64,000 nucleotides of DNA. Origin: Chrysoperla carnea. Lineage: Eukaryota > Arthropoda > Insecta > Neuroptera > Chrysopidae. Within the stretch, counting starts at the first letter, position 1, and every line of letters starts with the position of its first letter. The translations under genes and the position numbers were made by a program. Under the pieces are notes generated by a model. That model was not told the DNA's origin. It saw only the letters and a list, made by a program, of their open reading frames with translations, and did not search any database. Of this stretch, positions 1 to 64,000 are shown in pieces. The stretch is from assembly GCF_905475395.1 (NCBI RefSeq), contig NC_058338.1, forward strand, positions 90,877,435 to 90,941,434, read 5' to 3'.

Positions 1-266
1 TTATAATTCCCGGTTTTTTCGAACTTCCGTGATTTGACTGACAACACGTTTGGAATATTTTTATAAATAAAGGAAAAAAATCATGAAAAGTCTTAAAATA
101 TTTCAATATTCGCAATTATAACACCCCCCTCCATAAAACTCCCAACAAAGCTGAGCTTGAAATTTTTTTAACCAAAGAATTCTAACTTCAACCAAAACCG
201 GTAATTTTCGAATAACCACACAAAAAAAAATCTTAAATAAAAAATAAAAATTTTGTATAAACTTAC

Positions 267-423
267 AAGCATATTTTCCCATATCCTTTAATTTATTCAC
301 ATTTAATCGTCCAATTTGTGGCCCAATAAATGTTTTATATAAAATATTAAACACAAATTTTGTAACTTGAAAACCCACAATCGATATACAAACTATACCA
401 ATTTTTTCTAAAGTTGTCAACAT
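267..423 (-). CDS. Very-long-chain 3-oxoacyl-CoA reductase (HSD17B12/let-767-like), first coding exon only
   Basis: The 52 codons read MLTTLEKIGIV..., a hydrophobic N-terminal segment, then FIGPQIGRLNVNKLKDMGKY. This matches the start of HSD17B12-type ER-membrane reductases, where a membrane anchor and a 'GP..G..V....MGK(W/Y)A' stretch precede the SDR TGxxxGIG loop. The exon ends at 267 in phase 1 at a GTAAGT donor (266-261 on the minus strand). The rest of the gene, with the Rossmann fold and catalytic YxxxK, lies left of the window. I chose the ATG at 423. An in-frame ATG at 453 would add ten residues (MNRNQTINFK) and cannot be excluded. Known family role: the second step of fatty-acid elongation. 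The assignment rests on a short exon. Confidence 0.7.
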
Positions 424-1248
424 TTTGAAATTAATTGTTTGATTCCGATTCATTCAAATTTTAAATACAAACTGAACTCCAAATGTATTTTAATGATAGT
501 TTTATTAAAGTTAAAAAAATTTATGTTATTATCAATAATAAAAACTGATAAGCCTACAGAACATTCGTCGCTAGTTAGTTCATAGTATTACCACTGCTGA
601 TATTCTTTTTGTACCCGGGTGTATACACTATTTACACTTAGTGTAAATAGTAAAAGATCGTTTCTTAGAAAAGCATTATGATTTCCTACTTACGTTCTTT
701 ATATTACACTGAGACAAAAAGAACAAACTACACTAACATTCTACTCTTAAAAGCGATAGTTACCGTTTTACTATGGAACACTCTAAAATGAAATGCATGA
801 TTAGAGAAATTATTGATGATAACAGAGAAAGATATACGGTATTCACAAAAAAACAGTTTAATTCGACATTGTATAGTCCAATTAAATAATCATGTTTTCA
901 TGATTCATGTGAATAAACTCATTTATTCATTTAGTCATGATTGTTTAATATTAACTGTAATATAGTTGTGTGAACTTTTTCCCATTCTTGACAAATTGAA
1001 ACACATGTTAAGAATTGTAGTGTGCGTCCAATTTATTCTTGGTGGCGTTTTCCATGGTAACAGATACACACACTATTTTATTAATATAATTGTATGGATG
1101 GACATATAATTCTATGGTTTGTAAATACGGTTTACATTAAAAATTTAATAATATTTTCTATCCAATTTAAATAAGTAACTATGTTTATTTATTTTGTAGA
1201 AATTTGATATTATTGTGTTAAAAGCGTGCTATGTTCATCAAATTTGAA

Positions 1249-1665
1249 AAACCTTAAAATTTATGTAAAAATATACTTAAATATTCTGATTTCGAGTCAT
1301 TAAAGCACATTTTTCTTTTAAAATATGAAAATTAAAAATCGAAATTTTTAAACTGTATATCACGTGACCTAAAACGCGGGTAAGTCCTGCTGTGATGTCA
1401 TATCGGTATGAGCTATAGACCTTCAGTTAGTTCAGTGTAGACAGCTGGGTATAATCCATATCCATAGATAATAAGCACTTATATTTATTTTAATCAGATA
1501 TCTATGAATATATCTGTCAAACTTATTTGTGTTATTTCGTATAATAATACCGATATTATATAAAAAAGCGTGTGTATTTTTCCGAAATAAATTTTTGGTG
1601 GCTTTTTATTAGCAAAATCAACATTTTGAGGTACTTTTTCAAAAATAGTAGAAAACCCTATTTTA
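1249..1665 (-). repeat. Dispersed repeat family A (about 0.4-0.5 kb)
   Basis: This stretch is, read on the minus strand, clearly the same sequence as 41585-42106. Shared landmarks include GTCACGTGATAT/GTCACGTGACAG, the 'catatcggtatgagc' block, and the CAGCTGGGTATAAT / ATTATACCCAGCTG region. Shorter copies on the plus strand lie at about 37960-38185 and 23200-23404 plus 24601-24680 (split by an insertion). No coding capacity is visible. It behaves like a non-autonomous element; its class is unknown. Confidence 0.75.
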
Positions 1666-2790
1666 ATTATTTTGTATTTTTCAATATTTTTAATTTGACA
1701 TTTACTATACCTTACAAGTAAACAATTGAAAATAAGTCATAACAGTCTCCTTTATCGCCAAAATTATTCATTTCCTCCCTACCATGACAACGCAAGGAGT
1801 CAATAATTAGAAATAAGCTACATACATGTCGATAAGAGTTAATACAGGAAAATATGATATTAATAAGCTAGCTAAGTGTAAATGTTATTCGGATATGCTG
1901 AGTATCTAAGTTAGGACTAACAGAGCTAAGTTGATCTGAAAGTCCTGAATAATTAATACTCATTAATACAAAGATTAATATTACTTTCAAAAAAAAGGAG
2001 GTGCTAAGTCAACAGACACTTGCGTTTGACTTGCAAGTATGTTTATTATAATGTGTCTGTATATGAAGTACTGAGTATTGACAATTGAGTAGTACCACTA
2101 GTACTACATAAAGTATGTGAAACATTACTTTGATTACACTATTTTATTATAAAATCTCTCTTTTATTTAATTTGACTTTCACATTGACCCTGAATCTTTT
2201 TATTGCACTAGGTAGTACTGGTAGTACACTGTTTATGTTGTGGATATTTATGTGAAAGTAAAATATCATAATTTTTACTTGATGCCATGATATTAACTAA
2301 TTGATATCTAATAATAATTTATAAGAGGATTTTTTTTCCAAATCTACTTATTAATATTTACTTATAATTCCTGTATTTATATGTATGAAAATAGAAAATT
2401 ATATCATTTTAAGTTTTCTATCCGGCAAAGATATATAAGATAAGTGTAACAGACACGTATTTAGAGAGAGGCATTCGGGGTAGTTGCTCCCTGCAAAAAA
2501 TAAGAAAGTCGACTATTTTATGTAATTATAGCAAAGAGACAATAGAGGAAATTGTCTTTCAGAGAAAATTAAGGAAGCCAATAAAAAAAATTTGAACGCG
2601 TAACAACATTTTATATGATAAAGAAAAATTGCAATGGCAATATTATTTGGTTGTTCTTCCCTCTTTTTCAGATTCTGTTAATTTGGAATGAATTCAGGCT
2701 ATGCAGAAGAGGATTGTGAATCGATAGAAGAACCCCAAATATCACAATCCAGTGGTTGCCTGTTTTGGCCACATACATCTAGAGTTCTAT

Positions 2791-2881
2791 CAAACCAAAG
2801 TGGCACTGAGCAATAGATAATATATGTATGTGTACTCATATCTAATCTACACTCTCTCTTGCTCAGTGCCACTTTGGTTTG
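2791..2881. repeat. Perfect 23-bp inverted repeat (hairpin)
   Basis: Positions 2791-2813 (CAAACCAAAGTGGCACTGAG + CAA) are an exact reverse complement of 2859-2881, with a 45-nt spacer. The spacer itself carries a further TAGATA/TATCTA pairing. Either a small MITE or a pre-miRNA-like hairpin would fit; the sequence does not decide. Confidence 0.7.
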
Positions 2882-4259
2882 GGTGTCATAGACCTTTTCA
2901 TTTTAAAAAACGATTCTTTTTTATTTCGGGCAGCATTGGATGTCAAAAAATTTTAAAGTAAGGGGATGCCATATATCTTCCATCTTTGTTTAACAGTGCT
3001 GTTTGACAAAGAGGGAAAATATTTGATATGTCTTTACTTGTATAGTTTCTTGAGAACTACCCGAAACAAAAGCGAATTGGTGAAAAAGGTCTATTGCTTA
3101 ACTAAATAAAATTTATCAAAATTTTTTTGAAAAATCGATTTTTTTAAACATGGTAAAATTTTCTAGAATAATTTTGCCCTAAAAAATACAAAAAACCGAT
3201 CCCTTTGAGGATTGGAGCAGTAATTTCTAAGGTATATATGGTCTGGTATCCAAAAAAGCGAAGAAAAATCTTTTCACAAGATTTTAGGCGATATCTAAGA
3301 AACTTCTTAATCGTTTAATCGTAAGAGAAACCGATTTTTAAATTTTTGCGGATCAAAATTTCGACATGTATCAAGTTTTGTCAATAAAAATCAAGAATCT
3401 ACCTCCAGAAACTTTTAAAATAGGAAATCAATTAAACACTCTCGAGTTCAACTCTTTGACAAGAAATTCTCTCAAATTCAACAGCTTCATAAGATTTTTT
3501 TTCATTATTTAACAAAAAAAAAGGATTTTTTTACGTTTCGAAGCTTAACTCGATAAAAAATATAATATTTTGCAACAAGTTTATGGTTTTTAAAAAATAT
3601 CTTGTTTTCTTTCTTTATTAAAATCGATGAAACAAAAATACACATAAAAGCCGCGGGTAATAAAACAATACAAAAAAGTATATAAAAATATATTTAAGAA
3701 CTACAGCGAGATCTATTATTGGATTATACAATTAATTTACCTATAATTTTTCCGTACATCGATGTATCACCGGTGTAGGTCAGTTTACATACATGGAGAT
3801 TGTAAACAACAGAAACAGAACTCACTAATTATTATTCAGACTACAATGATTCAAGACCTTGATACATTTTTCTTATCTTACTCAGTCAGGTATAATGACT
3901 CAATTATTTATTATAACATCTAAACGTATTGCATAATTTTAAGGGAAGTTTTCCATTTATAAAAATACCCATCAAGTATGTTAATTTAAGAAAAATTTTA
4001 CAATATAAATCATTCAAAAATTATAAATATTTTCTTTTTATTATTCTAGTATTATTTGTTAGGGTTCTGTAGAATGTATCACAAAGTATACAGATATAGA
4101 AGCTTTTTGAGCCCGCGATGAAGCGAAGTCAGTTTCTGTTGAGTCCCCAAACATACTAACATAGTAAGGGAATATTAAAGGCAAGTATACTGAAAATTCT
4201 AGAAGCGGTTAAGGGCAGGGTAAAATAGATAAAGGAGCAAGTTAATGATAATAATAACA

Positions 4260-5425
4260 ATAATACAAAAAAGGGATAAATTTTGTTCCTAGCACTTACA
4301 CTAAGGAATCCTCTGAGCCCTCTTTGAGAACAACCTGTCATTCGAAGGGGAGATGTCTTCGCGTAAGATTATAAGCAGATGAAGCTATAAGATTCTGTCG
4401 AGGCCAAATGCCATACAGAAAGCCTACAGCATCTCCGCCGGGATTTCTCTCAGGCTTGATGGATCCAAGGTTTCGGACCCAAACATTCTAAACCTGAAAC
4501 CAAAAACGTATATAGTAAGGACATAAAACTCCTATGCCGAGCTATAAGCGCACGTAGATGAATTTAAGGTGCCTAATCTGGGTGAAGTCTAGTCATCAGG
4601 CAATGCGTACTTTGTACTGCACATCAGGCTGCCTAAGTGATTAAAAACATGTTTTCAATTACTTGCAATTGATTGAAAAAGACAAGAAATTGAAAACAAA
4701 AAACAGCCTGATGCGCAGTACAAAGTACGCAACGACCGAGAAGACTAGACGTCACCCAGATAGGCGCAATTTTTCCTACTACCCTCTCCACTCGAGTTTT
4801 ACGTCCTTGATACATACGTTCTTGCCTGAAGCCTTGTAGTTTAGGTTTCTGTAGGTACAAATAACCCACAGCGGGATAACTAGAGGGTCATCAGCGATTA
4901 ACATGTTATGAAGGTGCTAGTTCAGTCAACAGTTTCCTGTCAAGAGTCCCAACAGCCTTCTCAACTGTGCTCTAGTGAATTTCAAGCTACAGATCAGGTA
5001 AGTTTAAACTTCCTTAAGTGTAATCACAGGAAACTGCAATCGGAATGAACCTCTAAAAAAAAGGATTGTAAATAACGAAAAATGTTTGCTTTCAATATAT
5101 GTTAGTTAGAGGCAGCAGATTCGATGACACGTGAAGGGTCATCCTAAACGACCCTCTCACCTGAATCTGTCATTCTTATAAAAAAGTGATCCGTAATTTA
5201 CCGAATTAAGAAGTAGTTTCGACAAGCCCACCTCGAGTACCGGGATTTTGTGGAGGCCATGCAACAGTCTAAGTCATGTGTAATCGCAACTAAACCATTT
5301 GACTTTATTCGGAAAAAATATACTTGAGAAGCATAGCCCATCTTTTGACAAGGGCAAAACCTTGTTGGTTGAACTTCATAATTCAGCCTACATAAATTCG
5401 GATACAGAATGTTTAGAAATTTCAT
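4260..5425. mobile_element. Dispersed repeat family F with a nested foldback MITE
   Basis: Blocks starting 'ggaatcctctgagccctctttgagaac' and continuing to 'cggacccaaacattctaaacctga' recur at 33050-33490 (same strand) and about 40230-40765 (opposite strand). The part around 5185-5280 (CCGTAATTTACCGA...) also recurs at 40236. In this copy the family is interrupted at about 4505-4823 by a family-B foldback element, so the MITE is the younger insertion. No open frame of note. Confidence 0.65.
4505..4823. mobile_element. Foldback MITE, family B (copy 1)
   Basis: The two halves are inverted repeats: AGGACATAAAACTCCTATG... at the left against ...GAGTTTTACGTCCT at the right, with inner 'gcgtactttgtactgc' and 'gcagtacaaagtacgc' also complementary. 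Sister copies lie at 21872-22224, 58735-59035 and 59505-59765. All are about 0.26-0.35 kb and AT-rich at the centre. No transposase, so non-autonomous. Confidence 0.75.
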
Positions 5426-6091
5426 TAAAATTGGGTAGAAAAAAAATTTAACACTTTTATAAAATAAAAATATTTTAATTTTTTATATTCACAGATTTTT
5501 TTTATATGCATACAAATTTTAATGCAGGCAAATAAATGTAACATCGTCTTTTAAAATTATGCTAAATTTTACAATTTTTTAAATTGTTTTTCCATTTTGA
5601 AGGAAATTTACTTTTATAATTATATTTTTTATCCCATCTTAAAACTGTACAATAATTTTCTATTTACAAAAATTACAAATTTATTATATTTTATTAATTC
5701 CTTAAAATCGTACTAAATATTTTGCACAAGCATTCAAATCGGAAAATTTTATTAATTCTAAGTGTAAGCACTTTTTATAGAAGACAGCAAAGCGAAAAAA
5801 TTCCACAATTTTCTAAGGTATAATTACCGAATATAATAATAATTTGTGGTCCCTAGAACTTAGACCAAAGAAAGTCCTAGTCCAATCGACAGAGTCCCAC
5901 CTCCATTACTAAATATAATTATTATCAAAGATAATAAATGAGAAATCTAGGATGTATCGAATCCTAGAATACTTGGATGTGAAATTGTTACACGCTTTGT
6001 TAGTTATTTTATCAAAGCTAAATTTTTTTATATTTAGTACGCATTTAAATAAGTAAAGAAAATTATATTTAAATTAATGGAAATTTTATAT

Positions 6092-9000
6092 CTATTGTAA
6101 AATGTTTTCCGCTTTTGCCGTATAACTTTTCACTTTCGAAAAACATAATGGTGGAAAACGTGTATGACCTAAATCAAATTTTGTACATGTTTGACTTCCA
6201 TTTTTATATTTTGTAACGACCGTATAATCAATGAAACCCAATAAAACATTTTTTCTTTTTTTATAATTTTGAATTTGTAGTTCCTAGAAGAAAAATTTTT
6301 TAATTAATTAAAAACAAACCGAGTAAAGCCAGGTTCAGGAACCTCATGGTGCCATTTAAAATTTCTAAGTTAGGGTGGCTCTAGGTGAAGGGATCAAATA
6401 TAAAATTCTCTAGGTAGCATTTTTGAACTTCCTCCTCGATATCTAAATCGAAGTGTTTTCACTCAAAACAATAATCACATAAGGTCAATAGTTATTAATT
6501 AAGGGTTGATACTTTTGAATTGATCTCACTGTATAAATTGAAACTACAATGGCATTTGATAAAAAAAAAATGAAATTTAAAGTTATGTTTATGAATTTAA
6601 ACAACAGATGATCATTGAATTTGACATTTAAATTTTATTCAAGTGAGTTTTTAAAATTGTTTTTATGACTTTTAATTACTATTAAAGCGTATTAAATTTG
6701 ATGGATAAATTATTAAATTGTGCTATTATAATTTAATAAACAAATTTTAAAAACTTAATTTTTGATTAGAATAATAGCGACTCATTTCCTGTTTTAATCA
6801 GTACGCATTTTTATCACTAGTTAGCGGGATTTATCTGATTTGAATTCGAATATTTTCATTGGCTTTTAAAATGGTAAGTACAAGTATTGCCAACTAGTAA
6901 TCTAAATTTTTGGATCAACTGAAATTGGGCTCACTCCTAGTTTTAATTAGTACGAATTATTATCGCTGGGGAGTGGCATTCCCAGTTATCAATACTATCT
7001 TAAAGAGACATGTACTCAAAATAAAATAATTCAAAAATATTGAATGCGAAATTTTTTGCGGTCGTAGATGCTATATAGCGCAAGGACGTAAAAATTCACA
7101 TACTGAATACGGCTATTTATACAGATATTTTTCGTCAAATATTAAAAAAAGAGAAGATTTTTCTTCATAATTTATATTAAAAAAATTAATTACGAAAAAA
7201 TTAACCTAAAATTAATTGTACACTTACAAGTTGAAATATTTGTGTATTAAGATCAGAATTCCTTGTATCAGCCGTTCGCCTCTTATATTCACGATAAAAT
7301 GTTTTCATCGTTTGCTGTTTCTGTACAATTAATGTAACAAAATTCTCATGTTGACAAAATTGTCCTATTAATACATTCGGATTTCTTGGATTTGGATATT
7401 TTAATTGTGACACACATTGTGCTGGCTCATCCGGTGTGGTTAACATTAGCACACGTCCATCGGGGAAAAAACGTAAATATCGATAATATGCGACTAAATG
7501 CCATGGTCTGTAGAATTGATCTTGGAAACTATTTTCACCGGCACGAACATACGTTGTTTTACTTATATAACATCCATTGTATTTTAATCTGGGTCCTTGG
7601 ATAAACATATCACGCCATGATGGATATAATTCACTATTTGCATATATTTCGCTATTTGCATTCCATGCTCTACATTTGGAACAATATTCAATTAATTTTA
7701 AACTGGGTACAGTCAACCACATCTCCAAATGTGTCCGCCGCTAACCACATCCAATACTTAAAAATGGTTTTCTCTAAAAGTTCTTACCTAGTGCATGCTA
7801 ATTTCCAAATTTCTGAATCTCTACTGCATAGATAAAAACCTCGACACGTACATCCAAAATTTTCAAGAGATTGCATATCAAGATCCGATGAAACAACCCA
7901 TCGTAATATGTATAAAATGATTTCCATAGGTAGAGCGGAAATATGAGTGATCTATTAAAAAGAAAAAAGGCTAATGTCAGAAATATTCAATATCTTAAAA
8001 AAAGTATCTAGTCGAAGACAAAGCTCAGTTGGTTAAATCCAAACCAATTGTGTACGCGGTATGTATATGGTAGCGGGTTCGATTCCCGCTGTCACAACAA
8101 AAACTTAATTAAATTAATGGTTTTGTTAGGCTGGCGTAGTGCATGGTGTAAATAAATGAATTTATCAGCGAAACAGCAGTTAAAACATATACTTAATGGG
8201 CCATTTTAATCTATACACCTAAATATTTCATTTTGTAGTTAACCAATCAAGAAATAATTTAAATATAAGATCCAATCGGTTTTGAATGAAATATTTGATG
8301 AAAACCACACAATAATCGTTAACTTTGTCAGTGTCAAATGTTTATCAAAATAACGATTTTTTAAGAAACGGCGAGGTTTAGGCAAAAATGTCGAAGGACA
8401 AAAAATAAGTATAGTTCAAAATATCAACAAACTTGTAAGCGAATTCACGCGCGTAAATTTACTTTATGACCAAAATGACTTTTTCTATACCCTCAAACAA
8501 ACAGTTTTCGCCCAGTCCCCAAAAAATCGGAAATGTACTTTTAAATTGCGTGGTTTTGGTGATTTTTTGGTTTTAATATCTCGATTATATACCTAAATGA
8601 ATTAATTTTTTTTAAATCCCCGAACCAAAAAAAGGGATGTCATAAGTTTCACCGATATGTGTGTGTGTCTGTCTATCTGTCTGTGACATCGCAGCGCCTA
8701 AATGGATGAATCGATTTTGATTTTTTTTTTTTGTTTCTTTGGAAGGTAATTTAATTGAGAGTGTTCTTAGCTATGTTTAAGTGCGAGTATAGGGTTCCGT
8801 CCCCAGAACAACTGAAAAACAGGCGATGATTCTCAAAATTGGTTCAGTTGGGAGAAGGTTCTAAAGAAAAAGGTAATTGAATGGAGAGTGTTCTTAGATA
8901 TATTTCAAGTGCGAGTTTAGGGTTCCGTTCCCGAAAAATTTGTGGGGAGGTTTTTAAAATTTTGTAAATTTCACTTGTCAGTAGAGGTGTTAAAGGCACA

Positions 9001-11176
9001 AACAGATATAAATATTGAAAATAAAAAAATAGAATAAAAATTTCACCTACATCCGAATCAAATTCTCGAGTACACAATCGATTGGTTCCAATTAATTTTT
9101 GTAATTTTGATAATAAATCTATTTCTTCATCGTCTAAATCTTCTTCAGAGGCTAAATTATTATTTTTTAAATTCGAAGTTTGTACATCAGTGTTATCTAA
9201 AAGTTGTGTTTTTTGCTTAATTATTTGTATCAACCCTTTTGTAAAAGAAAACATTATCTTACCTGTTTTATTATCATTTTTCGTAATTTTCTGCTTCGAT
9301 TTTTCTTTTTCATAAATTCGAAATTCTATATCTGGTATTAATTGCACCGATTTTTTATAATGCTGTATTGCCTCATACATATTACCCATTTTCTCCAATT
9401 CTGCTGCTTTTAAAAACAATTCCTTTGCCTTTAACAACAAGAATAATTTAAAAATTTGTAAATTTATAAATAAAATATTTTTATTCTTACTTGATCCTCA
9501 TCACTTTTGTGATTATTATTTACTTTAGAAGGAGCTGAATGTGAGTTGTGACCTTGATTGACTGTTTTCGAATTTAATTCTTTCTTCCATTGAGTGCGAA
9601 ATGCATGCAAAAGATTTTCTACCTAAAATAAAAATTTATTCTTATTGCCAAACTATTTAAAAACATACGAAAACTTTATATTAGAAATCATTGATTTTTA
9701 GATACTTAAATAATTTCAGAGGTGAATCCTACGAACACTGTAGTCGAACAGTGTTACCGTAACCCGTGGCTAAAAACAACAAATTTCGTAGAAAAAATTC
9801 GTGGTAAAAAAATCAAAAGTTCTTAAATTAATATTAGGATAACGTTTATTAAAAATAGTAATTATATGTCTAGAGTGTTAGAATAGCATCTGTAAAAACT
9901 AACATGTTTGCCTAATAAACTAATTATTTAAATTTATATTTTTTCGTTCAAATTACTTGTCTAGCGTGATTTTTCTTAAGCAGTACATTTTTAGACCGTG
10001 AGTATATTTTTCGTCAAACCTAAACATAATAAGCTGAAAATGAAGGGTGAATCATGGATTTTGATAAATGAATAAGGAAGATAAGGGTAGGGCAGAAAAA
10101 CTTGCTAGAGTAATAATATATAAAATAATAATTATTATATTTGAAAAAAGACTTCTACAACAAAAGTATTAGTCGCGGATCCGAAACACTAAAAACAGTC
10201 AAAAGTTCGAAAAATTTTAACAGTAAGACGATTTTGACGGATTTGAATGCGATTTTCTGCATTCGATTCGTTAGAGCGTCAGAAAATTTTTTGACCTAAA
10301 TTTATTTGACCGTATGTACCGATTGACCGTAAATACTAAATTCACAATTCGGTTAAGTGATGAAAATCATTCCAAATTTGTTCCTCGTAGGTTTTTGGGA
10401 TTGCTGAACACGATTATTGCGACGGAATTGCTCTCCAAAGTACCTGATGCCCAGGATAAACGATGTCTTCGTCGTCTCCTGGAGTTTTCGAGGACACTGC
10501 ACAAGAATATTGCGACAGAATCTATGTCCGAGGTATCTGGGGCCCATAGTGAATGGGATCCTCGCTGTCTCCATAAAGTAATGTTATTATAACGTGAAGA
10601 ATTTATAATCCTGTAATAATAACAGAAATTTATAGAGAACGAAGACGACGCTCACACAGGGCACCAGGTGCCTCGGAGACCAATTCTGTCGCGATATTCG
10701 TTTTCAACGATCCCAAAAACCCCCAGATAACGAGTTTGGATTGATTATGTTACAAATTTTCCGAAAACTCCAGGAGACGGCGAAGATTCTCCATTGTCTA
10801 AAAAATTTGCCAAGTGTGCATAAAAACCAAATATAGCAATATTAGTAGAACAGAGGGTAGTGCGGCAAAGGAAAGACTTAGTCAGGTCAGTGTATCCGCC
10901 TGTGTATTGTATGCTTTAACATGAATTTATTGAAAACTAAGTCCGATTGAGATGAAACTTAAAGAGGCACCGATTTCATCGATTTAAGCTTCTTTAGTTC
11001 ATTCTTTCAAATATCACAAGATATATTCTAATGATTAAATGAGCCTTTTTTCCTTATACGCTTAGATCTTAGGAGAATCCGAAACCTTACGTGATTGGTA
11101 TTCATTCTTATTTAAGCTTATCTTAAAGAATATAACTTACCGATTCATCGTCATTTTCTTCTGATGGTTTATCCAT
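6092..11176 (-). CDS. FBXO9: F-box only protein 9-like (SCF substrate adaptor), five introns
   Basis: Exons on the minus strand are 11176-11141 (within an exon whose acceptor is at 11218), 9622-9491, 9428-9051, 7951-7788, 7669-7228 and 6283-6092. All junctions are GT-AG and the joined frame is 447 codons plus stop, close to human FBXO9. Order of domains: a '[13 protein letters not shown]' block; a TPR/MIT-like helical hairpin ([20 protein letters not shown], residues about 57-95); the F-box ([20 protein letters not shown]); then the FBXO9-specific domain with [37 protein letters not shown] and the C-terminal [14 protein letters not shown]. Known role: substrate receptor of a SKP1-CUL1 ligase. 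The start is uncertain: the first exon begins at an AG acceptor and is open upstream of ATG 11176, so another 5' exon (coding or UTR) probably lies between 11219 and 13950. Confidence 0.93.
6770..7000. repeat. Dispersed repeat in FBXO9 intron 5
   Basis: Blocks such as 'ttttaattagtacgaattattatcgctggg' and the CTGATTTGAATTCGAAT region recur inverted at about 29440-29760 in XRN1 intron 2. No TIR or target duplication was resolved. Confidence 0.5.
8011..8098 (+). repeat. tRNA-derived SINE head
   Basis: An A-box-like AGCTCAGTTGGTTAA (about 8022) is followed by a perfect T-arm, GCGGG-TTCGATT-CCCGC, with the B box GGTTCGATTCC at 8076-8086. The 5' half does not fold into a proper acceptor stem or D-arm, so a functional tRNA is unlikely. 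A pol III promoter head of a SINE fits better. Confidence 0.5.
8195..8330 (+). repeat. Dispersed repeat family E
   Basis: The block 'ccattttaatctatacacc taaatat...tagttaaccaatcaa' recurs at 13555-13640 (+), 49010-49110 (-) and 55800-55890 (-). In most copies it is bordered by a TATACAGAGTGG-like edge. No coding capacity. Confidence 0.55.
8605..8990 (+). repeat. Dispersed repeat family C
   Basis: Begins near CCCCGAACCAAAAAAAGGG, then the GTGTGTCTGTCT stretch, CGCCTAAATGGATGAATCGA, and 'gtgcgagtttagggttccgt'. Full or partial copies lie at 26355-26690 (+), 62330-62665 (-) and 63415-63720 (+). Within this copy the 'ggagagtgttcttag' module is repeated (8756 and 8883). Confidence 0.65.
10380..10800. 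repeat. Three-copy GC-richer module in FBXO9 intron 1
   Basis: A module of roughly 60 bp with core ATTGCGACAGAAT and an end like 'gaggcacctggtgccc' appears at about 10395-10454 and 10478-10534 on the plus strand and inverted at about 10654-10716. CTCCTGGAGTTTTCGAGGA-like blocks flank it (10476 and, inverted, 10761). It is GC-richer than its surroundings and does not match any other repeat in the window. Short ORFs on both strands here are by-products. Confidence 0.5.
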
Positions 11177-11218
11177 TTCATCATAATCACTGGTTATCGA
11201 TGATTTTCGTGAATGAGT

Positions 11219-13950
11219 CTATAAATAAAATTAATAATGAAGTTGATCTGAAAACTAAGACTTTCATGAAGTCGTCGGTTGCATGATAACCGATATGATA
11301 GTTTATAAGTATTCTGATAGTTATTTATTTAAATTGAAACATATTTTGGTCTTTATCAAGGATTTAAGTCTTCATGAGTAGTCTTAAAATGAAGTTTTAA
11401 GTTTTTGAAAACGAATGACGTCGTGTACAAGTATCAAATAATGGATCTTTGTGGATAAAGGAAAATATACCAATTTATTGTTGCCAAAATGATCTATACA
11501 TGTATTTTTTTTCAAAAACAATAAATACAAAAAAGAAAATTAAATAATGCTATAAGTACAAAATTTATGAATTCAACAAACAATTTGCAGGGACCTTAAA
11601 ATTTTCTATTCTTGAATCCTTTGTTTATATAATGTTTAAAAATGATTGCAATACTTTACCATAATGTCAACAATGTCTCAGATGTGGTTAGTATTCTTTT
11701 AAGGACTCAAATCAGTTTAGAATGTACTTTAATAAATATTTTATAAATTACTAAATACAAAATATTATCTAAATTTAATTTTTATTAAAAATTAATTCAT
11801 AAATACTTGAAAACTTCAAATATACTTAAGAGGCTGTCAAAATCATAATATCATGGTCGTATTATAAATGGACTACTTAACCTAGTTTATTTTATGAAAC
11901 ATACGAACATTTGTTTAATTATCATAGGTCCATGGTCACAGTTCGAAAAATATAATTTTTCGACTATTTTTTTAGATGACACGCAATATAAATTCTATTA
12001 GGTTATATTTTCTATGAAATAAATGCCATTCTTGCTTAAGTAAGTGGATCACTTCAATTTCATTTTAATTACTTTAAATACTTAAACATATATAGTTGAG
12101 AAGTTTTTCATGATCCTGTAGGTACACTCTCTCTAAATTGAACTAGAGATTTGAAAATATTTATGTTGGTTGAGTTATTGTCGAAGAAGTGGTTTTGGAG
12201 ATATTGGAGATATCAACTTCTTAGCATCTTTAATATTGAAATATCATTAATTTCCGTGACTGCATACAAGTACAGCTCCTCTAAATTAAGCTAGAGCAGG
12301 GCTTCTTAAACTATGGGTCGCGACCCCATTTGGGGTCACGTAGCAAAATTCTGGGGTCGCGAGAGGTAAAAATACAATTTGACAGAAAATGTTTTTTAAC
12401 TTGTAAAATTATTGTTATAAAGATAAAATAACAATTATCGTAGATAAATATATCATAAAATCTTCTAGTTCGGAAAGATTGTTTGTACCTGCATTTCTAT
12501 TAAGAGTATTATAATAACTTGAATAACATTTACTATGAATTATGAAATGTTATTGGAATTAATAAAAAATATAAATTTATTTTTGTCAATCTCTAAAAGC
12601 CGAAATAATCCCGAGAAATAATTATCAACAAAATTTCTAGGTATTAATGCTGAAAAAACAGCTTTAACACATATTAAATCCCAATATCGTTCAGCGATAA
12701 AAAATGTTGAAGAGGTCTTACGTCCAGCAGTTTCAAACATTCCACCAAGATTTGATTTGTTATGCAATAAAAAACAGGCACATCCATCTCATTATATTTT
12801 TAACTTTTACTTTAATTAAATACTTTCCACGCAACTACTTGAATATATTCGAGAGAATTAAGACAGTCAGAATCCACTTTTATTTTTGAAACTATAATAA
12901 ATACAATTTTATAATTTTTTGTGCAATTTTTAATTTTAGATTTTTGTATGTTTCAAAACGAATTCTAAACTTATATATTTTCATATGTATATGTATATTG
13001 TTACCTAATAAATAAATCATCAAAAAATATTAATTTATTTTTCTTTTATATTTGTATGGGGTCGTCAAGAAACTCGCAATCATAAATGGGGTCGTGAATT
13101 ACAAAAGTTTAAGAAGCCCTGAGCTAGAGGACTAAAATCCGAATTAGGGTCGCTTTTCACCTATCTGTTTACCGAATGAAAGTTATTTTTTATGAAATAT
13201 AAAATTTTAACTAATATCCCTGCAAAGGGTTGCCTAAAGAAATGTAACTAAGGCTACTTTTAGTGGAAATATCAAGGGTAAGTTCGAAAGTAAAAGCCCT
13301 AAGCAATATGCAGCATATCTAAATAAAGAAAATTTTATTACAAAAACGGTAGTATATGATTATCCACGAAATATCGGTCAAAAAATAAAGTAGTCTTCTT
13401 TAGGCAATTCATTATAGGCGGCATGTTTGTTAATATTTTACATTTCATAAAAAATAACTTTTTTAAGGCCTTTTAATGGTATTGATTCCCGGGTCCCCTG
13501 TGCTCAAAAATGCTATATCAATAAAAAGTATCGAATGAGGGGAGAGTATATACAGAGTGGACCATTTTAATCTAGTTTGGCTAATAGCTCATTTTGTAGT
13601 TAACCAATCAAAAAATAACATTTGGATCCTAAAAGGATAGAGTAAGAATAACACTTTAAATTAGAAAGTTGAGGACACGCTCGGCTAGAAAAATAAAAAA
13701 ACAATTATTTTAGAACATTTTTATTTAGCATTATGTGTTTAATACATTCAAAAACTTATTTTGTACACACATCAACCCATATTAAACTTTCCGCCACCGT
13801 AGAAGCTTCTTTCCATTCCGTAGAATTACCCACAGGTCAGGTATGAATGTAAAAAAATATTATATCGCATTACGCATACTACACAATGAAATCATTCATT
13901 CATTGTTTTTGTCAAATGTTTTACGAATTAAATAAAATTATTAATTTATT
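11219..13950. other. Region between FBXO9 and the SDR gene
   Basis: Contains a hAT-type MITE (12297-13121) and a family-E repeat (13555-13640). I looked here on the minus strand for the missing 5' exon of FBXO9 and saw no convincing one. The rest is unremarkable AT-rich sequence. Confidence 0.5.
12297..13121. mobile_element. hAT-superfamily non-autonomous transposon, exact 8-bp target duplication
   Basis: Ends CAGGGCTTCTTAAACT (12297-12312) and AGTTTAAGAAGCCCTG (13106-13121) are perfect 16-bp terminal inverted repeats of hAT type (CAGGG). Subterminal GGGTCGCGACCCC and GGGGTCGTGA motifs continue the inversion. The flanks carry the identical 8-mer AGCTAGAG at 12289-12296 and 13122-13129, which is the hAT target-site length. 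The 825-bp interior has only a 75-codon frame (minus, 12767-12540) that I do not recognise as transposase. Confidence 0.9.
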
Positions 13951-16900
13951 TTATGATTTTAAGCCAACTAACTTTGAACTAATATCCCATAAGGATGTTT
14001 GTAATTGTGAATTGAAATTCACTTTTGATTTATATTTAGCACAATTTCTATAAAAATTACCAGATTCTCCTATTAATGTTGGCTCAGTTGCACACCAAAT
14101 AACTGTTTGGGCACCCTAAAATTAAAATATTAAATTAATTATCTATATATCTATATATATAAGGGTTTAATTCACTTCTATGTTCTATAAATTTTCAATA
14201 GATGGCGGAGTGAGTTAAACTATTTCCTTCAATCTTATTTTTAATTTATGTAATTATTTAATAGATGGCGTTAAGCTAGATAAATTCACGATAGATAGCG
14301 GTGGAGTTATTTTTATGTATAGTAATTAAATTATGCTTAATAATTGAGGTTCCTTGGACCTTCCTAGGTATCTCCACCAAATATTAGCCCTTTATATAAG
14401 GACGCGCGTGGAGGGCAGACGATCGGATTAGTAAAAAAAATATACAACATGATCAGGGCATCAAATTTGACACGGTCGAATTAATAGACATGTCGATTTT
14501 TTTTTCATTTAATATATATTTATCAGATATACGTGGGAGTATCACAGTTTATATATCTGACGCGCTCGAGTTATTCCATGGGCCTGTTTTTTACATTTTC
14601 TAAGGCCTATAAGCCCCACTGCTAAATTGGAAAACTTTATAGAAGTCTTTTTTTCTTGAAATCATCATATAGCACAACAGTGCGTTAGCGTAGATAAGTA
14701 AAATGGAAAATTGAAAGGGTAATGTATGATGATGTATGATGATGTATATGTGAAATGTCAATGTTTTTGTTGTGACTATATATACAGGACGTCAAATAGC
14801 CCTTTTTCACACCCTTATATCTCAGAAACTACTTGAGCTATAATGTTGCGCTTTTCAACTTAAGTAGATATATACCCTGGGACGCCGTAAATCAAAGCTC
14901 ACGTTCACGGCTCTCATCGTTTCCGAGCAATAACGCGTCAAAAAACGGCCACGCCCCGAAATTTTGTTGCTGACTGATATAAATTCACAGCAAAACTGAG
15001 AAATGGTATAAAGATGCGGTTTTCATTAAAATAAATTAGAGAAAAATCATACCCCAGAAAAAATACCAAATATCAAAATTTTTAACGGGAAATGGGAAAT
15101 TTCGCTAATTAAAGGTGAATTTTTTCCCTATTTAAAAATACATGGGAAAATATGAACCAATCAGAAGGCTAGTTTTTTTTCCTATACAATTTGTATGGTA
15201 AAACTTAAATACGCTTAAAAATTTGTTATTTATATAATTTTAATTAAATATTGATTAAATTTGAATAAATATTAAATAAATATTCAAAAATTAATTGTGT
15301 ATTTCAATATTTCCAACTTAAAATATTATAAAAATTAAATAAAATATATCTTATTACTAAGACCCTATGAAATTCAAAGTACCATGTAGAAAACATATTA
15401 AAATTATTATGTTACATTAATTAGGAAAATTTTAATTTGCTTTTATAGCGAAAACTGTAAGAGATAGAACAAAAGTTTAAATGCAAAAAATGTTCCTTGC
15501 ATAAAATTAAACAATTCTGTATGAAAAATTTTGTTGTAAAGGTAATTGTTTTCCCGTGAAAAGCAAATAAAGTAAAAAATTAAATTGCAATTTTCGGAAA
15601 AACGGTAAGAGATAGAACAAAAGTTTAAATAAAAAAAATGTTCCTTACATAAAAATAAACAACTTTTGTTTGAAACATTTTTTCGAAAAAACAATCATTT
15701 TCCCTCGAGAAAGTAAATAACCAGTCCTGTTTTTTTCGTTAATGCAAAATCCAACTATTTTTGTCCTTAAATTTAAAAAAAGTATAAATATAATTTCACA
15801 AGAAGTTTTAAGCCATTTTGCTTGTATGTCTTGTAGTGTTCACTACTAACGGTTGCTATGACAACGAATTTTATTTTCTTTAAAACAATGGTATTGTTAT
15901 GTTCAACAATAAATAATCTTGCAACCCAATTTTGAAGCCGACACCCTCAATCGATTACGTTGAAATTTTGTAAGCACGCTGACTTTGAATGACATTGAAT
16001 TTTTATGGTTGACTTGATCAAATTTTCTCTTCGCTTCCGCCATATTTTGTTAAATGGGGGGGGGGGATGTTATTACTCAATTTTAAAGCAGATATCTTCA
16101 ACCGATTGAGTTGAAATTTTGTATACACGTTTAGATTTGATAACAAAACATGGTAAGGTTAGTGGCGTTATTATTTTTCCATCACTTCCACTATAATTGA
16201 TTTATCTATAAATGATTCAGCTATACCGATTCTAAGGGACTTCTAAATTATAGAAAGATGCGATTTTGGACATTCGACAGAGACTTGCTTGAATTGAGGG
16301 TCAACCTATGCGCAGTACTATTACATGTAATCCTCGTGTGCGCACAAGCAATTTTTAAGGCCTACATGTGCGCAGTAACAAAATATAAATTTAGCGTATG
16401 CGCAGTTGCAAGATTCAGGATAAATGCATGCGCACAACTATAATTATTGATTAATCTGTGGGCACTTCCCGGATATAATACCCAAATATGCGCACTAACA
16501 AAATATAAAGTCCCTGTATGTGCAGTTGTAATATTCAGGATCAACCCATGCGCAGTATTATTACATGTAATCCAAATGTGCGCACATGCAATATATAAGG
16601 CCTACATATGCGCAGTAGCAAAATATTAACCAAGCTAATGCGCAGTTCTAAGATTCAGGTAAAATGCATGCGCAGAACTATCATTTGTGATTAATTTATG
16701 CGCATTTTCAATATTTAAGGACCAAATATGCCCATTTACAAAATATAGGGTTCCCGTTTGCGCAGTTGTAATATTTAGAATCAACCCATGCGCAGTACTA
16801 CATCATGTAATCCACATGCGTGTACTAGCAATATATAAGGCCTATATACGCGCAGTAACAAAATATAAATTCAGCGTATGCGTAGTTGTAAGATTCAGGA

Positions 16901-19900
16901 TAAATGCATACGCACAACTATAATTATTGATTAATCTGTGCGCACTTGCCGGATATAATACTCAAATATGCGCACTAACAAAATATAAAGTCCCTGTATG
17001 CGCAGTTGTAATATTCAGGATCAACCCATGCGCAGTACTATTACATGTAATCCACATGTGCGCACTAGCAATATATAAGGCCAACATATGCGCAGTAGCA
17101 AAATATCAATGAAGCTAATGCGCAGTTCTAAGATTCAGGTAAAATGCATGCGCAGAACTATAATTTGAGATTAATTTATGCGCATTTTCAATATTTAAGG
17201 ACCAAATATGCCCATTTACAAAATATAAGGTCCCTGTTTGCGCAGTTGTAATATTTAGAATCAACCCATGCGCAGTAATATTTCATGTAATCCAACTGCG
17301 TGCACTAGCAATGTATAAGGCCTACATACGCGCAGTAACAAAATATAAATTCAGCGTATGCGTAGTTGTAAGATTTAGGATAAATGCATGGGCCGAACTA
17401 TAATTTGTGATTAATCTGTACGTACTTCCAATATATAAGACCCAAATATGCACACTTACAAAATTTAAGGTCAATGTGTGCGCAGTTGTTGTATTTCAGA
17501 TTATCCCATGCGCAGAACAATTATATGGGATCAAAGTGTGCGCAATACCAATATATAAGACCCAAATATGCGCACTTACAAAATATAAGGCCCCTGTATG
17601 AGCCGTTGTAATATTCAGGATCAATCCATGTGCAGAACTATTTTATGAAATCAAGCTGTGCGTATTACCCATAAATAAGGCCTAAATATTTGCAGTTACA
17701 TAATATCTGTCTGTCCATATGCACATCTGTCTGCCAACACGATAACTCAAAAACGAAAAGAGATACTAAGATGAAATTTTTATAGCGTACTCAGGACGTA
17801 AAAAGTGAGGTCAAGTTCGTAAATGATCATTATACGTCAATTGATTTCTGGGTCTGTGGAACCCATCTTGTAAACCGTTAGAGATATAACAAAAATTTTA
17901 ATGTAAAAAATATTCCTTATAAAGAAATAACCAACTTTTGCATAAAACATTTTTTCGAAAACATGACTGTTTACCCATGCGGACGCAAATTAGGCGTAAA
18001 TTATATAGAATGCATTATATAATAATCAATATCAGTTATATGAAAAGGAAATTTTCATTATAATATTTATAAATAACACTATTTTGATGACATCTTGTTC
18101 GGCATATTTCTTGACGTACGAGGCTCAGTATTCAACAGTAATTCAATGTATGCATAATGGTGAGTTAAAATTGTTACAAACACTTTCAACTTAAATACTA
18201 TTGCCTGGCAAAAAGAAGTGATATCCCACCAAAAACATAAATGTGTAAAAAGGCGTAGATGAATTCCAATAAACTCAATTACGTCAGCCCAAAAAAGTTG
18301 TGAAATCCCGTAGAGAAAAAAATTATTCGAAAAAAAATTATAAAAATGGCATAAATTTATTGAGTAACTTTTCCGTAAAGAAACATTAAAGTATTACATT
18401 AGCAACTTTTCGGTGACTTCATACCTACACGCACCTGTATAGGAGAACAAAAGATAATCGTTAACCCCCTACTATCTCCCTCCTCCCCTCTAATGTTATG
18501 ACGTTATAATTTTTTCACAACTTTTATTAAACATCAAAATTTAAATTTAAACAATCAAAGTATTCTTTAGATTAAAGTCAAGCACCTACTTAACAAAGGC
18601 CTAATTTTTTTACTAAAGTACGAAAATTGTTGGTTTAAATTTCTTGTGTAAGTTTCTCCTTAGTACGTATTTATTTAATATTTTACTTCGCAAGTTTTCG
18701 GAATACAAAAAACGAATCTAAAAATAAAAAACTTGCGAAGTAAAATATTAAATAAATACGTACTAAGGAGAAACTTACACAAGAAATTTAAACCAACAAT
18801 TTTCGTACTTTAGTAAAAAAATTAGGCCTTTGTTAAGTAGGTGCTTGACTTTAATCTAAAGAATACTTTGATTGTTTAAATTTAAATTTTGATGTTTAAT
18901 AAAAGTTGTGAAAAAATTATAACGTCATAACATTAGAGGGGAGGAGGGAGATAGTAGGGGGTTAACGATTATCTTTTGTTCTCCTATACAGGTGCGTGTA
19001 GGTATGAAGTCACCGAAAAGTTGCTAATGTAATACTTTAATGTTTCTTTACGGAAAAGTTACTCAATAAATTTATGCCATTTTTATAATTTTTTTTCGAA
19101 TAATTTTTTTCTCTACGGGATTTCACAACTTTTTTGGGCTGACGTAATTGAGTTTATTGGAATTCATCTACGCCTTTTTACACATTTATGTTTTTGGTGG
19201 GATCTAAGCTACAAAATTCAATAGATCTCTACGACGTTCGAGTTACTACACATTTAGCAACGCGGGCTTCCCTGCTACTAATTGATTATATTAAAACTGA
19301 GCCACAGCAGCGCGTGGATGGGTCAGCTAGTTAATCTCTAAACTCTATAAAAAAAAACATCAAAATTGTTCATTTTATGGACTCGATTAATTTAAATTGG
19401 AGATAAACGCACAAAAATAAAAACAAAATTTTTAACTGAGAGTGTCTTTTGAAATTTTAAACGAGTTTTTCTCGAAACAGCGTTTTCAAAGTCATTGAGC
19501 AAGATTTCTTCGAAACGGTTCGACCGATCCGTTTCGTATTTTTACACAATCTTTTTAGGTATTTTTCCCAGGTATTAATTGAAGGAATATGATTTCTGAA
19601 AACTATTTCAATATTTTAGATAACTTTGAATTTGGAAATTTTTTGGAAGCCGTCATTTTGTCAGAAATCATAATTCCGTCGATTAATGCCTGTATTCAAC
19701 TATCGACTAAAGAAATTTTCTGAATTTTTTCATTTTGCATAACCCAAACCAGAGATATGGTGCTCACCGCCGGACACCTTTTTTTGGCGGATCTCCAGGA
19801 GATCGCTTACAGGAGCAATACCATATCAAATTTTTGATATCGAACGAGATATTAAAATTAAAGAAATGGCCTACATGAATACTATTTGATATTTATGTAA

Positions 19901-20952
19901 AATAAATGGTCTTCCCAAAAAAGCTAAAAAAAACGTGTTTTTTTGTTCTCGCAACTGGATATAACCTCTTAAAAGACTTTATCTTAAATATTTTTAATTA
20001 CCTGTTTCGCTGTGCGCATAAAAAGAAATGCTACTGGAGCAAACAAAATATAATGATACCATTTCACGACATCCCTAAATAAACCAGTATGAGTAAAACC
20101 TGGACAAACTGTATGAACATCAACTCCTGACCCTTTTAATCGTGTAGCTAATTCTCGACCAAAATATGCATTTTCTAATTTTGATTTTGAATAGCCAGGA
20201 TTCATTCGTGATTTCTTTAGATTTTTTTTCAATATCTCCAAATTCAGATCATCTAGATCAATTTTACCACTTTCATGTAGCAAAGATGAGACAATAACTA
20301 CACGACTTGGTGCTGCACGTTTTAAATTGTCTATAAGTAAATTTGTCAGCAAAAAATGTCCTAGATGATTAACACCAAAATGTATTTCAAATCCATCTTT
20401 TGTCACTTTATTTAATTCGAGAGGTAAATATACACCTGCGTTATTAATTAAAATATCAATTTTTGGGTATTTTTTATTAATTTCACTTGCAAAGTTTCGA
20501 ATATTGCTTAAATCTGATAAATCAACTTGCATTGCCACCTAAAAATTAAATATGAAAATAATTCGGGAACATCCTTGAATACCAAAGACTTAAATTGTGA
20601 AGGGGTTTGTACATCATCTACTGTTTATTAACTTGGGTATTAGTTTAAAATTAATTTTATCCAAAATATAAATTACCATTTCTTTACAATTACTGATCGA
20701 ATTTCTTATTTTAGCCATTGCTTCTTCGGCTCGATCAATGTTTCTACAAGCGAAAATAATATGAGCTTGCCTTCTAGCTAATTCTTTAGCTGTTTCGTAG
20801 CCTATACCAGAATTTGCTCCAGTAATAAGTACAATTTTTCCTTCTAGCGAAGCATTATTTTTACACCAACTCCATGTTCGTTCTCGATATTTTCTGACTA
20901 AAACAAATCCCAGAAGACATGGAAAAACAACGTATGCCACTGTTGAAAGCAT
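13951..20952 (-). CDS. Short-chain dehydrogenase, retinol dehydrogenase 11-14-like
   Basis: Exons are 20952-20677, 20538-20002 and 14115-13951, all phase 0 with GT-AG borders, giving 325 residues, the usual RDH11-14 size. An N-terminal hydrophobic anchor (about residues 1-20) precedes the cofactor loop TGANSGIG (about 44-51). Then follow NNAG, a conserved NHLGHFLL, the catalytic serine in VIVSSL, YSKSK (YxxxK), and CPGFTHTGL. The last exon, [20 protein letters not shown] and onward to VGLKS, is the typical C-terminal block of the family and lies 5.9 kb from exon 2. Known family chemistry: NADP(H)-dependent retinal/retinol or lipid-aldehyde reduction at the ER; the substrate here is inferred only. 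AATAAA follows the stop closely on the minus strand. Confidence 0.93.
16290..17700. repeat. 30-bp minisatellite with 480-bp higher-order period
   Basis: Monomers of 30 bp (for example 'atatataaggcctacatatg' + CGCAGTAGCA) run in register for about 1.4 kb. Each ends near TGCGCAGT or TGCGCACT. Every sixteenth monomer is closest in sequence: 16441 matches 16921, and 16681 matches 17161, a 480-bp higher-order unit present about 2.5 times before the array degrades at its right end. Because 30 is divisible by three, long frames stay open on both strands (10-residue repeats with 'CAV'), but nothing suggests translation. Confidence 0.93.
17697..18010 (+). repeat. Family-D dispersed repeat (partial)
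   Basis: Holds the block 'acacgataactcaaaaacgaaaa', 'gttagagata.aacaaaa.ttt' and the ACTGTTTACCCATG edge shared with the fuller copy at 54033-54547. Other partial copies lie at 25260-25407/25740-25985 (inverted), 34640-34830 and 46140-46370. Confidence 0.6.
18223..19203. repeat. 981-bp palindrome: two 476-bp arms, 29-bp spacer
   Basis: Arm 18223-18698 is the reverse complement of 18728-19203. Coordinate pairs sum to 37426 at every place I checked (outer ends, middle, inner ends), so there is no net indel, and I saw no mismatch. The spacer is 18699-18727. No target duplication is obvious outside (AGTGAT on the left, CTAAGC on the right). No coding content is recognised in the arms. It may be a foldback transposon, a recent inverted duplication, or an assembly artefact. 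Confidence 0.9.
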
Positions 20953-22620
20953 TTTTTTTAAATTATTATTTTTTTTTATTTAATATATTTTTTGATAATC
21001 ATCTTCTGAAGATGGGTTATTTGTATAACTGTAAAAGTAGGGTTGCCAGTACACACAATTACAACGATAACAGCACAGGTTGCCAGTTTGCCACTCATAA
21101 TATGATGGACTTTGAATATATGTTCCGTGTCGCTAGCACCTCATCTAAGCAATTTAGAAAGTAAGAATACTGAAAAAAGATAGTACTGGCACCTTATCAT
21201 CTTAAAGAAAAAAATTAATTATCATAAATAGAGTGCCGGCGCTCTTTTTTTAGAAAATTAACAGAGCGCTCATCTCAGCTAAAAACAGCTAATAAAATCT
21301 ACTAATGAGTCTTTACTTATTATTTAAAATCAGAAACGGTCAAATGAAAAATCAGAAATAACTTTAAACGTATTGGCTCACTTTAAACGTATGGCGTAAA
21401 TTGAAATTTAATACTATTTTCTAACAAATTTATAAGTATATTATGTGAGTTTACATTTTAAAAGTATTATTTATGCAATTTCTTTTCTAATCATAATCAA
21501 GTTGCATAGGTTGCATTAAAACATAGTATCATGAAGGTTCATAGTATTCATCATAGAATAATATAACAGATTCATTCCCGAAAAGAAGGAGTATAAAATT
21601 AATTATTAAATGGAATTAAAATAGACATAGTCCGTCAGTGCTGTAAGAGGATGTGGTAGTAAGTCTAATAAAAATTTAGATCTGATTTTTCATAGTTTCC
21701 ACAAGGCTGGCCAAGTTGAAAATATATTTGGAAATTTGAAAAATTAGATAAATTAAAAGCCTGGAAATGTGCTTTAATTAAACGATGTGTCTCCCAGAAT
21801 GAGAGTTTTCTCATTACACTTTAATGAAAAAGATTATATATTTCCAGGTTAGTAAATACACTATAACCACGAGCCCATATAATTAATAAGGACGTGAAAC
21901 TCGATGGAGAGGGTAGCAGGAAAAAAGGCACATATTTGGGCGAGATCTAGTCTTTGGTCGTTGCGTACTTGTATGGCACATCAGATCGTATTTTGTTTTC
22001 ATTTTTTGTCTTTTGTTTTCAATTAATTGAAAGTGATTAAGAACAATTTCAATTGTTTCTATTGTGTAAGCATCGCTTTCTCTCACGTTAGAGAAAGACA
22101 GCTTGATGCGCAGTACATAGTACGCAATGACCGATGACTAGACCGCGCCCAGATAGGCACCTTAAATTCAGCTACGAGCGCTTATAGTTCGACATAGGAG
22201 TTTCACGTCCTTGTTATATGGGGTCTAACAAACAAAAAAAAAAAAAAAGAAAAACAACAGAGCAGCAGATATCTAACAAATTACAAAAATTTGTTAATTA
22301 ATAAGAGAAACACAATTTGTAATTTTATGTTTGTAATAAAAATTCTTAAAATTTAATAATTATTGGACGTTTTTAACTAAAAAATTCTTTTCAGTTCAAC
22401 TGAAACTAGTACTTTATATTGATTTTCCTAATAAAAAGCAACAAGAAAATATATTTCGGCAAAGTAAACATGCTTTCTTGCCATAAAATTAAATTTTAAA
22501 TCTTTTTTATTCCCGCAAAAACGCTGTTAGCTATTTTGGTGACAGGTGACGTAATATTGGTAAAAACAACAGTCAATTAACATTAACAGCCATAAATATT
22601 TGGTGTTTTTTGGGAAAATA
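20953..22620. other. Intergenic region between divergent SDR and THAP genes
   Basis: Head-to-head genes, so both promoters should lie here, but I cannot identify core elements. The only defined feature is a family-B MITE at 21872-22224. A TT-AT-rich microsatellite-like run sits at about 22230. Confidence 0.5.
21872..22224. mobile_element. Foldback MITE, family B (copy 2)
   Basis: Best-preserved ends of the family: CCCATATAA..AAGGACGTGAAACTC at the left against GAGTTTCACGTCCTTGTTAT + ATGGGG at the right. Inner GCAGTACATAGTACGCAA and its partner 'ttgcgtacttgtatggcac' continue the inversion. Same family as 4505-4823. Confidence 0.75.
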
Positions 22621-25087
22621 ATGAATTTTAATCGCTATCGTTGGTGTGTAGCGTCTAGCTGTACAAATAATAGCATTAAAACTCCAGAAAAGTTGTTCAT
22701 CAAAGTGCCAGATGATATTAAAATGAGAAATGTTTGGTTGGAACTCGCAAAACGCGAGACATTATCAACTAAAAGTCGATTGTTTTTATGTGAGGATCAT
22801 TTCAATGTAAGTAAAACCCCCTAATTATAATCTAATAATACTTTGCCTTTTTGTCCTGTATATGTATAAACAAAGTTGATGGTAACATAACCTACAATTA
22901 CTATGAAAGCCATCAACAAATTAGTAATTAATGCATATTATTTAAGTTGGAGCAAGATATGAAGAATTATATGGAATACAAAATAATGGGAACTGTAAAA
23001 CAAGTTAAAATGAAAGCAAATACCATCCCATCCAGATTTGTTTTTCATACTGACGAAAAATACAGCTTGTCACCAAATACTAGCAAGTCAACTTTTACGA
23101 ACACACAAAGTCTGGATTTTGTTCAAGGAACTGAAAACAGCGAGCTATCTGAAATTGGTAATGTTTGCTTTTACAAAACCGGTTTGCATTTTAATAAATA
23201 AATAGGTACAAATGAAATGCACTGACGAAAGAACACAATTATTACTTCTTGAAGTTGAAGTTGATAGATATTTACCTAACTGTTTACACTAAACTAACAG
23301 TTTTTGCCTATATGACGACATATCAGATCGGCTCGTACTTTTAGTTTTAATATAATAAAGCAATAATGTGCTTCTATGAGTCAAAATCAGAATGTTTAAG
23401 TATAATCCAATTAATATACGAAATGGATGACAAAATTGCTCTCAGAAAACAAAAAATACTTTGTTATAAAAGAAAACAAGTCAAGAAATATAGCGTTTTT
23501 ATTTACGGCTAATCAATGGCTAAGTTAATCGAAAAAATTGGCAAAAGTCAAAAAAACTTTTCTTGCGATTAAAAAAAAAGTTGACGTACAATGCAAAATA
23601 TTAAATTTAAATAAGAAAGTTCTAGATCTCAAAAAAACCTATCGATTGAGGTCTAGTAAGTCCGATTTATAGTCGTTTTTACATTTGCTTATAACTTTTT
23701 TTCTTTTTCGATTTTAAAGGTGATATTTAGTGAAATTATAAGTAATATGTTCACAAATCTTCAGTTTTTTTTTTAGCCGAAAATTTTTCTAAATATCGCA
23801 TTTTTCGAAAAAGGGGCTTAATCTCTTCGTCTAAACTTCTTCGAACATAATATTTTAGAAGCAAGGGAAAATTTTTTAATTTTTAATGCCAAAATCGGGC
23901 AAAGAAAAAGTACATTTTTTGGGATGGGTTTTTTGCGGTAAAAACTAAAACTCGTAGACCTTTAAAACTTCTGATTTTTCGAGGCCCGATTTCGGCTTCA
24001 AAAATTAAAATTTTCACTTGCTGCTAAAATATCATGCTCGAAAAATTTAGACTAAGAGATTAAGACCCGAAAAACCGCTCTTCCATAATCCCTCGAACAA
24101 GAGGAAAGATTTTACGATAGGTGTCCTTTTTCGAAAAAATGCGATATTTCAAAAAATTTTCAAATTTTTTGCTTAAATAACTAAAGATTTGTGAACCTAT
24201 TACTCATAACTTCCCTAAATATCAACTTTAAAATCGAAAAAGAAAAAAGTTATAAGCAAATGTAAAAACGACTATTTTCGCTTATTATTTCTCTCAAGTT
24301 TTCTTGACACCTACGCATCCGAATCGGACTTATTGACGTCTAGTAAGACAGGTTTTTTGAGATCTAGAACTTTCTCATTTTTTTGCATTGGACGTTAATT
24401 TTTTTTTAATCGCAAGTGAGCCGTTTTTTTTTTTTTTACTTTTGCGAATTTTTTCGGTTAGTTTAGCCATTGATTAGCCGTAAACAAAAAACGCTATGTT
24501 TCTTGGTTTGGTTTCTTCTATAACAACGTATTGTTTGTTTTCTGGTAGCAATTTTGTCAAATTTAACATTGGGCCTCCGTAGATTAATTGGATTAGTATA
24601 TTTCTACATAAATTTTAATTTTTATGAAATTTCATAATTTATTTTTCACTACCGAAAGTACCCCATATTTAGTACATTTTTAAAATATTACTTTATAGAT
24701 GTTAAACCACGAAAAAAGTTAAAAAACACGTCAGTTCCATCGCGTAACTTACAAGATATTAAAGCTGATACAAAGTCAAACGTAAATGAAGAACGATGTC
24801 AAAGAAACAATAAACAAAGTATCAAAAAAATGGTAAATAAACTGGAAGAACAATGTCCTACTGATGCTGCAAAACAACAGTGGTTCATTGACAACAGCAG
24901 TGCTTCGATAACAGAAGAAGAAATTTTTAACAACAGCAGTGATATTAATATTAAACATGAACCACTTCATGAAAATTACGAATATGTATCCACAATTAAT
25001 TACGAAAATAATATACTTGAAAATCAATTAAATACAGAATTCATTATTAAAGATGAATTATTAGAAGAAAGTATTTTAGGAATATAG
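22621..25087 (+). CDS. THAP-domain protein, three exons
   Basis: Exons are 22621-22806, 22947-23157 and 24699-25087; joined length 261 residues. Exon 1 encodes the front of a THAP zinc finger: CVASSC (C-x4-C), the invariant Trp in NVWLELAKRE, and CEDHF (C-x2-H). Exon 2 completes it with NYMEYKIMG and TIPSRF, the counterpart of the AVPT.F box. The rest is acidic and Asn/Glu-rich without a recognised domain, so this is not a full P-element transposase. THAP domains bind DNA; the target is unknown. Start: ATG 22621 places Cys9 early, as usual. AATAAA-type signal at about 25139. Intron 2 holds a 1.19-kb foldback insertion. Confidence 0.85.
23405..24594. mobile_element. 1.19-kb foldback element in THAP intron 2, with AGTATA duplication
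   Basis: Ends ATCCAATTAATATACG and CGTAGATTAATTGGATT are inverted repeats, and homology between halves continues inward almost to the centre, with indels. For example, GACAAAATTGCT (23429) pairs with AGCAATTTTGTC (24547), and ACGGCTAATCAATGGCTAA pairs with 'ttagccattgattagccgt'. AGTATA flanks both sides (23399-23404, 24595-24600). Removing the element restores 'tttaagtata...tttctacataaatttt', matching the uninterrupted family-A copy at 42030-42050. No coding frame. Confidence 0.85.
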
Positions 25088-25500
25088 TGGACATTAAATT
25101 AAATACTAGAGAAAAACTATTTTCATGTGATATTTTGTAATAAAACATTTAAAAACAAGTATTTTATATAATTTTTTTAAATTTTGTTTTCGAGAATCTT
25201 TCACAAGACCATTAAACCACTAGATTTGGAAAAAAAAGGATATTAAAATTTTGTCCTAATTTGACCCTCACGGGTAAACAGTGAAAAAATGAAACGAAAA
25301 ATTTTTACAAATAAATATTTCAAACAAACATTTTTACATTTAAACTTTTTGTTCTATCTCTAACGATTTACAAGATGACTCTTAAGAACCCAAGACCCAA
25401 TGGATGTGTAAATATTATCAATGATAAATAAATGAGAACTCTAGGATATTTCGAAATAAATTTCGATTTTTGCCCCAATTTCCTATATCAATTTTTTGTA

Positions 25501-25545
25501 TTTTATAAATACGTATTTCGACTACCGAGTAATCATCATCAGTAT
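25501..25545 (-). ncRNA. Hammerhead-ribozyme-like motif (left arm)
   Basis: On the minus strand: CTGATGA (25542-25536), one extra T, a stem-loop GATTAC-TCG-GTAGTC, then GAAA and the self-complementary ATACGTAT, followed by T. The order and sequences match C3-A9, stem II, G12-A14, a minimal stem III and an NUH cleavage triplet (AUU). The caveat is the single extra base between A9 and stem II relative to the consensus. Confidence 0.45.
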
Positions 25546-25646
25546 GAATTAGCTAATCGTAATAACCCTTATGTTACTGGTTGCACGTGCAGTCCGCCAC
25601 CAAATTAGCAACCAGTAACATAAGAGTAATTACGATTAGCTAATTC

Positions 25647-25690
25647 ATACTGATGATGACTACTTGGTAGTCGAAATACGTATTTATAAA
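25647..25690 (+). ncRNA. Hammerhead-ribozyme-like motif (right arm)
   Basis: Plus strand: ATA before CTGATGA (25650-25656), an extra T, stem II GACTAC-TTG-GTAGTC, GAAA, and ATACGTAT (25676-25683), then T (25684) as the proposed cleavage base. The following TAT can pair with the ATA preceding the core, and further A-U pairs resume after a small internal loop, as in type I hammerheads. The short palindromic stem III would work best as a dimer. Confidence 0.45.
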
Positions 25691-27211
25691 ATACAAAAAA
25701 ACTGATCTAGGAAATTGGGGCAAAAATCGAAATTTATTTCCAATGGATGTAGTTGCTCATTTACGAACTCAATACCACTTTTTTCGTTTTACCAAAGAAT
25801 GTATGTATCTGTATTCTTTGGTTTTAGGCACGCTATAAAAATTTCTTATGATCTCTTTTCACTTTTGAGTTATTATATGTTCACGGATAGACGGACGGAC
25901 CAACGAAAATTTACTAATTAAATGAGTCAAAATTATAACATTTCGTAACTGAATTCTAAAAAATTTTGCAAATAAACATTAAACGTGTTTTTGGCACACG
26001 ATCACGGCTGTAGCGAGAAAACAAGTTGGGAAACTTCACATCTAATGCAAAAAACACATTCATGTTGCAACTAGTTTTATAAATAGCTATTAAATCAGCA
26101 TAAACGAATTCACATTGGAGAAAAAACCATTTTCATTTCAAAAACTATTTTTGTAATAGAAAATTTCCTCGACAAAATCATTTAGCCTGGCAAACAAATA
26201 CGCACTGGAAAAAATAACTCATGCGTTATTTGTAATAAAAAATTAAAGGGCACCCTGTATATATCCTTATTAATATAATATAACTAATAGAGTTCTTAAG
26301 AGATCAAAGAAGCCTTATTTGGGTGGTCAAGAAGGTAAGGCGGATGATTTTGCACTGATGTTTTTTAACCCCCGAACCAAAAAAGGGTTTTTATAAGTTT
26401 GAACGCTATGTGTGTCTGTCTGTGGCACCATAGCGCCTAAATGGATGAATCGATTGAATTTTTTTTTTCGTTTTAAAGATAATTTAATGGGGAGTGTTCT
26501 TAGCTATGTTTCAAGTGCGAGTTTAGAGTTCCGTACCAGGAAAAACTAAAAAATAGGCGATGATCCTCAAAATCGGTTCAGTTTGCTGAAGGCTCCAAAG
26601 AAAAAGATAATTTAATGGAGAATGTTCTTAGATATTTTCAAGTGTGAGTCTAGGATTTTAGAATTTTTTTAAATTATGTAAATATAATTTGTTATACATT
26701 GGAATTCTTCAACGAGTAACTTCTAGGAAAATTGTGTATATTATTGAAATTTGTGTAAATTGCAAGTGATTGCATTATTGTACTAGGTTTTTTTTATATC
26801 AATTTTTCATAAATCATTAATTTAATGATTAATCAATCCATCATGAATACATCACATGATATAAATTGCATAATATTATTATTACATGTAATTGCGTTTT
26901 GAAATGTAATTCAAAAAAACTTAAATTGCCAATTCATAGATGGCATATTTATCATCAAAATAAATTATAGACAACATAAGCTTTATTATTTTTATTGAAC
27001 ATTAAAAATTATTTTATCTATGATTATATATTCTGTGACAAGTGTGTAGTAAATGTATTTCAATTTTGGAAATGTATTTTAAAATATATACATGTACATA
27101 TTAAAAAAATATATATAATAAATTATAAACATAATTAAGTTATTGATATTTTAAAAAAATAATTAATTTTTATATATTTTATTTAATTAAAACGAATATA
27201 AGTTTTTAAAA

Positions 27212-30200
27212 ATGGGAGTACCAAAATTCTTTAGATATATAAGTGAACGTTATCCATGTTTAAGCGAAGTTGTAAAAGAATATCAGGTAAATATTTTATT
27301 ATATAATATAATACATCTATTGTTATTTACCCTTTAAAGAGGGTTCAATAAGTTTTGAAAGTGTATCTTATTTTCTTCACACCAGTTGAATATGTTTTGG
27401 GAATGGGTCATTTTGTGACATATTTGTAAACATATTTTTTTTTGTAAATTAAAGTTATCACCTGTTTTATTGAGTTAAGGACATTTGGCTGGTTTCTACT
27501 AAAAGCGCTTAACATTTGGAAGATATTTGTTTAGGAGTATAATATCTAACTACTTATGTTCGAGTTTTAATGTTTTGAAATTGTACCTAAGTCTGAGCCT
27601 TTTAGAATCTTAAGATTTTTCATCAAACTCCGAATATAAATTGAGAAGATGTTCAAGTTTATTATTAGAATTGTTTGGATATCTTTGACATTTTTAATAA
27701 ACTCATCTTACAGGATGCTCTGGAAATATTGCAAAAGTTTCTTAAACAAAGTGTTGCCGGATCTTAGTTCATTGGAACTCGTTTTTCTTTTTAATTTGAT
27801 TAATAATATCGAAATTTGATTTTGATGAGCTTATTTCGTATTTTGATGAGCCTGGTTGCATAAATTCGTAGCTTATTTGAACATAGACCAACAATGCTGC
27901 AAGGCAAGGTTCAAACATCTTCCACCAGACGTCGATAATTGTAGGAGTATGCGTTATAAGTAGATTTTTTGCTCAAATATTGCGAAAAATAAAGTTTTTT
28001 CTAAAAAGGATATTTCATTAGGTTAAAGGATATTTTATTAGTTTCAAAGAAGAGTGTTGCTATTACAACCAGCCACGGATATCCGATATCCGTGTCTTTA
28101 ATTTCCCACAGGGTCAAAAAAAACGCGCAGACTCGTGCTAATTCGACCTCATTAAAGGCATGGCCAACTCAATCCGTGACTAACTGTATATCCACGGATA
28201 ATGCGTGTCTGAAATTATAGACAGATGATATATTATACAGTTTGGCAACTATCTCGTTAGCCATTTAAAATATATGAAGTAAGAAGAGTTTTTTTGGACA
28301 TTCTTATGTATAAGACAAAGAAAGAGTCTTCAGAAAATGTATTGAACGTGATGTACGCGTAATCATATCATTTGATCTGTAGTTGTACATGTGTATACAT
28401 GAACACAGTCGATCAGTCTCATCACTTGTACATCACTCGAAGTTGTACACATACGATACAGTACGCGTCACACCCAGTACATTCCTTCTTTGTTATATAC
28501 ATAAGAACGTCCATAAAAACTCTTATTTCATATATTTTAAATGGCTAACGAGATGGTTGCCAAACTGTACATGTATTATTTATATAAATTATAGACGCGG
28601 ATATCCGTGGCTGGTGGCAATAGACACTCGGTTCAAAGAATTGTCATTATAAAAAATTGTGAATCAAAGTGAGAGTATAATGTTAATTTTTTCCTTGCAG
28701 ATCCCAGAATTTGATAATTTATATTTAGATATGAATGGAATTATCCATAATTGCAGTCATCCTGACGATAACAATCCACATTTTCGGATTACTGAAGAGC
28801 AAATATTTAAGGATATATTTCATTATTTAGAAGTAAGTATAGAATTTGTTCCTATCCAAATTAAATTTTTGCTCGAGCAGCACTGATTTCGAGCAGCAAA
28901 TTTGAGAAGTTCGCTCACTGAGTAAAATATAAAAAGTGGCCACAAGCCAAGAACCATTTTAAAAATCAGGAAAGTTTGGGATATAACAACAAATCTTAGA
29001 TAATGAACTAACGAACAATATTTACTTGAATATTGGGATTATGTCAATATCTACACTTAAGATAAATCAGAGAAATCCAAAATTTTGGGTTTTTTCTGTT
29101 ACCATATACCCAGCATCGGAATAAGCCTTGTTGGGGCCTGGATACAAATTTCTCTTTCTTTTTTTGCCGTTTTTCTGCCCTTGAAAGGATCTCTTTTATA
29201 ACCCTCCTAGCCTCCGGGTTAATCCGGAAAATATTCTAACTAATCGTCAAATGAAGAATATTTTTGTATTCTTTGGCTCAAAATTATACTATAGCAGAGT
29301 TTTATAAAATTCCGAAACAAAAAGTTGTTTGTGATTTTTTAAGGGTCTCTTAGAAAACTTGAAAAAATCAAGAAACTTTTTTTTCCTTTTAATGTCAACA
29401 AAATTCTTACATTAAGTAATTTTGGCTCAAAAATCGTCCATCCATTTGATCATTGGTCCCATTGATAACTGAGTGTTGCGACCTCACCAACTGGCGATAA
29501 TAATTCGTACTAATTATAAGACGAAGTGAGCCCATTATGGGTAATTTTAATTTTGACTACCAGATAGCAATACTTGTACTTATAATTTTTAAAGGCTAAT
29601 AAAACTATTCAAATTCAAATCAGATAACTGGGTTTTGCAATCCCCCAAATAACTATAATAATTCGTACTAATCTAAACAGAAAACGGATCTGTTTTCAGT
29701 AGTTCCAATTTATACTAACCAGGTTATTTAACATTTATCAATAATGTCCGATTTCTATAGTGGAGTATCGGAAATCATACGTGAAATTTGTTTTTTAACC
29801 ATGCTCTAGTCTCTCATTATCTAACTAAAATATTTATGATTTCAGGTATTATTTCGAATGATACGTCCTCGAAAATTATTTTTCTTAGCTGTTGATGGTG
29901 TTGCACCACGTGCAAAAATGAATCAACAACGTGGACGTCGGTTAGTATAACATAGTAAATTCAACAAATTGTTTTAAAAACGAATTATTATTTTTCTAAA
30001 TCTAAATATTTGTTCAACAGTTTTCGTTCAGCAAAAGAAGCTGAAACATTAGTTGAAAAAGCAAAAGCAAAAGGTGAAATATTACCAACAGAAGCTCGAT
30101 TCGATTCAAATTGTATAACACCTGGAACATTATTTATGGCTAAATTACATGAACAATTAAAATATTTTATTGTAAATAAAATCTCAACGGATAAATCATG

Positions 30201-33200
30201 GCAAAATTGTAAAATAATTTTATCAGGTCATGAAACACCCGGTGAAGGTGAACATAAAATTATGGATTATATACGTTATTTACGTTCACAACCTGGTTAT
30301 GATCCACATACACGACATTGTTTATATGGATTGGATGCTGATTTAATTATGCTTGGATTGTGTACTCATGAACCGTATTTTTCATTATTAAGAGAAGAGG
30401 TATCTGAAATTTAAGTTTTGTTTACATATAGGGTGCGCCAAATTTAATGTCGGTATGTGAACATTAAATAACTTTAAAAGAAGGGAACCATATAGTTATT
30501 TTTTTGGTATGCCATGGCCTTTCATGGATATTGTATGGATTTTCCGTTCTCTAAATGCGTAAATTTTGCTTATTAACACCCCCAGAGAGTGTGAAATGGA
30601 CCTCTCCGCCCATCTAAATTTGCTTTAAAAAATCAGGTTCTGTGTCAACCATTTGAGCGACTGTTTTTATTCAGTTTTATTCAATTTGATGCTTTTTGAC
30701 CCAAATAGTTATTTTTTTTGACATGCAATGGCGTTTCATGGATCTCCTGTGGTTTCTCCGTTCTCTAAATGCGTCAATTTTGCTAATTATCGCCGCCAGA
30801 GAGTGTAAAATAGTCCTTTTTATTCAATTTGATGCAATTTTTAAAAATTAGATTCTGTGTCTCTTCGATCGGTTTACGGCCTTCACGCTCTCTTCGACCG
30901 GTTTATGGGAACCTTGATCATTGCTAAAAGGCATGTTGACGATCTCTCACTATTTTGTGCTCAACATTATTTGACACCAACGACGAATAGTGTTGTCAGA
31001 TAATGCTTGTTGACCACGATATTTTCACGATTGTATAGCGCCATTATTTCAGCGCATTGTTTCGGTTTGAAGCGATGTCTAATCATCTCAATCGGTTAAC
31101 AAATGTCAAAGTTATTCAATGTTTATATACAGTCGTTAAAGATGGCACACCATTTACATCTCTTGAAGGTAGAAAATCAAAAAATGTTTGATGTCAATAT
31201 CTTTTTGAAACGAAATAATTTTTTATTTTTTAGGTGAAATTTAGCAAAAAAGCAAAGAAAACAAGCGTTCCTGAACAAATAACATTTTATTTATTACATC
31301 TTTCGTTGATGCGTGAATATTTAGAATTAGAATTTATATCATTGAAAGATAAATTGAACTTTGAATATAGTATCGAAAACATTATCGATGATTGGGTATG
31401 TATTATATAATTACTCCATTGAAAACTTACATTTTGGGTTGTAAAAGTCTAACAGTAGTTGTTAAAAAGGGCTAGTGTAAAGTTAAATCCATGTTCGTGA
31501 GGTCGCAACCTTTGCCCCGAAACCGTCAGCTTGTAGAAAAGTATGCATCATCTTTTTCGTCGTCGATATCACGCAAACAAAAAATGATATCGACTTCGTT
31601 GAGGTGTCGATCGATTAATAATAACGGTAATATGATCCGAAAAAAATTTCATAATAAAAATTTTTATTTTTTTCTTAAATTTTTGCAACTATATATTATG
31701 CTGGGAAGTTATTTGTGTGACCCTCAAGAATCGGATCAGACCCTACTCATGGCTTGTTTTGTTTTAAAATCAAGCTCAAGTTTAATCGATCTATTTTGTA
31801 GGTATTGATGGGTTTCCTTGTTGGAAACGATTTCATTCCACATTTACCAAATTTGCACATTCACAATAACGCTCTTCCAATATTATATAAAACGTATATG
31901 CAAGTTTTACCCACGTTTGAAGGTAAATTTTCTTTCTTTTGTTTCAAACGAATAAAACTGAAAATTATAATAAACATTAAAAATTTTTTAGGATATATTA
32001 ATGAAGGTGGTAAATTAAATTTAGAACGATTTGGTAAATTTTTAAACGAATTAAGCTCTATCGATACAGACGCATTTGAGGAAAATTATGCAGATTTAAA
32101 ATATTTTGAAGATAAAACTGGTCGTAGATTAGAGAACTTTGAAAAACCAAAAACATTAGAACCGTTTTCATTTGATAATGAGGAAGCAGAAGTAACTACC
32201 AGTACTTCAATGAAAAATGATTTGATTGATTTGGTATCCGCTACGGACGTAATGGTAAGCAATAAGAACTCTATCATAGGTTAATATCCTATTGTAAAAA
32301 TAATTTCTCAGCATTCTAAAATTTAGTATAATTGTGTATCCGTAATATAAATTTTTGTTAATTAGTTTTCAGAATCGGAGAATGATGCCAGCGAAGGTGA
32401 AACTGATGATGAATTCTTTCAAAGAGAATTCAAACAACATAAAAATGATTACTATATGAATAAATTGGAATATGCAAATGTTACACCGTAAGTATTTAAT
32501 GCATACGGGAAGAAGGGGTTGCCTTAAACAAAAAAAGATATGGCCAAACCTTGAGTCCAAGCTGGTGCGTACGGGGAGGGGGGGGTATGCATCACTGCTC
32601 AATAAAATACTTTTCATTCAATTATCAATATTTAATTTTTGCATTAATAATAAATATCTGGACGACCGAGCTTTGCTCGGTATTCTTAAAAAGACACAAA
32701 TTTTATCACTAATAGAAGACCGTTTTAAATGTCTCCACACAAATACCAATTTGAATCATTAACTACGATATACACCAATAGATGTCAGGAAGAGTTATAA
32801 TTTGCATTGTATTTCATTAACTACGATATACACCAAAAGATGTCAGGAAGAGTCATATTTTGCGATGTATGTTTCAGTTTTTCATGAAAAAACGAATAAA
32901 ACGACGTTTTTTTAAAATGAAACCTTGTTAGATCGACTTATCGCCCCAAAAAACCCCTACATACTCATTTTCATGAAAATCGTTGGAGCCATTTCCAAGA
33001 TCGTTGATATATATATATATATATACAAGAATTGCTCGTTTAAATATATAAGATAATACATCAGAGGAGTACCGCAAATGGGTCCCTAGAAGCTAGATCA
33101 AAGAGTCCTCTGTGCCCTTCTTGAGAATAACCCGTCACCCGAAAACGACACGTATTTAGGATTCTATTGAGACCAGACGCCACACAGAAACGACATTGTT

Positions 33201-36200
33201 TCTCTGGCGAGATTTCTCTCAGAATTGATGGATTGAAGATTTCAGACTCGAAAAATTCTCAACCTGACGCACTGCAGGTTTCTGTAGGTGCAAATAACAA
33301 TGCAATGCATGGAGGTTTTCACCATAATAATGTATGGAGATTTCACCGTCCTCTATACAGACTCTACAAGTGGGATCATCAAAGATCCGCATGTTATGTA
33401 GATGATAGTTCAATCATGTCCTCGACAGTATTCTCAAGACTCGCAATATCCTTCTCAACTCTACTAAGTTTCAGACGAGCACAGTAATATTGTCAGCAAA
33501 TCAAAACAGGCTTGTCGTATCCATTCCCTGATTCAGTAAATTGGCAGAGTGGGGGTGAAATTGAGACGAACAATCGAATATTTTCAAAGCTGTAAATTAC
33601 ATGAAAATCATTTTAGCGGTTTAAAAGATGTGAACTCTTTTATCAGGGGTTTATCTAGTTTTATCAAATTTACTATTTATATTTACCTATTTCTAAGCAA
33701 CCATAATATGCCACCGCGAAGTGTGGAAGGGCACAGCTAGTTCCATATAAAAAGTAATAACAAAACGAAATTTTTTAGTAATAAAACTGAGAATGATTTT
33801 TTTTTTCGAACGCTGTGTAGTTACCGCGCTTTTGTTCATTACTGTTGGTATTATTCTTTGACAGAATTATATGTTCTTTGAGAAAGTTCAACTTAACAAA
33901 TGAAACGTTACAATACATAATAATAGATTTCATTTTTATTTATCCAGTGAGGTATTACGATCTCAAGCCGAAGGATATGTTCGTGCCATACAATGGAATC
34001 TACATTACTACTATAATGGATGCTGTTCTTGGTCATGGTATTATCCGCATCATTACGCTCCATACGTCTCAGATATTAAAGAATTTAGTAATTTGGATTT
34101 ACATTACGATTTGGGCAGACCATTTTTACCATTCGAACAATTATTGGCTGTTTTACCATCAGCCAGTAAAAGTTTATTACCTGAAGTCTATCAAAAATTG
34201 ATGACCGATGAAAATTCACCGATTTATAAATATTATCCAACCGATTTTCAAACAGATCTCAATGGTAAAAGACAAGAATGGGAGGCTGTTGTATTAATTC
34301 CGTTTATTGAAGAGGTTAGTTAAAATTATATTTTTACAAGCTTTTATTTAGTTTCAACCTGTCCGTTATTTTTAATCAAATCTTGCAAGTTAAATTTGAA
34401 CCAATTTTCGGTTTCCCATTGAGTTAAAATTTTACATGCATTTGTAAATCGAATACAATGCATTTTTATTGTAAGTATGGGTGGCCTTATTTTCCCATTG
34501 CTTGCACCGTATTAGATATATCTCTGTGTCATAAAAAACGGACATTTTAGTATATATACTCTATTAAATCCGTGCGATTTTTGAGACAAAGAGTGTACAT
34601 ACAGTTGTGACACAGAGGTACAAAGATTTTTTTCGTAAAATCACTGTTTACCCGTGAGGGCGCAAATTAGAATAAAACTCTGTTGCCCATTTTCTCCAAA
34701 ACTAAAAGAATTGAAAACATTTCTAGAAAATACTTTCAAAGTTTTTGCAAACACTTATATTTAACACTTTCTATGCAGGGTATTTCAATAATTAACGTCA
34801 ATTGCTGGTTTTCACTTGTTAGTTTTAAATTAAAAATTTAAATAAAAAATATTTTTTTAGGAATAAGCTTTGACTGTACTAAAAAGTAAAAAATAATTTT
34901 TCTTACGAATTAGTCATACATGATTTTTTGTAAAAACTTGAGGCGCTAAGAATCATTCTTGATATTTTAAATTGAGCGCGTCCAGCTTTTACAAATATTC
35001 ATGTAGTGACTCATAAGCTTGAACCATGAAGGTTTCTTATAACCTTCATGGCTTGAACCTAAAAAAGTATATTTTATTTAAATTTTTTTTAGAATGCGGT
35101 ACAGCTTTGGAAAAGTTTTTAATAGATCTATCTTCTTGTTTTATTTTCTGAGTTTCAAAACTCTATGAATATCAATAAAAAAAAATGAGACATCTGTTTT
35201 AGTATAGATCGAAGATATTCGGTTAACGCTCTTGAAGATTAGGTGCAGCAGTTTCCAGAGCTATTCGCGCCAAAATTTCTAAGCTATGATTCATATGATG
35301 AGCCTTCTTTTACCAATCTGTTTATTTATTAATTTCCCCCAACTTTAACAAGCCCTATCCAGAAGATATCAAAACTGGAAAATTAAGATAGTAAAATGGG
35401 ACGCTTTTACTCTATTCAATGTTAAGTGCACTTTTCCAGCGAATAACGACTGTGTTAAATTTTCTTGTGTTATTCTTCCTGGCGTACAGGATTAGTTATT
35501 TGACTTAATTGATTTAAAAATAAATATTTTTTAAATCTTTTTTTATAGAAAGATCTTCTTGATGCAATGAAATCCTGTGATAAAGAATTAACATCTAGTG
35601 AAAGACATCGAAATAGCCATGGACCAATGTTATTATATGAATATGTTGTAGAAAGTCAAGGAACATATGAAGCTCCTGAATATTTTCCAAGGATTACAAA
35701 TAATCATACCACACTTAAATTGTTTACCTATAATGATATTCGTGTACCGGCTGATAAATTAATTAAGGGATTGTATCCTGGTGCTAAATTTGATACATAC
35801 TATCCAGGTTTTCCGACATTTAAACATTTAAAATATACACCGAGTTTAGAGAAACAAGGTGTGCGTGTGTTTGATCAACCAAGTCGAAGTGATAATTTAT
35901 TATTGAATATAGAAAATGATGAAAAACCACCACCTTTAGAAGAGTTAGCGGAAAAATTGTTAGGGCAAATTGTGTGGGTTAATTGGCCACATTTAACTGA
36001 AGCAAAGTAGGTATAATTAATATAATTCTGAAAACATAGAAAAATAATTATTTGACATCAATTAATGTTAATATTAATTTTTGAAACAGTGAAACCTGGC
36101 TAAGGGAGACATCAAGGGAGGTATTCCACTTACCCAGTATCTCAGATATTCAGGTATAAATAAATATCTGTCTCATTTACAGAGGATTCCATTAATAGAG

Positions 36201-39200
36201 GCCTGAATATAGGTTGTTTTAGTTATAGATTTGCGACTTATAAATAAAATGATGTTTTATCAAATTAAATATTATCGAGCGAAATTTTGTGACTTTTCTT
36301 TAATCATCGGTCCACTTACCAGAACGTTTTTGTTACGAAGTTGCTTGACCCATGTTAGGAAACACTGTTCAAGTTTAGGATGTTCTGATAAACGTACACG
36401 TTTTAGTTTTGCTTGTCCTTTAAAACATTGTGATTGAATTTTATCTTTATTCTGAATTATTCTACAAAGAGTAGAATTTGGTACATTAAGTGATCCCACT
36501 TTCATAAACGGGTATTAACTTATTAAGTTTTTTAAAGTACTGATAACGATTTGAGCCTTTGTTTCGAAATTTTTCAAATAAACATCCGTACGATAGTAAA
36601 GCAAAACTAAAACTGAGGGTCATTGAGGCTCAAAATTAGTTAAGTGCAGAATTTGAGGGTAGAATAAGAATAAATAAGTAAACAAACAAAACTATGTTAT
36701 TTTAGTTCTCAGTTACAGAGGTTAACGCATATAAAATTCACTCGCTGTCTCAGTTATAGAGGTAACCATGATGATGAAATCGAAAGAACGAATCCCAAAT
36801 ATAGAAGTTTGCTTCGTCCCACTAACAGAGGTAATACAGTGCCAAAGTGTTGGGACCTCTGCATGAATTTCAGTTTAGAAGGTTTCTCACTTATCCAGGT
36901 TCCACTTAACCAAATTTCACTGTATTTCTAAATTATTTTTATGGAATCAAAATTACATTTTTTCAGAGTGATAACTGTTTCAAATAAGAATTTCCGGTAT
37001 GAATTATCGAATACTCAAGTTTCCGATGAAAAATATCATGTTATTGATAACACAAATGATTTGTTGACTATGTGGAAATCGTCCGTTCGTGGTGTTACAG
37101 AAAGGTAAGAATTTTTATATCTCTTTATAAAATATTCGCTGTTCTCGCAAGGAGTCTTTCTTTGATCCCTGAGGCGGCTCAAAACCTTGGCTCCGCATCA
37201 CAGAAAAGCATGAATACAAGCTTTATCGGTTTCCGAGTATTTTTCCCATTTTCAGGGGAGATGCAATGTAAAAGTTGAAGTTTTTCGATTTTTCCCTTTG
37301 GTTTTAAGCAATCCTTGTCGAATGCCGAAAATCGTATCTTTCTAGCACGTCTAGAAGTGCCTTAAAATTTGTATCGGTATGTTGGTCAGTCAGTTTCGAA
37401 TAGTCGGTTGTTTTTGAAGATGAGAAATGCTCCCTCTTGCATTACTTCCAAATCATCCCATGCGCAATTTCGATTACAAAAAATAATGATATCATCTGAA
37501 TAATTACTATCTTACTTCTTCTTACCAGAAAATCACACTTAGCAGCATTTTTTTTTCTAATTTTTCTATTCTATAAAATATTTTTAGATACATAAATCGA
37601 TTAGGTATCAATATTGGAGAAACAGATGTCGTAATTCATGCTCTGTTATTAACTGGCCGCTCTTATATATTCGGTATAAATAACAAATTTACATTGGAGA
37701 AACAATGGTCAAATATGGCGGATAGTTTCCCATATCAGGTCACTGTGCAAGATATAAAAGTATACGATCCAAATTATGTGCAATATAAGAATGTAAATGA
37801 AGTTTATCCTATTAGTAGTAAATGTTTTATGCTTGGTATTCCACATTATGGTTCTGAGGGAGTGGTATGTATGATACGGCTGGCTCTACAGAATCTTTAT
37901 GGAAAATTACTTTCGACCAAATTGGCTGAAAATAAAAACTGGCATAATAGAGTATTCTACTTTGTTTGAAAAAGTACTTCAAAATGTTGATTTTCCAAAA
38001 ACAAATTAGTAATTAATACACATTATTTTTGCCTATATGATGTCACATAATGGCGGCTCTTGTTTTGGGTCACGTGATATACTGAGTAAAAATTACGACT
38101 TTTAATTTTAATATAATAAAACAATAATGTGATTTTATGATTCAAAATCAGAATATTTAAGTATATTTCTACTACGTTGAATCAAATTTTTAGCAAAAAT
38201 AGCCGAGCCAATCTGCCATAACGATTCTGCTGGATAATTTATTTATTTTTATTGATATTGGGTGATATATTTATTTTGGTATATTTTAGATTATTAGTCA
38301 TAATGATATTAAGCAAACTGGTCGAATAAAAGTTGCTATAACTGCATTCCCTGAACCAGATTTTACAAAGGTTCGAGACATGGAAAAAGAATTAGAAGTA
38401 CAATATATGTCCAGTTACAAAGCATCTCAACGTTTAGGTGAGTTAACAAGCGATTAAAGATATCGTATTTCTATGAGAAAATCTAAAAATAACATCAAAA
38501 TTATCATAAACCGAAAATTTGAGCTTCATTACGAACTTTTAATACAATGAGTAAGGCTTAAAAAAGTGTCGAAAGTGGAAAAGTGAGGAAACAGCACCAA
38601 TTTTAATGTAACTTTTTGTAACGTCTTTATAGGAATCCAAGAACATTAAGCCACCTTAACCTAGTCATAAAGGGGTATAGTGTTCCAGTGGGGGGCGTAT
38701 GTGGTCAAAATTTTTTTCAAATGTTTATTTTGGCTTAAAATTGTCATCTAGTATATATTTTTAGTCGTGAATTCGAATCCGTCGTCAGATTACACGAATT
38801 CTGTTGTCAGATGTCAGATTACACGAATTTGCCGTGCCATTTTTGGCCAATAATTTCTTTTTTTTTGTCACAAAAACGGCAATCTAAATATTTATCGTCC
38901 AGATTTTGCTCTAGGAGGTATTTTTGGACGCTGATTACGAATTCGCTGCTCGATTACACGAATTTTATGATTTGTAATCAGCGAACATAAATACCCCTTA
39001 GAGCACATACAGTTTGGACGACAAATACTTAGTTTATTTTCGGAATACGTGGCAGAATCCGTGTAATCTGACGTTAGATCTGTAATCAGCGAACAAAAAT
39101 ACTCTTTAGAGCACAATTTGGACGGTAAATACTTCGACGTATGTGTGACAAAAAAATGAAATTATAAACCCAAAAATGGCACGATTTTTGGAAAACGTGA

Positions 39201-42200
39201 TAGAAAATCTGTGCAATCTGATATCGGATTCGTATTCAGCGACCAACAAATACCTAATAGAGGATAATTTTAAGCCAAAATGCCCCCTTCTGGTTGGGTT
39301 AAGTTAGCTGAATGTCCTTTGGGATCCTATAAAGACGTTACCAAAACTTTTATTAAAATTGGTGTTGTTTCCTAACTTTTCCGATGCATCCCGGCTTGTT
39401 AGTTGTACTATCACATTCTAAAATCACGAATATCCAAGAAAATAATTAGCTTCATTTTGATTTTTGTTATTGTTAATTTTAAAAAATTTGTTAAATTTTT
39501 AGCAATTAGTACGAATTTATTCTCTCGAATAACTGGTTGTGTTTTTGTGATACCTGGTGAACGTGTATCGACTGTACCAGAAAATGTATGCCGAACAAAT
39601 ATTGGTTTAAATTTGAAATTTAATAAACGTAATGAAGAAATCCCTGGATATACAAAACGGGATGGCAATCAATGGTTATATTCATTGAAGGCAATACAAT
39701 TGGTTCGAGATTATATGGAATTCTCTCCCGAATTGTTTATCTATATGGCAGATCACCCACAATCGAATGTATTTTTTGAGGCTGAAATATTTCCAACGCA
39801 AGTTGGGTATGTAAAGATTAAAAAAAAAAATAAAATAAAATAAAATAAACACATTACCACTCCTTTGCGTTGCTTAGTCGCGTAAAAATAAAGTTCTGTA
39901 TGAGATTGAATTGTATTATTTTTAATATTTTTTTTTAGAGAGGATAAAATTAAAGAAATCGCAGCCTGGATTATAAAACAACCGTACAATTCTATTGAAC
40001 GACAAATAACGGGAAGTAAATTATTAGATCCTGAAATTGTGTCACAAATTGAAAAAGCTACGGATGAACATTTCTTATCAAATAAAGGTCGTAAAGCTAT
40101 CACGATGCAAGTGAAACCACGTCTTCTGTATATGGTAAATATTGAATTTTATTTCTTGAAAAATTATCCTTTACCGTTTTTTTACCATTTCGGTCACCCC
40201 TTTCACCTGATCCTATCATTTCCAAAGCAAGATGTTCCGTAATTTACCGAGCCAAGGAATGGCTACGACAAATCCATCTTGATTACTTGGACTTTGCGTA
40301 AGGCATGTGACAGCCCAAACTGTGTATAAGCACGGCTAGGCCATTAGACTGTGCTCGCCTCAAATTCGTTAGAGCATAGTTGAAGGGTGGTGGGGTTTGA
40401 AGGGTGGTGGGGTTCCCGACAGGAAGGATACTGTCGACTGAAATACCACCTTCTTAACATGATGATCTCCGATTTTCCCACTTGTAGGGCCTGTTATTTG
40501 CACCTGCAGAATTCTGCAGGGCGTCAGGTTTAGAATGTTTGGGTCCGAAACTTTGGATTCATCAATCCTGGGATAAATCCCGCCAGAGAAGCTGTGGGCT
40601 TTCTGCATGGCATTTGGAATCGACATAATCTTATATAGCTTTATCTGCTTAAAATAGCATCTCTTACCCAAAGACGTCTCCCTTTCGGGTGTCAGGTTGT
40701 TCTCAAGGAGAGCACAGAGGACTCCTTGGTCTAGTTGCTACGGACCCATTTTATCTTATGTAATATCTTCGGAAACGAATCTCATAATGCAGGGGGTTTT
40801 TAGGGCGAAAAATTGATCTAGCTAGGGGTCATTTTTAGAAAACGTCGTTTTATCTCGGAAACGTCTCCAACGATTTTTATGAAATTTATTGTGGGTGGCG
40901 TTTTGGGGGGCGAAAAATCGATCTAGCTAGGTTTCATTTTTAAAAAACGTCGTTTTATCTCGGAAACTTTAATCTTGGAAACGGCTCAAACGTTTTTCAT
41001 GAAACAGTGCAGGGCGTTTTGGGGGCGAAAAAACGATCTAGCTAGATTTCATTTTTAGAAAACGTCGCTTATAATTTCAAAAAAACACGATTTTACCAAA
41101 AAAATAAATAAATAACGAGCAAAGCTCGGTCATCCAGGTACTTTATTATTCAGGTAAAAAAATACCGAATAGATTTTGGTCTAAAGTCATAATTTACAAC
41201 AGATACAATCTTCATAATTATATAAAATTTCTTTGTGATTTATTTTTAGCCAAATATAAACATGGGTTCATTGTGTCCCGATTCAAAAGCAACATTTTAT
41301 TTATATGATCGTGTCGTATTTGTACGTGAATGTTATACTGTACCGGTTGGACTAAAAGGAACAGTAATTGGGATACATGAACAACAAACAACAAATTCTT
41401 GTACAAACGATCAACCGATACTTTTATACGATGTTGTCTTCGATCAGGAGTTTAATGGTGGTTTAACATTGAATTGTTCTCCAAATCGTGGTTATCGAAT
41501 ATCTGCACAATCTTTGATTAATATTTCATATGGTGTTCGACTAGAAAGGATAAAAACTGGTGGAAATAACGGTAAAATCTCTTATTAGAATAGGGTATTC
41601 TACTATTTTTGAAAAACTACTTCAAAATGTTGATTTTGCTAATAAAAAGCCACCAAAAGTTTATTTCCGATAAAATACACACATTTTATGCCAAAAACTT
41701 AAATTAAATTTTAAACCTTTTTTAAACTGTCAAAAACGCGGGCATCCAATTTGGTGTCGTAATATCGGTATCATTATACGAAATAACACAGATAAGTTTG
41801 ACAGATATATTAATAGACATCCGATTATAATAAATATAAATACTTATTATCTATGGATATATTATACCCAGCTGTCTACACTGAACTAACTGATGGTATA
41901 TGGCTCATACCGATATGACATCACAGCAGGGTTTGTCCGCGTTTTAGGTCACGTGACAGTTTAAAAATTATGATTTTTAATTTTAATATTTTAAAAGAAA
42001 AATGTGCTTTTATGACTCGAAATCAAAATATTTAAGTATATATTTACATAAATTTTAACTTTTTTCAAATTTCATAATTTATTTTTGACTAACGATAAAA
42101 CCCTATTATGCATCTTATTAAAATATATCCCCTTCAGGACCCACAATAAAATATTTAGCTAGATTATAAAATTATTATAAATTAGCTAGGCCGGCGTCGA

Positions 42201-45200
42201 TTGCTTTGGCAACCCTCTTCAGTAACATTACTTAAAAATAAAAATAAATTACCAAAATACGTTAAAAATAAAGTAAAATAGATCTGCAATGCTCTAAAAT
42301 TTTTAATATTTTATTATTTGGGTTTAGGGCGTTGTAGTTCTATTTTTATTTTTTATTTTTAAGTAATGCTACTGAAGAGGGTTGCCAAAGCAATCGAAAC
42401 CGGTCTAGCTAATTAATAATAATTTTATAATCTAGCTAAATATTTTTATTGTGGGTCTTGAAGGGAATATATTTTAACAAAATGCATACATAATACAGCC
42501 CACAGAAAAATGCTAATCTTAATTTGAATAATTATTTATGTTTTTAGCTGATCAAAAACAAAGTAACTCGTGGAAAGGAAAAGATTCAAATACTGCTAGC
42601 ATTAATTCATGGAGAATAAAAGATACAAATCAATCTGCTCACATGAGTACATGGAAAGGAAAAGATTCAAATTCACAATCTCCCAATATAAATTCGTGGA
42701 GAGGGAAGGATTCAAATTCACAACCAAATTCAGCATTTGCTGTTTGGAATAATAATGTAGATAATATCGATCGAAGATCATCACATCAAGTCCTACAAAA
42801 TTATCCTGCCCCAACTAATGTTAAACAAATTGAGTCAAGGCTAAGTGGACCTCCTATTAATTTACCTCGAGAAACAGGACCTCCAATGAATTTACCTAAA
42901 GAAACGGGATCATCAATTTTACCGAAAGAATCTGGACCACCAGTTAATTTATCAAAAACGAATGTTTCAAGGAAAAAGGATCAAAAACAAGGTTTATCAG
43001 AATTTCAAGCTATTTGGAATGAGTTACATCAATTGGGCGTAAGTATATTTTTCGTTTATATAAAAAATATCTTCCGCAAAGTTTTATACAATTTGTTTTT
43101 GTTTTCTAGAAAAATATGCATGGCCCAAAAGATGAGAAACCTCCTCAAACGATCGTTAGTAATCCGCCAAATCCTGTAAATAATGTACCGGAAAATAAAA
43201 ATAATGAAAATAAATCGATTTTACCGGTTAAATCTCCTGCGAAGTCAAATGAAAATAATAGTTTTAAAAAAATTGAGGTATAATTTCTTTTTTGATATAT
43301 CTCCAAATTTTTTTTTCATAATTTTTCTGTATTTTTTAGGATCCAAATAGCAGTACTGAATTATTAAAAATTATGTTGAAAATTAAGGACGATAATAAAA
43401 GTAAGGAAGAAGAACCGTCACCCATAAAATATACTAATTTTGAAAAAACTGACACGTCCACGCCAAAAAAAATTAGTATTGAAGAATTATTTAAGGTATG
43501 TTACAATAATAGTTCTCTCCTATGGGCGTCAATGTGTCCACTTTCGTCCCGCTATATATATAAATCAAATATGGTGGAAGCGATGAGAAAATCTGGACGG
43601 CACTAACCTTATCATACAATGTCATCCAAACTAACCGTGAATGCAAAATTTCAGGTTAATTGGTTGACGATAACTGCTTCAAAATTGAGTTGTAAGATTC
43701 CACCCGCACAAACATACATACATACATTGCAAGTTAAATAAAAGCTTGTAACTAAGTTCAGCCAGCATTGCGTTATACAGTATTAAAACATTTGCAGTTT
43801 TTTGCAAAGTCAATTATTTTTCAGATTGTTTTTTTAAAATGAATATTTTTGGCACCTCTTCCAGCGCATTAATAAAAACTTTGACCCAAAATATCTTAGC
43901 ATTCATCATCGATTTTTCTAGGTAATTTCTAACTTAAATTATAATTTTATTTTAGCATGCAACTGTATCAGCCGAAAAAAATCGAATTTCTATTAATCAA
44001 CAACAAGTACCTGTAAAAAGCTATACAATTGAATTATTAAATCGATATCAATTATTAGGATTAGGAATACCACGATATACGTATATACTTAGCGGTCCAG
44101 AAAATTTAATTCATGCACAAATTGTTTTACCAAATGGTAAACGTTTAATTGGTGCTGTATGTCCAACAAGGGAACAAGCATCGGAAAGTGTTGCTCAATT
44201 AGCCCTGTTAGATCATTCATTAATGGATGTCGTTACGAATTATACAAATCAACCGAATTCATCATTACCATCCCCACCACAACAATGGTTTCAACGGAAT
44301 GTTCATATGCAGCAGCATAATAATTCGGGACGAAAGGGGAATCAACATAATCAAAATTATTTTAAGGTATGTTCTTAGTTATATTTTGTAAGTTATCATA
44401 TTATTGGAGTTTATTGGAGTTTGCTCCTTAAGAATCGATTGTCATAAAAACGTCCGGTATGAAAAAAATACGAGAAGTAATATCTAGTGATCGAATGACT
44501 TCTTTATGCTTTTGGTGCGCACCTTTCACTTTTTAATAATGAACGTATATAACTTTTATACTTGTGTGCTGTCGACAAATCATCTATCGTTTGAAACTGA
44601 CAATAACCTGACGGGAATATCACACAGTGTAGTTATTACCCATTAATACAGAATGACTAGATAGCCAACGTACATCGTACGTCTTCTCACTCTACTCCAT
44701 AACTGGTAATCGATGGATGAACACTTTAAATTAGAAAGTTGTTATTGATTAAAAAGGTAACATTTTTTGTTTGAAACATTTTTCCCCAAATCGTACAGTT
44801 TAAGCAAAAACGGATTGAAAAGTTTTTCTCAAAATGGTTTTTTTGTATCAAAATTGTTATTTTGTATAATCTGCGAAATCTAGACACTCTTCGAAAAAAA
44901 ATTTCCACAAAATACAATAAAAGTTATTTTTTTTTCTATAAAGACCATTTTTGTTAAAATTGAATGAACAAACTCACAAAAAGCTAGATTTTTGCTATCA
45001 ATTACTGTCTAAATTATTCGGTTTACCAAAAAAAGTTTCAAAAAAAAAAATGTTTGCGTATATATAAAGAACAACTTTCTAATTTAAAGCGTTCATCTAA
45101 TGTTTGTCAGCTATGAATCAGAGTGAGGTTTTAATTGAACCTGAAAACTTAGATCGAATTCGATGCCGTTATAAGATATGTGTCTTTGTAACTAACATTT

Positions 45201-46836
45201 TTCGTTTGAAGAATTTTCCTCGATTAAATTTATTTATCGAGTTTCAAGTATATATATTAACTTAAAAAAGACACCCTGAATATTTATTTATAAAAAGTTT
45301 ATATTGATGGATCGTATCGTATTTTTTGTCATGGTGATTTTTCGGTGTCTTATTTTCGTATCCTTTTCAGTCAAACGCACGCGGCGGAGGAAATCATGAA
45401 AATTTCCCAAATGATAAGCGAAATACAAATTATTTTAAAAAAGATTTTCAACAAGATTTGTCAAAAGACAAAAAATCAAAAGATAATAATAAACCATTAG
45501 AGCAACAACGAAGTAATACATCCGCGTCTGATGTGTGTAGTACGTTTGTTCCACTTCAAGCAGTTAAACAACATCGCAATCGTGCAATGTCCGGTGGTTC
45601 AGAAATGAAAAGTCCAACAAAAAGTACAAATCGAACTGTTCATACAGAAAATAATCGCCATAAATCCACTACTGATAATTCGAATAATTCACAGACTGTT
45701 AGTAATAATACTGAAAAGGTAAGTTATTGCTTTCTATCTCAGAAATAATAAGTTTACGGCAGGCGTGCTATTAGATCATTCATTTTCATAGAATGGCTGT
45801 AATAGAGAACCGTATAAAAATCGTCATATCTCGGACTCCAGGACCAGTCACACTTTATACAAATTGTTCGACTGCCTTATTAAAAGGTTGCTTAAAGAAG
45901 ATAAAAACAAATATTTGTGTGGTCTTGGGTTCGTAGGACCCATCGTGTAAACAAAAAATATATAATTTGAATTAAAGCATATTATTGGTCTTGATCCAAA
46001 TTTTCTGGAAAATACAATATTCTCGTCAGAATGGTTCATTAGCTGATTTGTTATCTTGATGATTTGGACCTTCTTCTTTACATTATTTTATTCGCTTATT
46101 TTTCACATAAAAAACACCTACTTTTCCAATAAAAGTCAATGGAACTAGCCACTCGAAGCTTCTTCTTAAGTGGAGAGAAAATGAATACTTGTTTTCTGAC
46201 AAAATTAGTGTCGTCACGGGTAAACTATGATGTTGATAAAAAAATATTTCGTACAAAAGTTGTTTATTTTATTACAAGGGACATTTTTTACATTTTAACT
46301 TTTGTTGTATCTCTTACGGTTTGCAAGATAGGTCCTACGAAGCCAAGACCCAAGATCGCATAAATTTTTTTCTCGGAAACGACGGGTTTCTGTTTGTTTT
46401 TGAAAGTTGATGGACCACCGTCGACAATTGAGGGGGTTAGCGAAAAACCTTAAGAGGTTGTTGAGGGACCTAAAAAATTTGTAGAAGTGTCCCGCTTCGA
46501 AAATTTTCGTATACGAAAACATCGTTAGACCATACATTGACAATATTCTTTCAAACTTTCAGCCATTCTGAAATGACTGCCAAATATTACGCCTGACCCT
46601 AGAGCTATAAAAATTGTTCCATGTCAAAATCCCCGTTAGAAAACAATTACATTTAGATTATTGGTGAAGATTAAATCACTAACTTTCATTCGTTTATTTT
46701 TTTCTAGAAAAATGAAGCAAAACAAAAAAATACTACAGAATCTACAAACAATAGTAGTAATAATACTCGAAAACAAAATCGACAGAAAAAATGGCGTATT
46801 GCAGCAAACTTTAGTAACGCGGTTGTGAATGAATAA
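27212..46836 (+). CDS. XRN1: 5'-3' exoribonuclease 1 (XRN1/pacman), 22 exons, complete
   Basis: Exons: 27212-27286, 28701-28832, 29846-29940, 30021-30399, 31234-31395, 31802-31922, 31992-32254, 32366-32487, 33948-34314, 35549-36006, 36967-37104, 37588-37864, 38290-38437, 39503-39806, 39939-40134, 41250-41571, 42548-43038, 43110-43277, 43340-43495, 43956-44366, 45371-45718, 46708-46836. Joined: 5262 bp, 1753 residues, no stop. The start [15 protein letters not shown] is the family signature. The acidic metal ligands fall at D35, D86, E176, E178, D206 and D208, and GNDFIPHLP at 289-297. The SH3-like part ([12 protein letters not shown], about 1096) precedes a low-complexity tail with four W(K/R)GKDSN-type repeats, a GPP.NLP repeat, a dsRBD-like block (exon 20) and a basic C-end ([10 protein letters not shown]). 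Known role: cytoplasmic degradation of decapped mRNA. AATAAA at 46961-46966. Confidence 0.97.
28057..28624. mobile_element. Inverted-repeat MITE in XRN1 intron 1
   Basis: The outer pair CCAGCCACGGATATCC (about 28070) and GGATATCCGTGGCTGG (about 28598), and the inner pair 'cagtttggcaactatctcg' (28239) and 'cgagatggttgccaaactg' (28549), make long imperfect inverted repeats. The homology continues through 'tagccatttaaaatatatga'. No coding frame and no clear target duplication. Confidence 0.75.
30420..31190. mobile_element. Decayed DNA-transposon fragment in XRN1 intron 4
   Basis: Begins near GGGTGCGCCAAATTTAATG and ends near GGCACACCATTTACAT. Two internal blocks around CGTTCTCTAAATGCGT (30547 and 30759) are repeated. 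The minus strand near 31070 reads in part [20 protein letters not shown], which resembles a transposase helix-turn-helix start, but with no confirmed family. Confidence 0.35.
32640..33740 (+). mobile_element. Helitron-like composite in XRN1 intron 8
   Basis: Holds GACGACCGAGCTTTGCTCGG (about 32660), 'caagaattgctcgtttaaa' (about 33025), a family-F block (33050-33490) and a Helitron-type end: a CCACCGCGAAGTGTGG hairpin followed by CACAGCTAG ending at 33740. Pieces of the same family lie at 40790-41155 (-), 49680-49790 (-) and 53140-53580 (+). The boundaries and number of insertions are not resolved. Confidence 0.45.
34440..35548. other. XRN1 intron 9, repeat remnants
   Basis: A family-D tail lies at about 34640-34830 (ACCCGTGAGGGCGCAAATTA ... 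TATGCAGGGTATTTCAATAA). A perfect short palindrome (AACCATGAAGGTT / AACCTTCATGGTT-like) sits at about 35020-35057. The rest is unassigned. Confidence 0.45.
36087..36922 (-). mobile_element. Tigger/pogo transposon remnant in XRN1 intron 10
   Basis: Termini CAGTGAAACC (36087) and GGTTCCACTTAACCAAATTT + CACTG (to 36922) are the CAGTG inverted ends typical of pogo/Tigger elements. The minus strand 36505-36272 reads 77 residues, with [35 protein letters not shown] and [17 protein letters not shown]. These match the CENP-B-type DNA-binding domain of Tigger transposases. The DDE catalytic part is missing, so it is a deletion derivative. The TA target is visible only on the right (the left flank is GAAA). 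Confidence 0.85.
37960..38185 (+). repeat. Family-A repeat (partial) in XRN1 intron 12
   Basis: Starts with AGAGTATTCTACTTTG (37949) and 'acttcaaaatgttgatttt', shared with 41588-41640, then 'gggtcacgtgatatactgag'. The middle is deleted relative to the 41.6-kb copy. Confidence 0.6.
38562..39385. mobile_element. Inverted-repeat element in XRN1 intron 13
   Basis: The left 'gtggaaaagtgaggaaacag' plus CACCAATTTTAA matches the inverted right 'ttaaaattggtgttgtttcc'. AACGTCTTTATAGGA (left) and TCCTATAAAGACGTT (right) extend the inversion to about 100 bp. The interior repeats a module TTGTAATCAGCGAACA...TTAGAGCACA at least three times. No transposase. Confidence 0.75.
40230..41155 (-). mobile_element. 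Family-F repeat followed by Helitron-like fragment, XRN1 intron 15
   Basis: 40230-40765 is the inverted counterpart of the family-F blocks at 33050 and 4260. From 40790 the block 'gatctagctaggtttcattt' plus AAAACGTCGTTTTATCTCGG is repeated three times in tandem (40816, 40919, 41034). The end 'acgagcaaagctcggtcatcc' (41117) matches, inverted, the GACCGAGCTTTGCTCG hairpin at 32660. Confidence 0.55.
41585..42106 (+). repeat. Family-A repeat, most complete copy, XRN1 intron 16
   Basis: Runs from TAGAATAGGGTATTCTACTA to 'acgataaaaccctatt'; the terminal AATAGGG and CCCTATT are inverted. A near full-length inverted copy is at 1249-1665. No coding capacity. Confidence 0.7.
42107..42489. mobile_element. 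Second foldback element with hammerhead-like motif, XRN1 intron 16
   Basis: Arms of about 140-150 bp are inverted: TATGCAT...TTAAAATATAT..CC, then GACCCACAATAAAAT, TTAGCTAGATTATAAAATTA and the GGTTGCCAAAGCAATCG core, separated by a roughly 90-bp AT-rich centre. It directly abuts the family-A repeat. A clear target duplication was not found. It is unrelated in sequence to the element at 25408-25739 but has the same architecture. Confidence 0.8.
42368..42409 (+). ncRNA. Hammerhead-ribozyme-like motif (right arm of second foldback)
   Basis: GCTA then CTGAAGA (42372-42378), stem II GGTTGC-CAAA-GCAATC (one extra G after CTGAAGA), GAAA, a self-complementary ACCGGT as minimal stem III, then C (42405) giving the classic GUC cleavage triplet. 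TAGC directly after pairs with the GCTA before the core as stem I. The left arm has the same motif on the minus strand (about 42225-42190), but GAAACCGGTC is replaced there by GACGCCGGCC, so that copy should be inactive. Confidence 0.5.
43496..43955. other. XRN1 intron 19
   Basis: About 460 bp with no recognised gene; contains 'ggttaattggttgacgataac' and other pieces resembling dispersed repeats, not assigned. Confidence 0.4.
44367..45370. other. XRN1 intron 20
   Basis: The two blocks 'aactttaaattagaaagttg' (44724) and 'caactttctaatttaaagcg' (45072) are inverted, suggesting a foldback remnant of about 370 bp (44720-45092). Nothing coding is seen. Confidence 0.5.
45719..46707. repeat. XRN1 intron 21 with family-D fragments
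   Basis: Pieces at about 45840-45960 and 46140-46370 carry the family-D blocks 'ttttgttgtatctcttacgg' plus TTTGCAAGATAGGTCCTACG. The rest is unassigned. Confidence 0.5.
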
Positions 46837-46961
46837 GGAAAAACAAAACAAAAATAATGCATTTTTTTTCATGATTTATTTAAATTAAGTATTTTTTCAA
46901 TTATGTTTCAATTATAATTAAAAAAATTTGACCCTCCTTTATTTAGCAATTATTTTATTTA

Positions 46962-47003
<42 letters not shown>

Positions 47004-47649
47004 ATTTGTTTAAAGATTTTACAACCTTTTACAAAGAATTCCTAGACATTAAACAACAAAAAAAACACAAAAATATATGTAAGAAAAACAAGAAAAAATC
47101 AAACTCAAAAGAACAGAAAAAATAAAAATTCTAGAAATAATCAAAATGATTGGAAAAAAAATTAGCAATAAAAGTATACAATCATATTAATTCATAATGG
47201 AAAAAAAAATATAAATTCTAAACCTAGAATGACAAATTTCTTCATTCATTCAAAAGAAAAGACCTTATCATGAGAATTGTTTGTAGAAAATAAAAAACTT
47301 TTTTTATATGTGAAATAGTTTCACCGTATAACAAACATATAAAAAATTATTTTATTTCAAATTATGTTTCAAATTTCAAGATTTATTTTATTTTTATGAA
47401 ATTTTAATTTAAGTTTTGTATTGTGATACCTTTTAATTTTTGATTCTGTGGGAAAATACCTCAGATTTGATTTTGAAAAGTTAAGAAAGAAAAAAAATTG
47501 TATACAGAATAAAAAGGGAAAAAATTTTATTAAAAAAAAGAGTTCAATAGACAATGGTCGCGTTCATAAAATTTTTTTATAATTCAATTAAGACTTTGGT
47601 TTTTCATTAATAATACAGTATTGTACAGAACAAAATAATAGGATAGAGA

Positions 47650-48290
47650 AAATGATAGGTTTGATCATAGGTTTGGTTAGGTTGGCGTAGCTGTTCCGGG
47701 GTGGAACACACATAGACTATAGGGTGCTTTGTGATACCGATAATGAGTTTTATCCCATCCCCGGCCACTACTTCATGAACCATTTGGAGCTGTTTAAAAA
47801 CAGCAGGAATGATTTGACGTTATTGGACTTTAGGTCGGAGAGGTCGTTAAAGAGAGACTGGCATACAATATTCCATTTCCTCATGGCAAGAGCTGGGCAG
47901 TAACAGAAAAGATGAGACATTGTCTCCTCTTCCTACCCTCTGTGACAGATCCTGCAATAATCACGATACACCGTCAGGCCTAGGCGTTCAGCATGCCTGC
48001 CGCCCAGCCAGTGTCCTGTCCGCCCAGCCAGTGTCCTGTAACAGCCGCAAGAACTTTGCTAATAGAGGCCCTTGGAAGCGATATAAGATCGCCGAAGCGC
48101 CTACGACTGTATTCAGACCATATCTATTTTTTAGTACCACAAGTACATTCCTCCCTTCATCTTAGATTGGCCGATTTTAAGATATTCCCTTTGATGAGCA
48201 GCTTACAGTTCGCGAACGGAACTCCCGGATGCCTATTGATGGTTGTCAATAGGCAGCGTTGTGCTAGCTAAGAATGAGTACCAGATGGTT
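47650..48290 (-). pseudogene. Decayed non-LTR retrotransposon, C-terminal ORF2 fragment (Jockey/R1-like)
   Basis: The minus strand reads TGHWLGGRHAERLGL..YRDYCRICHRG, then a stop, then EEETMSHLFCYCPALAMRKW. This is the Cys-His box (CX2C...HX4C) and 'CPALA' seen after the reverse transcriptase in Jockey/R1-group LINEs. The in-frame TAG and a 20-bp direct duplication (GCCCAGCCAGTGTCCTGT, twice at 48002-48040) show it is dead. GC content is clearly higher than the surroundings. Confidence 0.75.
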
Positions 48291-48413
48291 AAATAAATAT
48301 TTTACAGAAAAAGTTGAAAATTAAAAAAAAAAAAACTTTGTCGCTTTTCCGAAATCAAGTTTTATGAACGCTGCCAAAATTTTATTTATTTATTATACGT
48401 ATGGTAGGTATAC

Positions 48414-48522
48414 TCTGCGTCAAAAAAGTGCACAGGTTTTACCATTCTAAGTGATATAGCTGTAACATATCTTACAGTAATAAATTAGAATGGTAAAACC
48501 TGTGCACATTTTGTGACGCAGA
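48414..48522. repeat. 109-nt hairpin with about 37-bp stem
   Basis: TCTGCGTCAAAAAAGTGCAC + AGGTTTTACCATTCTA pairs with TAGAATGGTAAAACCTGTGC + ACATTTTGTGACGCAGA, with one or two mismatches; the loop is about 35 nt. Either a tiny MITE or a pre-miRNA-like fold. Confidence 0.7.
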
Positions 48523-49822
48523 GATATATTCTCAATAAATAAGTTATATTCTCATTTTGCTAAAAAAAAAAATAATAAAGAATTGTCAGTGATACATATT
48601 TCTTAAAAGTTTTATTCGAGAAATACCTTATTACCCCTCCCCCCCCCCTATTTGGAAGAGACAATATAATCAAATTTATAAAAAAAACTGAATGGAAGAT
48701 GCTGGAATACAATTATGTAAGACATTTCCTACGAAGAGAAAAGGTAATACTCATACGGTAAAATGATAAGAAAAAAATTTATTGCATGCAATAATGACAT
48801 ATTTTTAAGACGTATTTCCTCCAAAAGCTAACGTTTTTCGAAAAAATGTTTTGAACAAAAATTGTTAGTTTTTTATGTGGATCAATTTTCTAATTTAAAG
48901 TGTTATTCTATATCTTACCGCATAGGATCTAAATTGGCTGTTAAAGAAACCCGAAGAACTAGGTCCAATCTGATGTCAGAACATGATCCTCTCCCCCCCC
49001 CCCCCCCCTATCAAACTCTGCAATTTTATTTAAATTATTTTTTGATTGGTTAACTACAAAACGAAATATTTAGGTGTATAGATTAAAATGGCCCACCTTG
49101 TATATACTTTAGTTATAGGTTTTTGGCAGTCTTTTTATTTGAAAGCGAAACTATTTATGGAAAACAATAGACACGCGAAGGTTGTTATATTCGATCCTTG
49201 AAACTTAATGATGATTTTTAGTCCTTTAATAAAAAATTTTTTATTTGATTTAATTATTACACAAGCAAATGTGTTGTCAATCTTTTAATGAGCCAATCAC
49301 TTTTCTACACATTTAAAACAATGGAATAAATATGAATTAACTGAACAGTAAACAAAAGTTACTGTGTGGCTAAAATTTAAAAAGCTTATTAATAGAGTAC
49401 AGAGAATCTTTTCATGAACACCTTTTTTATACATTTATCTTAAGGAATATCTGTTATTTATCAATTCATTATCGATTTAAAAATTTTTTTGCATACATGG
49501 AAAAATCAATAGGCCAAACAATAAACTTACGAATTTTTTTGTTAACTCATTAATAGACTGGGAGATGGCGAAATATTTTAATTAATGATTTTAAAACAGT
49601 TGACATAATTCCACAAAAAGATGTGTAGGAATCTAGACGACTTTGTCGGTGTTGGCACTTGTAGGCCTTATAAAAGTATCTTATATATTTCAACGAGCAA
49701 TTCTTGTTGGTTTTTGAAGCGAAAAATCGATCTAGCCAGGTTTAAAAACTGAAAAATATGGCGCTGTTAAACAACATTCGATTTACCAAAAAAAAAAAAA
49801 AATAATAATAATAATAATAATA

Positions 49823-51110
49823 ATGTTGAATGTCTACATGATAGGGTAGTTCTGACCCTCTTATGGAACTCGTGCGCGATCACGAGTTACAGGGTAAAGG
49901 AGCATTCTTGTTCTCTGCAGCACAACATGCAACGTCTAAATTGAGCCTTGCTTTTGATCCGTCTAATCGTGATCTTGATGATAACGTGGTCCTTCTCTCC
50001 AAATCTCGACTTCGTTCAGCTGTGAAACGAGCTGAAATACGCTCCCTCTTCGAAGATCATCGGAATCGTGATCATCAGGGAATGTTCTACCGTCATCTAG
50101 ACACCTGTAGTCTTTCCGTTGATCTTACGTTCTCTTTTCTCCGATCAGCTGGACTCAAGTCCGAAACAGAAGGCTTTATCATCGCTGCCCAAGATGGTGT
50201 GATAGCGACGCTAACTTACCAAAAGTATGTATATAAGAAAGCAGTCTCCACCACTATGTGCAGAGCGTGCAAATCTCAGCCGGAGACGCTGATGCACCTC
50301 ATCTCGGCATGTCCTTCTTATGCCACGAACACCTACATACATCGCCATAACGCTGCCCTCCGCGTGCTGTACTACTTCTTGAGACACAAGTATGAAGTGG
50401 ACCCTACGCCAGTCCTACCATATGCTCCAGGCGAGATCGGCTCCGTCGTCAAGAACGAAAAATGCATTATCTTCTGGAATTTCTCGTTCCCAACTACCAG
50501 GCAGCTCTCTGCTACTAAGCCTGATATAGTGCTCCAGGATATCTCATCTAAGACTATGTACGTCATCAAGTTCTCTGCGCCTGCAGAAACGAACATAGTC
50601 ACGATGGAGGAGCAAAAACGGACTAAATATCTTGATCTCTTACAAGAACTACGACAACTACACCCTGGCTACAAAGTCAAAATGGTTGTCCTCATTATCG
50701 GTTGCCTAGGCGGAATTCGTCCCACTCTCGAGACGAATCTTTCTCAAATTCCGGTCTGCAGGTCTCATCTTCGTCAACTTATCTCTTCTATGCAGAAGGC
50801 TGTCATTAAAGGCACCCTTCGTACATTGAGATCGCATCAGACTGTCTTCAAGTAACAGCCCTTGAAGTTTATTTTTCAATTTTTTTTCTTTCTTTTAGTA
50901 GGTTCCACATCGCTACGGTGCAGGGACGGAGCCTGCTTGACCAGGACATTCGACAGACTTACGTACCACCGACTCGGAAAACAGACGGACCAGCGTGGAA
51001 ATTCGGTTGAGGCTAGATAAATGCCTTTCTTCGAAGAATATTCGGAATTACAACACATTCAAGCAGTAGACGTCAAAGTCGTGGTGGAAGTAAATGATTA
51101 ACTACCTACT
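49823..51110 (+). mobile_element. 5'-truncated LINE with restriction-like endonuclease (R4/Dong/R2-like), next to (AAT)n
   Basis: An intact 330-codon frame (49863-50855) carries CX2CX8HX4C (CRACKSQPETLMHLISAC) followed by KPDIVLQD, the KPD motif of the restriction-enzyme-like endonuclease that ends ORFs of R2/R4/Dong-type LINEs. The reverse transcriptase is missing. Codon use is GC-rich, unlike XRN1 or FLVCR, so it is a recent arrival. The left border is a run of AAT triplets (about 49801-49824), and Dong-clade elements are known to insert in TAA repeats. The 3' end was not located precisely. Confidence 0.75.
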
Positions 51111-51363
51111 ATTCATTATTACAAGTTACAAGCTTTTATTTTACTTACTATGTATATACATATGTACGTTTGTCCGGATGAGATCTTGCAAATCCATTTT
51201 GAAGCAGTTATCGCCAACCGATTGAGCTAAAATTTTGTCCGAAACAAAAGGTAATCACTTTTTAAAATTAAAAGGTATATTGAGCGCCTCAAGCTTTTAC
51301 GGATAGTCATAATATGAGTGACTCATATTATGACTATTATAAGTAGTACATAAGTAATACAAT

Positions 51364-51971
51364 TCCTGAAAGAAATGCTATTGGATGTGAGGAATAAGGT
51401 TTCATTGGATTTGTATTCAAAATTGGATCACTATGAGGGTGGAGCAATGTATGTAAATTTAACAGACAGAGATGTAAGAAGAACTATTGCTATTTTCAGA
51501 ATGAACAGGTTTGCTTGGGAAAATAAGAAAAACCGAAGCGGGGATAGGGTTTGTGTTCTGTGTAACGGAATTGAAACAATTGAACATCTTATAGAGGAGT
51601 GCTATGGGACAGTAGGGAATGAAAGAGACGATCTTTAAAGTCGCGAATTGATTAATACGTAATTGATTTTGGACGCTAAGAATATTGTAGATCTTAAAGC
51701 AGTGTATAAATATTTGCGTTTCATCTTGGACAAGCGCTCACAATATCTTTGAATTTCAGTTTGCCTGTTGTACTTGTGACCATATTTTATTTTATTTTAT
51801 TCATTTATTTCTGATTGGACATTTGGTTTAAAATTTATATTTTTCATGATGTTTATTTTTGTAATATGTTATCTTTCAGTTTTATTCTGATTTTTTGTGT
51901 ATAAGTTATATAATGTTAACTATGTATTACTTTGATTAGCCAATTGGCATATCAATAAAGTTTATTATTAT
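51364..51971 (+). mobile_element. 5'-truncated LINE with 13-bp target duplication
   Basis: TAAGTAATACAAT flanks the insert at 51351-51363 and 51972-51984. The insert opens in frame (51375-51638: MLLDVRNKVSLDLYSKLDHY..., TDRDVRRTIAIFRMNRFAW) and has CX2CX7HX4C (CVLCNGIETIEHLIEEC), a LINE ORF2 C-terminal box. It ends with AATAAAGTTTATTATTATTA, a TTA-repeat tail like those of I-group elements. The frame stops at 51638. Confidence 0.88.
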
Positions 51972-52405
51972 TAAGTAATACAATAAAAGCTTGTGCTTAA
52001 AAAAGTATTTTTTTTTTTTAATTTTTTTTAACACAATATGTTTTATTTCAATAGGCAATTGTTCTTACACGTTTGTATTAATACTTGCATTCATAATTAA
52101 TTCGGAATTTACAAGGGGGCAATCAAAACTGATTACAAAGTAATTTAATTTGCAGGGATAAAGATGCGAATCACGGTTTATTATTAATTTTAACAATTCC
52201 ATCCTGTAGAAAAAATAAACTAAAATTATAAATCTCTGAAACATTATCTTGTCTTAATTTATAATAAATACAGAGATTACTTCTTATTTACTTATGATAT
52301 TATTAAATTTATTGTCCTTCTCTTAATTGTTTATAAATACAAGATAACTATTTAAATTAATTCTATTATTTTAAAAATTTATTATAATTAAATTAAACAC
52401 CAAAC

Positions 52406-55400
52406 ATGATAAAGGATACAAATGCAATACCACACATGGATTCGGAGAAATACGATTTAGAAAAAAATGATACGATTAATAGTGAAACGGAAAAATTAAC
52501 TGATATAAATAATACATGTAGTGTTTTAATTGTAAAATCACAAAATAATATTCATAGAAAATGTGAACAAGAATATGTGATAAAAGTTTATCAAAAACGT
52601 TGGTTTTTATTAGCGTTATTTATAATTATTACAGCGTTAAATGGTATACAATGGGTACAGTATTCGATTATTACGAATATTACGATGCGTTATTATGGTA
52701 TCACTTCACGAATGGTCGATTATACTTCGTTGATTTATTTGATTACGTATTTACCGTTGGTATTGCCAGCATCTTATTTTATGGATAAATATGTAAGTTA
52801 TCTAAATTAATCCATAATGAGACTGTCCATAAAATTTTATTTTTTTAATGTAATGAATTTCTGTGATAAATTTAATTTTGTCCGTGCAATTATTTTTCTT
52901 ATTTTTTAAATAAGTTCAAAACTTATCATTATACATCCAATATCTTTGAATGAAATTTTTCTCCAGTTAGTTTTTTGATTGTAGGTATTAAAATTTTAAA
53001 TATCAACACACACCTGTTCGTTTTTTTTAAAGAATAATTAAAGTAATTACATATTAGCTTAAATAATAGGTTTCCTGTCTTAATAAGTGTCTGTAATCTG
53101 TACTAGTGTCTTGATTTCGGAAACACAAGCGTCAAATTTAACACACAATATCTGTATGACAAATTTTATCACTAATATAAGAACCGTTTAAAATTTCTCC
53201 ACCCAAATACCAATTTGAATGTTCCGGTAATCTACTTAATTTCGTTAACTACTATATACGTATATATCACAACAGCTTCTATCAACTAAAACTGACAAAA
53301 TAACACGGACTTCACACTAAACAATACATGCGAAGCGAACCACGTACAATGTATATACTCGCCAATAGATGTCAGGAAAAGTCATATTTTGCAGTTGATG
53401 TTTCAGTTTTACCAGAAAACACGGATAAAACGACGTTTTTTAAAAATGAAACCTAGCTAGATCGATTTTTCGGTCTCGAAACCCCCTGTATGATAATTTT
53501 CAAGAAAATCTTTGGAGTCATTTCCGAGATTGTTGATATATGCAAGAATTGCTCGTTTAAATATATCAGATTTTCAACGTGCTTTCCAGGATGTCAATGT
53601 CAACGCATGTTACAGATCTATTTAGCATTATGTAATGCCAATAAATGTTCGTTTTTATAACTGCTCGTGTTGCTATTCTAGCAAACAGATATTGAAGGTA
53701 CAAAGCTCATAATTTGTGAAGATATCGAGATGCAAATGTTTCATTTCTTTTGCATACTTCAATTTAATCATTTAGAAGTTACTTGAATATAAATAGTAAA
53801 CATTTGTTATTTTAAGTTGAATAAATCAATTTATGCAGTGTTTAGGATAACGTAACAGTATGGATTGATTCCTAGGAGGAATTGATTCCTATTTACATTT
53901 ACGTATATTATTACAGGCAAACAATTAAAATATAAATTTTTACTTATATAGGCAATTAATTGAACTATTAGTAATGCGGATGGCCTATACAGTGTGTCTA
54001 CTTAAGTTGACTACACATGGAAAACTTTTTATACCATGCATATATGTAATATGCAAGGTATACTAAGTTTAGTCCCAAGTTTGTAACGCTTACAAATATT
54101 GATGCTATGAACAAAATTTTGGTATAAGTGTTTATAAAATTACCTAATTAGTCCATTTTCGGTTGTCTGTCCGTCTGTCTGTCTACACGATAACTCAAAA
54201 ACGAAAATATCAAGCTGAAATTTTTACAGCGCAGTCAGGACGTAAAAATTTTGGTCGAGTTCGTAAATGAGCAACATAGGTCAATTGGTTCTTGGATCCG
54301 TAGGACCCTTTTTGTAAACCGTTAGAGATAGAACAAAAGTTTAAATGTAAAAAATATTCCTTATAAAAAAATAATCAACTTTAATTTTTTCGTAAACATC
54401 ACTGTTTACTCGTGAGGGTAACAATTAACGCAAATTAGGCGTTAAATGTATAGTATGTATTATATGGGTATAACAGTTATATATGTGTGACATGTATGTT
54501 TGTGTAATGTGATAGAGTGAGTAATCAACACTGTCTATGCATGGTATTTCAACAATTAACTCAGCCAATTGTTTGTTTTCACTTGTTTATTATAAGGTTT
54601 ACAATAAAAAGTTATTCTTTATACAAATCTCTGCTTTTGAAATATGTTAACATTCAACTATTCATTTTTGACATTGAATGTACAGGAATGTACAGGTGTT
54701 CATAAATTGAAAACGTTCGGTTCGATAGAAATATTAATGGTTGTTTAGAAATGTAGACCTTTTTGAACAGATAATAAGGGAAACGGTACAAGAAATCATT
54801 CTCGAGACATGTAGGAGTGTATTTAAACAATTTTGTAAAAGAATAATTACATGTATGGAACATGAATAATTTTTCCCCTATCAATATACTTAACAAAATA
54901 TACAATGAGAACGTTTTGGCGTAATTTTTGTAGGGTATGCGTGCGACATTGGTTACGGCATCGTTAGGAAATTGTATAGGTTGTTGGTTCAAAGTATTAT
55001 CAGCGGATCCAGATAAATTTTATATTGGATTCATGGGACAATTTGTATTGAGTTGTACACAACTCGTTATAATTAGTACGCCATCAAGTTTTGCAGCCGT
55101 TTGGTTTGGTGCGAATGAAGTTAGCACGGCTTGTGCATTAGGTGTGTTTGGACAACAATTGGGTATGGCATTAGGATTTATTTTACCACCGTTAATGATC
55201 CGAAATCATGAAGAATTAGATTCAATTGGAAAAGATTTTTATCGCTTTTTCATGTTAAATGCGATAATTACAACCGTTGTATTGGTTTTAACAATTATAT
55301 GTAAGTTAAAAATTTATTTTCTTTGCTACTTTTTTTTATCCTTCGCGATATATACTTTTTACTGCAATCATACCCAAAAATATCCCTTTCAATTGCTTTC

Positions 55401-58400
55401 ATTGCTAGCAAAAAATCTTTTCGAAGCTTTCTTTTTTTTCGAGCTTCCACCGAAAAAAATTCAATAAAAAACCATAAAATCTCTTAAAGTATGAAATTAA
55501 TTTTAGCATTATTTTTTATAGTTTGTCAAAAACAACCCGAATACCCGCCAAGCAAAGCTCAAGCCTTAATCCGAGAGGGAAAAGCTGCATCGGATAATTC
55601 AGTGATGGAAACAGTTAAATCATTTAAACGTTTATTAAAACAAAAATCGTTTTTAACTTTATTAGCGGTTTTTGGAGTAACATTGGGTGTGTTTAATTCA
55701 TTTTGTACGTTTCTAAATCAAGTTATATTGGTATATTTCGCGGTAAGACATCAATTTTAATGCAATAGGGTATTTGCCAATAAAAATGCACGAATCTAGA
55801 GGTAAATTAGGGGGGAGGAGGATATCCAAAACGAGATATTTAGGTGTATAGATCAAAATGGCCTACCCTATATATTACCTAATGAAATTTCTTTTGGTAA
55901 GATTTTATGTCAGATATAGTTCAACTGTATAAGTCAAAGTATATTTATTCTAAACAAAAAATTTGAGTAACGAGATAAATTCGTGAGTAACGTTCCAATA
56001 CTCAATACTAGAAGGCGTTCCGTTACTCAGTATTCGGTACATACGGTTTATTACAGCTCTACTTGCAAGTGACACTACATAATGGCAAATACACTAAATG
56101 CAATTAATTTAATTACTTCTGTTCATTATTAAATTTTTTTAGGGTGGTCAAGTTTTTGCAGGACAAGTTGGTTTAGTAGTTACGATTGCTGGAATGGTGG
56201 GTTCATCAATAATAGGATATATTTTGGATAAAACGAAAAAGTACAAGTATGTACAAATAGTATTCTATCTTTTAACGTATTCTGACAATTCCTTTGTTTT
56301 CCGAAGATTCACGATATCATTACGAATGATTCGTTGCGAGTCTCTGGAGGACTAAGGACTATAATTTTGAAAATGTAATTACGCTAAACTATGCTCAAAT
56401 TTTAGCAAAAAAGTTTAGCGTATTTACATTTTCGAAATTATGGTTCTTAATGTACTCAATATTAGTTTATATTAAATATTTTCTTTAATTTTTGGACAAT
56501 CTTAATGGAAAACCTTTTCTGTATCTGTTAATATACGATGTACCCGTGCCTACTTCGTGATATTTATGATATAAAATCATTATTTAATAATGTAAATAAA
56601 TGATAGAAAAAAAAACTAAATAAATATTTGAATATAAACAAAGATAAATTTTCGGCAACTTCAATTATCGATTTAAACATATTTTTAAAATACTGAAACA
56701 AAATGTACTCATTTTGGCATTTTAAATACTTTATCTAATGGAGTCGTTTGATGAATATTAAAAATATTATATAAATAACATCTTTGTAAACTTGTTCGAG
56801 TTTTGTAGACATGTTCGAGGACCCTTAAAATTCATTCGATAGCAGAGATACCAAAACGATTCTAAGCGGTCGAGTAATTGTATTTTACACATGCACGCCT
56901 CCCAGTGTGGCTACGATTTACATTTAGCCGGTACCATATAACACACAAATTACCATAAAATAAACAAATTAAACATCCAAAGGTAGAAAAATTCACACCC
57001 AGATCAAAGTTGGTAGGATTGTTCCAAACACCATCATAAATGAAATATAAAAGTCCTCATCGATCCGATACCTGGGAAAAAATTTACTCGGTGTCAAAGG
57101 TCACAAAAAAGCCACCGTTTAAAATTTAATAATATTTTCTAACAAATTTACCCTGGAATTTTTGCAAATGTAAATGTAAATCGTAGCCACACTGGGAGGC
57201 GTGCATGTGTAAAATACAACTACTCGCCTCTTGGACCAATAGAATCTATTTTATATCCTTCAAAACTTTAGTTCGTAAGTCAATTAGTAGAAATTTCCTT
57301 TTTATTGCATTATGTATTTTACATTTTCAAAAACCAATTCAAATTTACTTCGAAAACAATATAGAGTACCATGACGTCTTGAATGACATCACGGCTTGGC
57401 ATATAATCATTTTTGTGTATGTACGTTTAAGCAGTTGTAATAAAATAACCTGCTTCATTCTATTAAAATGTAATAATGTTTACATAGCGTTTGGCATGGC
57501 GTAGCGTAATACTTACTAATTGTTATTTGCTGCCACTGTAACTGAACTTCTAATTTAACTAAAATTATATTATAAAAATCATAATAAAATAATTCTTATT
57601 TTTTATAAAAAATAATTTTGTGTGTTTTGTTATCTACATATCATGATTAATCTTTAAAAACTTTTATCCAATCGATTTATTCTTAGTGGACAAAAGCCTA
57701 TATTACTGTAAACATTATTTAAGTCGAATGTTAACCAATTTAAAATTTTGGTGCTATAATTGACCAATATGGATTAAAAAATCAATAAATTAAAATCTTG
57801 TCTTGTAATTTAAAAAAAAAAAATCATGTAATATTTTTTTATTTCAGAATAACAGCAATTATAGTTATCATAATGAGTACGATTGGATTGATTCTTTTCA
57901 TGATTTCTTTGAGGACAAAATCATATACATTAGTTTTTGCAGCCAGTGCATTTTTAGGGTAAGTTATCTAAGGTTTATTTAGAAAGAATTAGGGTATCAT
58001 TTGTCAAGTCATAAAAATAGTTTTTTCGGTTAAATGAGCCATTATATCATAAACTGAAACAAAATTAAGCTGTATATTCCAGAGATTATTTCTAGGTTTC
58101 TTGAGTCTACATTAAATGTAGACTCAAAGTTTATGATGAAATCAGCCAAAAATATATTCTTTATTATTACAATATCGTTTTTTTCGATGTTGTTTTGCGA
58201 TGGTGATAATTTGTAATTATTCTAAAATTACTTTATTAAATTTTCACTTCAGATTATTTATAACAACATTTATAAGTGTGGCATTCGAGTTTGCCGTTGA
58301 ATTAACATACCCTGAAGCAGAAGTTAATGTTGTTGGTTTACTGCAAACTTGTTCTCAAACCACTGGTGTATTGGGTATTATAATATTTGGTGACATTATC

Positions 58401-58580
58401 GAAAAATACGGTGAATTATGGTACAATGTGAGTTTGTGTGCGTTTATGTCAGTTAGTGTGATTTTAACATTTTTAGTCAGTAATAAATTAAAAAGACAAG
58501 CTGTCGCTGTAACAGAAACAAAATTATATGAATTAACAGCTGTTAGTGAAAAAATGTTAAATAATAAAATAAAAACATGA
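52406..58580 (+). CDS. FLVCR-family MFS transporter, complete with first terminal exon (6a)
   Basis: Exons: 52406-52792, 54934-55300, 55522-55742, 56143-56246, 57848-57958, 58253-58580; 505 residues. After a hydrophilic N-tail of about 65 residues come 12 predicted membrane segments with FLVCR landmarks: VYQKRWFLLALF, GIQWVQYSIITNI, ITYLPLVLPASY, VWFGANEVSTACALGVFGQQ, QPEYPPSKAQ, FAGQVGL and AFEFAVELTYPEAE. These match FLVCR1/2, which carry choline and ethanolamine (first reported as heme exporters) across the plasma membrane or mitochondria. The substrate here is inferred. It lacks the FLVCR1-type long N-terminus. Unusual feature: exon 6 is present in two further downstream copies. Introns hold MITEs at 54033, 56871 and others. 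Confidence 0.93.
52793..54933. other. FLVCR-family intron 1
   Basis: About 2.1 kb. Identified contents are a Helitron-like fragment (53140-53580: CTAATATAAGAACCGTTTAA ... 'caagaattgctcgtttaaa') and a complete family-D element (54033-54547). The remainder has no recognised feature. Confidence 0.5.
54033..54547 (+). mobile_element. Family-D non-autonomous element, terminal inverted repeats
   Basis: ATACCATGCATA at the left (about 54033) and TATGCATGGTAT at the right (54536-54547) are inverted ends of the fullest copy of this dispersed family. The interior holds CCGTCTGTCTGTCTACACGA, 'gttagagatagaacaaaag' and GTTTACTCGTGAGGG. Confidence 0.65.
56247..57847. other. FLVCR-family intron 4
   Basis: About 1.6 kb. 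It holds a stem-loop at about 56361-56445 (AATTTTGAAAATGTAATTAC against 'gtatttacattttcgaaatt') and the MITE 56871-57226; the rest is unassigned AT-rich sequence. Confidence 0.5.
56871..57226. mobile_element. 356-bp MITE with roughly 60-bp terminal inverted repeats
   Basis: CGAGTAATTGTATTTTACAC + ATGCACGCCTCCCAGTGTGG (left) pairs with CCACACTGGGAGGCGTGCAT + GTGTAAAATACAACTACTCG (right), with one mismatch in the first 40 bases, continuing through GCTACGATTTACATTT. The ends are well preserved, so it looks young. Family not identified. Confidence 0.85.
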
Positions 58581-58734
58581 GTAATAAAGTTTCTTTTTTT
58601 TTTTAATAATAAATACATTTTTGTATATTTTCATCAATATTTTTACTCCCTTTCTTTTAACTCGTAGTGTCTGCTCGTCTGTTTGACTGCCGAAAAAAAA
58701 AAATGGGATCAATTTTTATCCCTTTTCCCACGAA

Positions 58735-59035
58735 CCCATATAACAAGAACGTGAAATTCCTATGCCGAGCTATAAGCATTCGTGACTTAATTTACGGCGC
58801 CTATCTGGGCGGGATCTAATCACCGGAAGTTTCGTAATTTGTACTGCGAATCAGATCTTTTTCTCGAACCAGAGAAAAAGCGATGTTTACACAATTAAAA
58901 CAATTGAAATTGTTTTCAATCATTTTCAATTGATTGAAAACAAAAGACAGTCTGATGCACAGTACAGAGAGACCTCGCTCAAATTGGCGCATTTTTCCTG
59001 CTACCCACTCCACTTGAGTTTCACGTGGGTTCGTA
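58735..59035. mobile_element. Foldback MITE, family B (copy 3)
   Basis: ACCCATATAACAAGAACGTG at the left; GAGTTTCACGTGGGTTCGT at the right. The inner CCTATGCCGAGCTATAAGC is the family marker. It lies between terminal exons 6a and 6b. Confidence 0.7.
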
Positions 59036-59504
59036 CCTTTTCCCGTGATCCAATCAAGTTGAAATTTTGCAGGCAGATTTGTGGTGACTCGTGGTGATAA
59101 AATTAAAAAAAATTAACAAAGAAAGGGAGTATAATAAAAACTTGGTTTTGATGGGTTAGTTTTTTTCAATACGAATAACCCAATAAACCCATTTGAATAG
59201 AAATCTTTTACGTTGGATATACGAAAATCGCGTATTCTAAGAACAAAAACAGTGGGCTTTTACGGCAAAAAAAAGCGACCGCATGTTCTGTTAATTTAGA
59301 AACCGTTATATATTTTTTCTGTAGTTAGTAAGAGATAGATAATGTATGGGGGGTGCCAAATTCACAGAAAGAGAAGACGATATTTGATAATGCACTTTTT
59401 CTGCAGTATAAACCCAATATAACACTGATTTAAAGTCACACAACTCACTTTGTATCTTCTTATACTGCCTATTTGGCACAACTATTGAATAAATAGTAGT
59501 TTCA

Positions 59505-59765
59505 AAAAAAAATATAACTTCCTATGCCAAGCTATAAGCGTCCGTGGCTGAATTTAAGGCGCTTATCTGAGCTGGGTCTAGTCATCGGTTGTTGCGTACT
59601 TTGTACTGCGCATCAGGCTGTCTTAATGATTGAAAGCTTTTGAAATCAATTGATTGAAAACATAAGGCAGCTGAATGCGCAGTACTAAGTATGCAACGTT
59701 CGACTCTTCTAGATAGGCACCTTTTCTCCTGCTACCCTCCCACTCTAGTTTTACGTCCTTTAATA
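59505..59765. mobile_element. Foldback MITE, family B (copy 4)
   Basis: CTTCCTATGCCAAGCTATAA and GCGTACTTTGTACTGCGCAT at the left; TTTTACGTCCTTTAATA at the right. It also lies between exons 6a and 6b, 0.5 kb from copy 3. Confidence 0.7.
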
Positions 59766-60211
59766 TAAATGTTCTTGAGTAGACTCTAATTCAGGCGTGG
59801 ATTCAGCGCTCAAAAATGGTTATGATCACAGCCTATCCAATAATCGGCTAAGTGCGAGCCAAAATATGAACTCGCTCATGATCGATTTAGTAGCCCTGAC
59901 TAAGATTTAAGATTTTTGTAAATTAATAAACCTGTAAAATATTAGTTTGTTCGCTCACAAAAATTAAAAAAGTGAAACTATTGAACCAATTTTGATGAAA
60001 CTTGTACAACTTCAAATGATATAAATAACACATCTAGGGAGCAAAAGTTAAGAATATCTCAGATCTCATGTTTGAACATGAGATCTGAGACAACTTTTGT
60101 GGGAAACATATTTCTATTTCTGACTTGCCTTAAAAGAAAGACCTTATTAAAGGGTGACCAAGCACTTCTGGGATATACTGTATAGTGTATATAAACAGTA
60201 GGCTATAATTA

Positions 60212-60624
60212 TTAGACCATTAAGCACATAGACTGGGCATCGCCTATCTTTCCCTACAGTGAGAGGTGTGCCAACATCTGAGGTAATTGCTTGGGTCAGT
60301 TAGGGACATTTATTAAAAAAAATACATTTATCAAAAGAATATAGGGACATTTTATCAAGAAAACTTATATCGAATGTTAAATTTTCATTTCACAAAATGT
60401 TGACATAAAACATCGTGATTTAATTGAACTTTTTTGCTTTTTGATTTAAGAAAATACTTATCACGTATCACTTTACATTTTTCTTACGAATCTACAATGA
60501 CAAGTATGGCAACAATACTTTGTTTTGACATTTCTACACCGCCGGCATGATGGATTTGACCTTAGCAATTACCTCAGATGTGGCCACGCTTAAAATCCTT
60601 CAGTCTATGAAACTTAATGGTCTA
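60212..60624. mobile_element. 413-bp inverted-repeat MITE just upstream of exon 6b
   Basis: TTAGACCATTAAGCACATAG + ACTG (left) matches the inverse of CAGTCTATGAAACTTAATGG + TCTAA (right). Inner CCAACATCTGAGGTAATTGC and GCAATTACCTCAGATGTGG also pair. The TIRs are interrupted by small indels. Confidence 0.8.
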
Positions 60625-60793
60625 AGTTATTTAAATATCTTCTGGGTATAGGCAATAAATATAAATTGTATTTCCTATGATTAATACCAAATAAATATAA
60701 TAATTCTTCTAAACAATAATCAAATCAATCGGTGGGATGATTGTAATAATTTTTAATTATTCTAAAAGTAACTAATTAAATTTTTAACTTCAG

Positions 60794-61121
60794 ATTATTT
60801 ATAACAACATTTATAAGTGTGGCATTCGAGTTTGCCGTTGAATTAACTTACCCTGAGGCAGAAGCAAACGCTGTTGGTTTAATGGTGTCGTGTTCTCAAA
60901 CCACTGGTGTTTTGGGTATTCTTATATTTGGCGCAATTATCGAATATTATGGTGAATTTTGGTATCATGTCGGTTTATGTGCCTTTATATCGCTTAGTGT
61001 GATTTTAACACTAATGGTCAGCAATAAATTAAAAAGACAAGCTGTCGCTATAACGGAAAAAAAAGCATATGAATTAACAGCTGTTAGTGAACAAATGTTA
61101 AATGAGAAAATAAAAAAATGA
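60794..61121 (+). CDS. FLVCR-family alternative terminal exon 6b
   Basis: Preceded by an acceptor (TTTTTAACTTCAG), it begins in the same phase as exon 6a and is exactly the same length (328 bp), ending in TGA. The protein differs from 6a at roughly 21 of 108 positions by hand count and keeps LFITTFISVAFEFAVELTYP and SNKLKRQAVA. About 60 nt upstream of the exon are also alike in all copies ('taattattctaaaa.ta'). A following AATAAA-type signal lies at about 61126. Spliced after exon 5 it would give a 505-residue protein. It could instead be the remnant of a tandem gene duplicate whose first five exons are absent. Confidence 0.75.
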
Positions 61122-61397
61122 AATAATAAATAATATTTTTGTAATAATACAATTTATATTTATTTTAACTTCCTATTTTTTAAAGCATGAGCAATGAATC
61201 CAATAGCCATGAAAGCATAAATCCAACAATAACATATAATAAACTCGATAATCTATTTTAACGAAATGTGCTAAGCTGGATAAATCGCATCTTATCACTA
61301 AATCAAAATCGTATACGCTAGTAAAGTAAAACGCCATCTCCTGTTTAATTTTTTAAACAGTGGTTATTATTATTATAATAATTATATTATTAATTTG

Positions 61398-61534
61398 TAC
61401 AGGGTGTCCCCCATAAGTACAAAGCTTCTGATTGTGCATCGTGCATCGGTAAAAAAATGGAAGAGGACTTTTCGTCATAGAATTTTATTTTCTACCTGAT
61501 GCAAAAGCTTGGGGTACTTACGGGACACCCTGTA
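61398..61534. mobile_element. 137-bp MITE with TACAGGGTGTCCC ends
   Basis: TACAGGGTGTCCCCCATAAG + TAC (left) and GTACTTACGGGACACCCTGT + A (right) form terminal inverted repeats with one mismatch, flanked by T on each side. The CAGGGTGTCCC end is widespread in insect DNA transposons; the family is not determined. Confidence 0.8.
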
Positions 61535-61869
61535 TATACTTTACATAAACTTAATAATGATTATAGACATGGACACTATACAAAGATAATCAACTCAAAC
61601 GAGAGAATTGACAAAATTTGTCAACGAAATAGGATAAATTTTAGCGAAGTGCATTGCACGAAATAAATACGAACAGATGCGAACATACGAACGAAATACT
61701 ACATAAATGCGTTATATTTTAAAATTAAATTCGCGCCTTACTCTCTTTTCTCTATCACGATGCAAAAGGTATACTACTACCATATTTTTTAGACAGATAT
61801 TTGCTTACATGGAGTTGAGTGTCCTTGTACAGTGTCCATGATTACAGACGTAAAAATTAACTTACTTAC

Positions 61870-62014
61870 CCTTATGTACTGCTATAACCCACTTTTTTTT
61901 CTCCAATTCATGAGAATACCCAGGAAAACGGTAAAATTGCAATTCTGGATTGTTACTGGGTGTGTTTTCACAATTACTAACACAACACTTCCGATTTGAT
62001 TGTTTTTTACTCAT
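61870..62014 (-). CDS. THAP-domain first exon, orphan
   Basis: The 48 codons begin MSKKQSNRKCCVSNCENTPS and end KKKWVIAVHK at an AGG|GTAAGT donor (GT at 61869-61868). C-x4-C, the Phe-Pro turn (YRFPGYS) and the invariant Trp are those of a THAP finger; the C-x2-H half must be in a following exon. No such exon was seen leftward to 61122. It may belong to a gene with a distant exon, a broken gene, or a transposon-derived fragment. It lies antisense between terminal exons 6b and 6c of the transporter gene. Confidence 0.6.
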
Positions 62015-62329
62015 TTTATTGAATATTAAATCATTATTTAATTTCACTTGTCCAATGACTTTTTAGAGAGCTATCAATTTTGTATTTAAAAAAAAAATAC
62101 AAGTTGCCGCAAAAATATTTTTGGCAACAAAAAATTTTATATGTTTGCTAATATAGGAGTTCTAAGATACCGCTACCCTACAGGTCTGCATTTTTGTATT
62201 AGGATATTATGGGAGAGGTATCTGATGAATTTTCAGAATACCTCAAACATTTACCCAAAAATGTCTTATAACTCTCCTACCATTTTTACTAAACCATTGT
62301 TTACAAACATGTGAAATTTACAAAATTTA

Positions 62330-62665
62330 AAAAACCCCCGATAAATTTTTCGAGTTTGGAATTCTAAACTCGCACTTGAAACGTCTAAAAACAGTCTTCA
62401 TTAAATTAATCTTTTGTTTAGAGCCTTCTCCAAACTGAACCGATTTTGAGTATCAACGTCTATTTTTTAGTTGTTCCGGATACGAAACTGAACCCTAAAC
62501 TCACACTTGAAACATAGCTAAAAACACTTCCCGTTAAATTACCTTTCAAACGAAACAAAAAAATCCAAATCGTTTCATCCGTTTAGGAGCTACGATACCA
62601 CAGACAGGCAGACATAGTGGTCAAACTTATAACACCCCTTTTTTGGTTCGGGGGTTAAAAATAAA
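62330..62665 (-). repeat. Family-C repeat (inverted copy)
   Basis: Reads on the minus strand from CCCCGAACCAAAAAAGGGGT (62657) through 'gtttggagaaggctctaaac' to AACTCGAAAAATTTATCGGG. Another copy follows at 63415-63720 in the opposite orientation. Confidence 0.65.
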
Positions 62666-62883
62666 ACACGATTAACATTCCTGTCGATTTTTTTCAATTA
62701 GTGCATCCTGTACAATCGATGTCAAGAATGATCAGCCGAATGTTAGTATTTAAATATCATTTAAAAAGTTTTCCACATGTAGTCAGCTTAAGTACACATC
62801 CTGTATAATATGATATCTCAGCGGATGATTTTGATAATTTTAAATTATTCTAAAAGTAATTGATTCTATTTTTTTTACTTCAG

Positions 62884-63187
62884 GTTATTTATAACAACAT
62901 TTATAAGTGTGGCATACGAATATGCTGTTGAATTAACATATCCCGAACCAGAAGCAAATACTGCTGGTTTAATGTCTGCATTTTCTACATTCACTGGTGT
63001 ATTGGGCATTGTTTTATTTGGTGATATTATTGAATATTATGGTGAATTTTTGTATCATGTCATGTTGTGTGCGTTTATGATGATTAGCGTGATTTTATCA
63101 TTTTTAGTTAGTAATAAATTAAAACGACAAGCTGTCATTATACTCGAAAAGAAACAATATCAATTATCAGCTGGTAGTGAAAAATGA
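62884..63187 (+). CDS. FLVCR-family alternative terminal exon 6c
   Basis: Acceptor TTTTTTACTTCAG, same phase, 304 bp, stop TGA at 63185-63187. It encodes LFITTFISVAYEYAVELTYP and SNKLKRQAV but is more diverged in the last two membrane segments (GLMSAFSTFTGVLGIVLF, LCAFMMISVILSFLVS) and has a tail eight residues shorter. AATAAA is found at 63191 and 63212. Spliced after exon 5 it would give a 497-residue protein. The open frame through all three copies argues for use rather than decay. Confidence 0.75.
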
Positions 63188-64000
63188 TAAAATAAAAGAT
63201 TGAGTTCTCAAATAAAACCATGTTTTTTATTTAATCTACCCATTCAGCCAAAAGCTGAGCATTCACATGCCTTCTAATGCTTAAAATTATATAAATCTTC
63301 AACAATAGACAATGATTTTGTAAAAATAAATTTTATATGGATGAAGCAAAAATAATTAGACATAAAAAATGATAAGTTAAACTAACTCCGTAAATATCTC
63401 AATTTGCAAAAAAATCCTTTTTAACCCCCGAACTAAAAAAAGGGGTGTTATAAGTTTGACCGCTATGTGTGTGTGTATCTGTCTGACACAGACAGACGTC
63501 TGTGGCATCGTAGAGCCTAAACGAATGAACCGATTTTGATTATTTTTAGTTTGGTTCGGAGTTTATGATCTTCAAAATCGGCTCAGCTTGGAAAAAGCTA
63601 TAAAGGAAAAGGTAATTTAATCGACAGTGTTCTTAGATATGTTTCAAGTGCGAGTTTAGAGTTCCGTATTTTAAAATTTATTTAAATTTTGTAAATTTCA
63701 TTTGTAAGTAGATTTTTACCTCGAAGAAATTATCGTTTTAGATCGTGGGACACCACGGTTTTTTAAAATGATAAATAATACATACTTGAAACTTCGTAAG
63801 TGGCTTCCTTTTGACGAGTCTACCAAATTTTCCTCTACTATTTTTTTTGAAAAAGCTGTTTTTAAATGAGCATGATGACGTCATATTTGAGTTACTTTTC
63901 TGTAAAAACGCAGCAGGAAATTTGTCAAACACTAAGATCACTTGATAACATTAATAATGCCAACACTTTGGTGGCGCCATTGGTCGCCATATTGAATTTT
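63188..64000. repeat. Right edge: family-C repeat and unassigned sequence
   Basis: 63415-63720 is a plus-strand family-C copy starting at CCCCCGAACTAAAAAAAGG. The remaining sequence to 64000 shows no exon that I can support. Confidence 0.5.

Follow-up and report, generated by a model that had tools for sequence, protein, structure and literature searches.

A single gene of the FLVCR family (SLC49) in Chrysoperla carnea probably encodes at least three proteins by means of alternative last exons, the choice between which would be made by splicing coupled to polyadenylation; we put the probability of this reading at roughly 0.7. The gene lies on the forward strand of the window, i.e., the 64-kb stretch of DNA that was analyzed. 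Its exons 1–5 (52406–57958) join in frame to each of three tandem copies of the last exon, referred to as 6a, 6b and 6c, giving predicted proteins of 505, 505 and 497 amino acids, respectively. These isoforms would share nine complete membrane helices and half of the tenth. The common donor of exon 5 would be spliced to 6a, 6b or 6c, after which the transcript would be terminated at the poly(A) site that follows the exon used. If cleavage occurs downstream of 6a, both 6b and 6c would be lost, whereas skipping of 6a would expose 6b, and so on. Presumably, one promoter serves all isoforms. The properties of tandem alternative last exons, namely homologous copies that each have an acceptor, the same phase, their own stop codon and an AATAAA, are all present, and coding constraint is found on each of the added copies (6b, p 0.0005; 6c, marginally, p 0.045). 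A first-pass annotation of this DNA had already proposed a common core with three C-terminal modules; the common core and selection on the modules are supported by the in-frame gene model and by the codon model.

The coding part of exon 1 runs from the ATG to a GT donor (52406–52792), joins in frame and is similar to FLVCR2 by phmmer, with a Trp aligned to W102 in TM1 of that protein. Exons 2 (54934–55300), 3 (55522–55742) and 4 (56143–56246) have AG/GT borders and in-frame joins. Exon 5 (57848–57958) ends at the common donor GG/gtaagt and, judged from the alignment with FLVCR2, inside TM10. A tblastn search of the 64-kb window with the three isoforms, at E up to 10, gave no second copy of exons 1–5, matches to these exons elsewhere than in the gene being at chance level only. 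This agrees with the earlier statement that exons 1–5 are not repeated between the last exons, and the separate upstream gene copies to which 6b and 6c might have been joined, named at that time as a refutation, do not occur within the window.

By sequence similarity, the gene is assigned to the FLVCR (SLC49A1/2) transporters of the major facilitator superfamily, which upholds the initial family assignment. With phmmer, the isoform with 6a matches FLVCR2 over nearly its full length (residues 54–491 of 505; 6e-104), and the isoform with 6c does so at 3e-99. FLVCR2 and FLVCR1 are the only relatives with a solved structure in the PDB at E up to 0.001; no other SLC49 member was matched there. Identity to FLVCR2 amounts to 38% (166 of 432 aligned residues), and Pfam MFS_1 is matched at 3.9e-28. 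When exon 6a was used to scan viral contigs, none of 11 pattern matches was confirmed, and the same holds for the 67 pattern matches of the 6a isoform in contigs from bacterial and archaeal genomes, as expected for an animal gene.

The homology to human FLVCR1 and FLVCR2 includes part of the functional residues. In FLVCR2 numbering, the choline-pocket residues W102, Q191 and F324 are kept, whereas Y325 is replaced by Asn. The gate network R200, S203 and E435 reads Ser, Ala and Glu, so that only E435 is kept. In FLVCR2, S203A alone abolishes transport (PMC11168923). The changed gate residues make a choline transporter of the human kind less likely, but do not affect homology with the family. 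As the core lacks Y325, R200 and S203, choline should not be assumed as the substrate, and it is doubtful whether one can be deduced from the human protein. The available text of PMC13160678 contains nothing on insect FLVCR proteins or on these residues.

The gene also differs from its human relatives in having three endings. The coding parts of 6a (58253–58580), 6b (60794–61121) and 6c (62884–63187) measure 328, 328 and 304 bp, respectively. All three are directly preceded by ACTTCAG, have one entry phase and are open to their own stop codon, which comes earlier in 6c. The positions, acceptors, phase, frames, stops and AATAAA signals of the first-pass annotation were all borne out, including the equal length of 6a and 6b. 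In blastn comparisons, 6a is 83% identical to 6b over 435 columns (E 5e-128) and 79% identical to 6c over 369 columns (E 3e-87). Similarity extends beyond the stop codon for about 50 nt between 6a and 6b, and for 10–16 nt after the stop of 6c compared to 6a and 6b. The first 10 codons do not differ at all among the copies, versus 55 of 100 codons overall (exact p 0.0002), which confirms that the entry segment LFITTFISVA is kept. Besides a shorter tail, for which the alignment suggests an A run that is one base shorter and moves the stop forward as the cause, 6c has four changes at positions common to 6a, 6b and both human proteins. An assembly duplicate is ruled out, as 14–20% of the bases differ between the copies and the sequences lying between them are not alike. 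The gaps between the copies (2.2 and 1.8 kb) contain pieces that are repeated elsewhere in the window, while Tandem Repeats Finder reported three short rows, none of which spans the array. No RNA family was matched at gathering score. An unrelated THAP-domain exon lies on the opposite strand between 6b and 6c, and was counted against the main reading. The array may extend past window position 64000.

Similarity between the copies also reaches into the intron. As found by blastn and alignment, a shared intron block including the acceptor precedes 6a (58199–58252; ATTATTCTAAAA ... ACTTCAG), 6b (60735–60793) and 6c (62823–62883), all on the forward strand. With 49–61 nt before each copy, the roughly 60 nt of shared upstream intron claimed before is recovered. 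Downstream, the first AATAAA starts within a few nt of the stop codon in all three copies, and the 150 nt after the stop contain 2, 2 and 3 such motifs for 6a, 6b and 6c, respectively, compared to 0.39 expected from the rate in the window; these motifs were called by sequence match alone and, being located in homologous copies, are not independent evidence.

The copies are old, with NG86 dS values of 0.34–0.49. NG86 dN/dS ratios for the three pairs are 0.32, 0.50 and 0.37, and their bootstrap intervals all lie below 1; other estimators implemented in Biopython give 0.41, 0.64 and 0.39 (LWL85) or 0.27, 0.39 and 0.29 (ML). In a codon model, omega = 1 for all branches is rejected (2dL 19.2, p 1.2e-5). 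Omega is 0.135 on the 6b branch (p 0.0005 versus 1) and 0.43 on the 6c branch (p 0.045, marginal), with which the ancestral branch of 6a and 6b may be merged, since the tree has three copies only; for 6b and 6c jointly, omega = 1 is rejected with p 0.00015. A ratio near 1 for the added copies, mentioned in the first-pass annotation as contrary evidence, was thus not obtained, the result for 6c being the weaker one. The 6a branch is indistinguishable from 1 (p 0.39), which reflects the low power of 100 codons, and no significant difference in omega exists between the three branches (p 0.20). Purifying selection acts on the set and on 6b, and more weakly, marginally so, on 6c.

These values bear on the question whether one or both of 6b and 6c are mere remains of a tandem duplication that affected only the 3′ end of the gene, with a frame that is still open but with little or no use in splicing. 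That the frame is open says little against such an origin, since in 4000 neutral trials the frame remained open in 25% at about 24 substitutions and in 6% at 54, the codon-model estimates for 6b and 6c, respectively. The shortened tail of 6c, its four changes at otherwise common positions and its branch omega marginally below 1 fit a relic as well. However, neutrality is rejected for 6b and for 6b together with 6c, and the acceptors are preserved in all three copies, which makes this explanation unlikely. Still less probable is that 6b and 6c belong, as 3′ ends, to separate genes with the remaining exons lost or located beyond the window, or that they are joined by trans-splicing. The window does stop at position 64000, and the intervening gaps, with their repeated pieces and the THAP exon, would suit such separate genes; against this, tblastn at E up to 10 found no other copy of exons 1–5 in the 64 kb, and the copies have the same strand, the same phase and just the short intron block kept before each of them.

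The alternative-last-exon reading could be supplemented, rather than replaced, by a docking-selector mechanism. PGRP-LC, an immune receptor for which exon choice by competing RNA pairings is reported, would serve as the model, with a docking site directly downstream of exon 5 and one selector ahead of every last exon. A similar intron block lies upstream of all three copies, and when the pairing energies of these blocks with 57959–58000 are added up, the total (-46.4 kcal/mol, compared to a shuffled mean of -33.3) is reached by 30 of 1000 shuffles. On the other hand, 25 of 797 windows tiled over 52801–64000 pair as well or better, a few of these overlapping 57959–58000 itself, and when each block is paired separately with the initial 220 nt of intron 5, its shuffled versions do equally well (511, 591 and 476 of 1000 reach its strength). 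The intron block may simply contain the branch point. The pairing is marginal, and a choice of exons by this mechanism is improbable here.

As the last exon starts inside TM10, the exchanged module comprises the cytoplasmic half of TM10, which is nearly unchanged, TM11, which is most changed, TM12 and the tail. The last two helices and the tail, originally given as the module, are indeed part of it, but the exchange is not restricted to them because half of TM10 is replaced too. In a 13-residue stretch of TM11, nine positions vary among 6a, 6b and 6c, compared to three between human FLVCR1 and FLVCR2. Omega of this stretch is 0.89 versus 0.25 elsewhere (p 0.0003), although it was picked after the data were seen and a scan of all 13-residue windows gives p 0.084; the high value may represent relaxation. 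Q447 of FLVCR2 (Q471 of FLVCR1) is matched by Gln in both 6a and 6b but by Thr in 6c. In simulations of the human proteins, this residue bonds transiently to the hydroxyl of choline, and its replacement by Ala affects transport (PMC11168923). Tuning of the substrate by the last exon would rest on this one aligned residue. It is conceivable, if rather doubtful, that terminal-exon choice switches a substrate-contacting residue and its surroundings in TM11, and so provides different substrate specificities from a single core. Most likely, the 6c isoform would differ in substrate preference or gating through the TM11 site at which human FLVCRs contact choline, and its tail would be altered as well.

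Tandem, homologous and mutually exclusive 3′ exons are likewise found in Drosophila pip (terminal exon clusters) and PGRP-LC (3′ variable regions). In contrast to the transporter described here, pip is a sulfotransferase gene, treated under untranslated regions, and for neither gene does the available text of that source describe an exchange of transporter helices (PMC9013439). GMCbeta4 of Anopheles gambiae also combines a common upstream part, its first exon, with alternative C-terminal exons, of which four are predicted; these carry a substrate-binding region and two isoforms were seen as ESTs, but the product is a GMC oxidoreductase instead of a membrane transporter (PMC1891103). As insect genes with terminal exons of this tandem alternative type have been described before, the novelty concerns the gene and not the architecture. 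Our literature search found no paper on alternative last exons in FLVCR genes or in insect transporters, nor on duplicated last exons. Another insect member of SLC49 is the Drosophila histamine transporter HisT (CG1358), which is 52.37% identical to FLVCR2 (PMC9604546); compared to the 38% found here, and with the reservation that methods may differ, this makes orthology of the gene to HisT doubtful.

There is dispute about the substrate of FLVCR proteins, or else it varies between family members; haem, choline and ethanolamine are named for the human proteins (PMC11168923) and histamine for fly HisT (PMC9604546). The locus would represent a natural chimera set, with one core to which only the segment between the middle of TM10 and the C-terminus is added in different versions. 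A comparison of the isoforms would show how the swapped helices contribute to substrate choice. The locus would also be a case of tandem alternative last exons in a polytopic transporter, with exchange of a substrate helix, and thereby widen the range of genes with this architecture.

The core of the transporter gene comprises exons 1-5 (52406-52792, 54934-55300, 55522-55742, 56143-56246 and 57848-57958), which join in frame, and each of the three tandem copies of the last coding exon, 6a (58253-58580), 6b (60794-61121) and 6c (62884-63187), can be joined in frame to it. The predicted isoforms ending in 6a, 6b and 6c count 505, 505 and 497 residues, respectively. The donor of exon 5 is GG/gtaagt and the acceptor ACTTCAG is the same at the three copies. 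By sequence similarity, the predicted protein groups with FLVCR2 and FLVCR1: a PDB sequence search (E up to 0.001) returned five distinct sequences, every one FLVCR2 or FLVCR1, and 166 of 432 positions are identical to FLVCR2. MFS_1 is the top Pfam match, while an NCBIfam search gave three matches, each far under its cut-off.

The first-pass annotation described three exons with an acceptor, same-frame entry, an own stop and a nearby AATAAA, and this is borne out, with AATAAA lying directly 3′ of each stop. As each copy has these signals and no second core of exons 1-5 was found within the 64-kb window, the simplest reading is that 6a, 6b and 6c are alternative last exons of one gene. Further copies may follow, since the window ends 813 bases past 6c. 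Acceptor choice would then compete with 3′-end cleavage at the closer poly(A) site. Selection of the last exon by RNA pairing between the intron blocks, i.e., the similar short stretches 5′ of each copy, and positions 57959-58000 is marginal at best: the summed pairing of the three blocks is matched by 30 of 1000 shuffles, 25 of 797 tiled windows pair with them as strongly, and none of the blocks taken singly stands out when paired with the first 220 nt of intron 5. Similar arrangements have been described: Drosophila pip and PGRP-LC are reported to carry homologous terminal exons or 3′ regions in tandem (excerpts of PMC9013439). Searches of open-access papers, a scope outside which most subscription journals and genome annotation fall, gave nothing on an FLVCR gene with an alternative last exon or exon duplication, and none of the listed titles (10 of 21) from a broader search dealt with this. 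Tandem alternative last exons are a known architecture, with an FLVCR-family gene as an unusual target.

The homologous piece is small, consisting of 49-61 nt of intron, the exon and a short stretch beyond the stop (about 50 nt for 6a-6b; 10-16 nt beyond the 6c stop). 6a is 83% alike to 6b (435 columns) and 79% to 6c (369 columns). The tail of 6c is shorter than in the other copies; judged by eye from the alignment, the cause is an A run that lacks one base there. As the first-pass annotation had noted, the entry segment is kept: the first 10 codons show no differences among the three copies (exact p 0.0002), and the first 17 (58253-58303, 60794-60844) are the same in 6a and 6b, synonymous sites included (exact p 0.0009). 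Synonymous changes between 6a and 6b affect 0 of 17 degenerate codons at the entry versus 13 of 69 later, the contrast being weaker for 6a-6c (2/15 versus 11/54) and 6b-6c (2/15 versus 16/56). This pattern fits protein plus splicing constraint, or gene conversion.

Besides the transporter, the window contains XRN 5′-3′ exonuclease, F-box and short-chain dehydrogenase exons (five of eight scanned frames); two frames gave no match and a sixth is a THAP exon. The mix of genes and repeats gives the impression of insect DNA. The THAP exon lies between 6b and 6c on the opposite (minus) strand (61870-62014; Pfam PF05485, E 9e-6) and encodes the first half of the domain, led by ATG and ending at a GTAAGT donor; a search for the second half down to 46000 gave nothing convincing. 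Six distinct perfect hairpins (arms of at least 11 bp, loops 2-8, A/T-only arms left out) occur in the 64 kb, three around 6a and 6b (58101-58127, 58910-58943, 60057-60090) and three elsewhere (627-651, 35024-35051, 51303-51337). A dispersed element flanks 6c on both sides in opposite orientations (62301-62661, 63418-63707), with other copies at 26362-26692 and 8606-8985.

A dN/dS near 1 had been set beforehand as speaking against the proposal. NG86 estimates are 0.32 for 6a-6b (bootstrap 0.17-0.62), 0.50 for 6a-6c (0.26-0.95) and 0.37 for 6b-6c (0.20-0.73). In a custom-written GY94-type codon model (100 codons, three-branch tree), omega is 0.32 for the whole set and omega = 1 is rejected (p 1.2e-5). 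Per branch, omega is below 1 for 6b (0.135, p 0.0005) and more weakly for 6c (0.43, p 0.045), whose branch may include the 6a+6b ancestral branch. For 6a it is 0.50 (p 0.39), an illustration of the low power of short branches. The three omegas do not differ significantly (p 0.20). In 4000 neutral trials (100 codons, stops only, indels left out), the frame was still open in 25, 17, 8, 6 and 5% of cases at 24, 30, 45, 54 and 60 substitutions. Left unconstrained, 6b would have taken on about 23 neutral substitutions and 6c about 53 (codon model), which makes the open frame a weak argument for 6b and a moderate one for 6c. The argument for coding function is carried by the codon model rather than by the open frames; 6b is very probably, and 6c probably, functional coding sequence.

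The first whole residue of the last exon aligns to FLVCR2 413 (human FLVCR2 numbering throughout), 18 residues ahead of Y431, which sits in the TM10-TM11 loop (excerpts of PMC11168923), and the exon is therefore likely to start inside TM10. The exchanged module, proposed earlier as the last two helices plus tail, would contain TM11, TM12 and the tail, but also the remaining part of TM10. The TM10 half and loop are nearly constant (amino-acid differences in 0 of 23 codons for 6a-6b, 3 of 23 for 6a-6c). Over 436-448, the first half of TM11, 9 of 13 positions vary among the copies versus 17 of 69 in the rest; for human FLVCR1 and FLVCR2 this is 3 of 13 versus 20 of 69. Omega here is 0.89 versus 0.25 elsewhere (p 0.0003) and not above 1. 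The stretch was picked after inspection, and a scan over all 13-residue windows gives p 0.084, making a concentration of change in TM11 suggestive, not established.

In FLVCR2, W102 and Y325 hold the choline ammonium group, and Q191 and Q447 form transient bonds with its hydroxyl in simulations; alanine mutants of these glutamines alter transport (excerpts of PMC11168923). Alignment-computed positions 102, 191, 325, 447 and, in FLVCR1, 471 (equivalent to Q447) match the numbering of that paper. At the Q447 position, 6a and 6b encode Gln and 6c encodes Thr. Among 82 aligned positions, four (F423Y, F425Y, Q447T, T484S) are shared by 6a, 6b and both human proteins and differ in 6c; none sets apart 6a alone or 6b alone. 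In mosquito GMCbeta4, predicted alternative C-terminal exons likewise bear a substrate-binding region (excerpts of PMC1891103). In the pocket, the core retains W102, Q191 and F324, and in the gate network E435 is retained. Within 54934-55742, Asn replaces the pocket residue Y325, and Ser and Ala replace the gate residues R200 and S203. As S203A abolishes FLVCR2 transport (excerpts of PMC11168923), the protein must compensate or work unlike the human one. The fly SLC49 member HisT transports histamine, and human FLVCR1/2, assayed alongside, showed no such transport (excerpts of PMC9604546), so that substrates do shift within the family.
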